Shown here piece after piece: positions 1-64,000 of a stretch of 64,000 bases of DNA (position 1 is the stretch's first letter; every line of letters begins with the position of its first letter). A program made the position numbers and the translations under genes. The notes beneath the pieces were generated by a model that ran no database searches, had not been told where the DNA came from, and saw only the letters and a program-made list of their open reading frames with translations. Source of the DNA: Pseudosulfitobacter sp. DSM 107133 (GTDB lineage Bacteria > Pseudomonadota > Alphaproteobacteria > Rhodobacterales > Rhodobacteraceae); assembly GCF_022788695.1 (NCBI RefSeq), contig NZ_CP085155.1:496001-560000 (forward strand). Reading direction: 5' to 3'.

Positions 1-2
1 TG

Positions 3-1625
3 ATTGAACCGCTTGAGCGCGCGATGGAGCTGACGCCCATCCTGGCCGAGCTTGGCTACAACGAAAGCCATTCGTTCAACGGTTTGCTGCAAACCACAAC
101 CGATGGCGGCCCGTCGATGGGCGAAAGCCGCAAGCTGCGTGGCCTGTGGTATGCGGTTGCGATCTGGGTCAAGGATGGCCCCGGCATGGGCAAGCTGGTT
201 GCCGACTGGATGACCGACGGGCGCACCCATATCGACCACCATTCGGTCGATTACGCACGCTTCAACGAATTCCAGCTGAACGAGGATTACATCTCGGGCC
301 GCTGTGCAGAAACCGCCGCGAAAATCTATAACCCGCCGGTTCACCCGCGCGAACCCTTTGCCAATGCCCGTGGCATCCGCCGCTCGCCGTTCTATGAGCG
401 CGAAATCGAACTGGGTGGTCACTTTATGGAGCTTGGCGGCTGGGAGCGGGCGCACGGCTATGAAGCCAACGCGCATCTGCTTGAGAAATATGCCGATCAG
501 GTGCCTGTGCGTGAAAACGAGTGGGACAACCGTCACTTCTGGCGCGTGTCCAACGCCGAGCAGCTGGAGATGAGCGCCGACTGCGGCATCATCAACCTGT
601 CGCACTTCCACATGACCGACATTTCGGGGCCCGACCATGTCGCGCTGATGGAATGGCTGTGCGCCGCCAAAGTCGGTGGCGACAATATGGTTGGCAAGGG
701 CATCTATACCCACATGCTGGACGAAGAAGGCAACGTACGCGCCGACTTTACCGTGTTCCGCATGGCCGATCGTTGCCGTTTGGTGAACGGGGCCGATGCC
801 GGCCCGCGCGATCTGGAATATATGAAGCGCACCGCGCAGGACCGTGGGCTGGACGTCACCATCACCGACGTGACCGAAGCCTATACTACCATCGGCATCT
901 GGGGCCCGAATGCCCGTGACACCCTGAAAAAGGTCGTCGCGGACCCGGACGGGCTGGATCACGAAAACTTCCCCTTCGCGGCCATCAAGCAGATCGAGAT
1001 TGCAGGCAAATCGGTCAGCGCCTTCCGCATCTCTTATGTGGGCGAACAGGGCTGGGAACTTCACCTGCCCTACGCGGACGGTCTGGCCGTCTGGGACGCG
1101 CTGCGTGAAACCGGTGTCATGGCGTTCGGCGTCGAAACCTATGCAAACTCGCGTCGTCTGGAAAAATCGCTGCGCCTGCAAAACGCTGACTTGCAAACGC
1201 GCTACAACCTGTACGAGGCAGACCTGTCGCGTCCCAAGGTCAAAGAGGCCGATTTCTGCGGCAAGGAAAAGCACCTTGAGTATCGCGCACGCGAACATCA
1301 GCCTGCCATGCTGTGCACATTGGTGATGCATGACAACGTCGATAGCCAGGGCGTCGCGCGTTATCCGGTGAACACCATGCCGGTGATGGACCCCGAGACC
1401 AACGAAGTGCTGGTTGATGCGTTGGGGCGTCGTTCCTATACCTCGTCGCAGGCGTTCGGCCCGACCGTTGGCAAAAACATCATGCTGGCCTATCTGCCGC
1501 ATGACTATTGCCAGATCGGTCGCAAACTGCGGGTGACGTATTTTGACGAGCCGTTCGAGGTTGAGGTTGCTGGCATCGGCTATGCGCCGCTGTACGACCC
1601 CGAAAACCTCAAGCCGCGCAGCTAA
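3..1625 (+). CDS. FAD-dependent dehydrogenase / GcvT fusion (dimethylglycine or sarcosine dehydrogenase-like), 5' end cut by window
   Basis: The reading frame is already open at the left edge, so the N-terminus is missing; the first in-window ATG (24) is internal. The visible part starts in the last section of a DAO-type FAD domain (DGGPSMGE, GLWYAVAIWVKDGPG), passes through the linker domain, and continues into a full aminomethyltransferase (GcvT) fold with GYVGEQGWEL-like sequence (SYVGEQGWELHLPY) and a GcvT C-terminal barrel. This architecture is that of dimethylglycine and sarcosine dehydrogenases (about 800 residues), which oxidatively demethylate N-methylglycines and pass the C1 unit to tetrahydrofolate. 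The GbcA/GbcB-like genes downstream make dimethylglycine the likeliest substrate; N-methylproline is an alternative. An intrinsic terminator follows at 1650-1680. Confidence 0.85.
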   Translation: MEPLERAMELTPILAELGYNESHSFNGLLQTTTDGGPSMGESRKLRGLWYAVAIWVKDGPGMGKLVADWMTDGRTHIDHHSVDYARFNEFQLNEDYISGRCAETAAKIYNPPVHPREPFANARGIRRSPFYEREIELGGHFMELGGWERAHGYEANAHLLEKYADQVPVRENEWDNRHFWRVSNAEQLEMSADCGIINLSHFHMTDISGPDHVALMEWLCAAKVGGDNMVGKGIYTHMLDEEGNVRADFTVFRMADRCRLVNGADAGPRDLEYMKRTAQDRGLDVTITDVTEAYTTIGIWGPNARDTLKKVVADPDGLDHENFPFAAIKQIEIAGKSVSAFRISYVGEQGWELHLPYADGLAVWDALRETGVMAFGVETYANSRRLEKSLRLQNADLQTRYNLYEADLSRPKVKEADFCGKEKHLEYRAREHQPAMLCTLVMHDNVDSQGVARYPVNTMPVMDPETNEVLVDALGRRSYTSSQAFGPTVGKNIMLAYLPHDYCQIGRKLRVTYFDEPFEVEVAGIGYAPLYDPENLKPRS

Positions 1626-1649
1626 GCTGCAAGGTCAGGACACAACAAG

Positions 1650-1680
1650 AAACCGGCGGGAACACTCCTGCCGGTTTTTT
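1650..1680 (+). terminator. Rho-independent terminator of the FAD-GcvT gene
   Basis: A 10-bp stem, ACCGGCGGGA (1652-1661) against TCCTGCCGGT (1666-1675), has one G-T pair and a 4-nt loop, and runs into six T's (1675-1680). It lies 25 bases past the stop codon. Confidence 0.85.
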
Positions 1681-1700
1681 CATGGCTGAATGGGTCCTAT

Positions 1701-1799
1701 AGCGTCCCGCCTTTAACCTGAAACACGAGGATCGCTTTTCGCGTTGGAGGCGCAGCCGACAGGCAGCGAACAAGCGATTCAAGTTTAAGGCGGGGCGCT
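1701..1799. repeat. Palindromic intergenic repeat (REP/MITE-like) overlapping the lysR 3' end
   Basis: A left arm at 1701-1722 (AGCGTCCCGCCTTTAACC...) and a right arm at 1778-1799 are inverted repeats matching at 19 of 22 positions. Inside them a second pair, ATCGCTT (1731-1737) and AAGCGAT (1772-1778), nests, followed by TTCGC/GCGAA. The element abuts the TAG stop of the leftward LysR gene (1800-1802). It looks like an interspersed palindromic repeat rather than a plain terminator; only one copy is present in the window. Confidence 0.55.
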
Positions 1800-2675
1800 C
1801 TAAGCCGGTTTCGCCAGCCATTCCGCAAACAGTCGTGCATTCGCTGACGCACGCCCATGAATGCGCAGATAAAACGAATGCGGCGACTCCATCGTTTCCG
1901 GCGTCAGCCGGACCAATCGTCCGCTGCTCAGATAGCCGCCCAGCAATCCTTCCCAGCCCAACACCGCGCCAATGTGATCTTCTGCCGCCTGAAGCGAGAT
2001 CAGGTAATTGTTCAGATAAAATCCGGGGCCGGACGGCGCCGTGCGGTCGAAATTGGCAAACCAGTCTGTCCATTCGGTATAGGGGTTGATGCCGGATTGC
2101 GTGTGAATAAGCGGAACCGACAGCAGATCGTCGATGTTCTCGATTTTCCAGGTCTCGGCAAATTGTTCACTGCCCATCGCCAGAATCCGGTCGTGGAACA
2201 ACACACGCGTTTCTCCTTCTTCGGAAGACGGATCGCCATAGTGAATACTCAGGTCGACACCCTGCGCTTTTCCCTGATCTTGGATGAGCTGTGATATAGC
2301 CACTCCGGGATGGGTCTTCCAGAAAGCGCCCAGGCGCGGCGTCAGCCAAAGACCGCTCATCGCTGTCGTCGCAGAGATCGAAGCCCCCATATGCGCCTGA
2401 TGGTTTCGGATCCGCGCGACGCATTCCGATATCGTTTCAAAACCGCGTTGCAAGGCAACAAACAGCAAGGCCCCTGATTCGGTCAGCTCGACGCCCCTAT
2501 AATGCCTGTTAAACAAGGGCTGATCCAACTCCCGCTCCAAAGCCTTGATGCGGTGACTTACGGCGGCGGGGGTCACGTTCAACTCGGCTGATGCCTGCTT
2601 GAAGCTCAAATTTCGTGCAGCGGCCTCAAAACAGGCAAGATCACCGAGTGAGGGCAGATCATAGGGTTTCAGCAC
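1800..2675 (-). CDS. LysR-family transcriptional regulator (GcvA-like)
   Basis: A 291-residue protein of normal LysR length. The N-terminal winged helix-turn-helix is clear (DLACFEAAARNLSFKQASAE, then NVTPAAVSHRIKALE, residues about 10-70), followed by a periplasmic-binding-like effector domain of the GcvA subgroup (WLTPRLGAFWKTHPGVAI). GTG at 2675 is the start because no upstream in-frame ATG exists and the helix-turn-helix begins directly. It is divergent from the Rieske oxygenase gene, with a 157-base intergenic region full of dyads, so it probably controls that operon and itself. The effector is unknown; a methylated amine or amino acid is a guess from context. Confidence 0.85.
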   Translation of the reverse strand: MLKPYDLPSLGDLACFEAAARNLSFKQASAELNVTPAAVSHRIKALERELDQPLFNRHYRGVELTESGALLFVALQRGFETISECVARIRNHQAHMGASISATTAMSGLWLTPRLGAFWKTHPGVAISQLIQDQGKAQGVDLSIHYGDPSSEEGETRVLFHDRILAMGSEQFAETWKIENIDDLLSVPLIHTQSGINPYTEWTDWFANFDRTAPSGPGFYLNNYLISLQAAEDHIGAVLGWEGLLGGYLSSGRLVRLTPETMESPHSFYLRIHGRASANARLFAEWLAKPA

Positions 2676-2725
2676 TGGAATAGTCGCTTTCTGTTCTGGG
2701 ATGTCGCCAATGGATCACAGCCAAA

Positions 2726-4071
<1,346 letters not shown>

Positions 4072-4077
4072 CAGCAG

Positions 4078-5160
4078 ATGACAAAGAAACTGGCCGTCAA
4101 AACCGATCACTGGACCGATGACGAACCGCTTGAATGTGTCTCGATCCTGCCTGAATCGCCGGATGTTGTCACAGCGTGCTTTCAGGCGCCTTCGGGGCGG
4201 GATTTCAACTTTGATGCGGGGCAGTTCGTCACGCTTGAGCTGCCAGTGCCGGGCGGGCCGCTTTACCGCACCTACACGATTTCGTCGTCGCCTTCGCGCC
4301 CCAAGTCGCTGACGATCACGATCAAGGCGCAGCCGGATTCCATCGGCACCCGCTGGATCATCGACAACCTGCGTCAGGGCATGACACTCAAGGCGATGGG
4401 CCCGGCCGGGCACTTCACCTCGTCCGTGCACCCTGCTGAAAAATATCTGTTTATCTCGGCCGGTTCGGGCATCACGCCCATGATGTCCATGACCACCGAG
4501 ATCTACGATCTGGGGCGTCCATGTGACATCGTCTTTGTCAACTGCGCCCGCAGCCCGTCGGAAATCATTTTCAAGCGTCGCCTCGAGCATATGGCCACCC
4601 GTATTTCGGGTCTGGATCTGAAATGGGTCGTCGAAAAGGCCGACATCTATCAGCCCTGGACCGGATACCAGGGGCGGTTCAACCAGCTGATGCTGGGTTT
4701 GATGGCTCCCGACTATCTGGAACGCGAAGTGTTCTGCTGCGGTCCCGAGGTCTTTATGCAATCGGTGCGCGAGGCGCTGGCCGGTCTGGGCTTTGACATG
4801 GACCATTACCATCAGGAAAGCTTCCAGGCGCCACAGCTTCCTACGATGGACAATATCGAAGTTCCCACACCCGAAGACGATCTGCCGGAAGAGCATGTTC
4901 AGGCCGAGGTGGTCTTTGACATCAGCGGTGTCACGACCAACTGCCCCGAAACCGATACTGTCCTTGCCGCTGCACGTTCGGCCGGCATTGCGATCCCGTC
5001 GGGCTGCACCTTTGGTGTCTGCGGCACCTGCAAGGTCAAAAAGAACAGCGGCGATGTGCATATGGTGCACAACGGCGGCATCACCGAGGAAGAGATCGAC
5101 GAAGGCTACATTCTCGCCTGCTGCTCGAACCCGCGCGGACGGGTCCAGCTTGACCTCTGA
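4078..5160 (+). CDS. gbcB: Ferredoxin reductase component, GbcB-like (FAD/NAD(P)H plus plant-type 2Fe-2S)
   Basis: A 360-residue electron-transfer partner for the Rieske oxygenase. An N-terminal FNR-type FAD domain (RTYTISSSPS, about residues 63-72) precedes an NAD(P)H-binding domain (FISAGSGITPMMSM). After a linker a C-terminal plant-type ferredoxin domain carries C310, C315, C318 and C348 (SGCTFGVCGTC and ACC). It passes electrons from NAD(P)H to the oxygenase. It is six bases behind gbcA and surely cotranscribed. A hairpin with a 9-bp perfect stem follows the stop. Confidence 0.88.
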   Translation: MTKKLAVKTDHWTDDEPLECVSILPESPDVVTACFQAPSGRDFNFDAGQFVTLELPVPGGPLYRTYTISSSPSRPKSLTITIKAQPDSIGTRWIIDNLRQGMTLKAMGPAGHFTSSVHPAEKYLFISAGSGITPMMSMTTEIYDLGRPCDIVFVNCARSPSEIIFKRRLEHMATRISGLDLKWVVEKADIYQPWTGYQGRFNQLMLGLMAPDYLEREVFCCGPEVFMQSVREALAGLGFDMDHYHQESFQAPQLPTMDNIEVPTPEDDLPEEHVQAEVVFDISGVTTNCPETDTVLAAARSAGIAIPSGCTFGVCGTCKVKKNSGDVHMVHNGGITEEEIDEGYILACCSNPRGRVQLDL

Positions 5161-5187
5161 GGTTGCGGCGATCTTGGGATGAAGTAC

Positions 5188-5223
5188 CAAAGCCGGGGTG
5201 GTTCTGCTGCTCCGGCTTTGTTT
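5188..5223. terminator. Terminator hairpin between gbcB and the convergent regulator
   Basis: Perfect 9-bp stem CAAAGCCGG (5188-5196) against CCGGCTTTG (5212-5220), followed by TTT. It lies between convergent genes and overlaps the stop of the leftward regulator, so it could act on the gbcAB transcript. Confidence 0.7.
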
Positions 5224-6268
5224 ATGTGTAATTGCGCAGCAGAACGCCCACGGCAGGCAGGTCCTCGCCCGCTTCGCTGTGTCCGGCCTGGGCCTTGCGA
5301 TATTCTGACGGAGTCACGCCACGCTCGGCCTTGAGCGTGCGCGACAGGTGCGGTCCATCGCAAAAGCCGCAGGCCAGCGCGACCTCGGTGATCGACGCAT
5401 CGGTTGCGCGCAGCCGTTGCAGCGCCCGTTCCAGCCGCAAATCCAGATAGACCTTGGTCGGGGTCTGATGCAGATCGGCAAGAAACCGGCGCTCAAGCGT
5501 TCTGCGCCCCACGTCCAGCGCGCGCGCCAGTTCGTCGACAGTTTTTGGCATTTCAAGATGCTGCTGCATCCGCAACACCGCACGTTTTACCAGCGCATCG
5601 GTGGCGCGTTTGGCCGAATTGTGACTGGGCTGGGGTTTTTCACCGCTCATCGCGTCGTCGATCATCATGATGTTCAGGCTTTTGATCGCGGCAGACTGGC
5701 CAACGTGTCGCTGCACAAGAAAGGCCGCCAGATGCGCCGCCCCGTGCCCGCCCGAACAGGTCAGCCTGTCCCGGTCGACCACGAAAATCTGGTCAGATAT
5801 CGGGGATTCCGCTTCGAACTGGTCCAGAAAATCCTGATGGTGGAACCAGCTGACGCAGCAGCGATAGCCCTTGAGCAACCCCGCCCGCTGCAAGATGAAA
5901 ACGCCGGTACACAACCCCACCAAGGGCACACCCGCCTCTGCCTGCTTCAGCAGGAAATCCTGTGTAGCACCGTTCAATGCGGCGCTGTCACCGATCAGGC
6001 CGCCGACCACGACGATATAATCGTACCGCCCAGCTTGTCGCAGACGCGTATCGGGTTGAACCCTGACGCCACAGCTTGAGCGGATCGATTCAAGCGTGTC
6101 CGAAAGCACCACCCAGTCGCACAGGATCGGGCGCGAGTGATCGGCCTCGTCTGCGGCCAGCCGCAGGACGTCGACAAAGTTGGCAAAGGCCGACAACGTA
6201 AAGCGGTCAGCGAGCAGGAACGCGACCCGAAGACGTTTGGTGACTGGCGGTGTGGCGGCTTTGGTCAT
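5222..6268 (-). CDS. GlxA-family AraC-type regulator with DJ-1/PfpI-like domain (GbdR-like)
   Basis: A 348-residue protein. Residues about 10-190 form a class I glutamine amidotransferase/DJ-1-like sensor domain with the elbow GLCTGVFIL. The last about 110 residues are an AraC helix-turn-helix pair (VDELARALDVGRRTLERRF, then ITEVALACGFCDGPHLSRTL). GbdR, which activates betaine catabolism genes in Pseudomonas, has this architecture, so the location next to gbcAB suggests control of betaine demethylation. It is convergent to gbcAB and lies 102 bases downstream of the aromatic operon in the same direction. Its ATG (6268) has only a weak GAAAG ribosome site. The specific effector is inferred only. 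Confidence 0.82.
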   Translation of the reverse strand: MTKAATPPVTKRLRVAFLLADRFTLSAFANFVDVLRLAADEADHSRPILCDWVVLSDTLESIRSSCGVRVQPDTRLRQAGRYDYIVVVGGLIGDSAALNGATQDFLLKQAEAGVPLVGLCTGVFILQRAGLLKGYRCCVSWFHHQDFLDQFEAESPISDQIFVVDRDRLTCSGGHGAAHLAAFLVQRHVGQSAAIKSLNIMMIDDAMSGEKPQPSHNSAKRATDALVKRAVLRMQQHLEMPKTVDELARALDVGRRTLERRFLADLHQTPTKVYLDLRLERALQRLRATDASITEVALACGFCDGPHLSRTLKAERGVTPSEYRKAQAGHSEAGEDLPAVGVLLRNYT

Positions 6269-6370
6269 GTCGCTATCTTTCAGGCAGGATGACGCAATTA
6301 TACACGCTCGGTCAGATGGTTTTCCACGCTCTGCGACCTTGTGCAGACACGGTGCGACCTGCCAGGGCGA

Positions 6371-6898
6371 TCAATTGGGGGCGACAGACGCCATTTGCAC
6401 CGATAGCGCCTGTATGCTGGCCTTCAGGTCCTGTTCATGACGCACCGGCAGTTGCCGCACAGACGTAACGGCGGCCTGATCCAGAAGAACATCGCGGTCC
6501 CATCCGCTGTCAGTCATGTCGCGCCATTCAACATTCAGGTGCACCCGCGTGTGATCGAACAGATGACGCAGGGCGTGGGCGGGCAATGTTGCGGCTGCCA
6601 AGACGTCCTTGGCAGGCACCGCAAGCTTCACCCTGACCGGCGCGGGCTGCGCAGCCGTACGGACAGCGGCAAGACCCTCGCTTAAACGCCGCGCAGCAAG
6701 GGCCGCACGAGCAACCGTTCGGGCCGTTTCGCTGCCCTTAGACAGGCTGCTGTCGGGCATATCGTTAATCAGGCGTGCCAGCACCGATGTCAGACGCCGC
6801 ACCGCCAGCAATTCATCCGTCGGGGCGGCAGGCGCATCATAGCGCGCGCCGCTGCCCTGCCGTTCGATCAGTGCCTTACGCGCGTCCTCCAGCGACAT
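6371..6898 (-). CDS. Maleylpyruvate isomerase-like (DinB/MDMPI N-terminal) protein with missing metal ligands
   Basis: A 175-residue protein. The sequences RQGSGARYDAPAAP, LPAHALRHLFDHTRVHLNVE and WRDMTDSGWD resemble the maleylpyruvate isomerase N-terminal-domain family found beside gentisate dioxygenases. As I recall it, the characterised mycothiol-dependent enzyme binds zinc through a His in an early helix and an E-x3-H pair near the domain end. Here those segments read ARAALAARR and DLKASIQAL, with neither His nor Glu in place. ATG 6898 is preferred over 6907 because GAGGA sits nine bases before it. It starts just inside the gentisate dioxygenase stop, implying translational coupling. Isomerisation of maleylpyruvate is the expected role from context, but activity is doubtful. 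Confidence 0.6.
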   Translation of the reverse strand: MSLEDARKALIERQGSGARYDAPAAPTDELLAVRRLTSVLARLINDMPDSSLSKGSETARTVARAALAARRLSEGLAAVRTAAQPAPVRVKLAVPAKDVLAAATLPAHALRHLFDHTRVHLNVEWRDMTDSGWDRDVLLDQAAVTSVRQLPVRHEQDLKASIQALSVQMASVAPN

Positions 6899-6903
6899 GC
6901 GGG

Positions 6904-8004
6904 TCATTCCTCGACAAATGCCGTGCGGTCGAAATGCAGTCGCTCCATGATCGGCGCATCCGAAAACTGGAACAGATCGAACGTGTCGTCCGCCTGAAGC
7001 TTGCAGCTGACCCAGGACGGGACGACGAACATGTCTCCGATGTCCAGCTTGTGTTCGGTCCCGTCCAGAACAACCGATCCCCTGCCCGAAAACACCTGAA
7101 ACACCGAAGACCCCACATCGCGCCGCGTGCGGCTGGTTGCGCCCGCGCGCAGGCGGTGGAACTGACAGCGTATGGTGGGCATGACATCGCCGCCGGTGGT
7201 GGGGTTCACAAACCGGATACCCGCGTGGCCAAGGCTGTAGGTCGCCGGCTGGCCCTCGTCTTCCAGCAACAGCTGTTCGGTCAACGCACGGTCGGTGAAT
7301 TCCCAGCGGAACGCGGCCAGCGGGCTGGAAACTGTGTCTTCCAGTTTGGACAGCGGGCGCAGTCCGGGATGGGCCCACAGCCGCTCGCCCCGGCTGAAAC
7401 GCGGGGTGGCATAGTCGGTGACGCGGTCGGAGCCGAACTCAAAGAACCCCACATCGTTCTGTTTTGAAAACGGAATATCCAGCCCGTCGATCCAGGCCAT
7501 CGGCTGGTCGGTGTCGTTGTGGTGCCCGTGGAAATTCCAGCCAGGCGTCAGCAACAGATCGCCGCGCGACATGCGCACCGGATCGCCGTTCACCACCGTC
7601 CAGACCCCTTCGCCCTCGACCACAAAGCGAAAGGCGTTCTGGGCATGGCGGTGTTCGGGCGCGGTTTCGCGGGGCCCCAGATACTGAATAGCCGCCCACA
7701 ACGTCGGGCTGACATAGGCCTTGCCACCCAGACCGGGGTTGGCAAGCCCGATGGCGCGCCGTTCACCGCCCCGCCCCACCGGGATCAGATCGCCCGAGGC
7801 TTCGGCCAGCGGCAAAAGATCTTTCCAGCGCCACACATGGGGCAACGCGGCGGGCTTGGGATGCATTGGCATCAGATCGCCCGTTTGGGTCCACAGCGGG
7901 ATCAGGTGCTGGTCCTCGAACCCCTTGTACAGCGCGCGCAGCTCGGGCGTGTCTTCGGGTTGCATCCCATGTGCCACGTTTTCATGTGTGATGTCGTCGG
8001 TCAT
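6904..8004 (-). CDS. gtdA: Gentisate 1,2-dioxygenase
   Basis: A 366-residue bicupin enzyme of usual family length that cleaves gentisate to maleylpyruvate with Fe(II) and oxygen. The N-terminal cupin has the iron ligands H118 and H120 (PEHRHAQNAFRF) and H159 (TPGWNFHGHH), with VVEGEGVWTVVNGD between them. A second cupin lies at about residues 270-350 (VFQVFSGRGSVVLDG, IGDMFVVPSW). The start has an AAGGAG site. It lies between the fumarylpyruvate hydrolase gene upstream and the isomerase-like gene downstream, the expected neighbours of the gentisate pathway. Confidence 0.92.
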   Translation of the reverse strand: MTDDITHENVAHGMQPEDTPELRALYKGFEDQHLIPLWTQTGDLMPMHPKPAALPHVWRWKDLLPLAEASGDLIPVGRGGERRAIGLANPGLGGKAYVSPTLWAAIQYLGPRETAPEHRHAQNAFRFVVEGEGVWTVVNGDPVRMSRGDLLLTPGWNFHGHHNDTDQPMAWIDGLDIPFSKQNDVGFFEFGSDRVTDYATPRFSRGERLWAHPGLRPLSKLEDTVSSPLAAFRWEFTDRALTEQLLLEDEGQPATYSLGHAGIRFVNPTTGGDVMPTIRCQFHRLRAGATSRTRRDVGSSVFQVFSGRGSVVLDGTEHKLDIGDMFVVPSWVSCKLQADDTFDLFQFSDAPIMERLHFDRTAFVEE

Positions 8005-8030
8005 CTCGGTCTCCTTTCGGGGTGGCTGCC

Positions 8031-8726
8031 TCAGACAGCGGGGCCGATTGTGGTTGTCAGATCGCCCAGCCCGTCAATGGACACCACACAGATGTCACCG
8101 GCGACCAGCGGTCCGACACCCGCAGGGGTGCCTGTCATGATGATATCGCCCGCCTTCAGCGCAATCGAATGGGAAATGATCGAGATCACCTCGGGCACGG
8201 TCCAGATCAGCTCGGACAGATCCGCCTCTTGTTTGACCGCACCGTTCACCGTCAGCCGGATCGCCCCCGCCGACAGGTGACCCACATCGCTGACCCTGTG
8301 CAGCGCGGCCATGGGCGCCGAACGGTCAAAAGCCTTGCCCCAATCCCACGGCCGCCCCTTTTCGCGCGCGTCCAGTTGCAGATCGCGGCGGGTCAGATCG
8401 TTGCCGACACCATAGCCATAGACATGGTTCAGCGCCTCAGCTTCTGCGATATTCACACCATCCGTGCCGATGGCAACGATCAGTTCCGCCTCGTAATGGA
8501 AATTTTCCGTTTCGGGGGGATAGGCCACCGTTTCACCGTCTTGCACCACAGCGTCTGCGGGCTTTGTGAAAAAGAACGGCGGATCGCGGTCGGGGTCTTT
8601 GCCCATCTCGATGGCATGCGCAGCATAGTTGCGCCCCACGCAAAAGATGCGGCGGATCGGAAAGCGCAGCGCATCACCTGTGACGGGCAGGCTGGGCGTT
8701 GGCATGGGATCAAAAACAAAAGTCAT
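8031..8726 (-). CDS. Fumarylacetoacetate hydrolase-family protein, probable fumarylpyruvate hydrolase
   Basis: A 231-residue FAH-fold enzyme. FCVGRNYAAHAIEMG (about residues 28-42) and the metal-binding E79-x-E81 (FHYEAELIVAIG) with D110 (GNDLTRRDLQ) match the short single-domain FAH hydrolases, and TGTPAGVG closes the fold. In a gentisate pathway the product would be fumarate plus pyruvate. ATG 8726 is chosen because AGGA precedes it at eight bases and homology begins there, although the frame stays open upstream to 8963. It ends 26 bases before gtdA. Confidence 0.86.
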   Translation of the reverse strand: MTFVFDPMPTPSLPVTGDALRFPIRRIFCVGRNYAAHAIEMGKDPDRDPPFFFTKPADAVVQDGETVAYPPETENFHYEAELIVAIGTDGVNIAEAEALNHVYGYGVGNDLTRRDLQLDAREKGRPWDWGKAFDRSAPMAALHRVSDVGHLSAGAIRLTVNGAVKQEADLSELIWTVPEVISIISHSIALKAGDIIMTGTPAGVGPLVAGDICVVSIDGLGDLTTTIGPAV

Positions 8727-8779
8727 CTGGAGTTCCTGTTCATGTGGCAGGCCGCGCAACGGCCCGCCCGGATCATTGG

Positions 8780-9496
8780 TCAATCGCGACCGGCTTCGAT
8801 GATTTTCTCTGCCAGCAATTCGGGATTGGTCAGAAATGTCGAATGGCTGCCGGGCATCGACACAAGGCGGTAAAGCCCCAGCTTTTCGGACAGGCGCGGG
8901 TGCCACGGATAAGAGGCAGGCAGCGCAATGTCTTGTTGCATGTGCAGATAGCTTTTGCCGCAATCAAATTCGGCGGGTGATTTAGACAGCACGATCTTGT
9001 CCGCCATGGTGCGATAGGGATGCGGCACAAGATCGGCCATGTGTTTTTCCACAGTGGCAAGATCGGCATCGTTCATAAACGCTTCGCGCAGGATCGGGAG
9101 CGGGAAGCCCACAGTTCCCGTGGCGGCGCCCATTTCGTCAAACATGGCGACATAATGCGGCGGCACCATGTCCAGCAGGCTTTCGCCGGGGTTCGGCACA
9201 AAGGCAGAGTAATAGATCAGGCGACGGATCTTGCCAGCTGGCAGCTTGTCATAGGCACCGGTAATGGCCATCCCGCCCCAGCTGTGCCCCAGCAACACCA
9301 CGTCATCCATATCTGCAAGCACATCGACAAGGCTGTCGATGGCATCGGCAAGCGTGATCTCTGCGGGGTTATCGCCCGCCCGGTTGCCCGCAAGCGTCGG
9401 ACAGGTCACCTGATGGCCCGCGCCGCGCAGCAAATCCGCCACTTTTTCGAAATGGGCGCCTGTGTGCGCTGCGCCATGTACCAATACAAATTTCAC
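8780..9496 (-). CDS. Alpha/beta hydrolase (methylesterase/hydroxynitrile lyase-like)
   Basis: A 238-residue single-domain alpha/beta hydrolase. It begins VKFVLVHGAAHTGAHF (oxyanion strand), has the nucleophile elbow GHSWGG with S72, and ends with a catalytic His candidate in PGSHSTFL. GTG 9496 is taken as start because GGAG lies seven bases upstream; the upstream open stretch has no homology. It sits in the aromatic operon between the fusion enzyme and the FAH gene. If the pathway passes through CoA thioesters, a gentisyl-CoA thioesterase is needed and no hotdog thioesterase is visible, so this enzyme is a candidate by elimination. Ester hydrolysis of a salicylate ester is an alternative. Confidence 0.78.
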   Translation of the reverse strand: MKFVLVHGAAHTGAHFEKVADLLRGAGHQVTCPTLAGNRAGDNPAEITLADAIDSLVDVLADMDDVVLLGHSWGGMAITGAYDKLPAGKIRRLIYYSAFVPNPGESLLDMVPPHYVAMFDEMGAATGTVGFPLPILREAFMNDADLATVEKHMADLVPHPYRTMADKIVLSKSPAEFDCGKSYLHMQQDIALPASYPWHPRLSEKLGLYRLVSMPGSHSTFLTNPELLAEKIIEAGRD

Positions 9497-9558
9497 TGTG
9501 TGTCTCCACTTCCCAGATAGTCTTGCGCCCCTTGGAACGCCTTGCACGTATCCCCCGA

Positions 9559-12303
9559 TCAGGCAGGGATGCGCATGAATTCAGCCTGCGCCAAAGCCTG
9601 GCGGTCAATCTTGCCGGTGCCGGTCTTTGGCAGGCTGTCGCGATAGTCGATGATCCGAGGATATTTGAACGGTTGCAGCCGCTCTTTCACGAAAGCCTTG
9701 ATAGAGGCATCAGAGGCTTTGCCCGCTGTAATCCCGTCACGCAGACAGACCACCGCGCGCAGGGTCATACGCTTGTCGTCCAGCTCATGTGCCAGCACCG
9801 CGCATTCATGAATGTCGGGGTGTTCGGCCAGACATTTTTCGACCTCGCCGGGCCAGACCCATTGCCCCGACACCTTGATCAGCTCATCAGCGCGCCCCTG
9901 AAAATAGTAGTAGCCATCGCGTTCGATGAACCGGTCACCGGTATAGATCCAGTCGTCGCGCATGGTGTCGCGGGTTTTGTCGGGGCGGTTCCAATACTGC
10001 GGGGCCGAGGATTGGCCGCGCACATACATCACCCCCTCTTCACCCGGCTGCGCGGGCACGCCTTCGGGTGTCAGCAGCTTGATCTCATAACCCGGAACCC
10101 GCGCGCCTGCGGCCCCCAGCCGGTGATCCTCCAGACTGTTGGACAGGTAGATGTGCAACAACTCGGTGGAACCAAGCCCTTCGGTGGGTCCGTGTCCGGT
10201 CAGTTGTTTCCATGTGGTGTACACATCCGCCGACAGGATTTCTGCGGCAGACATGCTTTGACGCAGTGACGAAAAATCAGCCGAAACCGCGCGCGGGTGA
10301 TGGGCCAGCGCGGTGAACAGCGTCGGCAGGCCGAAGAACACCGTGGGCTTGTACGTCTCGATGGCGTCAAGCACCGCATCGGGCGTGGGCTTGCCCGACA
10401 TCAGCACCGTGGTTGCCCCGACCGAGAAGGGAAAGGTGACAGAGTTGCCAAAGCCATAGGCAAAGAACATCTTGGGCACCGAAAAACAGATGTCGTCGGG
10501 GGTCAGCTTCAGCACCTGCGCGCCGAACGACTGGTGGGTATAGGCCATGTCGTGATGCAGGTGGACGATCCCCTTGGGGCGGCCTGTCGAGCCAGAGGAA
10601 TACATCCAGAACGCCATATCGTCAGGGCCGGTGTCGCAACAGGCCAGTTCGGTCGGCTGGCCTGCCAGAAATGCATCGGCAGGCACCACAGCCGCGCCAT
10701 CGCCGTGGCCATTCACCGAAATCACAGTGGTCACGTCGGTGCCCTCCAGCACCTGCGGGCCAAAATGGTCGGCAAGATCGGCCTCGCACAACGCCATGCG
10801 CGCGCCGGTGTCTTTCAGGAAAAAGTTCAGCGTTTCCGCGGGGGTCTGGGTGTTCAACAGCACCGGAACAAACCCCGCCCGCACGGCACCGAAAAAGGCG
10901 GCAACATAGGCTGGCGTATCGTTCATGAAAAACGGGATGCGTTCGCCCCGCGCCAGTCCCGCTGCCTTGAACGCATTGCCCCACTGGGCGGCTTGGGTAA
11001 TCAATTCTTTATAGCTCACAGCCCCCGCCGCGCCGATCACCGCAGGTTTGTCAGGATTGCGCGTCAGGTTCTGCCACAGCACATCGGAACAATTGGGGTG
11101 CGCGGATTTATCAAACCCGATTTCGCGCGCGCCTGGTGTGTCGTTGCTGAGAGGATCGACAATCACAGCCGCAGCTTTCTCGGCCTCATACCGTCGCGCG
11201 AACTCGGGCGAGAGTTTGCGCAGACGCGCCATATCAACACGCCCCGATCGGGTGACATAGTCAAAGGCAAAGTCGATCGGCGCCTTGTCCATCTTGGCAT
11301 CAAACGTGTCATACCAAGTGGCCGAGGTATTGGCGGCATCGACGATCTTTTTCGCTAGGGGCAAACGGGCCGCCTGATAGGCCGCCAACCCGTCTTGCCA
11401 ATCCGCATGTTCGGACAGCGCCTGAACCAGCGCGATCACATCCTCAAACGCCAAACGGGTGCCGGAGCCGATTGAAAAATGCGCCGTATGGGCCGCGTCG
11501 CCAACCAGCACATAGCGGTCATAGACCCATGTGGGGCACCACATGCGGGGAAACTGCCGCCAGATGGATTTGTTGGTAATCAGCCTGGCCCCGTCCAGCA
11601 CATCGGCAAACAGGTCTTCGCACAGCGCCGCACTGGCCTCCTCGCTCATGGTGTCAAAGCCATAGCGCTGGAATGTGGCGTCGCTGCATTCGACGATAAA
11701 GGTCGAACGATCCGGCGAAAACCGGTAGTGGTGCGCGTTCATCGCCCCCTTTGGCGTGCGGATAAAGCTTTGGGTCAGGGTATCAAACGCACGGGTCGCC
11801 CCGAACCAGGCGAAATGGCAATTAAAGCTTTCGATCTGGGGCGCGAACCGGCTTTCAAAGGTTTGCCGCACAAGCGAATTCAGCCCGTCCGCCCCCACCA
11901 CAACGTCAGCGTCCAGCGCCGTGATATCGTCAATGCGGGCGTCGAACCTGATGTCTATCCCCAGGCCTTGCGCATGTTTTCGCAGGATTTCGATCAGCTC
12001 CAGCCGCCCCAATGCGGTAAATCCGATGCCATCCAGCGTCACGGTGTCATCGGGCAGGTTCAGTGTCATGTTCTGCCAGCGCTCCATATGCGGCAGCACC
12101 AGATCGTGAATTTCGGGATCGGCGGCCTTGAGAAACCCAAGCGCCTGATCCGAAAAAACCACTCCAAAGCCAAAAGTCGCGCCTTCGGGGTTCTGTTCAA
12201 AAACGGTCACTTCGACCTGCGGCATTTTGCGACGCATCAGGATCGCGGCATACAGACCGGCAGGCCCGCCGCCGACTATTGCCATGGTTTTCAGCTTGGA
12301 CAT
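9559..12303 (-). CDS. Fused salicylyl-CoA 5-hydroxylase-like flavoprotein and aryl-CoA ligase
   Basis: A single 914-residue frame. Residues 1-375 are a class A flavin monooxygenase: VGGGPAGLYAA (10-20) for FAD, DADVVVGADGLNSLVR (131-146) and YVLVGDAAH (264-272). Residues about 400-914 are an AMP-forming aryl-CoA ligase: YSSGSTGRPKG (568-578), GSTE (711-714), YTGD (787-790), GRADELIKVSGQWV (803-816) and the A10 lysine K898 in PKTGTGKIDR. The ligase resembles benzoate/2-aminobenzoate-CoA ligases. Upstream of gentisate dioxygenase this suggests salicylate to salicylyl-CoA to gentisyl-CoA on one polypeptide, steps done by separate SdgA and SdgC proteins in Streptomyces. Anthranilate is an alternative substrate. 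A GGAGGG site precedes the ATG, and the gene heads the operon. Confidence 0.85.
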   Translation of the reverse strand: MSKLKTMAIVGGGPAGLYAAILMRRKMPQVEVTVFEQNPEGATFGFGVVFSDQALGFLKAADPEIHDLVLPHMERWQNMTLNLPDDTVTLDGIGFTALGRLELIEILRKHAQGLGIDIRFDARIDDITALDADVVVGADGLNSLVRQTFESRFAPQIESFNCHFAWFGATRAFDTLTQSFIRTPKGAMNAHHYRFSPDRSTFIVECSDATFQRYGFDTMSEEASAALCEDLFADVLDGARLITNKSIWRQFPRMWCPTWVYDRYVLVGDAAHTAHFSIGSGTRLAFEDVIALVQALSEHADWQDGLAAYQAARLPLAKKIVDAANTSATWYDTFDAKMDKAPIDFAFDYVTRSGRVDMARLRKLSPEFARRYEAEKAAAVIVDPLSNDTPGAREIGFDKSAHPNCSDVLWQNLTRNPDKPAVIGAAGAVSYKELITQAAQWGNAFKAAGLARGERIPFFMNDTPAYVAAFFGAVRAGFVPVLLNTQTPAETLNFFLKDTGARMALCEADLADHFGPQVLEGTDVTTVISVNGHGDGAAVVPADAFLAGQPTELACCDTGPDDMAFWMYSSGSTGRPKGIVHLHHDMAYTHQSFGAQVLKLTPDDICFSVPKMFFAYGFGNSVTFPFSVGATTVLMSGKPTPDAVLDAIETYKPTVFFGLPTLFTALAHHPRAVSADFSSLRQSMSAAEILSADVYTTWKQLTGHGPTEGLGSTELLHIYLSNSLEDHRLGAAGARVPGYEIKLLTPEGVPAQPGEEGVMYVRGQSSAPQYWNRPDKTRDTMRDDWIYTGDRFIERDGYYYFQGRADELIKVSGQWVWPGEVEKCLAEHPDIHECAVLAHELDDKRMTLRAVVCLRDGITAGKASDASIKAFVKERLQPFKYPRIIDYRDSLPKTGTGKIDRQALAQAEFMRIPA

Positions 12304-12349
12304 CGCAAACCCTCCCGTTCGACATCGACGGGTGTCAGTATTGCAAATT

Positions 12350-12368
12350 TATTGCGTAATGCGCAATA
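12350..12368. promoter_or_regulatory. Perfect dyad between the aromatic operon and iclR (candidate IclR operator)
   Basis: TATTGCG-TAATG-CGCAATA is a perfect 7-5-7 inverted repeat, 46 bases before the fusion-gene start. A further half-like TATTGC occurs just to its left at about 12339. The position is suitable for control of the leftward operon by the divergent IclR protein. Confidence 0.55.
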
Positions 12369-12569
12369 GATTCTGTATAATGGAAATATGATGCAGTTTC
12401 CTGCCGCCCGATTGGGTGCGATTTTCAGCCTGTGCACCGAACGTTGGCGTCGCTCCGCGATGGGGGAACCGGCCCGAACAGGCGCAAGGGACGCGCGCGT
12501 TGTTTGTCGGCATTGCGGCTGGTATCAGAACGGGCAACACCGGTTTTCCCAAGGCGGTTCAGGACTCAT

Positions 12570-13367
12570 ATGGCACGCGACACAAAGGACATGACTTCAG
12601 GCGGAGGCATTCAATCGCTTGATGCGGCGCTGCGCGTGCTGGCGGTAATGGCGCAACACGACAGCCCGATTTCGCTGACCGATCTTGCACGCGCCGCAGA
12701 CATGCCCCCCAGCAAGGTGCACCGTTATCTGGCGTCATTCCTGAATGCGGGTCTTGTGATGCAGGGCGGGCGGTCGGGCAAATACGATCTGGGGCGCGGG
12801 TCTATCGACCTTGGTCTGGCGGCCCTTGCTCGGCACGATTTTGTCAACGGGCCGTCGGGCGAACTGGCAGAGCTGCGCGAAGACACCGGCCTGACCGTGC
12901 TGCTTTCTGTCTGGGGCGCAAGCGGGGCCACCGTGGTCAGGTGGGAGCGTGCTGCATCGCCCATTGTCACCTCGATGGGTCTGGGCACGACGCTGCCGCT
13001 GCTGAATTCATCAACCGGTCGGGTGTTTCTGACCTATGGGGCGCAGCCGCCTATGGAAAAGGCGCTGAAAACCGAATTGCTGCGTGCGCGCAAAGCTCCA
13101 GAGATCATGCCCGATTTTCCCGCGACCCAGGCAGGCATCGCAGCACTTGTCGCCTCGGTGCGTGGGCGTGGCTATTCCACTGTTCAGGGCGATTTCATTC
13201 CCGGACTGGTCGCTGTTGCCGCGCCGATACTGGATTGGCAGGGCGAGGCGCAGGCCGTGATTACCCTGATCGGGACAAGTCGGGACGTGATCCGCGAAGG
13301 ATCAGACGAAGTGCGCAAACTTCTGGATTTCTGCAAGGCGCATTCCTTTTCGGACATTGGTGAATGA
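12570..13367 (+). CDS. IclR-family transcriptional regulator
   Basis: A 265-residue protein of normal family length. The N-terminal winged helix is clear (GIQSLDAALRVLAVMAQ, LTDLARAADMPPSKVHRYLA, about residues 12-60), followed by the IclR effector domain (LPLLNSSTGRVFL, GYSTVQGDFIPGLVAVAAPI). ATG 12570 is chosen because AGGA lies five bases upstream; the frame is open to 12432 but that stretch shows no homology. Divergent from the gentisate operon, it is the likely pathway regulator, probably sensing an aromatic acid or CoA thioester. The effector is inferred. Confidence 0.86.
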   Translation: MARDTKDMTSGGGIQSLDAALRVLAVMAQHDSPISLTDLARAADMPPSKVHRYLASFLNAGLVMQGGRSGKYDLGRGSIDLGLAALARHDFVNGPSGELAELREDTGLTVLLSVWGASGATVVRWERAASPIVTSMGLGTTLPLLNSSTGRVFLTYGAQPPMEKALKTELLRARKAPEIMPDFPATQAGIAALVASVRGRGYSTVQGDFIPGLVAVAAPILDWQGEAQAVITLIGTSRDVIREGSDEVRKLLDFCKAHSFSDIGE

Positions 13368-13405
13368 CCTTGCGGGGTCAGCCCAAGCGCACTTTGCCGA
13401 AAGAC

Positions 13406-13436
13406 GGCGGCGGCGCGACATATGCGCGCCGCCGCC
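13406..13436. terminator. Strong GC hairpin between convergent iclR and aminotransferase genes
   Basis: Perfect 12-bp stem GGCGGCGGCGCG (13406-13417) against CGCGCCGCCGCC (13425-13436) with a 7-nt loop. It lies in the 89-base gap between two convergent stops and is probably a bidirectional terminator; the T-tract is weak on both sides. Confidence 0.65.
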
Positions 13437-13456
13437 TTGCAGAAGAATAGTCCGCG

Positions 13457-14839
13457 TTACTTCAGCCCTTCGGCCTGCGCCCATTCCAGCGTCCGGTCCA
13501 GAGCTTTGCCCAGTTTTTCCAGCAACTCATCAATCTGCGCCTCGGTGATGATCAGCGGCGGGCAAATGCCGATGGTTTCATAGATGTTGCGGATGATCAG
13601 ACCCTCTTCGGCGGCAAATTTGGCCGCCATGGCGCAAATCTTGCCGGCCGGTTCGAAGGACGCCTTGGTCGCCTTGTCGCGCACCAGTTCGACGCCCGCG
13701 ATCAGGCCAATGCCGCGCACTTCGCCCACCAGCGGGTGATCGGAAAACGCGCGCAGCCCCGATTGCAGCCGGTCTGCCAGACGGGCAGCGTTGCCCATCA
13801 GGTCGTCTTCCTGAATGATGTTCAGGTTCTCGATGCCCACGGCACAGGCCACGGGGTTGCCACCTGCGGTAAAGCCATGACCCAGCGTGCCCAGTTCGGC
13901 GGTGTAATCCGCGATGATCTGGTAAACTGCATCGGTCATCAGAATTGCGGCCAGCGGCATATAGGACGAGGTCAGCTGTTTCGACGTCACCAGAATATCG
14001 GGGGTGAAACCATAGGTCTGGCAACCGAACGGCTGGCCGGTGCGGCCAAAGCCGTTGATGACCTCATCCGAGACCAGCAGGATGTCATACTTGCGGCACA
14101 GCGCCTCGATGCCCGGCCAGTAGCCTTCGGGCGGGGTCATGACGCCACCGGCACCCATCACCGGCTCGCCGATGAAGGCCGCGATTGTATCGGGATCTTC
14201 GGCCAGAATGGTGTCTTCGGCCTCTTTCAGCAGACGCGCGGTGAACTCGGTCTCGCTCTCGCCCTCATTGGCCCAGCGGTAGTGGTGCGGGCAGGTCAGA
14301 TGCACGACGGGAATCGCCGGCAGGTCAAAGCCGCGCTGGTTGCCCGGCAAGCCGGTCAGCGAGCCCGAGGCGATGGTGATGCCGTGATAGCCCTTGTTGC
14401 GGGCCAGGAATTTCTTTTTCTTCGGGCGGCCCAGCATGTTGTTCATGAACCAGACGAATTTGACGACCGTATCGTTCGCCTCTGAGCCCGAGTTGGTGTA
14501 AAACACTTTCGTCAGATGCTCGGGCGTCATTTCCACCAGCTTTTCGGCCAGCAGGATACCCGGCGCGTGCGCCTTGTGGGCAAAGTTCTGGATATAGGGC
14601 AGTTCGGCCATCTGCTTGGCCGCCGCCTCGACCAGACGCGGCTGCGAAAAGCCCACAGCGACCGACCACAGGCCCGCCAGACCTTCGAGGTATTTCTTGC
14701 CCTCGCTGTCATAGACATAGCAGCCCTCACCCTTAGTGATAATCATCGGGCCCTGCTCTTCATGCACCCGCGCATTGGTGTAGGGGTGCAGCTGATAGGC
14801 AATGTCGGTTTCTTGCAGCGAGTTGGAACGCGTGTTCAT
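13457..14839 (-). CDS. Class III PLP aminotransferase (omega-amino acid/putrescine type)
   Basis: A 460-residue fold-type I aminotransferase of the aspartate aminotransferase-family class III group. Visible are the cofactor-binding TNSGSEAND (residues 115-123), YHGITIASGSLTG, the Asp contact VSDEVINGFGRTG (about 256-268) and the Schiff-base lysine K287 (ILVTSKQLTSS). Members transfer amino groups from omega-amines such as putrescine, beta-alanine or GABA to pyruvate or 2-oxoglutarate. AGGA precedes the ATG at a good distance. It is the third gene after the GntR regulator and the deacetylase-like gene, so a polyamine released by deacetylation is a sensible substrate. Confidence 0.85.
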   Translation of the reverse strand: MNTRSNSLQETDIAYQLHPYTNARVHEEQGPMIITKGEGCYVYDSEGKKYLEGLAGLWSVAVGFSQPRLVEAAAKQMAELPYIQNFAHKAHAPGILLAEKLVEMTPEHLTKVFYTNSGSEANDTVVKFVWFMNNMLGRPKKKKFLARNKGYHGITIASGSLTGLPGNQRGFDLPAIPVVHLTCPHHYRWANEGESETEFTARLLKEAEDTILAEDPDTIAAFIGEPVMGAGGVMTPPEGYWPGIEALCRKYDILLVSDEVINGFGRTGQPFGCQTYGFTPDILVTSKQLTSSYMPLAAILMTDAVYQIIADYTAELGTLGHGFTAGGNPVACAVGIENLNIIQEDDLMGNAARLADRLQSGLRAFSDHPLVGEVRGIGLIAGVELVRDKATKASFEPAGKICAMAAKFAAEEGLIIRNIYETIGICPPLIITEAQIDELLEKLGKALDRTLEWAQAEGLK

Positions 14840-14881
14840 TTTGGCTTCCTGTAGGTCAGAGCGGCATAGGGCGCGCCCGTT

Positions 14882-15916
14882 TCAGAACTGCATGTCCCGT
14901 CCGGTGTATCCGGCCAGAAATGCAACAAGTGATGTTGTCAGGTCCGGCGAAAGATATCCGCCCTCCTGAACCAGTACTGTCGGCAGACCGGCGGCGGCAA
15001 TCATCGCACCCGCGCGGGCAAAGCCATCGAAGGTGACCAGCAACCCTTTGAGGGGGTCGTTTTCGTGGGCATCCAGCCCCAGACTGACAACCAGCGCATC
15101 AGGCTTGAATGCGGCGACGCGGTCAAGCCCTGTGGCGACAGCTTTGCACCAGCCATCGTCGCCGGTGCTTTGCGCCAGCGGGATGTTCAGGTTGAAGCCC
15201 TTGCCCGCACCCCGCCCCGTTTCGTGATCGTAGCCCACGAAAAAGGGGTAATAGGTTTCCGGCGTTGCGTGGACCGAGACAAACAGAACGTCGTCGCGTT
15301 CGTAAAAAATGTCCTGCGTGCCATTGCCATGGTGCACGTCGATATCCAGCACCGCGACCCGTCCATGGGTTTCGCGCAGGGTTTCGGCGGCAACGGCGGC
15401 GCAGTTGATCATGCAGTGACCCGCGACGATATCCGCCGAACTGTGGTGCCCCGGCGGACGGCAAAGCGCATAGGCCACAGCGTCGCCGCCCAACACCGCC
15501 TGCGCCGCATCGTGGGCTGCCGCCGCAGCGCCCAGTGTCGCCTGCCACGAATGCTTGCCCAATGGCGCGGATGTGTCACCCATGTGCCAGCCGGCCTTGC
15601 CCACGATATGTTTGGGATAGGTGCGCTCCGTGTTCAGCGCATGGACGTTCGGCACCACCTCGGGGCCTGACCCTTCCAGCGCCTTCCATTCGTCCCATCC
15701 GGTTTCCAGAAACCGCAGCAATTCCGGCGTGTGGACCTTTTCCAGCAGCGCACGGGGCACCTCGCCCGGCTCGGTTACGGGCATGTCCAGCCGGTCCAGC
15801 CCGGCCAGCAACAGCCGCGCCCGTTCGGCCTGTTCGGCGTTGCGCGCCATGTTTCCCATATACAGACGAAACGCGGGGTCATGCGCCTCGGTCTTTTTGG
15901 CGTAAAAGCATTTCAT
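14882..15916 (-). CDS. Histone deacetylase-fold amidohydrolase (acetylpolyamine amidohydrolase-like)
   Basis: A 344-residue zinc amidohydrolase of the arginase/deacetylase superfamily. The characteristic pieces are RPPGHHSS (catalytic His pair), AGHCMINCAAVAA, the zinc-binding LDIDVHHGNGTQD, and the second zinc aspartate in LGLDAHENDP. Bacterial members deacetylate acetylpolyamines or related amides. Its ATG overlaps the GntR stop by four bases, and the aminotransferase follows 42 bases downstream. The order suggests removal of an acyl group, then transamination of the freed amine. Exact substrate unknown. Confidence 0.88.
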   Translation of the reverse strand: MKCFYAKKTEAHDPAFRLYMGNMARNAEQAERARLLLAGLDRLDMPVTEPGEVPRALLEKVHTPELLRFLETGWDEWKALEGSGPEVVPNVHALNTERTYPKHIVGKAGWHMGDTSAPLGKHSWQATLGAAAAAHDAAQAVLGGDAVAYALCRPPGHHSSADIVAGHCMINCAAVAAETLRETHGRVAVLDIDVHHGNGTQDIFYERDDVLFVSVHATPETYYPFFVGYDHETGRGAGKGFNLNIPLAQSTGDDGWCKAVATGLDRVAAFKPDALVVSLGLDAHENDPLKGLLVTFDGFARAGAMIAAAGLPTVLVQEGGYLSPDLTTSLVAFLAGYTGRDMQF

Positions 15917-16608
15917 TCCGCCTTGCCCTCTTGCTGGTCATAAAAATGCTGTGTCACCAAGTCTTTGGCGACGCGAATGTGATAGTCGATGGCTGCCGCC
16001 GCGGCATCCGCGTCTTTCTGTTCAATCGCTTCGACAATCGGGTCATGGGTTTCGGCCATCTTGTGCGCGTCGTCATACAGCCGCCCGATCACCAGCAAGC
16101 CCAGCTTTGTCTCGTTCGCGATCTGGTCGAACAATTGCAAAAACCGCAGGTTGCCCGAGTATTCGCAAATCAGCCGGTGAAACTGCATATCCGCCGAGAC
16201 ATGGGCCATCAGATCGGCACCTTCATCCACCAGTCGGTAAAGCTCTGCTACCTGTGCCCGCAGGGCAGGCAGCGCGGCATCGGCGTTGGTGTCGGTCAGC
16301 CGCCGAACGGCTGCGGTTTCAAGCAGGATGCGCAGTTCGTAAAGGTCCGAGACCGACACCGCCGATACCGCCTTGACGAAAAAGCCGCGATTGGTCCGGT
16401 ATTCGACCAGCCCCGAGGATTCCAGCAACCGCAGCGCCTCGCGCACGGGGGCGCGGCTCAGGTCCATCTGGCGGGCAATCTGCGATTCGGCCAACCGCGC
16501 GCCCGGCGGGATGCGCCCTGACAAAATCGCGTCCACCAATGTCTTGGCAACCCGATCCACCAGTCCGTCACGGGTGAGGGGAACAAATCCGCCGTGCTCA
16601 GCCAACAC
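15913..16608 (-). CDS. GntR-family regulator (FadR/FCD subgroup)
   Basis: About 231 residues. The N-terminal winged helix has DAILSGRIPPGARLAESQIA and MDLSRAPVREALRLLESSGL; the C-terminal FCD effector domain is helical with metal-site-like motifs (LYELRILLETAAVR, FHRLICEYSGN). GTG 16608 is preferred because GGAG lies six bases upstream; GTG 16620 is the alternative and adds four residues. It is the first gene of the leftward deacetylase-aminotransferase operon and divergent from the aldolase-ABC operon, so it may control both. A TTGTCGACAA palindrome lies 73 bases upstream. Confidence 0.84.
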   Translation of the reverse strand: MLAEHGGFVPLTRDGLVDRVAKTLVDAILSGRIPPGARLAESQIARQMDLSRAPVREALRLLESSGLVEYRTNRGFFVKAVSAVSVSDLYELRILLETAAVRRLTDTNADAALPALRAQVAELYRLVDEGADLMAHVSADMQFHRLICEYSGNLRFLQLFDQIANETKLGLLVIGRLYDDAHKMAETHDPIVEAIEQKDADAAAAAIDYHIRVAKDLVTQHFYDQQEGKAE

Positions 16609-16673
16609 CCTGTTCTCCACTGTCCAGCATTGCCCAAATCCCCAGCGTTACCCCTGTTTTAGTAATTGATGAT

Positions 16674-16724
16674 TTGTCGTTTGTCGACAATCTTCTTGAC
16701 TCACCACCACCCAGACAATCTTCT
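16674..16724. promoter_or_regulatory. GntR operator candidate between the two polyamine-type operons
   Basis: TTGTCGACAA (16681-16690) is a perfect 10-bp palindrome with an extra half site TTGTCGT at 16674-16680. GACAATCTTCT occurs twice as a direct repeat (16686-16696 and 16714-16724). All lie between the divergent starts. Confidence 0.5.
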
Positions 16725-16764
16725 GTGCCCACAGATGCAACTTTCTGTTGAAAGGCCCGACGCC

Positions 16765-17583
16765 ATGGGAACACCCAAGACCGAAGACGCCATTTCCATA
16801 GGTGGCAGCGCCGGGATCGCCGCCCGCCGTGATCCATCAAACGAGGCGCAGATCAGAACCGATCTGGCTGCGGCCTACCGTCTGATTGCCCTCAACGGGA
16901 TGGACGACAGCATCTTTACCCATATTTCGGCACGCCTGCCGGACGGGCCATCAGGGGCCAAGCGGTTCCTGCTGAACCCCTACGGATTGATGTTCGACGA
17001 GGTCACCGCATCGAACCTTGTGACCATCGACGAGACCGGCGCGATCATTGACGATCCTTACGGCGCGGGCGTGAATGCCGCTGGCTTCACCATCCATTCC
17101 GCCGTTCACATGGCGCGCCACGATGCGGTTTGCGTCCTGCACACGCACACCGTTGCCGGTGTGGCCATCAGTTCGCTGCAAGAGGGGCTGTTGTCGCTGA
17201 ACCAGTGGTCGGCACAGTTTCACGGGCAAATGGCCTTTCACGATTATGAGGGCATTGCGCTGGATCTGGACGAACGTGAACGGCTGGTGGCCGATCTTGG
17301 CGACCGGAACGTCATGCTGCTGCGCAACCACGGCACGCTGATCTGCGGGCGCTCGGTTGCCGAGGCGGTCAAGCTGGCCTTTAACCTCGAACGCTCGTGC
17401 AAGGCGCAAATCGCAGCGCTTTCAACCGGATTAACCCCGCTGCCCCTGAACGAAGGTGTCGCCGCCCACACAGCGGCCCAATATGCGCGCGCCTATGACC
17501 GCACAGAAGCGGCAGGCATTGACCCCGAATGGGACGCCATGCTGCGGCTGCTTGACCGCAGTTCCCCGGCCTATGCCGACTGA
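16765..17583 (+). CDS. Class II aldolase/adducin-family protein
   Basis: A 272-residue protein of the fuculose-phosphate aldolase/adducin superfamily. Zinc-binding histidines are visible as H126 and H128 (VLHTHTVAG) and H189 (LRNHGTL), and the N-terminal substrate region reads FTHISARLP. Family members are aldolases, epimerases or decarboxylase-like enzymes; the phosphate-binding pattern of sugar-phosphate aldolases is not obvious, so the reaction is open. ATG 16765 is chosen for its AAGG site nine bases upstream rather than 16666 or 16735. It leads the rightward operon with the family-5 ABC importer and probably acts on the imported compound. Confidence 0.8.
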   Translation: MGTPKTEDAISIGGSAGIAARRDPSNEAQIRTDLAAAYRLIALNGMDDSIFTHISARLPDGPSGAKRFLLNPYGLMFDEVTASNLVTIDETGAIIDDPYGAGVNAAGFTIHSAVHMARHDAVCVLHTHTVAGVAISSLQEGLLSLNQWSAQFHGQMAFHDYEGIALDLDERERLVADLGDRNVMLLRNHGTLICGRSVAEAVKLAFNLERSCKAQIAALSTGLTPLPLNEGVAAHTAAQYARAYDRTEAAGIDPEWDAMLRLLDRSSPAYAD

Positions 17584-17651
17584 CCCATAACACAACCAGA
17601 CCCGCAGCAAAGCGGGCCAACACTCACCCCAAACCGACAGGGACGATCACT

Positions 17652-19196
17652 ATGAAACACCTGAAACTGACAACCTTTCTTGTGGCCGCGATGCTGGCCA
17701 CGGGTGCCGCCGCGCAGCAAGACGGTGGCCGCCTTGACCTGATCGTGCAGCCCGAGCCGCCCGGCCTGATGCTGGGCCTTGTGCAGAACGGCCCAACGCA
17801 AATGGTGTCCGGCCAGATCTATGAAGGTCTGCTGCGTTACAACACCGATCTGGAACCGCAACCGTCGCTGGCCAAAAGCTGGGAGATTGCCGAAGACGGC
17901 ATGACCTATACCTTCCATCTGAACGAAGGTGTCACATGGCATGACGGCGCACCGTTCTCGTCCGCTGACGTGGTGTTCACCACCAAGTTCCTGCAAGACA
18001 ACCACGCCCGTTTCCGTGGCGCATTCAGCCATGTGGAAAGCGTCGAGGCACCGGATGCCAACACTGTCATCATCCACATGAAAGAGCCCTATGGCCCCTT
18101 CATCAACGCCTTTGAAGCAGGCTCCATGCCCATCGTGCCCGCCCATATCTACGAGGGCACGGATTATGCCACCAACGAAATGAACGCCACGCCGATCGGC
18201 ACCGGCCCCTACAAGTTCGTGGAGTGGAGCAAGGGCAGCTATATCCACCTGACCAAAAACGATGACTATTACATCGACGGCCTGCCCCATATCGACGATC
18301 TGTATTACCGCGTGGTCCCCGATGCGGCATCGCGTGCCGTGGCATTTGAAACCGGCGAGGTTTCCGTTCTGCCCGGTGGTGCGGTCGAGAATTGGGACGT
18401 GAAGCGGCTGACCGAGATGGACGGCGTCTGCTCGTCCTCGAAGGGTTGGGAATTCTTCGCGCCACACGCATGGATGTGGCTGAACAACCGCGAGGGGCCG
18501 ACCTCGGACAAGCGTTTCCGTCAGGCAGTCATGTACGCGCTGGACCGCGAGTTCGTGAAAGACGTGGTCTGGAACGGCTTTGGCACCGTGCCCACCGGCC
18601 CCGTGTCGTCCAAGACCAACTTTTATTCCGACGACGTGCCGCAGTACCCGCATGACCCCGACAAGGCCAGAGAACTGCTGGCCGATATGGGCTATGACGG
18701 CACCCCCGTGCGCGTTCTGCCCCTGCCTTACGGCGAGACATGGCAGCGTTGGGCCGAAGCGGTAAAGCAGAACCTGGGAGAGGTCGGCATCAAGGTCGAC
18801 ATCGACTCGGCTGATGTTGCGGGCTGGAACGAAAAGACGGCCAACTGGGATTACGACATGGCCTTTACCTATCTCTACCAATACGGCGACCCGGCCTTGG
18901 GTGTGGCGCGGAACTATACCGCCGACCAGATCAAGAAGGGCAGCCCGTGGAACAACGTCGAGGGCTATGAAAACCCCGAGCTGGACAAGAAATGGGCCGC
19001 TGCCGCGATTGAACCGAACGTCGAGAAGCGTCAGGCGCTGTACACAGAGATTCAGCAACAGATCGTCGAGGATGTTCCGGTTGCCTGGCTGCTGGAGATC
19101 GAGTTTCCGACGATCTACCGCTGCAATGTCAAGAACCTGATTACCACCGGGATCGGCCTGAACGACGGTCTGCGTGACGCGTGGATCGAACAGTAA
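17652..19196 (+). CDS. ABC transporter periplasmic substrate-binding protein, family 5
   Basis: A 514-residue lipid-free binding protein. A Sec signal peptide (MKHLKLTTFLVAAMLATGAAAQ, cleavage near residue 22) precedes a SBP_bac_5 domain with YEGLLRYNTDLEPQPSLAKSW and TYTFHLNEGVTWHDGAPF. Family 5 proteins bind peptides, nickel, opines and various amides. Two permease genes and a fused ATPase gene follow, so the importer is complete. Its place beside a deacetylase, an aminotransferase and an aldolase-like gene hints at an acylated amine ligand. A UUCG hairpin follows the stop. Confidence 0.88.
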   Translation: MKHLKLTTFLVAAMLATGAAAQQDGGRLDLIVQPEPPGLMLGLVQNGPTQMVSGQIYEGLLRYNTDLEPQPSLAKSWEIAEDGMTYTFHLNEGVTWHDGAPFSSADVVFTTKFLQDNHARFRGAFSHVESVEAPDANTVIIHMKEPYGPFINAFEAGSMPIVPAHIYEGTDYATNEMNATPIGTGPYKFVEWSKGSYIHLTKNDDYYIDGLPHIDDLYYRVVPDAASRAVAFETGEVSVLPGGAVENWDVKRLTEMDGVCSSSKGWEFFAPHAWMWLNNREGPTSDKRFRQAVMYALDREFVKDVVWNGFGTVPTGPVSSKTNFYSDDVPQYPHDPDKARELLADMGYDGTPVRVLPLPYGETWQRWAEAVKQNLGEVGIKVDIDSADVAGWNEKTANWDYDMAFTYLYQYGDPALGVARNYTADQIKKGSPWNNVEGYENPELDKKWAAAAIEPNVEKRQALYTEIQQQIVEDVPVAWLLEIEFPTIYRCNVKNLITTGIGLNDGLRDAWIEQ

Positions 19197-19207
19197 GCCA
19201 TCTCCGG

Positions 19208-19225
19208 CGGGGCCTTCGGGCCCCG
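19208..19225 (+). terminator. UUCG hairpin between binding-protein and permease genes
   Basis: Perfect 7-bp stem CGGGGCC (19208-19214) and GGCCCCG (19219-19225) closed by a TTCG tetraloop, without a T-tract. In binding-protein-dependent importers such hairpins often protect the upstream message or partly terminate, giving excess binding protein; that role is inferred here. Confidence 0.55.
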
Positions 19226-19273
19226 TCTTCCCGCTCTACCCGGGGCGATTAAAAGACGGACAGGTGACAACTG

Positions 19274-20251
19274 ATGGCCATTGCCGGAACGATTCTGGGG
19301 CGCTTGCTCAAGGCGGTGCTGACACTTCTTGCCATTGCGGTGCTGAACTTTTTCCTGATCCACGCCGCGCCCGGTGATCCGGCCGCGGTGCTGGCGGGCG
19401 AAGCGGGGGCGGCAGATGAACAGATGATCGCCGACCTGCGCGCGCAGTTTGGGCTGGACCAGCCGCTGTATGTGCAGCTGTACCGCTATGTCGGCAATAT
19501 CCTGACGCTGGATCTTGGCTATTCCTTTCGTCAGGGCGCGCCGGTGCTGGACCTGATCCTGGAACGGCTGCCCGCGACGCTGATCCTGACGTTGACCGCC
19601 TTCTGGATTTCACTGTTGGCAGGCGTCGCACTGGGCGTTGCTGCCTCGGCGCGGGTGGGCAAGTTCACCGACAGCCTGATCACCGGCACCGCATTGCTGT
19701 TCTATGCCACGCCGCTCTACTGGGCCGCGCTGATGGCGGTGCTGGTGTTCTCGGTGCAACTGGGCTGGCTGCCGGGTTTTGGCTATGAAACCGTCGGCAG
19801 CGGTTACGGCGGGTTCGACCGCGCCGTGGACATTCTCAAACACCTGATCCTGCCGGCACTGACGCTGGGGCTGTTCTTTATGGCCGTTTACATGCGCATG
19901 ACCCGCGCCTCGATGCTGGAAGTCGCGCAACAGGATTTCGTCAAAACCGCCCGCGCCAAAGGGCTGGCCCCGTCGGTCATCCGCCGCCGCCACATCCTGC
20001 GCAATGCGCTGTTGCCGGTGGTGACGCTGGCGGGGCTTCAGGCGGGGCAACTGGTGGGCGGTGCCGTGCTGACCGAAACGGTCTTTGCATGGCCCGGCAT
20101 TGGCCGGCTGATGTTCGAAAGCCTCGCAGCCCGCGATTACAACACCATCCTCGGCGTCTTCCTGGTCTCGGCGCTGATGGTCATCATTTTCAACATCATC
20201 ACCGACATCGTCTACCGGTTGATCGACCCGCGCATCGGGCAAAAGGCATAG
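19274..20251 (+). CDS. ABC transporter permease, DppB-like
   Basis: A 325-residue inner-membrane permease. The N-terminal helix and motif (LLAIAVLNFFLIHAAPGDPA) typical of DppB/OppB proteins is present, then a periplasmic loop, about five further membrane segments, and the ATPase-coupling EAA loop (TARAKGLAPSVIRRRHILRNALLPV). It forms the translocation pore with the next gene. It lies 77 bases after the binding-protein gene, separated by a hairpin. Confidence 0.9.
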   Translation: MAIAGTILGRLLKAVLTLLAIAVLNFFLIHAAPGDPAAVLAGEAGAADEQMIADLRAQFGLDQPLYVQLYRYVGNILTLDLGYSFRQGAPVLDLILERLPATLILTLTAFWISLLAGVALGVAASARVGKFTDSLITGTALLFYATPLYWAALMAVLVFSVQLGWLPGFGYETVGSGYGGFDRAVDILKHLILPALTLGLFFMAVYMRMTRASMLEVAQQDFVKTARAKGLAPSVIRRRHILRNALLPVVTLAGLQAGQLVGGAVLTETVFAWPGIGRLMFESLAARDYNTILGVFLVSALMVIIFNIITDIVYRLIDPRIGQKA

Positions 20252-20261
20252 GAGAACCCCC

Positions 20262-21101
20262 ATGAGTCTTTGGAGCCGTTTCGCCACCAACCGCGCCGCC
20301 GTCATCGGCCTGATCGTTCTGATCGCGGTCATCATCATCGCCCTGCTGGCCCCCGTCATGTTCCCCAAAGGACCGTGGGCCATGGTGCAACGCCCGTTCC
20401 TGGCCCCGTTTGACACCGACGGGCTGCCGCTGGGCACCGACACGCTGGGGCGCAATGTGCTGGCCGGTCTGATCTACGGCGCGCGGGTATCGCTGCTGGT
20501 GGGGCTTGTCTCGACCGTGATGGCCTTGCTGATCGGCGTGCCGCTGGGGGCTGTCGCAGGGTTCTACGGCGGCTGGGTCGACGAGATCGCCATGCGCTTT
20601 ACCGAGTTTTTCCAGACCATCCCCAACTTTGCCCTCGCCATCGTGCTGGTGGCGATCCTCGAACCCTCGCTGACCTCGATCACCATATCCATCGCCATCG
20701 TATCATGGCCCCCCGTCGCACGTCTGGTGCGCGCCGAGGTCATGTCGGTTACGCGGCGCGAATATGTGGATGCGGCGCGGCTGGCGGGCCTGTCGAACCT
20801 GCACATCCTGACCCGTCAGGTGCTGCCCAATACCGTCTCGCCCATCATCGTCATGGCCTCGCTGATGGTCGCCACCGCGATCCTGCTGGAAAGCTCGCTA
20901 TCGTTCCTTGGTCTGGGTGATCCCAACATCATGTCCTGGGGCTATCAGATCGGAGCGGCGCGCACCGTCATCCGCTCGGCCTGGTGGCTGTCTTTCTTTC
21001 CCGGCGTCGCCATCGTTCTGACCGTGCTGGCGCTGAACCTGATCGGTGAAGGCCTGAACGACGCCCTGAACCCGCATCTGACACGAAAGGGCAAGTCATG
21101 A
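20262..21101 (+). CDS. ABC transporter permease, DppC-like
   Basis: A 279-residue permease partner. It has an N-terminal membrane helix (AAVIGLIVLIAVIIIALLAP), the DppC signature FDTDGLPLGTDTLGRNVLAGL, several more helices and the EAA loop (AARLAGLSNLHILTRQVLPN). It starts ten bases after the first permease, with AGGAG upstream, and its end overlaps the ATPase start by four bases. Confidence 0.9.
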   Translation: MSLWSRFATNRAAVIGLIVLIAVIIIALLAPVMFPKGPWAMVQRPFLAPFDTDGLPLGTDTLGRNVLAGLIYGARVSLLVGLVSTVMALLIGVPLGAVAGFYGGWVDEIAMRFTEFFQTIPNFALAIVLVAILEPSLTSITISIAIVSWPPVARLVRAEVMSVTRREYVDAARLAGLSNLHILTRQVLPNTVSPIIVMASLMVATAILLESSLSFLGLGDPNIMSWGYQIGAARTVIRSAWWLSFFPGVAIVLTVLALNLIGEGLNDALNPHLTRKGKS

Positions 21102-22705
21102 GCGTTCTGTCCATCACCGACATGTCCATCGCCCTGCCATCGGGGGCGGACCGTCCCTTTGCGGTCAAGGACTGTACCTATCAGATCGCCAAGGGCGAAA
21201 TCCTGTGCGTGGTGGGCGAAAGCGGCTCGGGCAAGTCAATGACCGCCAACGCGCTGATGGGCCTGCTGCCCGAAGGCGTGACCGTGGCCAAAGGAACGGC
21301 CGAGTTTGGCGGCAAGGATATCCTGAAAGTCCCCGAAATCGAACAGCGCGCCCTGCGCGGAGACCGTATCGCGATGATCTTTCAGGAACCGATGACGGCG
21401 CTGAACCCGCTGATGCGGATCGGCGAGCAGATCGCCGAAGTGTTCGAGGCGCACAAGCGCCACACCCCGTCCGAGCGCAAGGCCCGCGCGCTGGAACTGG
21501 TGCGCGAGGTCGGCCTGCCCGACCCCGAAAAGATCATCCGCGCCTATCCCTTCCAGCTGTCGGGCGGCCAGCGCCAACGCGCGATGATCGCCATGGCCCT
21601 TGCACTGGAGCCGGAACTGTTGATCGCAGACGAACCCACCACCGCGCTGGACGTGACCACGCAGGCGCAGATCCTCAAGCTGGTTCTTGATCTGCGCGAA
21701 CGGCGTGGCATGGCGGTGATGTTCATCACCCACGACTTTGGCGTGGTGGCCGAGATTGCCGACCGCGTGATCGTCATGCGCCACGGCGAAATCGTCGAAC
21801 GCGGCACGGCGACCGAAGTGCTGGAGAACCCGCAACACGACTATACCAAACGTCTGCTCGCGGCGATCCCGACGGGAATGGTGCCGCAATCGGTCGCGGT
21901 CGAGAATGCGCCGGCGCTGGAAGTGCGCAACCTGAAGAAAACCTATCACACCGGCGGCGGCCTGTTTCGCCCCCGCCGCGATGTGCGTGCCATCGACGAC
22001 GTGTCGCTGACCATCGCCAAGGGCGAGGTGCTGGGACTGGTGGGCGAATCCGGCTCGGGCAAATCGACGTTGGGCCGCGCCGTGGTGCGGCTGGTGACGC
22101 CGGATGCGGGTGCAATCCTTGTGGGGGGCACCGATATGGCGGCCCTGTCCGAGGGCGCGTTGCGCGCAGCGCGGCACAAGGTGCAGATGGTATTCCAGGA
22201 CCCCTATGCCTCGCTGAACCCGCGCCAGCGGGTGATGCGCGCGCTGACCGACGGACCAATGGCAAAGGGCGTGCCCCGCGACAAGGCCCGCGCCCGCGCG
22301 CGCGAACTGATGGAAACGGTTGGCCTTGGCGCTGATGCCGTGGATCGTTTCCCCCACGAATTCTCGGGCGGGCAGCGCCAGCGCATTGGCATCGCCCGCG
22401 CATTGGCCATGGACCCCGAGCTGATTATCGCAGACGAAGCGGTCTCTGCGCTGGACGTGTCAATTCAGGCGCAGGTGCTGGATTTGCTGCGCGACCTGCG
22501 CCGCCAGTTCGACCTGTCGATCCTGTTCATCACCCACGATCTGCGCGTGGCCGCCCAGCTTTGCGACCGGATTGCCGTGATGCAAAAGGGCGCGCTGGTT
22601 GAAATCGGGCCGGTGTCTGATGTCTTCCTGAACCCACAGCACGAATATACCCAGAAATTGTTGGCGGCGGTTCCCGGTGGCGGCTGGGCCAGCGCGGCCG
22701 AATAA
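21098..22705 (+). CDS. ABC transporter ATPase with two fused nucleotide-binding domains (GsiA/DppDF-type)
   Basis: A 535-residue double ATPase. The first domain has Walker A GESGSGKS (residues 40-47), signature LSGGQRQRA and Walker [13 protein letters not shown]. The second domain has Walker [10 protein letters not shown] near residue 315, [14 protein letters not shown] and [12 protein letters not shown]. Such fused proteins replace separate DppD and DppF subunits. It overlaps the DppC-like stop (ATGA). In the second Walker B region Ala replaces the usual Pro after the catalytic Glu (DEA rather than DEP), which is a tolerated variant. Confidence 0.9.
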
Positions 22706-23008
22706 CACCGCGAAATAGCGGCGGCGGATCACCCGCCGTCGCTATGCCCGCCGTTCTGCCCCAACAACAGGGCGACCTTGCGCAGCTTGCTGGCGATCAG
22801 GCCGGCGTCACAAGCGCGCTGGCACAACTGTCCAGTGCACAGACGCAAATGACAGAAGGCCAAGCCCGCCCACACCCGCACCACAACCGTTGCAGACTGG
22901 TCCAGAGCCTAAAGACCCCCGGCGCAGTGGCGATGATCGCCCAAGCCGTGATCTTTGACCGAAAAACCGCGCCATGTAATACCTGTCTGACATGACAGGG
23001 GGCCAACA
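22706..23008. other. Intergenic stretch with a hairpin and a solitary repeat end
   Basis: An imperfect 13-bp stem at 22714-22745 (AATAGCGGCGGCGG against CCCGCCGTCGCTAT, 4-nt loop) follows the ATPase gene and probably ends that operon. Further right, GGTCCAGAGCCTAA (22899-22912) is identical to the right end of the 311-bp palindromic element at 40580-40890. An 83-codon open frame (22744-22995) has no recognisable features and is not called as a gene. Confidence 0.5.
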
Positions 23009-23695
23009 ATGAACTCAGACACGGATGAAAAGCAGCGCAAGGAACTTAACGCCGCCGAAATAGGCGCGGTTGCGCATCTTTATCGGGCCGAGGTCTACCG
23101 CTCGACAATCTGGCGGACACGTCTGGATACCACGACAAATTGGTCTGTGGTGACGTTGGGAATTGCCTTGTCGATCACCTTTGCTGCGCCCACAGCATCT
23201 GCGCTGCCGCTTGTCCTCGTCGGTGTGTTGCTCTTGTTCTTTTTGATCGTCGAGTCTCGCAGGTATCGCTTTTTTAATGTCTGGCGCGCCCGCTGTCGCT
23301 GGATAGAGACACATTTTTATGCCCCGATGCTGGACGATGGCGATCTGCATCTAGAGGAAAACTGGCAAAAAACGCTGGCAGAGGACTATTGGCGGCCGGA
23401 ATACCACGTCAGCATGATGGTCGCCGTGGGTCGAAGAGTGCGCAGCACATATCTTTGGATACTATTGATCCAGGCGCTTGCCTATATGGGCAAAATTATT
23501 GTGCACCCAGGACCCGCGCAATCCATTTGGGAAGTATTGGAAAGGGCGGATGTTGGGCCGGTCCCGGGCATTGTCGTGGTCATCCTGGGGTTTCTTTACA
23601 TCGTTATTCTGGTCGCAATAGCAACCTGGAGCTATCTTCGTGACCGCAAGCGGGCAATGCGCGGCGGACGCAGCCGAGGCAGCAGTATGGGCTGA
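23009..23695 (+). CDS. DUF2270 membrane protein
   Basis: A 228-residue predicted inner-membrane protein of the uncharacterised DUF2270 family, recognised from AVAHLYRAEVYRSTIWRTRL and NWSVVTLGIALSIT. Hydrophobic segments lie at about residues 45-60, 66-82, 145-165 and 185-210, with a cytoplasmic-type basic tail. No enzymatic motif is visible and no function is claimed. It stands alone between the ABC operon and the sigma-factor gene, flanked on both sides by single ends of a palindromic repeat family. Confidence 0.78.
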   Translation: MNSDTDEKQRKELNAAEIGAVAHLYRAEVYRSTIWRTRLDTTTNWSVVTLGIALSITFAAPTASALPLVLVGVLLLFFLIVESRRYRFFNVWRARCRWIETHFYAPMLDDGDLHLEENWQKTLAEDYWRPEYHVSMMVAVGRRVRSTYLWILLIQALAYMGKIIVHPGPAQSIWEVLERADVGPVPGIVVVILGFLYIVILVAIATWSYLRDRKRAMRGGRSRGSSMG

Positions 23696-23703
23696 ATGGC
23701 ACG

Positions 23704-23720
23704 GGCTCTGGACCCATTAA
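23704..23720 (+). repeat. Solitary terminal-repeat end of the palindromic element family
   Basis: GGCTCTGGACCCATTAA is identical over 17 bases to the left terminal repeat at 40582-40598. It lies in the 40-base gap between the convergent DUF2270 and sigma-factor genes. Confidence 0.65.
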
Positions 23721-23735
23721 GCCCAGACGCGAGAC

Positions 23736-24308
23736 CTACCGCTTTGCGCCCTGCTCCACTGCTCCCGAAGGCTCTGCGGCATCCACATAGGCTGCCAGCC
23801 TGGCTTGGGTATGGGCAATGATCCCGTTTATGCGGGCAGCAGACAGCCCATAGCGCCGTGCGATGTCCTTTTGGCTTTCGACCCTCAAACGGTGCGCGCA
23901 TAAAATATCGGCCTCGCGCGCAGGCAGCGCCACCATCCCACTGGCCAGCCGGACAAGGGCCTGACGGTCTTGCAATTGCCGTTCGGCCGAAGGCTGATCA
24001 CTCAGCAACTCATCATCCAGCTCAAGCGGCGTGACCCGCTCGCTGATCTCGCGGCGGCGATGGTCCAATGCCAGATTGCGCACGATCCGGCGCAAGAAAC
24101 CGCGCGGGCTGGCGATATCTGCGCCAATGGCCTTGCTGCTCAGGCAGCGCATGGCCGCATCTTGGACCACGTCCTCGGCGCGATCGCGATTGCCGAGAAT
24201 GCGCATCGCATCGCACAGCAGCATCTCGCGCTCGTCAATCAGGTGACGCAGCAATTTTTGCCGTGTCAAAGCACAGCCAGCGGGGGCAGGTTTGTGTGAG
24301 TTTGCCAT
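23736..24308 (-). CDS. ECF sigma factor, FecI/RpoI-type iron-starvation class
   Basis: About 190 residues. Region 2 reads LLCDAMRILGNRDRAEDVVQDAAMRCL and region 4 has READILCAHRLRVESQKDIARRYGLSAARINGII, the order and size of extracytoplasmic-function sigma factors. FecI, PvdS and RpoI regulate siderophore genes, and this one sits at the edge of a siderophore island, so it probably drives those operons. No FecR-type anti-sigma gene is adjacent, as with PvdS or RpoI. The start is uncertain: ATG 24308 lacks a clear ribosome site and GTG 24341 is in frame upstream. Confidence 0.82.
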   Translation of the reverse strand: MANSHKPAPAGCALTRQKLLRHLIDEREMLLCDAMRILGNRDRAEDVVQDAAMRCLSSKAIGADIASPRGFLRRIVRNLALDHRRREISERVTPLELDDELLSDQPSAERQLQDRQALVRLASGMVALPAREADILCAHRLRVESQKDIARRYGLSAARINGIIAHTQARLAAYVDAAEPSGAVEQGAKR

Positions 24309-24458
24309 CTTTTTGCGCTTGAATAGGAAGGGGCACGACACGGTGTCTGCCTAGCGCGCAAGCTGAGTGGACTTGTGAAGTCTTTACGCCCAACCCGGAC
24401 CCGCCACAACCCGCGAAGGTGTCGGTACGGGCAAATTTTCACCTAATACGTGTATATT

Positions 24459-24483
24459 CCGCCCCTGCCTCGCACAGGGGCGG
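24459..24483 (-). terminator. Hairpin downstream of the N-hydroxylase gene
   Basis: Perfect 9-bp stem CCGCCCCTG (24459-24467) and CAGGGGCGG (24475-24483) with a 7-nt loop, nine bases beyond the stop of the leftward siderophore operon. There is no T-tract. Between it and the sigma gene (24342-24458) nothing else was recognised apart from a TGAAAATT motif on the minus strand at about 24440, upstream of the sigma gene. Confidence 0.55.
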
Positions 24484-24492
24484 ATCAACACT

Positions 24493-25770
24493 TCACTCGG
24501 CTGCGATGGCAGACGCAGACCCGTGCAGATTCTCCAATTGTCGGGCAATCTCGTCCGAGCGCAGGGCCAGAACCGAAAGCAAAGTATCGCTTAGCCCGTG
24601 TGTCGGTTCACTAAACCCCTGAACAAAAATGCCCGGCTCAAAGGTTTCCTTCATTGGCAGGCGGTAATCGCGGTCCGGCTCTTGCGCGGTTTGCCAGGGG
24701 CTTAGCCCTGCCAAGACCGACTGGTCCAGCGCCCGCCGGTATCCTGTTCCCAGAACAACCAGGTCATAGGCTTCGACCCGCGGTCCGGACGGCCCCGACA
24801 ATCGCAGCCTGACCTGCGCACCCGCCTGTTGCGCCTCTTTCACCTGGGTTTCTGCCAGCAATCCCAGACGGTTATCGCCGCGCACATCCTGCGCATAAAG
24901 CGTTTCGTAGATATGTTCGATCAGATCCGCGTCGGTCACCGCATAGTTTGTCGCCGCAAGGCTGTGCAGGGTCTGGGCCCGCGTCTCTTCCGGCAAACCA
25001 TAAAACCGGTCTGTCTGTGCCGGATCAAAGATCTCGTTCACAAAGGGCGTGTCATCCGACGGTTTGAGCGCCCTGCCCCGCAGGATCAGATCAACGCGCG
25101 GCTGTTCGGGGCGGGCGGCAAGATCGGCAAACACTTCGGCGGCACTTTGACCCGCGCCGATTACAGCGATGCGCTGGCCCGGTTTCAGTTTCGGCGCAAC
25201 TTGCGAAAGATAGCCGCTTGCGTGGATCACCCGACCGCAGCCTTTCAAGGGCGCGAAGGTTTCGGGCCAGTGCGGAATTCCGCCCGGTGCCAGCACGATA
25301 TTGCGCGCCAGATGCCGGGTCCGCCTGCCCTCCGCGCTTTGGCAGTGCACCGCCAGATGGGTCACCCTGTCGCCCGCTCGCACCGGTTCAAGGCCGGTGA
25401 CCCGGCTGTCGTATTGGCAATTGGAAAATTGCCCAGCGATCCAGCCCAGATAGTCGTTGAACTCTTCCCGGCTGGGGAAAAACGTCTTGCGGTTGATAAA
25501 GCGCGACAGACGCCCCTTGGCATGAAGGTAACTGAGAAACGAAAACCCGCTGCGCGGATTGCGCAGGGACACCAGATCTTTCAGGAAAGACACCTGCATG
25601 TCGGTGCCTGCCAGCATCATGTCGGGATGCCAGGCAAAGGCCGGCTTCGCCTCAAGAAACCCCGTGCGCAAGCGGCTGCCGCGTTCGTGCAAGGCCACCG
25701 CCAGCGCAAGGTTCGAGGGGCCAAAGCCGATGCCAAGCACATCCAGCGGTTGGGCGTTCTGATCGGTCAT
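24493..25770 (-). CDS. L-ornithine/L-lysine N-monooxygenase (PvdA/IucD/VbsO family)
   Basis: A 425-residue flavin N-hydroxylase. The FAD site is GIGFGPSNLALA (residues 13-24), the NADPH site GAGQSAAE (205-212), and the C-terminal substrate-domain motif ATNYAV (273-278) is present, all standard for PvdA-type enzymes. It hydroxylates the side-chain amine of ornithine or lysine with NADPH and oxygen, the first step to a hydroxamate. Ornithine is favoured because an NRPS uses the product here. Its start overlaps the acetyltransferase stop by four bases; it is the last gene of the five-gene operon. Confidence 0.9.
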   Translation of the reverse strand: MTDQNAQPLDVLGIGFGPSNLALAVALHERGSRLRTGFLEAKPAFAWHPDMMLAGTDMQVSFLKDLVSLRNPRSGFSFLSYLHAKGRLSRFINRKTFFPSREEFNDYLGWIAGQFSNCQYDSRVTGLEPVRAGDRVTHLAVHCQSAEGRRTRHLARNIVLAPGGIPHWPETFAPLKGCGRVIHASGYLSQVAPKLKPGQRIAVIGAGQSAAEVFADLAARPEQPRVDLILRGRALKPSDDTPFVNEIFDPAQTDRFYGLPEETRAQTLHSLAATNYAVTDADLIEHIYETLYAQDVRGDNRLGLLAETQVKEAQQAGAQVRLRLSGPSGPRVEAYDLVVLGTGYRRALDQSVLAGLSPWQTAQEPDRDYRLPMKETFEPGIFVQGFSEPTHGLSDTLLSVLALRSDEIARQLENLHGSASAIAAE

Positions 25771-26810
25771 TGGTCTTCTCCTGTGCCAAGCATGTTTGTA
25801 AGCGACAGGGCCAGCGGCGTGCCCTGCCCCGTGTCGGGTCGTGCCCAGATGCGGGATTCGAAAAAATGCTGGCGTTCCAGCCGCACCAGCGTTGCGCGTT
25901 TGTGCGAAAAATCGAAATCGCGCAGATGGGCAAAGCCGCCGCGCCCCAGATTTTTAAGCTGTTTCAGATGGCTCGCCTTTGGTTCACCCATCAGCGCCTG
26001 CGTGCGCGGTTCTGCCAGAAACATATAGTGCATCAGCGACGGCATCCACGCGGTGACATAATCGGCGCCGCGCATGTCATCCTCTCCGATCAGCACATGC
26101 CAGCCGCGATCCCACGGGTCGGCGTCATAGACCCCGCCAATCCGGTTCTCGCGCGCCCAGTACAGTTCGAAATAGGCAAAATCGCGCCCGTCCAGACTGC
26201 CGATCACCGGCAGGATATGCGGGTCTGCGATCAGGCGTTGCAGGGTGTCGCGATGGGCCTCCAACGTGCCAGCCTCTTCAAAAAACGCGGCGACGCGCGG
26301 GTCGTTCTGCCAGCGGTGAAAGGTGGCCAGATCGTCCATATGTGCCGCGCGCAGTTCAATCTGCTGGCCCAGCCACGGAATGTGGCGGCGGTACAAGGGC
26401 CCGACAGGTTTGGGCGGGCGTACAGGGTGGCGCCCGTTGGGGCCGGTTTGCCACAGCGTTGGCCAGGGCGGCGTCGGATGCATGATCCAGCGCTCGGGCA
26501 CCTGCCAGAACGCCGCCGGCAGCACCCAATGCGCCGCACCGATGGGTGTTGCCACGCCCATCGTGGCCAGCTGTGGCAGCAAACCCGCCCATTGCGCGCC
26601 CTCCAGCCGGATGGCCACCTCACCGCCCTCTGCGCTGAGTGTTTCGAAAGCCGCCAACGCCTGCGCGATGGTCAGCTTCGGTGTCGCAGTCAGACCCAGC
26701 CTGCCATCGCCCGCATCGCTTAGGGGCAAGACAACATCCGCGCCAACCTGCACATGATCTCCGGTGCGCTGCGCCACGGGGCGATCTGCCAAAGGCATAT
26801 CAAAAGCCAT
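25767..26810 (-). CDS. Siderophore N-acyltransferase (IucB/AlcB/VbsA-type GNAT)
   Basis: A 347-residue protein whose C-terminal half (about residues 140-330) is the siderophore-biosynthesis acetyltransferase domain: FHRWQNDPRVAAFFEE, YFELYWARENRIG and GWHVLIGED are its hallmark segments. It acylates the N-hydroxylated side-chain amine using acyl-CoA to form a hydroxamate; the acyl group (acetyl, hydroxybutyryl or longer) cannot be read from sequence. The N-terminal 130 residues are the variable lobe of this family. AAGGA precedes the ATG at eight bases. Confidence 0.87.
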   Translation of the reverse strand: MAFDMPLADRPVAQRTGDHVQVGADVVLPLSDAGDGRLGLTATPKLTIAQALAAFETLSAEGGEVAIRLEGAQWAGLLPQLATMGVATPIGAAHWVLPAAFWQVPERWIMHPTPPWPTLWQTGPNGRHPVRPPKPVGPLYRRHIPWLGQQIELRAAHMDDLATFHRWQNDPRVAAFFEEAGTLEAHRDTLQRLIADPHILPVIGSLDGRDFAYFELYWARENRIGGVYDADPWDRGWHVLIGEDDMRGADYVTAWMPSLMHYMFLAEPRTQALMGEPKASHLKQLKNLGRGGFAHLRDFDFSHKRATLVRLERQHFFESRIWARPDTGQGTPLALSLTNMLGTGEDQ

Positions 26811-26812
26811 AA

Positions 26813-27724
26813 TCAGGTCCTTTCTTTGATCTGTGTTTCCGCAGCTTTGGGCTGCGTATCAGCAAGAGCAAAAGCCCAGCGAAGCGCGCGGTTCACCGCC
26901 ACCGGCAGCACCGACATATGCGTCTCGTCCGCGTAGATTTCGCACCGTGTGGTCACCCCGCGCGCTGACAGGGCAGCCGCCATGTCTTGCGCGGCGGCGA
27001 CGGTCCGGGTCTTGGCCTTTTCCGCCAGCCGCTCTGCCGCTTCGGGTCCGCTGGCCTGAAACGGTGCCAATGCGTCACCCTCCCACTCACCAGCCGACAA
27101 ATGCACCCGCAGGCGATGTTCGCCCACGTCAAAACGGTCGAGATGATCCAGCAAAAAGCTGTCTTCCCATGTGATCGCGGGGCTGGCGGCAATCCAGTTG
27201 GCAAAGGCATCGGGGCGGGTGAACATCAGCCACAGCGCAAACAGCCCGCCAAAGGAATGGCCAAACAGCGATTGCCGCGCCGGATCCAGCGCCACCTGAC
27301 CAGTCAGAAAGCCCCGCACATCCTCCAGCAAAAACCGCGCCATTTCCGCGCCGCCGCCGGTCCTGACCTCGGGGCCATCCGGCACAAAAGGGGGATAGGT
27401 TTGCCCCGGCGGCGGTCCCAGATCCCAGCTGCGTCGGAAGGAATCGTAGGCCGCGTCGCTCGGATAACCCACCGCGATCAGCACGCCCCAGCCAAGGTTG
27501 GTGCCCCTGGGCCAGAACGCCTGTGCACGCATCACATCCACCGCCGTGCCAATCACCGCGTTGCCATCAAGCAGCCACAGCGCGGGCCATCCGGCTGCGG
27601 GGGCCTCGCCCGGCGGCACCCATAGAAATACGCGGCGGATATCGCCGGTCTGGCTGTCTTTCAAATCGAACCAGCGGGTGCCGCCATTGTCGGCCAGGCC
27701 CTGCGCCACAACATCCCGCATCAT
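26813..27724 (-). CDS. Siderophore esterase (Fes/IroE-like alpha/beta hydrolase)
   Basis: A 303-residue esterase-D/enterobactin-esterase-type hydrolase. The nucleophile elbow is GHSFGG with S157, followed by LFALWLMFTRPDAF and WIAASPAITWED, and the catalytic His lies in YADETHMS. No signal peptide is visible, so it should act in the cytoplasm, cleaving an ester-linked siderophore to release iron. ATG 27724 is chosen since GAGGT lies six bases upstream and it overlaps the preceding stop; the longer frame to 27946 only reads through that gene. Its presence implies the siderophore contains ester bonds, as in cyclic trimers. Confidence 0.83.
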   Translation of the reverse strand: MMRDVVAQGLADNGGTRWFDLKDSQTGDIRRVFLWVPPGEAPAAGWPALWLLDGNAVIGTAVDVMRAQAFWPRGTNLGWGVLIAVGYPSDAAYDSFRRSWDLGPPPGQTYPPFVPDGPEVRTGGGAEMARFLLEDVRGFLTGQVALDPARQSLFGHSFGGLFALWLMFTRPDAFANWIAASPAITWEDSFLLDHLDRFDVGEHRLRVHLSAGEWEGDALAPFQASGPEAAERLAEKAKTRTVAAAQDMAAALSARGVTTRCEIYADETHMSVLPVAVNRALRWAFALADTQPKAAETQIKERT

Positions 27725-28887
27725 GCCGCCACCTCTTGTGCGGCGTGCAAGGCCGCGCGCAGATCGTCCATCAGCAGCTCCGCAGGTTCCAGCCCTGCCG
27801 CCAACCGGATGGTGCGCGGGCTGACGCCAAAGCGTTGAAACACATTCGCCGCCCCCGCAAGTGCGCAGGCCGCCTGACCCGGCACAATCAGGCTTTCGGG
27901 TCCGCCCCAGCTGACTCCGATCCGGATCGTGCGCAGCGCATCGCAAAAGCGGGCCACATCCACACCTGCCGCCAGATCAAAGGCAAACAACCCGCCAAAT
28001 CCGCACAGCCCCTCGGGACGCGTGGCCAGCAATCCCGGATGATGCAGGGCTGTGACCTGCGGATGCGCCGCCAGCCCCTGCGCCAGCGTTAGCCCCGTCT
28101 GCATATGGCGCGCCATCCGCATATCCAGCGTGCGCATGCCACGCAGCACCAGAAACGCATCCATCGGCGACATGCGCCCGCCGAACAGGTGGGTTGCCTC
28201 GTGGTCAATGGTCTGGATCATCTGGCGCGATCCCGTGACCAGCCCGCCCAGCGTGTCGCTGTGGCCCGACAGGTATTTCGACGCCGCATGCACCACCAGG
28301 TCGACGGCCAGCTCATGCGGGCGCTGGTACAGCGGTGTGGCCCAGCTGTTGTCGATCACCGAGATTACCCCCAGACGCTGCGCCTCGGTCGCAATGGCAC
28401 GCAGATCTTGCAGACGAAAGGTCCATGAGGTCGGGCTTTCCAGATAGACCAGCCGCGCACCCGCCAGCGCATCAACCATCGCCTGCGTGTCGGTGCCATC
28501 GACATAGGTGGTTTCAACCCCGAACCGCGCCAATACCGTTTCGAACAGGCGGAAAGCGTCGGAATACAGATGCTCGACCGCGACAATGCGGTCACCGGCC
28601 TGTACAAACGGCAGCACCGCGCCGCAAATCGCCGCCATCCCCGACGAAAACCCGCGCGCCGCCTCCGCGCCTTCCAGCCGCGCAATCAGGTCTTCCAGCT
28701 CGCAAACTGTCGGGTTGTCGCCGCGCGAATAGATGAACCTGTCTGAACGGCCGGCAAAGACATCTTCGATCTGGGCATAGCTGTCGAACAGGAACGAACT
28801 GCTTTGAAAGATCGGCGTGGCGCTGGCGTCATGTGGCACGGGGCGCGATGGCGAAATCAGATCGGCTGTGGGTGGTGTTCGGGTCAT
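27721..28887 (-). CDS. Cys/Met metabolism PLP enzyme (cystathionine gamma-lyase/beta-lyase-like)
   Basis: A 388-residue fold-type I PLP enzyme. YSRGDNPTVCELEDLIARLE, RGFSSGMAAICGAV, VIDNSWATPLYQRP and the Schiff-base lysine K204 (HAASKYLSGHSD) identify the family. Typical reactions are gamma- or beta-elimination or replacement on sulfur amino acids. It is embedded in the siderophore operon by 4-base overlaps on both sides, so it probably makes or processes a precursor, but no known hydroxamate pathway I can name requires it. An epimerase-like or amino-acid-supply role is possible and unproven. GGAG precedes the ATG at seven bases. Confidence 0.85.
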   Translation of the reverse strand: MTRTPPTADLISPSRPVPHDASATPIFQSSSFLFDSYAQIEDVFAGRSDRFIYSRGDNPTVCELEDLIARLEGAEAARGFSSGMAAICGAVLPFVQAGDRIVAVEHLYSDAFRLFETVLARFGVETTYVDGTDTQAMVDALAGARLVYLESPTSWTFRLQDLRAIATEAQRLGVISVIDNSWATPLYQRPHELAVDLVVHAASKYLSGHSDTLGGLVTGSRQMIQTIDHEATHLFGGRMSPMDAFLVLRGMRTLDMRMARHMQTGLTLAQGLAAHPQVTALHHPGLLATRPEGLCGFGGLFAFDLAAGVDVARFCDALRTIRIGVSWGGPESLIVPGQAACALAGAANVFQRFGVSPRTIRLAAGLEPAELLMDDLRAALHAAQEVAA

Positions 28888-30209
28888 ACAGAGGCTCCGG
28901 TGGTTGAAAGGGGAAACAGGGCGGCGCGGATCGGGACCAGCGCCAACAGCGCAGCCAGCCAGGCCGCAACAAGAACGGCCATGGCAATGCCAACAGGGCC
29001 GAACAGCGGCACCATCAGCGCCATCGCCGGCCACAGCAGCCAGCCCATCGGCGCAAGGCCAAGAACGGTCGCAAGACGCGGCTGCACGGTGGCTTGCAGG
29101 GTGATCTGCGCACACAGGCGCAGCGCAATCGCGGGCAGGGAAAGGGCAAGGTATGACAGCATCGCAGCGGCCTGTGCCACGATGGCAGGATCAATCACAA
29201 ACAGTCGCACCAGCGGGCGCGCGCCCATACTGAACAGTATGGACAGCACAACAGTGGTTGCCCCGCAAAGGTACAAAACCCGGCGCAACGTGGCGGTAAA
29301 CCGCGCGGCATTGGCGCTACCATGCGCGTGCGACAGGATCGGCTGCACCCCAATGGCAAACCCCTCAAGCGGCAGCATCACGACAAAAACCAGACGCAGG
29401 GCAATCCCCAGCGCGGCCAGATCATCCGCCCCGCCAACGGCGGTGGCGATGCGCAGCAGGGCCATCAGGCTCAGCGTGGTCACCGCGACAGCCGCCGCTT
29501 CGGGCAGCCCGACGCGCAGCACCGGCGCCAACAGGCGCAGCGGGCCAAATGTCGGACGGCGGCGCGGGGCGCAAAAATGCCATGCCCAGACACTCAGCGT
29601 GACAGATTGCGCGCACAGCGTCGCCCATGCCGCCCCCGGCAGCCCAAGGTTCAGCCCAAAGATAAACACCGGATCAAGAAGGATGTTCAGACCAAAACAC
29701 AGGCCCAGTGTTTTCAGGCTAAAGGCTGCATTGCCGCGCCCGATGGCCAGAAAATCGCAAAGGATTTGCAAGATGGCGCAGCCGATGGTCAGGGATTGTA
29801 TCGCCAGATAGGGACGCGCGGTTGCCAGCAATTCACCCTGTGCGCCCAGCAGGTGCAACAGCCCCCCGCCAAAGGCCCACAGCCCGCCAACAGCGCCCAC
29901 AGCCAGCACCAGCGCCGCCGCCATCGACACACCCGCCACCGCGCGTGCCTGATCCGGCTGACCCGCGCCCAGCGATCTGGCCGTGGCACTGGCCGCACCA
30001 ATGCCCAGCCCGATCCCCGCCGCCGCGACCAATCCCGCAAGCGGCGCCAGCAACACAAGTGCGGCCAGCGCATCGCCCCCCAGCCGCCCGACAAAGGCCG
30101 CATCAACCGCCTGATGCAACGCGTTCAGCGACAGCCCCGCCATCGCGGGCAGGCCCAGGCGCCACATCAGGCGGGGCAGGTTCGGATCAGACAGATCGCT
30201 GTCGGCCAT
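28884..30209 (-). CDS. MATE-family efflux transporter (probable siderophore exporter)
   Basis: A 441-residue membrane protein with about twelve hydrophobic segments and the MATE pattern RLGLPAMAGLSLNALHQAVDAAFVG near the N-terminus and GLPEAAAVAVTTLS at the second half. MATE proteins export cationic or amphipathic compounds using ion gradients. Leading a siderophore operon, its likely job is secretion of the product across the inner membrane. ATG 30209 is chosen for its AAGGAG site; the upstream open stretch to 30356 is the promoter region. Its end overlaps the PLP enzyme start (ATGA). Confidence 0.87.
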   Translation of the reverse strand: MADSDLSDPNLPRLMWRLGLPAMAGLSLNALHQAVDAAFVGRLGGDALAALVLLAPLAGLVAAAGIGLGIGAASATARSLGAGQPDQARAVAGVSMAAALVLAVGAVGGLWAFGGGLLHLLGAQGELLATARPYLAIQSLTIGCAILQILCDFLAIGRGNAAFSLKTLGLCFGLNILLDPVFIFGLNLGLPGAAWATLCAQSVTLSVWAWHFCAPRRRPTFGPLRLLAPVLRVGLPEAAAVAVTTLSLMALLRIATAVGGADDLAALGIALRLVFVVMLPLEGFAIGVQPILSHAHGSANAARFTATLRRVLYLCGATTVVLSILFSMGARPLVRLFVIDPAIVAQAAAMLSYLALSLPAIALRLCAQITLQATVQPRLATVLGLAPMGWLLWPAMALMVPLFGPVGIAMAVLVAAWLAALLALVPIRAALFPLSTTGASV

Positions 30210-30249
30210 ATGTTTCTCCTTGTCCTGGTCACAGGACGCGGCGGCCTGC

Positions 30250-30297
30250 GGAAAATTCACCCTTTGCAGAAAATTTTTTTGGACCAGTGAATTTTCC
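30250..30297. promoter_or_regulatory. Perfect inverted repeat between the divergent siderophore operons (candidate paired ECF promoters)
   Basis: GGAAAATTCAC (30250-30260) and GTGAATTTTCC (30287-30297) are perfect 11-bp inverted copies separated by 26 bases. GGAAAAT resembles the -35 element of FecI-type sigma factors, and each copy points toward one operon. Starts about 35 bases downstream would give leaders of roughly 55-60 bases to the MATE (30209) and MbtH (30343) genes. Confidence 0.5.
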
Positions 30298-30342
30298 CAA
30301 CTCCGAAACGTCAGCAGGGAAAGAGCTGAAAGGAAAACCCAG

Positions 30343-30546
30343 ATGACCCTTCCCAACGAAACTCAAATCCTGTGGCGCGTGCTGCGCAATTGCGAAGGGC
30401 GCTATTCGATGACGCGCGCCACACACCCTATCCCCGCAGGCTGGACCCCTGTCGGCGACGCCGCTTTGCGTACCGAATGTCTGGAACGTATCGGCACATT
30501 GTGGACCGATATGCGCCCCCTGAGCGTGCAGGAGGCATTGGCATGA
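30343..30546 (+). CDS. MbtH-like NRPS accessory protein
   Basis: A 67-residue protein with the MbtH pattern: LRNCEGRYSM, PIPAGWTPVGD, ECLERIGTLWTDMRP. These small proteins bind adenylation domains and are needed for their folding or activity. The usual SLWP after the Asn-Glu segment reads SMTR here, a divergent form. ATG 30343 has AAGGA eight bases upstream; the frame runs upstream to 30220 through the promoter without homology. Its stop overlaps the NRPS start, so the pair is translationally coupled. Confidence 0.85.
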   Translation: MTLPNETQILWRVLRNCEGRYSMTRATHPIPAGWTPVGDAALRTECLERIGTLWTDMRPLSVQEALA

Positions 30547-33500
30547 GCAAGGATTTCATCACCCCCACGGCCCAACCGCTGACCCCGCTTGAGCGGCGCA
30601 TCTATGCCCACGACCATGTGGGAGAGCTGGCGCCCTTTGCCTATGAGACGTTGATATTGGGCTTTGACCACCGCTTTGCCCGCGCGGGTCTGGTAACTGC
30701 CATCAATGATGTTCTGGCGCAGCATCCGGCGTTCACAGCTGCCTTCGTGACCCATGCAGGCGGCGCGGTTGAACGGCACGACACGGGCCAGACGGGGCTG
30801 GTGGTGCATCAGGCTGGTGATCTTGATCGCGCCCGCGCCCATGCCGCAACCCACGCGCCCGATCTGGCTGGCCACCCCGCCTGCGCCGATCTGTGGCCCG
30901 ATGGCAGCGCCGGGCATATCCTGACCCTGGTGCTGCACCCTGTTCTGGGGGATGACGCGACATTTGCAAGCATCGAGGCGGCGTTGTGGGGGGCCTTGGC
31001 TCTGCGCCCCGCGCCAGATGTAACGTCGGCCCCCGCCGCGGACAATCCGCCCCTGAACGCCCGCACCCAATGGCGCGAGCTGATGAACAGCCACCAGATC
31101 GCGCGCCTGCCGCATCGCTATGTGGCCCCCGAGCAGGGACTGCCAACCGTCAAACGCATTACCCGCCAGATCACGATACCGGAACAGGTCGGATCGCTTG
31201 TTGCCCCCACCGACATAGCAGCAGCGCTTGGCATCGTTCTGCGCCGCTACGGCGCGCAGGATGCGTTGCGTTTTGCCGTGGCGCTGCCACCACAGGCCGC
31301 AGAACGGCGCAGCACCGATCTGCGCCCCCTGTGCCTGTCCCCAGACCTGACCGCGCCCTTTGGCGACACCGTGGCCCTGACCGCACGCGCGTTACATGCC
31401 GCACCGCCCGTGCCGTCAGAAACCCTGATCCAAGATCAGCTGGCCCATGCCGATGCCGATCCGCACCCGCTGGGCGCAATCGCACTGTACCTGCGCGCAA
31501 ACCGCGCCCTGCCAGCAGGGGTTTGCCACCATCACCGCCCGATGCCCCCCAGCGCCGAAGAACTGGTGCTGACTGCCCAAAGCACGCCGCAAGGCATCGA
31601 GCTGCACGCCGATGCCGACGCCGCCCTGTTCGAACCGGCCCTGATCGAACGGTTTCTGCGGCACCTGCAACGGGTGCTGCACGCGGGCCTGCACCAGCCC
31701 GACCTGCCGGTCGGGCACATTCCGCTGCTGGATGACGCTGAACTGGCCACCCTGTCGGCCCCCTATCCCGATGACACACCGGTTGATCCAAGGGCCACGC
31801 ATGAAATCATCGCCGCCCATGCGCTGACCACACCCGACAAGATTGCCATTATCAGCGGGGCCGACCGTCTGACCCACGCCACGCTGGACGCGCGCGCCAA
31901 TGCGTTGGCGCACCGGCTGTGCGCCGCCGGTGTCGGGGCGGAAACGCCCGTGGCCATCCTGATCGAGCGCGGCGCTGATGCAATCGTGGCGATCCTTGCC
32001 GTGCTCAAGGCGGGTGGCGCCTATATCCCTGTCGAACCCGACCACCCCAGCAGCCGCAACCATCATATCCTGACCGATGCGGGTGTTGCCGTGGTTCTGA
32101 CCCGCAGCCACTTCCGCGACCGGCTGCCCGATGCGCTTGCGGCCCGGATCATCTGTCTGGACGATCTGGACGACGCACCGCGCCCGGATGCGCCCGAAGT
32201 CACCATCCACCCCGACCAGCTGGCCTATGTCATGTATACCTCCGGCTCTACCGGCAAACCCAAGGGCGTGGCGGTGGAACATGGCCCCCTGTCGCACCAC
32301 AACCAGACCACCGCGCGCGTCTATGAGATGAGCGCCGAAAGCCGCGAGCTGCCGTTCCTGCCGTTTTCCTCCGACGGTGGCCACGAACGCTGGATGGTGC
32401 CGCTGATGATGGGCGGCTCGGTTGTGGTGCCCGACGGGCCGCTGTGGACGCCCGAGCAAACCCTGGGGGCGATGCGCGAACACGGCTGCAACAATGCCTC
32501 GATCCCCACGACCTATCTGCAACAGCTGGCCGAATGGGCCGAAGACACCGGAACCGCCCCGCCGATGCGGCTGTATTCCTTTGGCGGCGAAGGGCTGGCG
32601 CAGTCCACCTTCGACCTGCTCAGCCGCGCCCTGAACGCGCAGACCCTGATTAACGGCTATGGCCCGACCGAAACCATCATGACCCCGATGGTCTGGAAAG
32701 TGGCCGCAGGCACGCGGTTTCAGGGCACCTATGCGCCGCTGGGCCGCGCGGTGGGCGACAGGCGGGTCTATGTGCTGGACGAAGACATGATGCCCTGCCC
32801 GCAAGGGGTGGTGGGCGAGATCTATCTGGGCGGCACCGGCGTTGCGCGCGGTTATGTCGGGCAGCCGCAGGTCACCGCCGACCGTTTCATTCCAGACCCC
32901 TTCGGGCCAGCGCTCGACGGCACATCGGGCGCGCGGCTGTACCGCACCGGCGATCAGGGACGCTGGCGCGAGGATGGCACGGTCGAATTCGTGGGTCGCG
33001 TCGATCTGCAAATCAAGATCAACGGCTATCGCATCGAACCCGGCGAAATCGAGGCCGCACTGCTGGGCGAACCCGACGTGACCGAGGCGCTGGTGCTGCT
33101 GCGCGAGGATGGCGGGGCCAAACGGCTGATCGGCTATGTCACCGGCCCCGCGCCGGGGGCCGGTGACGCCCTGCGCCGCGCATTGGAAAGCAAGCTGCCC
33201 AAACACATGCTGCCCGAGGCGGTGGTGGTGCTGGACAAGATGCCGACCAACCCCAACGCCAAACTGGATCGCGCCGCCCTGCCCCTGCCCGAGGCGCGCA
33301 GCCGACAGACACAGGGCGTTGCGCCCGCCTCGACCGCGGAACAGCAGGTGCTGACGCTGTGGCGCGATCTTCTGACCCTGCCCGACCTTGGCGTGACCGA
33401 TGATTTCTTTGCCATGGGCGGCTCGTCTCTGCTGGCGCTGAAAGCCATCGCAGGAATGCGCAAACTGTGGCCCGAGGTGCCGCTGACGGTGGCCGATTTC

Positions 33501-34385
33501 TTTGATGCACCCACGGTGCGTGGCTTCTGCACCCGCATGACGCAGGGCGGGCAGACCGGGCGCGCCGCCATCACCCTGCGGGCGGGTGGCACCAAACCAC
33601 GGCTGTATTGCTTTCCGGGGCTGCTGGTCTCGACCCGCGAATATCTGCGGCTGACCGATTACCTTGGGCCCGATCAACCCGTCACCGGGTTTCTGTGCCA
33701 TTCGCTGAACGAAAACAAACAGTTGAACGTATCGGTGGCAGATGTGGTGGCCGAATATGTCGATCACATCCGCCGCGAAAGCGCCGGCGCGCCGGTGGCG
33801 TTTCTGGGCTGGTCATGGGGCGGTCTGCTGGCGTGGGAAGCCGCACGGCAGTTGCAGCACGAGGTCGATCTGAAACTGCTGGGCATGGTCGATGTCTGCG
33901 ATCTGGGCACCGATTTTACCCCCGGTGCCACGCCGGTCTTTGCCCCCGGAGAACGCGCGCGGCTTGAGGACGACTTGCAAGCATGGCTGGCCCGCACGCA
34001 GATGCGTGCACAATGGGATCAGTTGATTGGCGCGATGGACGCCGAATGCTATGCGCAGTTCCTGCGGTTCATCGGCAACGAGTCCGACCCCCTGCCCTAT
34101 GACGGGCCGGAGATTTCCAGCCGCGAACACACGTTCTGGGTGCTGATCGACAATGCGCTGGTGTTCCGCCAGCACCGGCTGACGCGGCTGGACGTGCCGG
34201 TGGCTTCGTTCAGCGCGGGCGACAGCCTCAGCCGCGGGCTGAACCTGATGGACTGGCGCAAATGGTCGGCACGCGCCACGCCCGCCGAGATTGTAAGCGG
34301 CACCAACCATCTGCACATCATCGGTGATCCGGCGTTTCACGACCGGTTTCGCGCGCGTCTGAATGCGGCCTTTGCGATGGGCTGA
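30543..34385 (+). CDS. Single-module NRPS, degenerate C - A - T - TE (hydroxamate siderophore synthetase, VbsS-like)
   Basis: 1280 residues. An N-terminal condensation-like region (about 10-400) carries LHPVLGDD (131-138) where a functional domain has HHxxxDG. The adenylation domain (about 420-910) has YTSGSTGKPKG (565-575), NGYGPTE (704-710), NGYRIEPGEIE and K907 (PTNPNAKLDR); its A4 segment FSSDGGHE (608-615) keeps the Asp that binds the amino group. The carrier serine is S961 (MGGSSLLAL) and the thioesterase serine S1091 (GWSWGG), with His in TNHLHI. A one-module synthetase ending in TE suggests iterative assembly of a linear or cyclic oligomer of an acyl-hydroxyornithine unit, as for vicibactin. 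No phosphopantetheinyl transferase is in the window. Confidence 0.85.
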   Translation: MSKDFITPTAQPLTPLERRIYAHDHVGELAPFAYETLILGFDHRFARAGLVTAINDVLAQHPAFTAAFVTHAGGAVERHDTGQTGLVVHQAGDLDRARAHAATHAPDLAGHPACADLWPDGSAGHILTLVLHPVLGDDATFASIEAALWGALALRPAPDVTSAPAADNPPLNARTQWRELMNSHQIARLPHRYVAPEQGLPTVKRITRQITIPEQVGSLVAPTDIAAALGIVLRRYGAQDALRFAVALPPQAAERRSTDLRPLCLSPDLTAPFGDTVALTARALHAAPPVPSETLIQDQLAHADADPHPLGAIALYLRANRALPAGVCHHHRPMPPSAEELVLTAQSTPQGIELHADADAALFEPALIERFLRHLQRVLHAGLHQPDLPVGHIPLLDDAELATLSAPYPDDTPVDPRATHEIIAAHALTTPDKIAIISGADRLTHATLDARANALAHRLCAAGVGAETPVAILIERGADAIVAILAVLKAGGAYIPVEPDHPSSRNHHILTDAGVAVVLTRSHFRDRLPDALAARIICLDDLDDAPRPDAPEVTIHPDQLAYVMYTSGSTGKPKGVAVEHGPLSHHNQTTARVYEMSAESRELPFLPFSSDGGHERWMVPLMMGGSVVVPDGPLWTPEQTLGAMREHGCNNASIPTTYLQQLAEWAEDTGTAPPMRLYSFGGEGLAQSTFDLLSRALNAQTLINGYGPTETIMTPMVWKVAAGTRFQGTYAPLGRAVGDRRVYVLDEDMMPCPQGVVGEIYLGGTGVARGYVGQPQVTADRFIPDPFGPALDGTSGARLYRTGDQGRWREDGTVEFVGRVDLQIKINGYRIEPGEIEAALLGEPDVTEALVLLREDGGAKRLIGYVTGPAPGAGDALRRALESKLPKHMLPEAVVVLDKMPTNPNAKLDRAALPLPEARSRQTQGVAPASTAEQQVLTLWRDLLTLPDLGVTDDFFAMGGSSLLALKAIAGMRKLWPEVPLTVADFFDAPTVRGFCTRMTQGGQTGRAAITLRAGGTKPRLYCFPGLLVSTREYLRLTDYLGPDQPVTGFLCHSLNENKQLNVSVADVVAEYVDHIRRESAGAPVAFLGWSWGGLLAWEAARQLQHEVDLKLLGMVDVCDLGTDFTPGATPVFAPGERARLEDDLQAWLARTQMRAQWDQLIGAMDAECYAQFLRFIGNESDPLPYDGPEISSREHTFWVLIDNALVFRQHRLTRLDVPVASFSAGDSLSRGLNLMDWRKWSARATPAEIVSGTNHLHIIGDPAFHDRFRARLNAAFAMG

Positions 34386-34390
34386 CACTT

Positions 34391-34420
34391 TGGTCTGGCG
34401 GGGCAACCCCTGCCAGACCA
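34391..34420. terminator. Bidirectional terminator hairpin between NRPS and fepC-like genes
   Basis: TGGTCTGGC (34391-34399) pairs with GCCAGACCA (34412-34420) and GGGG with CCCC, with one bulged T (34411) and a 3-nt loop. It fills the 39-base gap between convergent stops. Confidence 0.75.
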
Positions 34421-34424
34421 CACC

Positions 34425-35207
34425 CTATTCGCGCGGAAAGACCACCGGTTTGCCAAAGACAGGATCGCGGGCCACATCGGCCTGCAAATCATACAGCGCC
34501 GCGACCGTCTGGGGCGTAATCGCCTGCTCTGCCGGGCCTGCGCAGATCAACCGCCCGTCGCGCAGCCCCAGCACATGATCGCAGAACCGCCCCGCAAGGG
34601 TCAGCTCGTGCAATACCATGACAATGCTGCGCTGCCGTTCATCCGCAAGCTGGCGCAGCAGCCGCAACAGCAACAGTTGATGCTGCAAGTCCAGAAAGGC
34701 GGTGGGTTCGTCCAGCAATATCACCGGCGTGTCCTGTGCCAGCGCCAAAGCCAGCCAGACCCGCTGCCGCTGCCCGCCCGACAGCGCGCTCAGGCGGGTT
34801 GTGCGCAGGTCGGACAGACCCGTCGCGGCCAGCGCGCTGTCGATGGCCTTATGGTCCGCTCCTGACAGGGGCCGAAATGCCTTGCGCCAGGGCGTGCGCC
34901 CCTTGGCGACCAGCCCGCCAACGCTCATATCCGGCACCAGCGGCGGGTTTTGTGGCAGATAGGCCATGCGTTGCGCACGTTCGGCCGCAGCAAGGCCTGC
35001 CAGAGGTGCGCCCTGAAACACAATCCGCCCTGCATCGGGCTGTTGCACCCCGGCAAGGCAACGCAGCAAGGTGGACTTCCCGCAGCCGTTCGGCCCGACA
35101 ATACCGGTCAGCCCACCGCGGGGCAAAACCCCCGAAAAGCCGTCATAAATCTGGTGGCCTCCCAGACGCAGCGACAGGTTTTCAATGTTAAAAAGAGGAT
35201 CAGTCAT
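34425..35207 (-). CDS. Ferric-siderophore ABC transporter ATPase (FepC/FhuC-like)
   Basis: A 260-residue ATPase. Walker A is GPNGCGKST (about residues 38-46), Q-loop YLPQNPP, signature [17 protein letters not shown], Walker B VILLDEPTAFLD and the switch His in VLHELT, all as in iron(III)-siderophore importers. It energises the two FecCD permeases encoded immediately upstream in the same operon; the gene junction overlaps. Confidence 0.92.
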   Translation of the reverse strand: MTDPLFNIENLSLRLGGHQIYDGFSGVLPRGGLTGIVGPNGCGKSTLLRCLAGVQQPDAGRIVFQGAPLAGLAAAERAQRMAYLPQNPPLVPDMSVGGLVAKGRTPWRKAFRPLSGADHKAIDSALAATGLSDLRTTRLSALSGGQRQRVWLALALAQDTPVILLDEPTAFLDLQHQLLLLRLLRQLADERQRSIVMVLHELTLAGRFCDHVLGLRDGRLICAGPAEQAITPQTVAALYDLQADVARDPVFGKPVVFPRE

Positions 35208-36148
35208 CAGCGGGTCTCCTGCCGGTCACGCCACAGAAAGAAAATCAGATAGGGCGCACCGATCACCCCCATGACCAAGCCCGTGGGAAACACCGCTACG
35301 GGCGCGATCAGACGTGCCATCAGATCAGCCGCCACCAGCAAACAGGCACCGGTCAGCGCGGCGGGCCATATGGCCGGCGCTTCCGCCCCGCTGACCACGC
35401 GCGCCAGTGGTGCGGCGACAAAGGCCACGAACCCGATGGGCCCCACCGCCAAAGTGCTGGCCGCCGTCAGCGCGGTGACAAGGCCCAGCACCAGAACCCG
35501 CATCCGTGACAGATCAACCCCAAGCGACGCCATCACGTCATCACCCAGCCACAGCAATCCCAGCCGGTGCGCGCGCAGGGCAACCAGCGCCCCGCCTGCC
35601 AGCAACACCAGCCAGACCCAGCCCGCCGTTGCCAGATCGGCACGCGCCAGCGACCCCGAAAGCCAGATCATCGCGCGGGCGGCCTTGGCATCCGGTGCCA
35701 GCACCAGAAGAACCGTTGTGGCCGCCGCCGCCGTGGCCCCGATCCCGATGCCAAAAAGCACAAAGGCCAGCGCCCCGCGCCCCTGTGCCAACAGCGCCAC
35801 GCACAGCATCGCAATCCCCGCCCCACAGGCCGCCCCTGCCAGCAAAGGCAGGTCCAGCAACAGCGCGATGGCAAAGCCCAGCCCCGCCCCCTGCGTCAGC
35901 CCGATGATATCCGGCGTGGCCAGCGGGTTGCGCGTCAGCCCCTGCATCAGCGCGCCCGCCATTCCCAGCGCCATACCGGCCCCGACAGCAATCAGCACAC
36001 GCGGCAGGCGCAGCCCGTAGATCAGAAAATCCTGGGGGTTCAACAGCCCCTGCACCAGCGCCACGGGGCCAAGCCAATTGCGCCCACCGGCCAGTGCCAG
36101 CCAGACCAGTACCGACAGCGTCACAGGCAGAACCGCCGACCGTCTCAT
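35207..36148 (-). CDS. Ferric-siderophore ABC permease (FecCD family, FepG-like)
   Basis: A 313-residue integral membrane protein with eight to nine hydrophobic stretches and the FecCD hallmarks LRLPRVLIAVGAGMALGMAGALMQGLTRNPLATPDIIG near the N-terminal third and GPIGFVAFVAAPLAR near residue 230. It pairs with the upstream permease to form the channel. Its start overlaps the partner stop by four bases. Confidence 0.9.
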   Translation of the reverse strand: MRRSAVLPVTLSVLVWLALAGGRNWLGPVALVQGLLNPQDFLIYGLRLPRVLIAVGAGMALGMAGALMQGLTRNPLATPDIIGLTQGAGLGFAIALLLDLPLLAGAACGAGIAMLCVALLAQGRGALAFVLFGIGIGATAAAATTVLLVLAPDAKAARAMIWLSGSLARADLATAGWVWLVLLAGGALVALRAHRLGLLWLGDDVMASLGVDLSRMRVLVLGLVTALTAASTLAVGPIGFVAFVAAPLARVVSGAEAPAIWPAALTGACLLVAADLMARLIAPVAVFPTGLVMGVIGAPYLIFFLWRDRQETR

Positions 36149-37134
36149 GCCCGCGCCCGCCCGCTGCGCGGCAGAAGCCGTGTCAGCACCACAACCAGCC
36201 CGACGCCCCCGAACATGGCCACGATCAACCCGGCATCAATCTCGCCCGGGCGCACGATCACCCGCCCTGCCAGATCGCTGGCCATCAACGCCGCCGCCCC
36301 CAGCGGAACACAATAGCCATAGGCCCGCCGCAACTCTGGCCCCGCCAGACCGCGCGCGACAAAGGGCACCAGCAGCCCCAGAAAGGCAATCGGCCCGACA
36401 ATCGCCACCGATGCCCCCGACAACACAGTGACCAGCGCAAGCGTCAGCGAGACGGTCACACGCGGATCGCGGCCCAGACTGTGACTTTGATCCGCGCCCA
36501 GTGTCAGCAGCGACAGGCGGTGGCACAAAAAGACCCCTGCGATCAAACTCAGGGCGATGACCAGCAGCGGGGTATCTTCCCCCCGTGACACAGGCGGCAT
36601 CGCACCCGAAATCCAGTGCAGATAGCGCGCCTGCGACTGCGCATCGGTCAGGATCAGCATCATTGCCAGCGACAGGCACAGGGCCTCGATGGCAAGCCCC
36701 GCCAGGGGCAGGCGCAGCGCAATGCCTTCGCCGCCCAGCCCGGCGTCACCGCCCGCCAGCAGCCACAGCGCCAGCCCCGCCAGACCGGCCCCGGCTATGG
36801 CCGAGACCATCACCAGCCCCGCACCGGCCGACGGCACGAATTGCGCCGTTGCCACGGCCATCAGCGCCGCCCCGGCATTGATGCCCGTTATGCCCGGATC
36901 GGCCAGCGGATTGCCTGTCAGGCTTTGCAGCATCAGCCCCGACACCGCCAGCGCCGCACCCACCGCCATGGCACAGAGGGCGCGAAATCCGCGCCCCGAC
37001 AGCAATCCTGCATCGCCGTGCCACAGCGCCTCGGCCGACATCTGCGCCGTGCCGAACCGCAGGGCGCAAAGCAGCACCAACGCAAAAAGGCTCCATAAGA
37101 GCAGATTAATATACAGGGGGCGCAGCGGGGCCAT
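36145..37134 (-). CDS. Ferric-siderophore ABC permease (FecCD family, FepD-like)
   Basis: A 329-residue permease. It shows GAALAVSGLMLQSLTGNPLADP and ITGINAGAAL, then GPIAFLGLLVPFVAR, the conserved FecCD positions, and about nine membrane segments. First gene of the leftward three-gene importer operon. The binding-protein gene is transcribed divergently, 174 bases away, so the complete importer is split between two opposed transcripts. Confidence 0.9.
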   Translation of the reverse strand: MAPLRPLYINLLLWSLFALVLLCALRFGTAQMSAEALWHGDAGLLSGRGFRALCAMAVGAALAVSGLMLQSLTGNPLADPGITGINAGAALMAVATAQFVPSAGAGLVMVSAIAGAGLAGLALWLLAGGDAGLGGEGIALRLPLAGLAIEALCLSLAMMLILTDAQSQARYLHWISGAMPPVSRGEDTPLLVIALSLIAGVFLCHRLSLLTLGADQSHSLGRDPRVTVSLTLALVTVLSGASVAIVGPIAFLGLLVPFVARGLAGPELRRAYGYCVPLGAAALMASDLAGRVIVRPGEIDAGLIVAMFGGVGLVVVLTRLLPRSGRARA

Positions 37135-37308
37135 GGCAATCCATCAACATCAGGGATGTGTTGGCGGGCACTGGGCTGGCTGCGCCCCAGATAGCGCCGA
37201 AGCCCCTGCCCCCGCAACCCCCGCCGATGGCTTGACAGCGCGGGCGCGCCTATGGAATCTCCGCGCACCCAGCAGACGCCAGGTTTTCCCCCACCCAAGG
37301 AGAGTTTG

Positions 37309-38250
37309 ATGCGCGCTGCCCTGTTGTTTTGCCTTTTGCTGATCTCGGTGCCTGCCCTTGCCCAGCCGGTCGAGATTTCCCACCGTTTCGGCACCACCCG
37401 CATTGATGCACCACCCCGGCGGATCGTTTCGGTTGGCTATCACGAGCAGGATTTTCTCTATGCACTGGGCCTTGCACCCGTGGGGGTACACGAATGGTTT
37501 GGCGCCCGCCCCTTTGCCACCTGGGTCTGGGCAGATGCCGCGCGCAAGGCTGCGGGCGCAGAACCACAGGTGCAGCGCGGGTTCGAGATTGATCTGGAAT
37601 GGGTCTGGCAATTGCAACCCGACCTGATCGTGGCCAGCTTTGCGCCGATGGACGGGGCCACATATGAACAACTGTCGCGTATCGCCCCCGTGGTTGGCCC
37701 CCCTACGGGCTACCCCGACTGGGGTGCGCCCTGGCAAGAAGAACTGCGCCTGATCGCCCGCGCCACGGGCCGACAGGACCGCGCCGAAGCGGTCATTGCC
37801 GATGTTGACGCCGTGCTGGCCGACACCCGCGCCCAATACCCGGCCTTTGACGGGGCCAGCGCCGCAGTGGTCCATGTCGCGGGCACCAAGCTGGTTGGAT
37901 ACGGCCCTGCCGACGGGGCCAACCGCTTTATGGCAGCACTCGGGTTTGACATCCCCAAGGACTTTGAAACGCTGGCCAGTGCGGCTGGCAATTTCTCGGT
38001 CAGCCTGGAGCGGATCGACCTGTTTGATCGTGATCTTGCCCTGTGGCTGGGCGACACAGCGGGGCGCGAACTGATCGAGGCACTGCCCGCCTATCAGGCC
38101 AGCGCCCTTGCGCAAGAAGCTCGCTCGGTCTGGGCAGACGAAGACGAAACCGGCGCAATGAGCTTTCAAACACCGCTATCGATCCCTTGGGCGGCACAGC
38201 GGCTTGCCCCGAAATTTCAAAGCGCCTTGCAGGGTGCAAAAGCGGATTGA
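37309..38250 (+). CDS. Periplasmic ferric-siderophore binding protein (FepB/FhuD-like)
   Basis: A 313-residue protein with a Sec signal peptide (RAALLFCLLLISVPALAQ, cleavage near residue 19) and a TroA/FhuD-type fold: PPRRIVSVGYHEQDFLYALG and LQPDLIVASFAPM are typical. It delivers the ferric siderophore from the periplasm to the permeases. ATG 37309 has AAGGAG in good position; the frame upstream to 37252 lacks a signal sequence. The 174-base divergent region to the permease gene holds no motif I could assign. A small hairpin (38303-38322) lies before the receptor gene. Confidence 0.87.
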   Translation: MRAALLFCLLLISVPALAQPVEISHRFGTTRIDAPPRRIVSVGYHEQDFLYALGLAPVGVHEWFGARPFATWVWADAARKAAGAEPQVQRGFEIDLEWVWQLQPDLIVASFAPMDGATYEQLSRIAPVVGPPTGYPDWGAPWQEELRLIARATGRQDRAEAVIADVDAVLADTRAQYPAFDGASAAVVHVAGTKLVGYGPADGANRFMAALGFDIPKDFETLASAAGNFSVSLERIDLFDRDLALWLGDTAGRELIEALPAYQASALAQEARSVWADEDETGAMSFQTPLSIPWAAQRLAPKFQSALQGAKAD

Positions 38251-38302
38251 CACCCGCCCGCAGAACCGTAAGTTGCGCCCACCCAGGTCCGACCCAGGCG
38301 AG

Positions 38303-38322
38303 TGCTGATCTCTTCATCAGCA
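38303..38322 (+). promoter_or_regulatory. Small hairpin between binding-protein and receptor genes
   Basis: TGCTGAT (38303-38309) and ATCAGCA (38316-38322) form a perfect 7-bp stem with a 6-nt loop, no T-tract. It may be an attenuator-like or stabilising structure in the leader of the receptor gene, or an operator; no further evidence. Confidence 0.35.
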
Positions 38323-38361
38323 TACCCCGCATGACACATGCGCCGCTTGACAGGACCAGAG

Positions 38362-40545
38362 ATGACAGTTTTCCCCGCCCCCCGTTTCCCCCGCAAATCC
38401 CTGACCGGCATTCTGGCAGGCTGCACCGCATTGTCCTGCGCGGCCCTGATGGTCCAGACCGCACAGGCCCAAACCGCACCGGCCCAGACCCCACAGGCGC
38501 AGGACAGTGCGCCGATGGAACTGCCCTCGATCCTGCTGCGCTATGAGCTGGACTATTCAGGCCGCGTTGAGGGCTATCTGGCGCCAGCCACCGAAACCGG
38601 GGTGAAATCCGGCGTGCCGCTCAGCGAAGTTCCGCAGTCGATTTCCGTTGTCACCTCGACCGAGCTTGAAACCCGCGCCCCCGACGAGGTGGAAGACGCG
38701 ATTGCCTATGTGCCGGGTATCAACGCATCGACCTGGGGCACCGATGACCGGTTTGACCAGTTTTCGATCCGTGGTTTCGATATGGGGTCAAGCGCGCTGT
38801 ACCGCGATGGCCTGCCGCAAAAAGTGCTGAGCTTTTCCGCCTTTTCCACCGATCCGTTCATGATCGACCGCGTCGATGTGCTGCGCGGCCCTGCCGGGGT
38901 TCTGTACGGATCGAACGACGCGGGCGGCATGGTGAACCTTGTGACCAAACGGCCGGTCTTTGACCGGCTGGCCGAAGGACGCCTGAGCTATGGCAACAAC
39001 AACACCGCCGAGGTTGGTTTCGACTGGTCCGACACCATCAGCGCCGACGGCACCATGGCGGCGCGGGTGACCGGCCTGCTGCGCGATGGCGAAACCGAGG
39101 TAGACAGTTCCGACAACGACCGGGCGTTTCTGGCGGGTGGCTTTACCTGGGCCCCAACGGAAAACACCACGCTGACCCTGCTGGGCCATGTTCAGCGCGA
39201 TGCCAAAACGCCGCTGATCTTCTCGCCAGTGGCAGGCGAAGATTTTGACGCCTCTTACGGGCCGCTGCCCGACGACTACGCCTATCGCCAATCGGATTAC
39301 AACCACTTCAAAACCACACAGGAATCGCTGGGATGGGCGCTGACCCATCGTTTCGGTGACGGTCTGACCTACAACCAGCGTGTCCGGTTCGCCCACCAGA
39401 CAACCGATTACGCGCATCTCGACTACAGCTATGCAGATGCAGCGGGCTTGAACTATTACGCCTTCCGCAATGACGAAGACGCACGCACCGTTGGCTTTGA
39501 CAACAACATCGAATGGGAAACCCAGTTGTTTGGCGCCGAGAACAGTATGATCGCGGGGCTGGATTACCAATACAGCCGCGTCGATGTCACACAGTATTAC
39601 GATGGCACCATTTACACACTGCCCTACAGCAACCCCAATTTTGACTTCACGGCGGCCGATCCGGCGCTGTCCTCGCACGACCGCACGACCTATCAGGAAA
39701 CCGGCGTCTATGTGCAGGACCACCTGAAGTTTTCCAACGGCACTGCGGTCACGGCAGGGCTGCGCTATAGCTGGTTCGAGAATGACGCCACCGACTTGCT
39801 GGCGGGCACGACCAGCAGCCAAAGCGACAGTGCCGCGACCGGCATGATCGGTGTGACCCATGAATTCGCCAACGGGCTGACACCCTATATCGGCTATTCC
39901 GAAGGGTTCATTCAGAACGTCGGCACCACCATAACCGGCCAAACGCTAAACCCGTCCAAAAGCCGCCAATGGGAGGCAGGTCTGCGCTATCAGCCGACCA
40001 ATGCCCTGATGTTCAGCGGCGCGATCTATGACCTGCGCAAGACGAATGTAAAAGATTACGATCTCTCCGATCCGACATTCTCAAGCTTTACACAGGTGGG
40101 AGAAGTCCGTTCGCGCGGCTTTGAATTCGAGGCGCGCGGCCGGTTGGCAGCCAACCTTCAGGGCATTCTAAGCTATGGCTATCTCGACTCTGAAATCACC
40201 AGATCTTCGGATGCTTCAAAGCTGGGACACGCAAATGCGATGGCCCCGATGCACCAGCTTTCGCTGTGGCTGGACTATGACGCATCGGCCATTGTGCAGG
40301 GGCTGACCATCGGCGCAGGTATCCGTTACACATCTGAATCCTACTCGACACAGGACAACCTGCGCATAACCCCCAGCCACACCACCGCCGATATGGCCAT
40401 GACCTATGAGGCGCGCAACTTTGATGTGAATCTGAACGTCAGCAACCTGTTCGACCGCGATTACTACGGGGTCTGCTACGACGGCTACGGCTGCGCAAAA
40501 GGCGAAGGCCGCGTCATCAAGGTGTCGCTCAGCCGCCAGTTCTAG
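38362..40545 (+). CDS. TonB-dependent siderophore receptor (FhuE/FpvA type)
   Basis: A 727-residue outer-membrane receptor. A long signal peptide ends near AQAQTAPAQ. The plug domain has PLSEVPQSISVVTSTELETR, FSIRGFDMGSSALYRDG and VDVLRGPAGVLYGSNDAGGMVN. The 22-strand barrel ends with NVSNLFDRDYYGVCYDG and a terminal aromatic (SRQF). Receptors of this class import hydroxamate or mixed ferric siderophores with TonB-ExbBD, which are not in the window. ATG 38362 is preferred for its AGGA site; ATG 38338 in frame is the alternative. It lies 111 bases behind the binding-protein gene and probably takes up the cluster's own product. Confidence 0.92.
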   Translation: MTVFPAPRFPRKSLTGILAGCTALSCAALMVQTAQAQTAPAQTPQAQDSAPMELPSILLRYELDYSGRVEGYLAPATETGVKSGVPLSEVPQSISVVTSTELETRAPDEVEDAIAYVPGINASTWGTDDRFDQFSIRGFDMGSSALYRDGLPQKVLSFSAFSTDPFMIDRVDVLRGPAGVLYGSNDAGGMVNLVTKRPVFDRLAEGRLSYGNNNTAEVGFDWSDTISADGTMAARVTGLLRDGETEVDSSDNDRAFLAGGFTWAPTENTTLTLLGHVQRDAKTPLIFSPVAGEDFDASYGPLPDDYAYRQSDYNHFKTTQESLGWALTHRFGDGLTYNQRVRFAHQTTDYAHLDYSYADAAGLNYYAFRNDEDARTVGFDNNIEWETQLFGAENSMIAGLDYQYSRVDVTQYYDGTIYTLPYSNPNFDFTAADPALSSHDRTTYQETGVYVQDHLKFSNGTAVTAGLRYSWFENDATDLLAGTTSSQSDSAATGMIGVTHEFANGLTPYIGYSEGFIQNVGTTITGQTLNPSKSRQWEAGLRYQPTNALMFSGAIYDLRKTNVKDYDLSDPTFSSFTQVGEVRSRGFEFEARGRLAANLQGILSYGYLDSEITRSSDASKLGHANAMAPMHQLSLWLDYDASAIVQGLTIGAGIRYTSESYSTQDNLRITPSHTTADMAMTYEARNFDVNLNVSNLFDRDYYGVCYDGYGCAKGEGRVIKVSLSRQF

Positions 40546-40561
40546 GTGATCGGCAATTAGT

Positions 40562-40577
40562 CTCAGCTTCGGCTGAG
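40562..40577 (+). terminator. UUCG hairpin after the receptor gene
   Basis: CTCAGC-TTCG-GCTGAG is a perfect 6-bp stem with a stable tetraloop, 16 bases past the receptor stop, directly before the palindromic element. No T-tract. Confidence 0.5.
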
Positions 40578-40579
40578 CC

Positions 40580-40890
40580 TAGGCTCTGGACCCATTAATC
40601 TTACATGCTCAGTTTGACAGATTTTTTCGCTGGTTAGGAGCATTTGCGCAGGAATAGTGGTTCTATTTCAAGCAGATGTGACGCATCCAGCGGGAAAATC
40701 CGTCAAACCCGTCACGCCGAAGGCGTGCCAATATCATATAGCGCTCCTTTGGAGCGACGGGCGGCGATTTCACTTCATTTCAACGGCTTGGGCCGCTTGC
40801 AAATAGAGCCACTATTGGCTGCGCGCCCCAAGCCATTGAAATTTCGTGAAATAGCCGCTGAGCACGTAAGATTAATGGGTCCAGAGCCTA
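40580..40890. mobile_element. 311-bp palindromic MITE-like element with 31-bp terminal inverted repeats
   Basis: The termini 40580-40610 and 40860-40890 are inverted repeats identical at 30 of 31 positions, beginning TAGGCTCTGGACCC and ending in TA at both sides, compatible with TA target duplication. The interior carries no gene but is built of more paired segments: 40613-40633 with 40687-40707 (18 of 21), 40767-40792 with 40827-40852 (22 of 26), 40653-40673 with 40795-40816 (one mismatch, one gap), and perfect small stems at 40713-40727 and 40742-40756. Related single ends occur at 22899, 23704 and 44140. Confidence 0.75.
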
Positions 40891-40922
40891 ACACCCGCAT
40901 CTCTGCGCCGGATCACACCGTT

Positions 40923-41312
40923 TCAGGCTTCAGCCCGAACGGTGTAATCTGTGCGCGCCTCGCAGATCGTTCGGTGATGTTCCTGCGCCCAGGCGATCAG
41001 CCCCTTCATCGGGATCAGGAACGAGCGGCCAAGATCCGTCAGCGCGTATTCAACACGCGGCGGCACCTCGGCATAGACGGTGCGCCGGATAAACCCGTCT
41101 TCCTCAAGACCTTTCAGCGTCTTTGAAAGCATCTGCTTTGAAATGTCGTCAATCGCGCGGTGGATCGCGCTAAAGCGCATGGTGTCCTGCGCCAGAACTT
41201 GCAGGATAAGCAGGCTCCATTGGTCCCCGATCCGGTCAAGAACATCCCGGATTGGACAGGGTTCTTCAAAGACAAATGGCAGCGTGCTCCGGCTGTCTGG
41301 CTTCAATTTCAT
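40923..41312 (-). CDS. HxlR-family transcriptional regulator
   Basis: A 129-residue winged-helix protein. The family Cys is in EEPCPIRDVLDRIGDQWSLLIL (about residues 17-38), then FSAIHRAIDDISKQMLSKTLKGLEEDGFI and VEYALTDLGRSFL. HxlR proteins often sense electrophiles or oxidants through that Cys. It is divergent from an NAD(P)-binding protein and a DsbA-family gene, with a 16-bp dyad in the gap, so it probably controls that redox group. Confidence 0.88.
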   Translation of the reverse strand: MKLKPDSRSTLPFVFEEPCPIRDVLDRIGDQWSLLILQVLAQDTMRFSAIHRAIDDISKQMLSKTLKGLEEDGFIRRTVYAEVPPRVEYALTDLGRSFLIPMKGLIAWAQEHHRTICEARTDYTVRAEA

Positions 41313-41335
41313 TACTCCTTGTCAGTGGCTTGGGT

Positions 41336-41353
41336 GGTCAGGTTGACCTGACC
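41336..41353. promoter_or_regulatory. Perfect dyad, candidate HxlR operator
   Basis: GGTCAGGT-TG-ACCTGACC is a perfect 8-2-8 inverted repeat, 24 bases upstream of the HxlR start and 113 upstream of the divergent gene. Confidence 0.55.
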
Positions 41354-41465
41354 TGATCACGTTCCGATGACGTCTTGCGTCGATTTCTTGGCACAATATA
41401 TGTGAAATATCAGCAAGGTCTAGAACATAGACTATATCACACAACCGCACCCAAGGATGGACACA

Positions 41466-42077
41466 ATGGCGAAAATTGTTCTTATCGGCGCATCAGGCAA
41501 TGCCGGGTCGCGCATTCTCAAAGAACTCTCGGATCGCGGCCATCAGGTGACAGCCATCGCGCGCGCACCCGAAAAAATCGCGGAACTGCCGGGCGTGACC
41601 GCCGTTGCAGGCGACGCCCAGGACGAAGCGGCGCTTGCCCCTCTGCTGGCCGGGCATGACGCCGTTGTCAGCTCGGTGCGCTTCACAGGCACGGATTATT
41701 CAATCATCATCAACGCCCTGCGCAAGGCAGGTGTCGCGCGCTATCTTGTGGTCGGCGGTGCCGCCAGCCTGGAGGTTGCCCCCGGAAAACGTCTGCTGGA
41801 CCAGCCCGAGTTCCCCGATGCCTACAAGGAAGAGGCCACCAATGGTGCCGCCACGCTGGACTATCTGCGCAGCCTTGATGACATTGATTGGACCTTCCTG
41901 TCGCCCTCGGCAATGTTCATCGCGGGCGCGCGCACCGGCAACTTTCGGCTGGGCAAGGATGCATTGCTGAGCACCGAAGACGGGTCGAGCATTTCCTTTG
42001 AAGATTACGCCATCGCCATGGTGGACGAAATCGAAGCCCCCAAACATATCCGCCAGCGGTTCACCGTCGGTTACTAA
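41466..42077 (+). CDS. NAD(P)-dependent oxidoreductase, atypical SDR (NAD(P)H-binding family)
   Basis: A 203-residue Rossmann protein: IVLIGASGNAGSRILKEL carries GxxGxxG at residues about 6-12, followed by YLVVGGAASLEV and WTFLSPSAMFIAG. Such proteins resemble flavin/biliverdin reductases and NmrA-like redox sensors; substrate unknown. ATG 41466 is preferred over 41457 since AAGG is nine bases upstream. The divergent HxlR gene is the usual partner and likely regulator of this family. Confidence 0.84.
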   Translation: MAKIVLIGASGNAGSRILKELSDRGHQVTAIARAPEKIAELPGVTAVAGDAQDEAALAPLLAGHDAVVSSVRFTGTDYSIIINALRKAGVARYLVVGGAASLEVAPGKRLLDQPEFPDAYKEEATNGAATLDYLRSLDDIDWTFLSPSAMFIAGARTGNFRLGKDALLSTEDGSSISFEDYAIAMVDEIEAPKHIRQRFTVGY

Positions 42078-42141
42078 CCGCGATCCGGCGTTGGCACCCG
42101 GCCAACGCCCCTCTCCCCAACCTCATTTGCAAGAGCCCCCT

Positions 42142-42786
42142 ATGTCCGGCACGATCCAACTTACCTATCTTTTTGATCCCCTTTGCGGCTGGTGCTATGG
42201 TGCCGAACCCGCGATCAAGACCCTGATGCAACAAGACGACATCACGGTTACCGCCCTGCCCTCTGGCCTGTTTGCCGGTGCGGGGGCCTTTGCGATGAAT
42301 GCCGGCTTTGCCCAACATGCATGGGAAGCTGACCAGCGCATCGCCCAGCTGACAGGGCAGGAATTCAGCACGGCCTATCGCAAGAACCTGCTTGAAAACG
42401 GCAAGGGCAACGTTGATTCCGGCCCCGCAACGCTGGCGCTCAGCGCCGTGCACCTGACGGCCCCCGCGCGTGAGATTGAAACCCTGAACGCCATCCAGCA
42501 CGCCCGCTATGTCGCAGGGCGCGACAATGGCGATGCCTCGGTGATCGCCGCCGTTCTGGGTGAACTGGGGCTGGATGCCGCCGCCGCGCGTTTTGCCGAC
42601 CCCGATGAAGAGCTGCGCGCGTTCAACGACAGCCGCACCCGGACGGCACAGGCCGAAATGCGCCGCCTCGGCGCACAGGGCGTGCCCACGCTTGTTCTGG
42701 GCCACGGCGCACAGGCGCGCGTCGTTTCCTCCAATGCGCTGTACGGGCAGAGCGATACGCTTTTGACCGCTTTGCGCGCCGCCTGA
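42142..42786 (+). CDS. DsbA-family (FrnE-like) thioredoxin-fold protein
   Basis: A 214-residue cytoplasmic-type protein, with no signal peptide. The active-site CxxC is CGWC in FDPLCGWCYGAEPA (about residues 12-25), and a helical insert follows, with the cis-Pro region in GAQGVPTLVLG. FrnE-like proteins are disulfide oxidoreductases or glutathione-dependent isomerases. It lies 64 bases after the NAD(P)-binding gene and is probably cotranscribed under HxlR control. Confidence 0.84.
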   Translation: MSGTIQLTYLFDPLCGWCYGAEPAIKTLMQQDDITVTALPSGLFAGAGAFAMNAGFAQHAWEADQRIAQLTGQEFSTAYRKNLLENGKGNVDSGPATLALSAVHLTAPAREIETLNAIQHARYVAGRDNGDASVIAAVLGELGLDAAAARFADPDEELRAFNDSRTRTAQAEMRRLGAQGVPTLVLGHGAQARVVSSNALYGQSDTLLTALRAA

Positions 42787-42791
42787 ATATC

Positions 42792-42845
42792 ATGCCCGAC
42801 AAGACGCTTCTTATCCTCAAGGGCGACGGGCTCAGACTCGACTGA
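42792..42845 (+). other. Short 17-codon frame resembling an isopropylmalate dehydrogenase N-terminus
   Basis: The frame reads MPDKTLLILKGDGLRLD and stops. The first 14 residues resemble the conserved start of LeuB/tartrate dehydrogenase proteins (KTLLILPGDGIG) as I remember it. It may be a relic of a decayed gene, a leader peptide or chance; it follows the DsbA-family stop by five bases and has no clear ribosome site. Confidence 0.2.
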
Positions 42846-42886
42846 GCTTCCCCCGCGACCCTGCAACCAAAACAAGGAAACACACT

Positions 42887-43780
42887 ATGCTCACCCGTAG
42901 AACCGTATTGAAAACAACGCTCGCCGCAGGTGCTGCGGCAACCATGCTGCCCCTGCCCGTTCTGGCCCAAACCAACCTGACCTGGGAATTCTTCCCCGCC
43001 GGTGAAAACGGCTTTTTGCGCGCGCCCGTTCTGGTCAAAGGCACCAGCGAAGCCGTGCTGATCGACGGGGGTTTCACATTGTCAGACGGTCAGGCCGTCG
43101 CCGATGCCATCAAGGCAACCGGGCTGGCGCTGACCACGATCTATGTCAGCGTCAACGATCCCGACTATTATTTCAGCCTTGCCCCGATCAAGGCCGCCTT
43201 CCCCGACGCCCGCGTCATTGCGGCCCCCGACACTGTCGCCGCGATCAAGGCGAATGTGGCCGGCAAGATCGAGGCACGGGGCCCGCAACTGGGTGACAAC
43301 GGCCCGCAATCGGTCGAAGATGTGGTCATGCCCGAAGCCTCGGACGTCTCGACGCTGACCGTCGATGGCGAAGAAATTGACATCGTCACCATCAATGACA
43401 TGCACGACCGCCGCTATCACTGGGTGCCCTCGCTTGAAGCGGTCTTTGGTGGCGTGCTTGTCTTTGGCGGGCTGCACCTGTGGATCGCAGATGTGCCCGA
43501 ACCCGAAGACCGCGCCGCATGGGTCGCCGCGCTTGATGCCATCATCGCACGCAACCCAAAGATCGTCGTGCCCGGCCATATGACGGATGACTGGCCCACC
43601 GACCTGTCCGGCGTGACATTCTCGCGCGATTACCTGATCGCCTACGAGGAAGAATTCGCCAAGGCGAAAGACAGCGGCGAACTGATCGCGGCGATGAAAA
43701 AGCGCTATCCCGATGCCGGTCTGGACGTGGCGCTTGAGATAGGCGCCAAGGTGGCCAAAGGCGAAATGACCTGGGGCTGA
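42887..43780 (+). CDS. Tat-exported metallo-beta-lactamase-fold protein lacking the first His motif
   Basis: A 297-residue protein. The N-terminus MLTRRTVLKTTLAAGAAA with paired Arg and ALA-Q cleavage is a twin-arginine-type signal. The MBL fold is indicated by GTSEAVLIDGGFT, the region YVSVNDPDYYFSL and VVPGHM. At the position of the usual HxHxDH motif there is SVNDPDYY, without His, so metal binding must be altered or absent; relatives I recall have a His-Gly-Asp-Pro-Asp form there. VFGGLHLWIAD and the final GHM keep His residues. A periplasmic hydrolase role is possible but catalysis is uncertain. Confidence 0.78.
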   Translation: MLTRRTVLKTTLAAGAAATMLPLPVLAQTNLTWEFFPAGENGFLRAPVLVKGTSEAVLIDGGFTLSDGQAVADAIKATGLALTTIYVSVNDPDYYFSLAPIKAAFPDARVIAAPDTVAAIKANVAGKIEARGPQLGDNGPQSVEDVVMPEASDVSTLTVDGEEIDIVTINDMHDRRYHWVPSLEAVFGGVLVFGGLHLWIADVPEPEDRAAWVAALDAIIARNPKIVVPGHMTDDWPTDLSGVTFSRDYLIAYEEEFAKAKDSGELIAAMKKRYPDAGLDVALEIGAKVAKGEMTWG

Positions 43781-44139
43781 CACCTGAACACAGGCAGGTG
43801 CCGTTCATGGCGGCTCCTGCGACTTTCCAGGCGCGTTTGAACGGGACTGTTCTGTCCCGACACAACTATTCTGCTATCTGAACCCTATGCGCCGCACCGA
43901 CCAGGCTGCTGGTTTTGCGATTGACAGCAAAATAGCCGCGACCAATCCACCCAAACTCCAATGTCACATTGCCCAGCGGCTGGTCTTAAAGCTTCCCTTT
44001 GCCCTGACAGAGTTATCAATTTTACCTCTGCTTCATCATCCGGCAGGGCGTTGAACAGAAACGGTGCAAGGGGCGTGGTAAAGGGATTGGAATAAATACA
44101 TTCTCACAGGTTGCCCAGCACTACATGCCAAGCATGGCC

Positions 44140-44162
44140 AGGGTCTGGACCCATTCATCTTA
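44140..44162 (+). repeat. Degraded end of the palindromic element family
   Basis: AGGGTCTGGACCCATTCATC plus TTA matches the left terminal repeat at 40581-40603 at about 20 of 22 positions. Confidence 0.5.
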
Positions 44163-44219
44163 GGCTCAACCGCAAGGTTAGAAAGACCTGCTGACTATTC
44201 TAGAGTCAGGACCCTGAGC

Positions 44220-44640
44220 CGACGAGGGGCCAATTGTGCTCAAAGCCGGAATCAGTAGTTGAACCTGACATATATCGCTAACAGCCTTGGGGAAAATCAT
44301 TCAAAAAAACACCGTGAGTATAGACAAAAAGAGGTCATTCTAAATCGACACTTCGGATTCACCAAAAGAAGCTTGTTATTATCAATGCTTTTCTACTCTG
44401 CTTTAAATTGTAATTTTGCTACTTTAACGAGAACATTGCAATCTAGAAATCAACTTTTTTTAATCGACCTACCTTCACAACCTGCCACAGGTGGAGTGGC
44501 CGAAGAAGAAAATAAGTCATTGTTTCCAAAAAAGATATTATCAATTCGCCAGTCATTTCTGGGCACTTCAGATAGGCGGTCAAGATATAATTTACTGAAA
44601 AGACTAAAAAAAAAATCTTGACCTTGAGGCAGTCTCCGAG
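44220..44640. other. AT-rich island
   Basis: Base composition falls to roughly 35-40% G+C by eye, against about 60% around it. A 120-codon frame (44259-44621, TTG start) spans it but shows biased, lysine/asparagine-rich composition expected from AT-rich DNA and no family. The island may be foreign DNA or a bendable, silencer-bound upstream region. Confidence 0.5.
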
Positions 44641-44763
44641 CAGATATTACGCAGGTTGGGGGGGCCCCACCGAAATTTACAGAAGTATGGCGCGCGCAGG
44701 TATTCATCTGCACGACCAATCGTTGGCACACGTGTCAGGCGATGATTTTGCAATGTCTCCCGT

Positions 44764-44781
44764 ATGCAAGTTAGCTTGCAT
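44764..44781. promoter_or_regulatory. 18-bp palindrome upstream of the giant adhesin gene
   Basis: ATGCAAG-TTAG-CTTGCAT is a perfect 7-4-7 dyad, flanked on each side by ATTTTGCA (about 44744 and 44786). It lies about 350 bases before the adhesin start and has the size of a LuxR-type or similar dimer operator; the binding protein is unknown. Confidence 0.5.
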
Positions 44782-45132
44782 GTCATTTTGCATCTACCCG
44801 CGCGGAGACCAGTTTCCGCCGGATCATTTTTTGTCGCGTGTTTCAAGAAAGAGGCATTTGTGTATTTAAGTTTCGCGCGTGTGGCGCTTCTACAAATCCC
44901 GAAAATCCTAATTCACGCTGTCTTCTCAGGGCGGGACTCTGCAATTCGGAAATCTTGTCCGAATACAGGGAACCTGCATTGCGGCAACGCAACGCGCGCG
45001 CCCGTCCGCCGTTCCAAAACAGAAATTCAATTCCGGTCGCTGCACGCATGCCCCGGACCCGCCACTTCGCCCGCTCAATAGCGCGCTGCACCCAGATAAA
45101 CCCAATAAGAAATTCCCGACAGGAGCACTCTC

Positions 45133-48100
45133 ATGGCCGTCACATCCACAGGTACCAATGGTTTCTATTACGAATATGTCACCGCAAATGCGACGACCGT
45201 TATTGACAGCAATGCCGACGCCCGCGCGCTGATCTTCGACGGAACCGGCCAAGCGACTCGGTCCGATGGCCATGTAAATTATGTCAGCATTCTGTCCCCC
45301 GGCGTCGATGACTTTGCGGTCCGCTATACCGGAACATTCAACGTATCACCCGCAAAAGTCGGCGACTGGGATTTCCAGATTGCGGCCGATGACGGGATCA
45401 TCCTGATCATCGACGGAGTAGAGATCAATTCGCGCTTTGATGAAAGTGACCCAGGCAGCGTTCCGGGCGGCTGGAACGACACCTCGACGGTCAACCTTTC
45501 GGCAGGTACCCACACGATCGAAGTGATTTATTGGGAACGCAGCGGCGGTGAAAGCGTGTCCTTGCTGGCGCAAGCCCCTGACGAGGTCAGCATGACGGCA
45601 TTTGGCGCCGATGATGGTGTCGCTGGTGCCACAATCACCAACGATGCCCCCGATTTCGGCACAGTGGCCAGCCCGATCAGCGTCGCCGAAGGTGAAACCG
45701 GCGTGGTCTTTGACGCGCAAGCCACAGATGATGGTGGCGCCGCAGATGCCGGGATTACCTATTCCTTCGATGGCGGCGTTGACGATGGCAAATTCACGAT
45801 CGATTCAAGCACCGGCGAAGTTAGCTTTAGTGCAGCCCCCGATTTCGAAAATCCCACAGATGACGGCGCCAACAACACCTATGCAATTTCCGTTCGCGCG
45901 ACCGATGCCGAGGGTGCTTTCACCTCGCAAGCGGTCCAGTTCAATGTGACCAACGTTGCCCCCGTAGGGACCGTCACCGCAGACGGTGACGGCCTCTTTG
46001 CCGAGGGTGAAACCATCACCTTTACCGTGACCTTTGACGAAGTCGTGACAGAAAACTTGTCCGCGCTGACCCTGACCGGTCCGCGTAGCGCGACCTATGA
46101 CAGCGGCTCTGGCACCAACACGCTGACCTACACCTACACCGTCGGGGCGTCCGATGACGAAGCCGATCTTGAGGTGACAGGCTACACTGGCGATATCACC
46201 GATGACGGTGGCGCCCCGGCTGTCCTTGTGGCAACCAGCGACCTCGACATCGTGCTGGACACCACAGCACCCGCAACACCGGGCGTGCCCGATCTGCTGG
46301 CGACCTCTGACAGCAATATTAACAACGATGACACCACCAACGACACGACTCCGACGTTTTCGGTCGATGTGTCCGGCCTGAGCGCTGGCGAATTTGTAAC
46401 CCTGATTGATCAAAACGCGGGCGGCGCTACAATTTCGGCGGCCTATGAAGTCACGGGCACCGAAACCGACGGTCTGGCAGAAATCACGGCAAACATTCTG
46501 ACCGATGCTGTGTATAGCGTTGCCGCCCTCCCAACCGATGCGGCCGGCAACATCGGCACGGCATCAGCGGGGCTTCCCGTCACCATTGACACCGATGCAG
46601 ATGTTGGCGACGACCTTTCGATTGCCTTTGTGAACGCTGGCAGTGATCAAGTTTACGGCGGCACTGAAACCGTCGCGATCAGCGTGAGCGGACTTGACAC
46701 GAACACCGCTGCCGAACTGACCATCACCGGCACGGCTGGCGATGTGGTCAAAGCGGTTTCCGGCAACGGCACCGTGACGCTGAACACAGCAGAGTCCGTA
46801 AGCCTGGGTGACGGCGCACTTTCGGCTGCGATCGTGGCCACAGACACGGCCGGCAACACGACATCCCCTGCTCCTATTAATTCCTTCTCGGCGGATTACA
46901 CTGCGCCCACCGTGGTTTCTGCCGCGATTTCAGGTGGCACCGGCGTGGACGGCACGATTCTTGATGCCGATACTGGCGGGACCGTTGAGCTGACCATCAC
47001 CTTCTCGGAAGAAATGGACACCGCTACAGATCCGTCCATTGCCATCTTTACCGCAGGCACCGGCCTGACCGAAAGCGCAACCGTCGCGCGCAGCTGGTCC
47101 GTTGACGGCACCGCGCTGACCCTGACCTATGACGTGGCCGACACAGACGTTGATCTGGCCGACATTGAAGTGACCGTAACCGATGCCGCTGACGCTGCGG
47201 GCAACGTGCTGAGCATGGGGTCGCCGATCACCACCGAGACTGCCATTGATACCGACACATCCGCCGCGCAGACCGCGACAGTCGCCTTCGACGAGATCCC
47301 CGATCAGGCGCAAGCGACAGCTGGCGCGATTGATCTGGTGACGCTCGACGGTACCGACGGCACCACCTATGCCCTTTCAGGTATGGGAGAAATCAACACT
47401 CATGTCGAATTCGATGGCCTGACGCTGCGGATCAGCGACAACGAGGCCGCACGCGCGTTTTTTGACCGCGAGGAAAATCCATCTATCGTGATCGAGGTCG
47501 CAGGGACCGACAACGCAGGCAACATCACCCTGTCGACGTTGACCTTCAACCTGAACGATCTGAATGATGCGCCAGAGCTGGGCGCAGGTCCGAACACCGA
47601 CGCCGACACCGTCAAGGAACGCGCTGATGGCGCGGGCGAGAACGCCGTGCCCTTCGGGACAGACGGCACCTTTACCGTCACCGACGACGACACCGGCAAC
47701 ACCCATTCGGTCACGGTTTCCAACATCTCGACCACCGGGTCGGGCGGCTTCCTTGGCTTCTTCTCGGCTGGTTTCGATGATCCGATCACCGGTGACGGCG
47801 CCGGTACAGTCGCCTGGAACTTCAACGTCGGCGCCCCGCTGCCCGCCGGTGTTTCGGCCGCGCAAATGGCGACCATTGACGCATTGGCCGAAGGCGAGAC
47901 CATCGTTCAGACCTATGACGTGATCGTCACCGAGACCAACACCTCGCCCGCACAGTCGTTTACACAGCGTGTAACCATCACCATCGAAGGCACAAATGAC
48001 CTGCCCGTAATCTCTGGCACAGAGATTGGCGCAAGCGTAACCGAAGTTGTTGATCCGTCGATGGCGGACCAGACGTTGACCGCCGAAGGCACGTTGAGCG

Positions 48101-51100
48101 TCGCGGACACAGACGCCACCGATACCGTTGTCGTTGAGGTCACCTCGGTCGCAACTTCTGGCACTTTCACCGGGACGAATCCGCTCGAGGGCACCGACTT
48201 GCTTGGCTTCATGCAGGTTGTCGCGGGTGACGGTACATCCGGCACTCCCGGCACTGCCACCGATGCAATGGCAGCAGCTGAATCCGCACCATCCGATTTC
48301 ACCTGGAAATTCAGCGCGGGCATCACTGCCACAAGCGCATTCGATTTCCTTAACGAAGGTGAAACTCTTGAGCTGGCCTATACGCTGACGGCCACCGACA
48401 GCAGCACCGCGGCAGGCGTCGACACGCAGGTCGTCACGATCACTGTTACCGGCAGCAACGACGTGCCAACCATCGCCGCCGCCAGTACCGTTGGTGGTGT
48501 GGTCGAGGCTGGTGACGGCATCCCCGGGACATCAAACGCAACCGGCTCGCTGAACGTGTCGGGTATGAACTGGGCCGATGCGGATGACGGCGAAACGGCT
48601 GATTTGCTAATCACCAAGGGCTCCGCAGGAAGTGATGCGCAGAGCAATCTGACCTTTGACAGCGGTATGCTTTCGAACGAAGCGGCGATCGAAGGCACCT
48701 ATGGCACGCTTTATGTCACAGCGACCGGCGATTACCGTTACGAGTTGAACGATCTGGACGCAGACACCCAGGCGCTGGACGGCGGCGATCTGACTTCGGA
48801 AACCTTCAACTACACCATTGCCAACCGCACGGGTGGTGCAGAAAACGAAGCAACACAGACACTTACCGTTAACATTACAGGCAGCAACGACGCGCCCGAA
48901 ATCACCGTGGTCGAAGCGGTGGGGACAGTCGTCGAAGCTGGTGTTGACAGCGAAAACGCTGCCAGCGCGGGCACGCCTTCCGCAACGGGCAGCTTTACCG
49001 CCAGCGACGTGGATGCAGACGATACTGACTTGACGTGGTCGGCCAATGTGAGTGGCATGCAAATCATCGGCATGGGCGGCGAAATCATCGGCACCTACGG
49101 CACGTTCAGCGTCGACGCCTCCGGCGCATGGACCTTTACGCTGGCGAACGAGTCGCCCGCGGTCGATGCGCTGTACCAGGGGGAATCCGTCTCGGAAACC
49201 TTCGAGGTCGAGGTTGCTGACGGCAACGGCGGCACAGACACCGAAACCGTCACCATCAACATCACCGGCACCAATGACGCCCCGGTGGTCACCGCCGATG
49301 CCCTGCCAGATACCGATGTCACAGAAATCGGTGACGGGGTCGCAGGCGACGCGTCTGCTTCCGGCTCGTTCACTGTGACGGATGTCGATTCCGATGCGCC
49401 CACCACCGATGACGATGCCAAAATCTGGTCCATCGTGGACGGCGATACCGGCGCCCTCACAACAGCGAATCCAGCCACCTCAGCGCAGGTTATCGGCACA
49501 TACGGCACGCTGACGCTGACCAATATGGGTGCGTGGACCTACACATTGGGCGATTCATTCGCGGCGACGCAGGCGCTTGACGATAGCGGAAGCGTCAACG
49601 ATGTATTCACCGTGCGCGTGGCCGACGGCCTGGGCGGCTTTGACGAAATCGACGTGACCGTAACGGTCGCGGGCAGCAATGATGCACCCACCATCACGGT
49701 TGAAACCGGTGACGGCATCACCGGCGCGGTCACCGAAGGCAGCGGCACCCTCACTGCCAGCGATACGCTGACCATCTCGGACGTCGACGGCAATGAAACC
49801 GTGACAACCACCGTCACCGGCGTCACAGCCTCGGGTGTACTGGGCGAATTTGGCGCGATTGATGATGCAACGTTGCAAGCTCTTGTCGAGATTGCAAACG
49901 GCACGCTGACCAACGACGCATCCGGCAACGGGTCCAACCAGGCAACCTGGAACTTCAGCGCTGAATCGACCCTGTTCGACTATCTGGCCAAAGACGAGGT
50001 CCTGACGCTGGCCTATGAAATCACCAGCGATGACACCACCACCACCGACACCCAAACCGTGACTGTCACGGTCACCGGTTCGAATGATCTCCCCTCTGTA
50101 CAAATTGGCGCGGGCGACAGCGACACCGGCGCCGTGACGGAATCCGATATGCTTGTTATGGGCAACTTGGAAACCAATGGCACGCTGACCATTTCCGATC
50201 GAGATGCCAGTGACACACACACACCGAACGCTTATCTTGATACGGTAACCTGGACGGATCTGAACGGGACCAACAACGGAGGGACTCCGTCCTCTGCCGG
50301 GACCATCAGCAACCCCGCATTGCTGGCCGCGCTTGAAAACGCCTTTTCGGTCGACAACAGCACCGACAACGACACGATCGAATGGACCTATAGCCTGGCC
50401 GATACCCAGGTTGATTTCCTTGGTGCGGGTGAAACACTGACATTGGTGTTCTACGTCTCTGCGCAAGACGACAGCGCCAGCGGCGGCGGCGACATCAACA
50501 ACCAGCCGGACACTTCGCCCGTTCGCCCGGTCACCATCACGATCACCGGCAGCGACGACGCGCCAACCATCACCGCTGACACGCAAAACAGCTTTGACGA
50601 AGGTGACTCGCTGGTCATTGAAGATGGCGCGGCCACTGGCCCCAGCCTTGCCGATGACGTCACCGTCAACCTGCTGGGCACGGGCGTGGATACCACCTCG
50701 GAAATCTGGGTAACCAACGTCGATGAAGAGCTGGACACCAACGATACCCGCAGCACCACCGGCACACCGTCGATCTCTGTTGGCGGCTCGCTGCCCGCGG
50801 GCTATGCTGCTGCCGACGTCGAAGCTGCCTTTGGCGGTCTGACGTCCGACAGTGATGTGGTCACTTTCAACCGCAACGCCGCCGTCTTCGACGCACTTGA
50901 TGACGGGGCGTTCATTGACGTTACGCTCAGCTACACCGTGCGCACCACTTCGCCCGACGGGACAACCTTTGTCGACACGCCGCTGACCACCGTTGTGCGC
51001 GTGAATGGGGTGAACGACGCACCCTATATCGTCAATACCGAAGACTTTGAGGCCGACATCACTGAAGACGGCACCACCAGCCTGAACGGGGCCATCACTT

Positions 51101-54100
51101 TCAATGACATCGAGCCCACCGATACAGCGGCACTTTCGGTGACGGTCACCGCAGTTGAGGGCACCGGAGACGGTGCCGCCTCGCTGGCCGACTATGTCGG
51201 TACCTTCTCGGCCGGTTCCCTGGCGCCTTCGGGTGGCAGCGATGGCTCGGTCTTCTATTCGTTCAACATCAGTAACGCCGTGTTGCAGAACCTGGCCGAA
51301 GGCGAAGTCTTTACCCAGTCCTATGAGGTTGCCATCACCGACGGCGATCTGGAAACCTCCCGTCCCATCGTGATCACCTTTACCGGCGTCAATGACGCCC
51401 CGGCGAATGTGGTCGTCAGCGGCACAACCGCCGTGACCGAAGATCTGGATACCGACGCGACGGCTGCCGCAACCACGCAGCAGCTGACCGGATCGATCAG
51501 CTTTGACGATGCAGATGTCTCGACACTTGCGGCAGGCGATCCCGCAATCACTGCGGATACACACACCGTCACCAGTGCCTTTGCTTCGGCCACACTCGAT
51601 GGTGATGCTCTTGTCGGCTACAGCGGTGCCACCGGCACCTTTGCGATCGACGCGGCCAGCGTCGTTGCCGCGAACATGGCCCAGACGGTGGCGAACTCCG
51701 TCGACTGGACCTATGACATCAATGATGCTGACTTCGACTTCCTGGCAGACGGCGAAGCGCTGGCGCTGACGTTCACCGTGACCATCGACGACGGCAACAC
51801 CGACGGCGTGACCACGCAGGATGTCACCTTTACCGTGACCGGCACCAACGACAGCCCGACATTGGGATTGACCGGCATGGGCGACAGCAACGCCGACACC
51901 CTTGCCGAGACTGACGCTGGTCTGACGGCCTCCGGCACCCTGACGCTGAGCGATGTCGATCTGAGCGACACTGTCTCGGTCAACGGGATTTCGGTTGCCG
52001 TCACCTCCGGCAGCGCGGGCACACTCGACAATGCCACGCTTCAGGCGATGCTGAGCGTCGCGGGTGACCTAGATGCCACCGAAACAAGCGAACAGGTCAC
52101 CTGGACCTTTGACAGCGGAATGGAGGCTTTCGATTACCTGACCGCAACGCAATCGCTTGAGCTGACCTACACGTTGACGGCCACCGACAGCGCAGGTGCA
52201 ACCGACACCCAAAATGTCGTCATCACCATCAACGGCACCAACGACGTACCAACAATCGCAGGTACTGCCACGGGCACAGTCGCAGAAGACGCGATGGATC
52301 TGACCGCCAGCGGCCAGATCACCATTGCCGATCCTGACACCGGCGAAAGCACCTTTGGCGCGATTGCAGCGGGCACCGCGGGCGACAACGCCTATGGCAC
52401 CTTCGAAGTAGATACCGCAGGCAACTGGACCTACACGCTCAACAACGCGTTGGATGTGGTACAGGATCTGGGCGTCGGCCAAAGCATCGACGACACGATC
52501 ACCGTCGCCTCATTTGACGGCACCGCGTCGCAGGTACTGACCGTCACCATCACCGGCACAAACGACGCGCCCGTGATCGACGAGGTTGCCACGGACAATG
52601 CGCCGACAACCGATGAGGATGTGCCGTTCACCGGTACCGTCGTGGCCGCTGACCGCGATGGCGACACGTTGACCTATGCTGTCGGCACCGATGCGGCGAA
52701 CGGATCGGTGACAATCAACGAGACGTCAGGTGAGTACACCTATACCCCCGACGCAAACACCAACGGCCCCGACAGTTTCATTATCAATGTGACTGACGGA
52801 CAGGGCGGATTGGACGCGATCACCATCAACATCGGGGTCACCGCCGTAGACGATGCGCCCGATGCCGCTGCCGGTACGGATACCACCGCTGAAGACACTG
52901 CCGTGATCATCGACGTGACGCCCTTCGTCACCGAGGTGGATGGCGAAACCTATTCGGTCACGGCCGCCAGCGTCCCTGCGGCGCAGGGTACTGTGACCTT
53001 CTCGGGCACCTCCATCACCTTCACCCCTGCCCTGAACTTCAACGGCAACGCCGAGATCGCCTATACCGTCACCGACGATGCAGGCACCCTCTCGGACAGC
53101 GACACTGTCACTGTCACCGTCACCGCCGTCGATGACGCGCCGGTTGCCGCAGACGACACCCAGACGGTGCTGGAAGATGCCGCGACCACAGACTTTGATG
53201 TGGCATCGCTGATCACCGAGGTGGACGGCGACGCGGTCATCGTCTCTGCAACCGTTCCCGCAGCCGAAGGCACTGTCACCGTCACCGGCACCGTTATCAG
53301 CTTCACCCCCGCCGCCAACTTCAACGGTTTGGCGACGATCAGCTACACGGTCACCGATGACACCGGCGCCGCGCGGAGCGACAACGGCGTGATTGCGGTC
53401 ACCGTCACCCCGGTCAACGACGCAACCGAGATTGACGTGGCAGCTCAGGTCACTCCGACACATGTCGAAGCGGTTGATGCGGCACCCGCCGTGCCGACGC
53501 TGGTGGCCGATGCGGTCACGCTGGTCGATGTCGACGGGCTGGACTATGACGGCGCGGTCTTCACCGCGGCTGTCGACAGCGGCGATGCAAGCGATCTGCT
53601 GTCCCTCGACAACGCAGGCAGCGTTGCCGTCACAGGCAGCACCGTCAGCGTTGGCGGCACCGATGTGGGCACGCTGAGCAGCGGCACCGGCACGCTTTCG
53701 GTTGCCTTTGCCGGACTGGTCAGCGAAGCGCAGGTGCAGGCCGTTGTGCAAGCCCTGGCCTATGCCACCACCAGCGACCAACCCGCGGCAAGCCGCGCGA
53801 TCACGCTGGACCTCACCGATGGTGACGGCGGCACTGCAATGCAGCAATCCGTCTCTCTCGACATCTCAGCCAGCAACGATACGCCGACTGCAAATGACTT
53901 TACAGCGGCGCCCTCCCTGGCCGAAGACCTGAATATCGACATTCCCATCGTCAATGGCACCGCAGGCATGGGCGAGATCTCTCTCGCAGAGTTCGGCAGC
54001 GATCCCGATGGCAACATCGACCTGTCCTCGATCAGCTTTGCGGGCACGGCGATGGTGAACGGCATGTCCGAAACCTTTGCCACCCTCGGTCTGAGCTATG

Positions 54101-57100
54101 ACAGCCTGACGAATGAAATATCTGTAGACGGGACAGCCGCATTCTACCAAAGCCTGGATGCAGGCGACACGCTGTCGCTGGAGCTCGGCTTTACCTTGAC
54201 CGACGGCGCAAGTGCCTCGGATGACGGGGTGCTCACCCTGACCGTGACAGGTGCGAACGACCTGCCGGTTCTGGGCGCTGCTAACCTTGTCACCTACGCC
54301 GATACTAGCGCAGATGACACCTTTGGTGATGTCGCGGGCACCTTCGTTGCAACCGATGTGGACGAGGATGACACAGATCTGTTCTACAGCCTCGGCGGTG
54401 GTAGTTCGAGCGGCTCGGATGCAGGTGGCGGGTTTGAGACGCTTACCAGCCCATACGGCGTACTGAAACTGTACAATAACGGCAATTACACATTCGAAGT
54501 AAACAGCACGGCAATCAACGCGGCCCCCGCAGGCGCCCCGATCGTGGTCGAATTTGATGTCCTGGTCTACGACGACGATGGCGCCAACCCGACAACGATG
54601 ACGGTCACCGTGAATCCTGCCAATGACACGCCGGAAATCGACACAATCGCTCCGGGCAGCGTCGTTGATACGGTCGCAGCCGACAGCATTCCAGATCTGA
54701 CAGGTACGGCCACGGCCAGTGACCGCGACACCGGCGACGTGCCAGAGTTCACCATTGCGGGTGAAACAGTTGTGGAAGGTGAGACAAGCCAGACGTTCTA
54801 TTACGACCGCACAGCCGATACCGTCGGTACCACCGCGGGCGCTGGTCTGATCGAGCTGGGCACGCTGACCGTGCAAACCACGGGCGGCTATGTCTTTGAC
54901 GTCAACGATGCTGGTATCGACGCCCTGCGCGCCGGTGAGGCCCCCGTGATCTCTACCGATCTGCGCGCAACCGACGATCTGGGGCTGTTCACCGAAACGC
55001 CGCTGACCATCAACGTCACCGGCGCGAACGACACCCCCGTTGTCGTTGGCGTGGTTCCCGGCCTGACAATCACCGCCAAGGAACAGCTGGAGGCAAGCGG
55101 CGAACGCCCGGATGCCGAAGGCACGGCAGTGACCGCAAACACTACGATCTCTTACGAGGATGCAGACAGCGTCGGCACGCCGAACTTCGCCTTCATCCCT
55201 GCCGAGTCTGGTTATGCCGGTACGATCTCGTTCACGCCGTCCGGCGGAAATGTGTCGACAGGCAGCGTCGGTGTGGGCTTCACAATCCCCGATGCACAGC
55301 TGAACGCTCTTGCTGAGGGCGAAGCGCTGGGTAGCAGCCCGCAAGAATACGAGATCCGTATTTTTGACGACAGCGGTGCCTTTGTTTCGCAGACAGTGCT
55401 CATCCAGATTGTCGGCAGCAACGACCGCCCGGTGATCTCTGCCGCTGCTGGCCAGGATGGCGCGGATGTTTTCGAAGCGGCCGATGGCGTGCTTGACGGC
55501 ACAATCACCGCAACCGGCGACCTGAGTGTCACCGATGAGGATCTCATCGACAACGTGACGCTCAGCGTAACGGATGTTGCGGTATCGGGCAGCTACGCGG
55601 GTGACTCGACACCGACCGCGACGGCACTGAAGGGCATGCTCGGCTTCGGCCCAAGCGGCGCGACCTCCGGCTTCGCGGCTCTCTACACCGTTGACGCCGA
55701 TGGCGCAGGGTCGGATCTGACTTGGGGCTTCACTTCGGGGACAGCAGGCGACAATGCGTTTGAATTCCTCGCAGACGGCGAAACCCTTGTGCTGGCCTAT
55801 GAGGTCACAGCCGACGACGCCTCTGGCACCGACACGGCAGCCACCACTCAGACCATCACCGTCACCATCACCGGGACCAACGACAGCCCCGTCGCCGCAG
55901 GCGATGTAACCGTCACCCAGAACGAGGATATCGACGCGCTTGAGGTCATCACGACCGCAACAGCGACAGACCTCGACGACAGCGATACACTTGTCTTCTC
56001 GATCAACGCGGGCAACGACGATGGCCTGTTCGAGATTGACGCGACCACAGGCGAAATCTCACTCGCGGATGGCATGTCGCTTGATGCCGAAGCAGTGGGC
56101 GGCGGCCAGCATGTCCTGACAATCCTGACGGACGATCAGAACGGCGGGACGGGCACCCAGCAGGTGACAATCAACGTTGCAGATGTGGATGACAACATCA
56201 CCACCCTGCCCGTCGATGCAGACCCAACCGCGATGGGCGAAGGCAACGTGGACGAGAACGCCACAGCCGGAACGCTCGTGGGCATCTCTGCACAATCGAC
56301 AGACGCCGATGTAACTGCGGCTCCGCTGAGCTATGCCATCACCGGTGGCACCGGCATGGGCCTGTTCGAAATCGACAGCGCGAATGGTGCCGTCAGCGTC
56401 GCCACTGGCGCGACAATTGATCGCGAAGCCTCCGGCGGCGACAGCTACACCATCGAGGTGACCGCAACGCCACAGAACGGGGCGGCAAGCGCTCCGGCAA
56501 CATTCACGATCACCATCAACGATCTGGATGAGTTCGACGTAACCGCACCTGCCGATGACGACATGCTCACCCCGAACGAGATTTCGGAATCTGCGGCCGC
56601 GGGCACTTATGTCGGTCTGATGGCACTGTCGGTTGACGGCGACGCGACTCTTAACGGGGTGACCTATGCGCTGACCGACGACGCGGGCGGCCGGTTCGAA
56701 ATCGACGCCGTTTCTGGCGCGGTGACCCTGTCGGATGAACCCGGTGCCACCGGCATCGACTTTGAAACCCAGACCAGCCACCTGATCACCGTGCAAGCCA
56801 CCAGCGAGGATGGCAGCACGGCTAGCACCGATTTCACAATCGACATCCTCGTGGCCGACGATACGCCACCGGTGATCCAGACCAACGCGGCGCAGTCTGC
56901 GGCAGAGAACCAGACCACGGTTGTGCTGCTGGATGCGACAGACGTGGACAGCAACGATGCCTCTATCGTCTTCACGATCACTGGCGGCGATGATGCTGCG
57001 GCCTTTGAAATCGGAGAGGACAATGTCCTGCGCTTTGTCTCTGCGCCTGATTTTGAAATGCCGACTGACACCGGTGCCGATCGCACATACGAAGTGACAG

Positions 57101-60100
57101 TCCGGGCAACCGATCCACTGGGCAACTTCAGCGAGCGCACGATTTCGGTCGACCTGACGGATGTAAACGAGGCACCCGAGGTGGCGCTCGACAACACCGT
57201 CGTCACGATTGCGGAAAACACGGATCTGACCGGTGGCGTCAAGGTGGCGGATATCACCATCACCGACGATGCACTGGGAACCGAGGGACTGAGCCTCGCG
57301 GGAGACGATGCCGGTCGCTTCACAATTGTGATGGGCACATCGGGACCAGAGCTGCACTTCAACGGGACTTCACCCAACTTCGAAGCGCCTGACGACTTCG
57401 GCGGCGACGGGGTCTATGACGTAACGGTTCTGGTAGATGACGCCACGCTGGGTATGGGGTCGGACGACTCCGCCGCCTTTAGCCTGACCGTAACCGATGT
57501 AAACGAGGCGCCGGTTGCGGCGGACGAATTCGACCTTTCAGAAGGCAGCTTGGATGAAGACTCCAGCTTCAACGTGACGTTTACCACTGTGTCCGGAATG
57601 CTGGAGCCGGGACAGGTCGAACTGAGCACGATCGTTCAGGACGAGGACGGCAACGTCGATCTCACTTCGCTCTCCTTCGACAGTATAACGCTTGATGGTG
57701 TCACATTGGCCGACATTGCCGCAGGCGGTGTCAGCTACAATTCCGCAACGGGTGCCTTCACCCTCGATGCTTCGGTAGAGGCCTATCAATCGCTCGCCGT
57801 CGGACAGACAGGGATTGTCTTGGCGAATTTCACAGTCACCGACGCCGGAGGGCTAAGCGATACTGGCTCCTTGCGGTTCGAACTGGAAGGGACGAACGAC
57901 CTGCCCGTCGTGACAGTGGCAGACTCCGATCTCACTGTGACAACGGACGAGGATACTGCAGTCAGTGGCACCGTGGTCGCAACCGATGTGGATGCAGGCA
58001 GCACGATTGCTTACAGCGTGGAAATAGACGACGGGCCTGCCAATGGAATCGTCACAATTGACGCCGTGACGGGTGACTACACCTACACACCCGATACCAA
58101 CACAAGCGGCTTCGACAGCTTCACGGTCACCATCACAGACGATCAGATGGCAAGCGTCACACAGGTGGTCAACATCGGGGTCACCCCCGTAGACGATGCG
58201 CCCGATGCCGCTGCCGGTACGGATACCACCGCTGAAGACACTGCCGTGATCATCGACGTGACGCCCTTCGTCACCGAGGTGGATGGCGAAACCTATTCGG
58301 TCACGGCCGCCAGCGTCCCTGCGGCGCAGGGTACTGTGACCTTCTCGGGCACCTCCATCACCTTCACCCCTGCCCTGAACTTCAACGGCAACGCCGAGAT
58401 CGCCTATACCGTCACCGACGATGCAGGCACCCTCTTGGACAGCGACACTGTCACTGTCACCGTCACCGCCGTCGATGACGCGCCGGTTGCCGCAGACGAC
58501 ACCCAGACGGTGCTGGAAGATGCCGCGACCACAGACTTTGATGTGGCATCGCTGATCACCGAGGTGGACGGCGACGCGGTCATCGTCTCTGCAACCGTTC
58601 CCGCAGCCGAAGGCACTGTCACCGTCACCGGCACCGTTATCAGCTTCACCCCCGCCGCCAACTTCAACGGTTTGGCGACGATCAGCTACACGGTCACCGA
58701 TGACACCGGCGCCGCGCGGAGCGACAACGGCGTGATTGCGGTCACCGTCACCCCGGTCAACGACGCAACCGAGATTGACGTGGCAGCTCAGGTCACTCCG
58801 ACACATGTCGAAGCGGTTGATGCGGCACCCGCCGTGCCGACGCTGGTGGCCGATGCGGTCACGCTGGTCGATGTCGACGGGCTGGACTATGACGGCGCGG
58901 TCTTCACCGCGGCTGTCGACAGCGGCGATGCAAGCGATCTGCTGTCCCTCGACAACGCAGGCAGCGTTGCCGTCACAGGCAGCACCGTCAGCGTTGGCGG
59001 CACCGATGTGGGCACGCTGAGCAGCGGCACCGGCACGCTTTCGGTTGCCTTTGCCGGACTGGTCAGCGAAGCGCAGGTGCAGGCCGTTGTGCAAGCCCTG
59101 GCCTATGCCACCACCAGCGACCAACCCGCGGCAAGCCGCGCGATCACGCTGGACCTCACCGATGGTGACGGCGGCACTGCAATGCAGCAATCCGTCTCTC
59201 TCGACATCTCAGCCAGCAACGATACGCCGACACCGACCGACGATATCTTTATTGTCGGCGAGGGCAGCTTCCTGTCGACAGGCAACGTGTTGACCGCAGG
59301 TACAGCCGACAGCGATCCAGACGGGGATTCCCTGACGGTTAGTGCACTGGCCGATGTCAAGGACGACACCGGCACCGCCGACGCATCCGGCAATGCCCTC
59401 GTGGGCGCCTCGGCCGGGGTCATCACCACAGATTGGGGCGCAGAAGTCACGCTGCAGTCCAACGGTTCGCTGTTCTACAACCTCACCTCCAATACGGCCC
59501 GCTTCAACCAGCTGGCCGCAGGGCAAAGCGCGATTGACAGCTTCACGTACACCGTCACCGACGGGGTGCTGACCGAAACCGCAACAGTCAGCGTTACGAT
59601 CATCGGCACCAACGACAACATCAAAGCGGTTGCCGATACCATCACCGCAACCGAAGACACAGCTGCATCCGTCTCTGGCAACCTGCTGGCGAACGACACG
59701 GATGTGGATGTTGGCGACACCCGCGAGATCATCAACGTGACCAGCTCGGTCACAGCGACGGCCATTGCAACCGCGACTGGCTATCAGATCACGACGGTGG
59801 ACGGTGTGGTCATCACGCTGGGACAAGATGGCAGCTATGCGCTGACTGCTCCGGATACCCTGGATGAAGGTACGCTTTATACTGCTACCTTCCAGTACAG
59901 CGTGCAGGATGGCGGATCGGCCCAGTCGACAACAACCGTGACTGTGAATGTCACCGGCAACAACGATGGCCCGGCAGCGGCAACAGTCACGCTGACCGCA
60001 TCGGATGAGGACACCACCCGTGTCATCACCGAAGCGGAACTGCTGGCCGGTGCGTCCGACCCGGATGCCAACGCGGTGCTGGAGATCACGGATCTGAGCC

Positions 60101-63100
60101 TGACGTCCGGCAACGGATCGCTGGACGACAACGGTGATGGCACCTGGACCTACACCCCCGAGCTTAACGACAACAGCGCTGTCACCTTCTCTTATACGGT
60201 GAGCGACGGGGCCTTGACGGCGACGGCATCTGCGGATCTGGATCTGCTTCCGGTTAATGATGCACCGGAAGTGGCGGCGGCTCTGACCGCGACGGCAACC
60301 GAGGACGATGCGGGCTTCTCGCTGAACCTGCTGGACGGCGCGACGGATGTGGATGCAAGTGACACGCTTGCCATCGACAACCTGGTGGTCACCGGCGACA
60401 CCAGCGGCGTCACCCTGACCGGCACCACGGTCACCGTCGATCCGAGCGCCTATAACGCGCTGGCGGTTGGCGAAACTGCGGTCATCACCTACGCCTATGA
60501 CGTCATCGACGGCAACGGCGGGTCCATCGCCCAGACGGCAACCATCACCATCACCGGCGCCAATGATGCACCGGAAGTGGCGGCGGCTCTGACCGCGACG
60601 GCAACCGAGGACGATGCGGGCTTCTCGCTGAACCTGCTGGACGGCGCGACGGATGTGGATGCAAGTGACACGCTTGCCATCGACAACCTGGTGGTCACCG
60701 GCGACACCAGCGGCGTCACCCTGACCGGCACCACGGTCACCGTCGATCCGAGCGCCTATAACGCGCTGGCGGTTGGCGAAACTGCGGTCATCACCTACGC
60801 CTATGACGTCATCGACGGCAACGGCGGGTCCATCGCCCAGACGGCAACCATCACCATCACCGGCGCCAATGATGCACCGGAAGTGGCGGCGGCTCTGACC
60901 GCGACGGCAACCGAGGACGATGCAGGCTTCTCGCTGAACCTGCTGGACGGCGCGACGGATGTGGATGCAAGTGACACGCTTGCCATCGACAACCTGGTGG
61001 TCACCGGCGACACCAGCGGCGTCACCCTGACCGGCACCACGGTCACCGTCGATCCGAGCGCCTATAACGCGCTGGCGGTTGGCGAAACTGCGGTCATCAC
61101 CTACGCCTATGACGTCATCGACGGCAACGGCGGGTCCATCGCCCAGACGGCAACCATCACCATCACCGGCGCCAATGATGCACCGGAAGTGGCGGCGGCT
61201 CTGACCGCGACGGCAACCGAGGACGATGCGGGCTTCTCGCTGAACCTGCTGGACGGCGCGACGGATGTGGATGCAAGTGACACGCTTGCCATCGACAACC
61301 TGGTGGTCACCGGCGACACCAGCGGCGTCACCCTGACCGGCACCACGGTCACCGTCGATCCGAGCGCCTATAACGCGCTGGCGGTTGGCGAAACTGCGGT
61401 CATCACCTACGCCTATGACGTCATCGACGGCAACGGCGGGTCCATCGCCCAGACGGCAACCATCACCATCACCGGCGCCAATGATGCACCGGAAGTGGCG
61501 GCGGCTCTGACCGCGACGGCAACCGAGGACGATGCAGGCTTCTCGCTGAACCTGCTGGACGGCGCGACGGATGTGGATGCAAGTGACACGCTTGCCATCG
61601 ACAACCTGGTGGTCACCGGCGACACCAGCGGCGTCACCCTGACCGGCACCACGGTCACCGTCGATCCGAGCGCCTATAACGCGCTGGCGGTTGGCGAAAC
61701 TGCGGTCATCACCTACGCCTATGACGTCATCGACGGCAACGGCGGGTCCATCGCCCAGACGGCAACCATCACCATCACCGGCGCCAATGATGCACCGGAA
61801 GTGGCGGCGGCTCTGACCGCGACGGCAACCGAGGACGATGCAGGCTTCTCGCTGAACCTGCTGGACGGCGCGACGGATGTGGATGCAAGTGACACGCTTG
61901 CCATCGACAACCTGGTGGTCACCGGCGACACCAGCGGCGTCACCCTGACCGGCACCACGGTCACCGTCGATCCGAGCGCCTATAACGCGCTGGCGGTTGG
62001 CGAAACTGCGGTCATCACCTACGCCTATGACGTCATCGACGGCAACGGCGGGTCCATCGCCCAGACGGCAACCATCACCATCACCGGCGCCAATGATGCA
62101 CCGGAAGTGGCGGCGGCTCTGACCGCGACGGCAACCGAGGACGATGCAGGCTTCTCGCTGAACCTGCTGGACGGCGCGACGGATGTGGATGCAAGTGACA
62201 CGCTTGCCATCGACAACCTGGTGGTCACCGGCGACACCAGCGGCGTCACCCTGACCGGCACCACGGTCACCGTCGATCCGAGCGCCTATAACGCTCTGGC
62301 GGTTGGCGAAACTGCGGTCATCACCTACGCCTATGACGTCATCGACGGCAACGGCGGGTCCATCGCCCAGACGGCAACCATCACCATCACCGGCGCCAAT
62401 GATGCTGCGGTTATTACCGGAGATATTACCGGTACAGCCACGGAAGACGCGGGTGGCAACATCTCGGGGACACTTCTTTCGACAGATGTGGATGGCACTG
62501 ACGACACGTTCATCGCGGCAATGGGAAGCGTTGCCTACGGCAGCTACACCATAGATGCGATGGGGCTGTGGACCTACACGCTTGACGATACCAACCTTGA
62601 CGTTAACGGCCTGCGCGACGGGGAAACCCTGACCGACAGCTTCTCGGTCGCGTCAGAGGACGGCACCCTGCAAAGCGTGACAGTCACCATCAATGGCGTC
62701 ACCGATGGTGCGACCGAAGGAAACGACAGCCTTGTCGGATCCGCAGATGGTGATTTGATCGCAGCACTGGGTGGCGATGACACCGTGCGGGGCCGCGATG
62801 GTGACGACACGCTGGAAGGCGGTGCCGGCATGGACATGCTGGACGGCGACAGCGGGGCGGATCTGCTCACCGGGGGGGGCAATTCCGATACCCTGCTTGG
62901 TGGATTGGGCAACGATACGCTTGACGGTGGGCTCGGTTCGGACGTGCTGCGCGGCAACGGTGACGATGACTCGCTGATTGGTGGCAGTGGCAACGATACC
63001 CTTTCGGGTGGCACCGGCAACGACACGCTCTCGGGGGGCACCGGCAGCGACAACCTGGCGGGCAACCTCGGAGACGATGTATTGCTGGGTGGCAGTGGCT

Positions 63101-63891
63101 CGGATGACCTGAACGGCGGCGGCGGCGCGGATACACTGCGTGGTGGCACCGGAAAGGACACGTTGCTCGGTCTCGACGGGGACGACTTCCTTACCGGAGG
63201 TGGCGACACCGACAGCATCATCGGTGGCAATGGTAACGACACTCTGCTGGGCAACCTTGGCAACGACACCATGCGTGGCGATGGCGGCGACGACAGCCTT
63301 GTCGGCGGCGACGGCAGCGACGACATGGGCGGTGGTCTGGGCAACGACACGATGTTCGGTCTCAACGGCTCCGACCTTATGAACGGGGACGGCGGAAACG
63401 ACCTCATGGATGGTGGTGACCTGAATGATACGTTGAACGGCGGGGACGGCGACGATACCCTGGCGGGCGGCAACGGAGACGACAGCCTTGATGGTGGCGC
63501 CATGAACGATGACCTCGACGGCAACACCGGCGCGGATATCCTCAACGGGGGGGCGGGCAACGATACGCTGAACGGCGGATCGGGCGCGGACACCCTTGAC
63601 GGCGGCACAGGCGACGACCGGTTGATCGGTCTGGACGGCGCAGATGTCTTCATCTTTGCGGATGGCTCCGGTGTCGATATGGTGACAGACTTTAGCGCAA
63701 CCGACATGGATGTGCTTGACCTCTCCGGGGTTGCGTCGATCACTGACATGACTTCGTTGCAGGCCAGCCTGGGCACCAGCACAGAGGGCAATGCTGTGGT
63801 CAACTTCGGAGGCAACAGCGTCGAACTGCAAGGCGTCAGCGAAGCAGACATTGGCACCATCTTCGACGAAGACAATTTCATCTTCGTCTAA
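45133..63891 (+). CDS. Giant RTX/VCBS-repeat secreted adhesin, 6252 residues
   Basis: One uninterrupted frame with AGGAG seven bases before the ATG. Residues about 8-150 form a PA14 domain (DWDFQIAADDGIILIIDG, LSAGTHTIEVIYWER). Then come cadherin-like and bacterial Ig-like domains (to about 800), long arrays of VCBS/cadherin-type domains each ending TVTITGTNDAP or similar (to about 5860), and RTX nonapeptides (GGxGxDxLx, about 5863-6173). The last 80 residues (DVFIFADG to DNFIFV) look like a type I secretion signal. Residues 2566-2919 recur at 4347-4700, and 5042-5755 are seven copies of a 102-residue unit. No secretion genes are in the window. Expected role: calcium-dependent surface adhesion or biofilm matrix. 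Confidence 0.9.
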   Translation: MAVTSTGTNGFYYEYVTANATTVIDSNADARALIFDGTGQATRSDGHVNYVSILSPGVDDFAVRYTGTFNVSPAKVGDWDFQIAADDGIILIIDGVEINSRFDESDPGSVPGGWNDTSTVNLSAGTHTIEVIYWERSGGESVSLLAQAPDEVSMTAFGADDGVAGATITNDAPDFGTVASPISVAEGETGVVFDAQATDDGGAADAGITYSFDGGVDDGKFTIDSSTGEVSFSAAPDFENPTDDGANNTYAISVRATDAEGAFTSQAVQFNVTNVAPVGTVTADGDGLFAEGETITFTVTFDEVVTENLSALTLTGPRSATYDSGSGTNTLTYTYTVGASDDEADLEVTGYTGDITDDGGAPAVLVATSDLDIVLDTTAPATPGVPDLLATSDSNINNDDTTNDTTPTFSVDVSGLSAGEFVTLIDQNAGGATISAAYEVTGTETDGLAEITANILTDAVYSVAALPTDAAGNIGTASAGLPVTIDTDADVGDDLSIAFVNAGSDQVYGGTETVAISVSGLDTNTAAELTITGTAGDVVKAVSGNGTVTLNTAESVSLGDGALSAAIVATDTAGNTTSPAPINSFSADYTAPTVVSAAISGGTGVDGTILDADTGGTVELTITFSEEMDTATDPSIAIFTAGTGLTESATVARSWSVDGTALTLTYDVADTDVDLADIEVTVTDAADAAGNVLSMGSPITTETAIDTDTSAAQTATVAFDEIPDQAQATAGAIDLVTLDGTDGTTYALSGMGEINTHVEFDGLTLRISDNEAARAFFDREENPSIVIEVAGTDNAGNITLSTLTFNLNDLNDAPELGAGPNTDADTVKERADGAGENAVPFGTDGTFTVTDDDTGNTHSVTVSNISTTGSGGFLGFFSAGFDDPITGDGAGTVAWNFNVGAPLPAGVSAAQMATIDALAEGETIVQTYDVIVTETNTSPAQSFTQRVTITIEGTNDLPVISGTEIGASVTEVVDPSMADQTLTAEGTLSVADTDATDTVVVEVTSVATSGTFTGTNPLEGTDLLGFMQVVAGDGTSGTPGTATDAMAAAESAPSDFTWKFSAGITATSAFDFLNEGETLELAYTLTATDSSTAAGVDTQVVTITVTGSNDVPTIAAASTVGGVVEAGDGIPGTSNATGSLNVSGMNWADADDGETADLLITKGSAGSDAQSNLTFDSGMLSNEAAIEGTYGTLYVTATGDYRYELNDLDADTQALDGGDLTSETFNYTIANRTGGAENEATQTLTVNITGSNDAPEITVVEAVGTVVEAGVDSENAASAGTPSATGSFTASDVDADDTDLTWSANVSGMQIIGMGGEIIGTYGTFSVDASGAWTFTLANESPAVDALYQGESVSETFEVEVADGNGGTDTETVTINITGTNDAPVVTADALPDTDVTEIGDGVAGDASASGSFTVTDVDSDAPTTDDDAKIWSIVDGDTGALTTANPATSAQVIGTYGTLTLTNMGAWTYTLGDSFAATQALDDSGSVNDVFTVRVADGLGGFDEIDVTVTVAGSNDAPTITVETGDGITGAVTEGSGTLTASDTLTISDVDGNETVTTTVTGVTASGVLGEFGAIDDATLQALVEIANGTLTNDASGNGSNQATWNFSAESTLFDYLAKDEVLTLAYEITSDDTTTTDTQTVTVTVTGSNDLPSVQIGAGDSDTGAVTESDMLVMGNLETNGTLTISDRDASDTHTPNAYLDTVTWTDLNGTNNGGTPSSAGTISNPALLAALENAFSVDNSTDNDTIEWTYSLADTQVDFLGAGETLTLVFYVSAQDDSASGGGDINNQPDTSPVRPVTITITGSDDAPTITADTQNSFDEGDSLVIEDGAATGPSLADDVTVNLLGTGVDTTSEIWVTNVDEELDTNDTRSTTGTPSISVGGSLPAGYAAADVEAAFGGLTSDSDVVTFNRNAAVFDALDDGAFIDVTLSYTVRTTSPDGTTFVDTPLTTVVRVNGVNDAPYIVNTEDFEADITEDGTTSLNGAITFNDIEPTDTAALSVTVTAVEGTGDGAASLADYVGTFSAGSLAPSGGSDGSVFYSFNISNAVLQNLAEGEVFTQSYEVAITDGDLETSRPIVITFTGVNDAPANVVVSGTTAVTEDLDTDATAAATTQQLTGSISFDDADVSTLAAGDPAITADTHTVTSAFASATLDGDALVGYSGATGTFAIDAASVVAANMAQTVANSVDWTYDINDADFDFLADGEALALTFTVTIDDGNTDGVTTQDVTFTVTGTNDSPTLGLTGMGDSNADTLAETDAGLTASGTLTLSDVDLSDTVSVNGISVAVTSGSAGTLDNATLQAMLSVAGDLDATETSEQVTWTFDSGMEAFDYLTATQSLELTYTLTATDSAGATDTQNVVITINGTNDVPTIAGTATGTVAEDAMDLTASGQITIADPDTGESTFGAIAAGTAGDNAYGTFEVDTAGNWTYTLNNALDVVQDLGVGQSIDDTITVASFDGTASQVLTVTITGTNDAPVIDEVATDNAPTTDEDVPFTGTVVAADRDGDTLTYAVGTDAANGSVTINETSGEYTYTPDANTNGPDSFIINVTDGQGGLDAITINIGVTAVDDAPDAAAGTDTTAEDTAVIIDVTPFVTEVDGETYSVTAASVPAAQGTVTFSGTSITFTPALNFNGNAEIAYTVTDDAGTLSDSDTVTVTVTAVDDAPVAADDTQTVLEDAATTDFDVASLITEVDGDAVIVSATVPAAEGTVTVTGTVISFTPAANFNGLATISYTVTDDTGAARSDNGVIAVTVTPVNDATEIDVAAQVTPTHVEAVDAAPAVPTLVADAVTLVDVDGLDYDGAVFTAAVDSGDASDLLSLDNAGSVAVTGSTVSVGGTDVGTLSSGTGTLSVAFAGLVSEAQVQAVVQALAYATTSDQPAASRAITLDLTDGDGGTAMQQSVSLDISASNDTPTANDFTAAPSLAEDLNIDIPIVNGTAGMGEISLAEFGSDPDGNIDLSSISFAGTAMVNGMSETFATLGLSYDSLTNEISVDGTAAFYQSLDAGDTLSLELGFTLTDGASASDDGVLTLTVTGANDLPVLGAANLVTYADTSADDTFGDVAGTFVATDVDEDDTDLFYSLGGGSSSGSDAGGGFETLTSPYGVLKLYNNGNYTFEVNSTAINAAPAGAPIVVEFDVLVYDDDGANPTTMTVTVNPANDTPEIDTIAPGSVVDTVAADSIPDLTGTATASDRDTGDVPEFTIAGETVVEGETSQTFYYDRTADTVGTTAGAGLIELGTLTVQTTGGYVFDVNDAGIDALRAGEAPVISTDLRATDDLGLFTETPLTINVTGANDTPVVVGVVPGLTITAKEQLEASGERPDAEGTAVTANTTISYEDADSVGTPNFAFIPAESGYAGTISFTPSGGNVSTGSVGVGFTIPDAQLNALAEGEALGSSPQEYEIRIFDDSGAFVSQTVLIQIVGSNDRPVISAAAGQDGADVFEAADGVLDGTITATGDLSVTDEDLIDNVTLSVTDVAVSGSYAGDSTPTATALKGMLGFGPSGATSGFAALYTVDADGAGSDLTWGFTSGTAGDNAFEFLADGETLVLAYEVTADDASGTDTAATTQTITVTITGTNDSPVAAGDVTVTQNEDIDALEVITTATATDLDDSDTLVFSINAGNDDGLFEIDATTGEISLADGMSLDAEAVGGGQHVLTILTDDQNGGTGTQQVTINVADVDDNITTLPVDADPTAMGEGNVDENATAGTLVGISAQSTDADVTAAPLSYAITGGTGMGLFEIDSANGAVSVATGATIDREASGGDSYTIEVTATPQNGAASAPATFTITINDLDEFDVTAPADDDMLTPNEISESAAAGTYVGLMALSVDGDATLNGVTYALTDDAGGRFEIDAVSGAVTLSDEPGATGIDFETQTSHLITVQATSEDGSTASTDFTIDILVADDTPPVIQTNAAQSAAENQTTVVLLDATDVDSNDASIVFTITGGDDAAAFEIGEDNVLRFVSAPDFEMPTDTGADRTYEVTVRATDPLGNFSERTISVDLTDVNEAPEVALDNTVVTIAENTDLTGGVKVADITITDDALGTEGLSLAGDDAGRFTIVMGTSGPELHFNGTSPNFEAPDDFGGDGVYDVTVLVDDATLGMGSDDSAAFSLTVTDVNEAPVAADEFDLSEGSLDEDSSFNVTFTTVSGMLEPGQVELSTIVQDEDGNVDLTSLSFDSITLDGVTLADIAAGGVSYNSATGAFTLDASVEAYQSLAVGQTGIVLANFTVTDAGGLSDTGSLRFELEGTNDLPVVTVADSDLTVTTDEDTAVSGTVVATDVDAGSTIAYSVEIDDGPANGIVTIDAVTGDYTYTPDTNTSGFDSFTVTITDDQMASVTQVVNIGVTPVDDAPDAAAGTDTTAEDTAVIIDVTPFVTEVDGETYSVTAASVPAAQGTVTFSGTSITFTPALNFNGNAEIAYTVTDDAGTLLDSDTVTVTVTAVDDAPVAADDTQTVLEDAATTDFDVASLITEVDGDAVIVSATVPAAEGTVTVTGTVISFTPAANFNGLATISYTVTDDTGAARSDNGVIAVTVTPVNDATEIDVAAQVTPTHVEAVDAAPAVPTLVADAVTLVDVDGLDYDGAVFTAAVDSGDASDLLSLDNAGSVAVTGSTVSVGGTDVGTLSSGTGTLSVAFAGLVSEAQVQAVVQALAYATTSDQPAASRAITLDLTDGDGGTAMQQSVSLDISASNDTPTPTDDIFIVGEGSFLSTGNVLTAGTADSDPDGDSLTVSALADVKDDTGTADASGNALVGASAGVITTDWGAEVTLQSNGSLFYNLTSNTARFNQLAAGQSAIDSFTYTVTDGVLTETATVSVTIIGTNDNIKAVADTITATEDTAASVSGNLLANDTDVDVGDTREIINVTSSVTATAIATATGYQITTVDGVVITLGQDGSYALTAPDTLDEGTLYTATFQYSVQDGGSAQSTTTVTVNVTGNNDGPAAATVTLTASDEDTTRVITEAELLAGASDPDANAVLEITDLSLTSGNGSLDDNGDGTWTYTPELNDNSAVTFSYTVSDGALTATASADLDLLPVNDAPEVAAALTATATEDDAGFSLNLLDGATDVDASDTLAIDNLVVTGDTSGVTLTGTTVTVDPSAYNALAVGETAVITYAYDVIDGNGGSIAQTATITITGANDAPEVAAALTATATEDDAGFSLNLLDGATDVDASDTLAIDNLVVTGDTSGVTLTGTTVTVDPSAYNALAVGETAVITYAYDVIDGNGGSIAQTATITITGANDAPEVAAALTATATEDDAGFSLNLLDGATDVDASDTLAIDNLVVTGDTSGVTLTGTTVTVDPSAYNALAVGETAVITYAYDVIDGNGGSIAQTATITITGANDAPEVAAALTATATEDDAGFSLNLLDGATDVDASDTLAIDNLVVTGDTSGVTLTGTTVTVDPSAYNALAVGETAVITYAYDVIDGNGGSIAQTATITITGANDAPEVAAALTATATEDDAGFSLNLLDGATDVDASDTLAIDNLVVTGDTSGVTLTGTTVTVDPSAYNALAVGETAVITYAYDVIDGNGGSIAQTATITITGANDAPEVAAALTATATEDDAGFSLNLLDGATDVDASDTLAIDNLVVTGDTSGVTLTGTTVTVDPSAYNALAVGETAVITYAYDVIDGNGGSIAQTATITITGANDAPEVAAALTATATEDDAGFSLNLLDGATDVDASDTLAIDNLVVTGDTSGVTLTGTTVTVDPSAYNALAVGETAVITYAYDVIDGNGGSIAQTATITITGANDAAVITGDITGTATEDAGGNISGTLLSTDVDGTDDTFIAAMGSVAYGSYTIDAMGLWTYTLDDTNLDVNGLRDGETLTDSFSVASEDGTLQSVTVTINGVTDGATEGNDSLVGSADGDLIAALGGDDTVRGRDGDDTLEGGAGMDMLDGDSGADLLTGGGNSDTLLGGLGNDTLDGGLGSDVLRGNGDDDSLIGGSGNDTLSGGTGNDTLSGGTGSDNLAGNLGDDVLLGGSGSDDLNGGGGADTLRGGTGKDTLLGLDGDDFLTGGGDTDSIIGGNGNDTLLGNLGNDTMRGDGGDDSLVGGDGSDDMGGGLGNDTMFGLNGSDLMNGDGGNDLMDGGDLNDTLNGGDGDDTLAGGNGDDSLDGGAMNDDLDGNTGADILNGGAGNDTLNGGSGADTLDGGTGDDRLIGLDGADVFIFADGSGVDMVTDFSATDMDVLDLSGVASITDMTSLQASLGTSTEGNAVVNFGGNSVELQGVSEADIGTIFDEDNFIFV
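52828..53888 (+). repeat. Internal duplication, copy 1 (1061 bp)
   Basis: Identical to 58171-59231 apart from two substitutions that I could find (a G/C near 52843 and a C/T near 53094 that changes Ser to Leu). The offset is exactly 5343 bases, so the frame is kept. It encodes about three cadherin-like domains and lies inside the giant adhesin gene. Confidence 0.9.
58171..59231 (+). repeat. Internal duplication, copy 2 (1061 bp)
   Basis: Second copy of 52828-53888, about 99.8% identical, while the flanking adhesin sequence on both sides differs between the two places. Confidence 0.9.
60256..62397 (+). repeat. Seven tandem 306-bp repeats in the adhesin gene
   Basis: Units start at 60256, 60562, 60868, 61174, 61480, 61786 and 62092. 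Each encodes 102 residues from NDAPEVAAALTATATEDD to TITITGA. Differences are almost only synonymous: the codon before GFS is GCG in units 1, 2 and 4 and GCA in 3, 5, 6 and 7; unit 7 also has one GCG to GCT change; the start of unit 1 differs slightly. Confidence 0.95.
62720..63650 (+). repeat. RTX calcium-binding nonapeptide region
   Basis: About thirty glycine-aspartate nonapeptides such as GGLGNDTLDGG, GGTGNDTLSGG and GGSGADTLDGG are encoded. They form calcium-bound beta-rolls that fold after type I secretion. Some units deviate (GLNGSDLMNGD, GDLNDTLNGG). Confidence 0.92.
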
Positions 63892-63916
63892 ACCGGGCTA
63901 ACCGAAACCAAAAAAG

Positions 63917-63945
63917 ATCCCCGCCAAGGCATTGGCGGGGATTTT
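63917..63945 (+). terminator. Rho-independent terminator of the giant adhesin gene
   Basis: Perfect 11-bp stem ATCCCCGCCAA (63917-63927) and TTGGCGGGGAT (63932-63942), GGCA loop, then TTTT, 25 bases after the stop. The remaining bases to 64000 hold nothing I could recognise. Confidence 0.9.
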
Positions 63946-64000
63946 GCGTTTGTGCCGATTTGCCTACAAGGGGCCCTGACAGACCTACCCACCAAGACCA

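Follow-up and report, generated by a model that had tools for sequence, protein, structure and literature searches.

On the minus strand of the window, the whole 64-kb stretch of DNA that was analysed, positions 9559 to 12303 form a single 914-codon frame, which starts with ATG at 12303, ends with the stop at 9559 and runs through an FAD hydroxylase (residues ~1–375), a 30-residue connector and an aryl-CoA ligase (residues ~406–905). As the sequence-only reading had described, the gene stands at the head of an operon, and the naming of that operon as a gentisate operon is upheld as probable; it holds a dioxygenase-like cupin, an FAA-family protein and an isomerase. Upstream lies an IclR-type regulator in divergent orientation. 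The features are the following:

12570..13367, plus strand: divergent IclR-type regulator (PF09339, PF01614), start chosen by eye
12352..12366, no strand: 15-bp palindrome TTGCGTAATGCGCAA, possible operator, between regulator and operon
11179..12303, minus strand: hydroxylase domain of the fusion (FAD-dependent, CehH-like), residues 1–375 (Pfam PF01494)
11089..11178, minus strand: connector, residues 376–405, with the segment VDPLSNDTPGAREIGF, matching the N-terminal extension of split CehG ligases
9559..11088, minus strand: CoA ligase domain of the fusion (CehG-like, benzoate-CoA ligase family), residues 406–914 plus stop (TIGR02262, PF00501, PF13193)
8780..9496, minus strand: alpha/beta hydrolase, 238 aa, GTG start (PF12697)
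8031..8726, minus strand: FAA-hydrolase-family protein, probable fumarylpyruvate hydrolase, 231 aa (PF01557, E 1.1e-57)
6904..8004, minus strand: bicupin ring-cleavage dioxygenase, probable gentisate 1,2-dioxygenase (cupin domains; TIGR02272 the best NCBIfam model)
6371..6907, minus strand: probable maleylpyruvate isomerase, 178 aa, its ATG overlapping the dioxygenase stop (ATGA)

Both halves of the polypeptide were recognized by Pfam, with FAD_binding_3 (PF01494) at residues 8–323, AMP-binding (PF00501) at residues 410–771 (E 1.8e-73) and AMP-binding_C (PF13193) at residues 820–898, bearing out the claim that a hydroxylase and a CoA ligase share one open frame. The ligase part passed TIGR02262, the benzoate-CoA ligase family model (466.7 bits against a cut-off of 375.25, residues 407–905), and its nearest solved structures are benzoate-CoA ligases (4rlf, 4eat and 2v7b), with which it aligns along its full length; these enzymes are stand-alone, whereas the window ligase is fused. 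K898, listed earlier among the AMP-ligase motifs, is present and invariant across 19 aligned fusion proteins. No stop lies at residues 375–400, and because the identical fusion architecture recurs in many separate records, a missed stop or assembly slip at this place was ruled out; the fusion is confirmed as real, neither chance nor a sequencing slip. The predicted structure of the fusion (19 sequences) reached a mean pLDDT of 80.1 and a pTM of 0.49, so that the relative placement of its domains is unusable for judging whether ligase and hydroxylase may channel an unstable or toxic aryl-CoA, as the sequence-only reading had suggested.

A search with the full 914-residue sequence, as the sequence-only reading had proposed, found that the best 120 of 7303 protein matches (E <= 0.001) were all the same fusion, spanning both domains at 65–94% identity and 98–100% query coverage, with lengths of 893–928 aa and both domain sets in each. 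The fusions among these best 120 were mostly unnamed or named ‘benzoate-CoA ligase’, the usual database label being ‘benzoate-CoA ligase family protein’; such annotations call for correction, as the proteins so named contain a hydroxylase as well, and salicylate is their probable substrate. Among 100 collected hydroxylase/ligase pairs, which include the window (L001) and near-copies, 72 form one open frame, the window's own among them. The genome scan took the best 80 of 487 matches ranked by likeness to the fused query, so the figure of 72 against 28 is biased toward the fused form, and in an even draw of 385 genomes of the class the fused form occurred solely in the window's own genome. One of the 28, L111, is a frameshifted fused copy that the script classed as split, leaving 27 true split pairs. 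The fusion is not singular, as had been supposed, but common in relatives. The sequence-only reading had named many well-described identical fusions as a counterargument to its view; fusions of the same type are indeed many, but we found no description of a hydroxylase–ligase fusion in the titles, abstract openings and passages of the open-licence literature.

The closest named relatives are separate adjoining genes annotated cehH (salicylyl-CoA hydroxylase) and cehG (salicylyl--CoA ligase). The pairs in NZ_CP048525 and NZ_CP015090 are 65.2% and 64.1% identical to the whole fusion, each over 99% of the query, and both have the order cehH then cehG, as in the fusion; cehI is also annotated in one of the two records. 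These names are annotations, and no NCBIfam HMM named cehG or cehH was matched. Both catalytic parts of the fusion are thus homologous to CehH and CehG and in the same order, but they form one polypeptide rather than two. In 27/27 true split pairs both genes share a strand, with the hydroxylase first. Since the pairing script took the hydroxylase-then-ligase order only, we sought the hydroxylase at any place and on either strand of each split locus, and no other gene order was found among these loci. The hydroxylase-first order, remarked on earlier as reversed relative to the reaction, is therefore present but needs no special explanation, being most simply inherited from a tandem cehH-cehG pair whose intervening stop and restart were lost. 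The nearest possible start of the ligase overlaps the hydroxylase stop in 9 of the 27 pairs. Two CehG-type ligases (L123 and L125) have no hydroxylase within ~1.5 kb.

By sequence comparison, the connector belongs to the ligase, as its N-terminal extension. A VDPLSNDTPGAREIGF-like segment was found by pattern in 55/72 fused rows, 24/28 rows classed as split and 2/2 lone CehG-type ligases, and in 0/31 other aryl-CoA ligases, a set that excludes the PDB proteins 4rlf, 4eat and 2v7b. The pattern is strict, missing 17 of the 72 fused rows and 4 of the 28 classed as split, and a related segment was recognized by eye in all true split ligases but L010 (26 of 27). A fusion-specific linker was ruled out, as the same type of segment also opens split ligases.

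The family trees suggest several joinings and separations of hydroxylase and ligase. Counted without a root, the fused and split states change 6 times on a 97-row tree (near-copies L109, L078 and L110 left out), every change being forced by branches starred for their SH-aLRT value only. The count is 5 on a tree of 52 rows hand-picked from the 97 for spread, without L069, L113 and the longest branches (L010, L126, L096, L122 and L083); all 5 changes are forced, and one-change trees made up 0% of 200 bootstrap trees. Separate trees of the hydroxylase and the ligase domain likewise speak for several switches. In the 52-row tree, the sisters of the clade of cehG/cehH-named pairs (100/100) are fused, with support of 99/93 and 100/98, and the named split pairs, nested within the fused radiation, are probably fissions. 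Such nesting argues against a history in a single direction, either many fusions without fission or one ancient fusion followed by many fissions, which we regard as rather unlikely. Unrooted change counts do not tell gain from loss, the base of the hydroxylase tree holds mostly split rows, and the window's genome alone was fused among the 385 evenly drawn, all in keeping with a single direction. However, the betaproteobacterial fused clade leaves the ligase tree before most split rows (support 81), and on trees rooted by our own choice on Bradyrhizobium split rows, a fusion-only history costs 12 (52 rows) or 15 (97 rows) fusions and a single fusion with fissions only costs 8 or 13 fissions, against 5 or 6 changes of mixed kind. 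Returning to mixed change, we tentatively suggest one possible course of events, in which the fused CehH-CehG would be a channelling enzyme that arose repeatedly when the stop separating two overlapping genes was lost, their products having already docked through the conserved N-terminal segment of the ligase, the named two-protein CehH/CehG would be a later fission, and Sulfitobacter loci with a free hydroxylase and a fast-changing fused one would represent an intermediate stage or a re-fusion. Within this one family, the two catalytic steps occur both on one polypeptide and on two, with several switches between these arrangements and close relatives of either kind, offering a natural test bed for whether fusion of a ligase to the enzyme using its product alters flux, leakage of the CoA ester or stability.

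Salicylate is a signal compound of plants; it is also an intermediate of carbaryl breakdown, according to the abstract of PMC5141477. We consider it likely that the fusion is a two-step bifunctional enzyme of salicylate catabolism, taking salicylate through salicylyl-CoA to gentisyl-CoA on one polypeptide, where we infer the substrate, the reaction order and the hydrolysis of gentisyl-CoA. In favour of this reading are the two domains with their family motifs intact, the homology to the cehH/cehG pairs, and operon neighbours that recur among 71 related loci. The C-terminal ligase would convert salicylate, ATP and CoA into salicylyl-CoA, and the N-terminal FAD hydroxylase would hydroxylate it at C5 with NAD(P)H and O2 to give gentisyl-CoA, from which a thioesterase, perhaps the product of the next gene, would free gentisate for breakdown by the cupin dioxygenase, the isomerase and the FAA-family hydrolase. 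The salicylyl-CoA route, proposed earlier by analogy with Streptomyces, is probable, since cehH and cehG are the closest split homologues that bear a name; the closest comparator found is this alphaproteobacterial pair. In Rhizobium sp. X9, CehG is reportedly a salicylyl-CoA ligase, CehH a salicylyl-CoA hydroxylase and CehI a gentisyl-CoA thioesterase. The reference for this route, Zhou et al. (2021), is cited in PMC11335346. An IclR regulator and gentisate-pathway genes lie nearby in that system, as in the window; unlike it, the window's genome has no close cehI and its operon carries an alpha/beta hydrolase. In the actinobacterium Streptomyces sp. WA46, SdgA is said to be the ligase and SdgD the gentisate dioxygenase, on separate proteins; sdgC of this strain is cited in a passage of PMC13215587. 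The proposed chemistry through salicylyl-CoA and gentisyl-CoA is the same, but the Sdg enzymes are separate where the window has a fusion.

Several observations count against salicylate. The hydroxylase part is related to NF006101, the bifunctional salicylyl-CoA 5-hydroxylase/oxidoreductase model, which we take to be the 2-aminobenzoyl-CoA monooxygenase/reductase type; the fusion failed its cut-off (385.4 bits against 1078), matching through the hydroxylase part only (profile positions 3–386). This type joins the hydroxylase to a flavin oxidoreductase, not a ligase, as the sequence-only reading had correctly stated, and a separate copy in the same genome, L003, passed the model at 1304.1 bits against 1078. 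A second predicted salicylyl-CoA hydroxylase is thus present, and the fusion need not be the genome's salicylate enzyme. Homologues of the gentisate dioxygenase lie close by in just 42/71 loci, compared with 38/71 for the FAA-family protein, 58/71 for the IclR regulator and 43/71 for CehI, in a table limited to loci with 1.5 kb of upstream and 3.5 kb of downstream flank; homologues were scored wherever they lay in the locus, L111 was placed with the split loci, and L114 and the loci after it are absent. The dioxygenase itself scored below the curated gentisate cut-off of TIGR02272 (259.2 bits against 442.1), and we also count this, like the absence of a close CehI, against the salicylate assignment.

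Anthranilate is an improbable alternative substrate, whose CoA ester would be hydroxylated at C5 and the cupin would cleave a 5-hydroxyanthranilate-like product. The hydroxylase is distantly related (40%) to the hydroxylase/oxidoreductase type, characterised members of which reportedly act on 2-aminobenzoyl-CoA, and the anthranilate-CoA ligase structures 4wv3 and 5oe3 are among the ligase matches. The 5-aminosalicylate dioxygenase model likewise picks up the cupin, with 212 bits under a cut-off of 650, but the gentisate model outscores it (259 against 212); moreover, for both domains the closest relatives that bear a name are salicylyl-CoA enzymes, and L003 is already available for such a role. 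It is slightly less probable still that 3-hydroxybenzoate or benzoate is the substrate, with the corresponding CoA ligase feeding hydroxylation to gentisyl-CoA. The ligase matched the benzoate-CoA ligase family model and HbdA, the latter far under its cut-off (364.5 of 1000), and in Marivivens, according to a passage of PMC11278965, a benzoate-CoA ligase near tyrosine-type genes is assigned by annotation to 3-hydroxybenzoate hydroxylation; against this, the closest split homologues are named cehG/cehH. The FFAYG and GSTE.LHI region of the benzoate-CoA ligase 4rlf is common to the fusion's ligase, and the benzoate-pocket residues, which both have in common, therefore do not decide the substrate. 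It is very unlikely that one domain is a passenger, leaving effectively a ligase or a hydroxylase only, as the window protein keeps the invariant positions (partly by construction, being one of the 19 defining sequences) and its operon has no second CehH-type hydroxylase. Such a state may hold for Sulfitobacter copies with a second, stand-alone hydroxylase, since in L069 and L113 the fused hydroxylase has lost 9/139 of these invariant positions, compared with 0 and 1 of 140 in the stand-alone copy, and its dN/dS by NG86 is 0.28, where the stand-alone hydroxylase has 0.08 and the ligase 0.06, but many working-looking distant relatives differ at more of the positions (up to 33).

The alpha/beta hydrolase, which resembles PDB 6tj2, pyrethroid hydrolase, hydroxynitrile lyases and SABP2, is a candidate gentisyl-CoA thioesterase or methyl-ester hydrolase. 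The isomerase is 42% identical to an L108 protein annotated ‘maleylpyruvate isomerase N-terminal domain-containing’, and a Pfam search of its 178 residues gave no match. A loose pattern of the palindrome TTGCGTAATGCGCAA has three matches in the 64-kb window, with no clear conservation in relatives, and no Rfam family reached its gathering score in the window. The best match to CehI in the window's own genome had 26% identity (E 2e-4). CehI is present in 3/7 clusters with the alpha/beta hydrolase and in 40/64 without it (Fisher p 0.42), so this co-occurrence does not support the hydrolase as a replacement for CehI, and 11 dioxygenase-bearing clusters have neither nearby. An eighth locus, L045, whose flank is too short for the count, carries both the alpha/beta hydrolase and CehI.

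The hydroxylase–ligase frame of the window is uninterrupted over 914 codons (9559-12303, minus strand), and Pfam domains of both enzymes were found in it:

residues 8-323, FAD_binding_3
residues 410-771, AMP-binding enzyme
residues 820-898, AMP-binding C-terminal domain

This confirmed the proposal, made from the sequence alone, that a hydroxylase and a CoA ligase share one polypeptide. The ligase part passes TIGR02262 (benzoate-CoA ligase family; 466.7 bits, cut-off 375.25) and K898 lies in a conserved TGTGK motif. The hydroxylase part aligns with the salicylyl-CoA 5-hydroxylase/oxidoreductase model over the model's first half and stays under its cut-off (385 of 1078 bits). The predicted structure had good local confidence (pLDDT 80.1), but its pTM of 0.49 is too low to give a distance between the active sites. 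In Agrobacterium tumefaciens and Salipiger abyssi plasmid records, neighbouring genes encode the two halves separately; annotated as cehH (salicylyl-CoA hydroxylase) and cehG (salicylyl-CoA ligase), they are together 65.2% and 64.1% identical to the fusion, respectively, over 99% of its length; the ceh names reportedly originate from Zhou et al. 2021 on Rhizobium sp. X9. The Agrobacterium record also holds cehI (gentisyl-CoA thioesterase) and an IclR regulator, both in divergent orientation. The NCBIfam scan of the three proteins matched no HMM bearing these names. The window protein is a fused CehH–CehG, a variant of a known enzyme pair, and the interpretation made from the sequence alone is supported in part. 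We found no paper describing a hydroxylase–ligase fusion in the open-licence literature, which does not establish its absence from print.

A full-length search with the fusion against 5.8 billion proteins (E ≤ 0.001) gave 7303 matches, the best 120 of which were all two-domain fusions (893–928 residues, 65–94% identity, 98–100% query coverage); the usual name among named matches was 'benzoate-CoA ligase family protein'. The best 80 of 487 genome-contig matches, plasmid loci and further genomes yielded 100 neighbouring hydroxylase/ligase pairs, a sample skewed toward fused forms because the query itself is fused: 72, including the window, were fused and 28 were classed as split. The latter include a frameshift-broken fused copy annotated as two genes (L111:4989-7729, Rhizobium beringeri plasmid); the other Rhizobium plasmid copies are intact. 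In a class-wide even draw of 385 genomes (E ≤ 1e-105), the fused form occurred in one, the window's own, and a separate CehG-type ligase gene in 13, with a hydroxylase adjoining in 11. The 61 near relatives, own genome included, held the fusion in two (own and G010) and a split pair in one (G032), and none of the five other genomes of the genus gave a full-length match. The fusion gene is therefore widespread but patchy.

The fusion gene heads an operon, with a regulator facing away from it:

6371-6907, probable maleylpyruvate isomerase
6904-8004, bicupin dioxygenase
8031-8726, FAA-hydrolase-family protein
8780-9496, alpha/beta hydrolase, downstream of the fusion gene
divergent from the operon, IclR regulator

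Among 71 related loci with enough flank (fused and split rows summed), IclR was present in 58, CehI in 43, the dioxygenase in 42, FAA in 38, the isomerase in 31, MaiA in 30, a TAXI-type TRAP transporter in 17 and the alpha/beta hydrolase in 7. CehH/CehG homology, operon content and the recurrence of similar gene sets favour a salicylate route through salicylyl-CoA, which is probably the one served here; salicylate would pass through salicylyl-CoA, gentisyl-CoA and gentisate to ring cleavage. The gentisate operon suggested earlier is probable; the dioxygenase scores 259 bits, below the gentisate cut-off of 442. Alternatively, the fusion may serve another acid: L003, elsewhere in the same genome, passes the 'bifunctional salicylyl-CoA 5-hydroxylase/oxidoreductase' model (NF006101; 1304 bits versus 1078), which, together with the low dioxygenase score and the 29 of 71 loci where no dioxygenase gene was found nearby, makes the salicylate reading slightly less firm. 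Characterised hydroxylase/oxidoreductase-type enzymes act on 2-aminobenzoyl-CoA; if L003 does so, it and the fusion would share out the work. L003 and an aryl-CoA ligase (L004) lie about 4.5 kb apart (G000:C1:2572003-2579062). In three marine MAGs (L068, L075, L077), the fusion lies directly 3' of another aryl-CoA ligase, with a divergent hydroxylase/oxidoreductase-type frame of 768-803 codons on the same contig, so that two aryl-CoA hydroxylation systems adjoin.

The proposed salicylate route has a gap, in that no close CehI was found in the window's genome (best match 26% identity, E 2e-4). The alpha/beta hydrolase resembles pyrethroid hydrolase, hydroxynitrile lyases and plant salicylic-acid-binding protein 2 (SABP2), which has methyl-salicylate esterase activity. 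It could be a thioesterase that frees gentisate from gentisyl-CoA, or an esterase acting upstream to free salicylate from methyl salicylate. Co-occurrence with CehI does not decide its role (CehI in 3/7 clusters with the hydrolase versus 40/64 without; Fisher p 0.42). The spacer that separates the IclR gene from the operon contains a perfect palindrome, TTGCGTAATGCGCAA (12352-12366), near a TATAAT; it is a possible operator and showed no clear conservation in relatives.

The more interesting part of the finding is the apparent repetition of fusion and fission. The 97-locus tree of both parts requires at least six fused/split changes, every one of them imposed by branches starred by SH-aLRT only, and a bootstrapped 52-row subset tree requires five, with 0% of the 200 bootstrap replicates compatible with a single change. 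Interspersed with the split rows are fused ones from Betaproteobacteria and Acidiferrobacteraceae (L098-L100, L102, L105) and Bradyrhizobium archetypum (L086). With trees rooted by hand on Bradyrhizobium rows, a fusion-only history takes 12 (52 rows) or 15 (97 rows) fusions, and one fusion followed only by fissions takes 8 or 13 fissions; a mixed history, at five or six changes, is therefore simplest under a parsimony that gives a fusion the same cost as a fission. Split pairs akin to those named cehG/cehH (L055, L061, L063, L064, L095, L106-L108, L112) form a single clade (100/100, 52-row tree) whose nearest sisters are fused (99/93 and 100/98), and this clade is most simply a fission product. 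Its junction gaps are 83–107 nt in seven of nine (14 nt in L107, 33 nt in L055), while nine of the other split rows overlap. The hydroxylase tree nests the clade likewise on starred branches, and the ligase tree does so at unstarred support of 89–92. The ancestral state is unsure, because the betaproteobacterial fused clade leaves ahead of most split rows in the ligase tree.

The order hydroxylase first, ligase second, which had been remarked on as reversed relative to the reaction, is real and says nothing about the reaction sequence: all 27 true split pairs have it on one strand, and none of the split loci is ligase-first. For two further CehG-type ligases (L123, L125), there is no hydroxylase less than ~1.5 kb away. 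Counting from the nearest putative ligase start, the ligase overlaps the hydroxylase stop in 9 of the 27, mostly as ATGA, and lies 3–15 nt away in six more; given this order and spacing, fusion needs only stop loss and a frame change. The connector is not new material either: split CehG ligases start with a D.V...EIGF-type segment of the same kind, which none of the 31 other aryl-CoA ligases examined was found to have. That the segment is conserved in fused and split forms alike suggests a function, perhaps docking to the hydroxylase.

Two Sulfitobacter loci (L069:7001-10975 and plasmid L113:4740-8712) carry a stand-alone CehH-type hydroxylase followed directly by a complete fusion. Of 140 invariant positions, the free hydroxylase retains 140 in the first locus and 139 in the second, and in the tree it clusters with the split clade; the fused one has 9 of 139 changed and a long branch with unresolved placement among fused rows, and the ligase has 1 of 195 changed and falls inside the split clade. 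Between the loci, the fused hydroxylase changes fastest, with a dN/dS (NG86) of 0.28 against 0.08 in the free copy and 0.06 in the ligase, values that rest on few amino-acid differences (19, 6 and 1). The lower dS of the ligase (0.013 versus 0.085–0.088 in the hydroxylases) hints at recombination. The arrangement looks like a half-way fission or re-fusion, with a redundant domain under relaxed constraint.

Two further gene groups flank the operon:

within 2767-6268, plus strand, Rieske-type oxygenase and ferredoxin/reductase-like gene (by eye)
within 2767-6268, minus strand, GbdR-like AraC regulator (score under the cut-off of the model)
within 13457-16620, PLP aminotransferase (passes PRK06105)
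within 13457-16620, acetylpolyamine or histone-type deacetylase-like protein (by eye)
within 13457-16620, GntR-type regulator

The first we take, by its look, to be a glycine betaine demethylation cluster. The second, all on one strand, is perhaps for polyamine catabolism.
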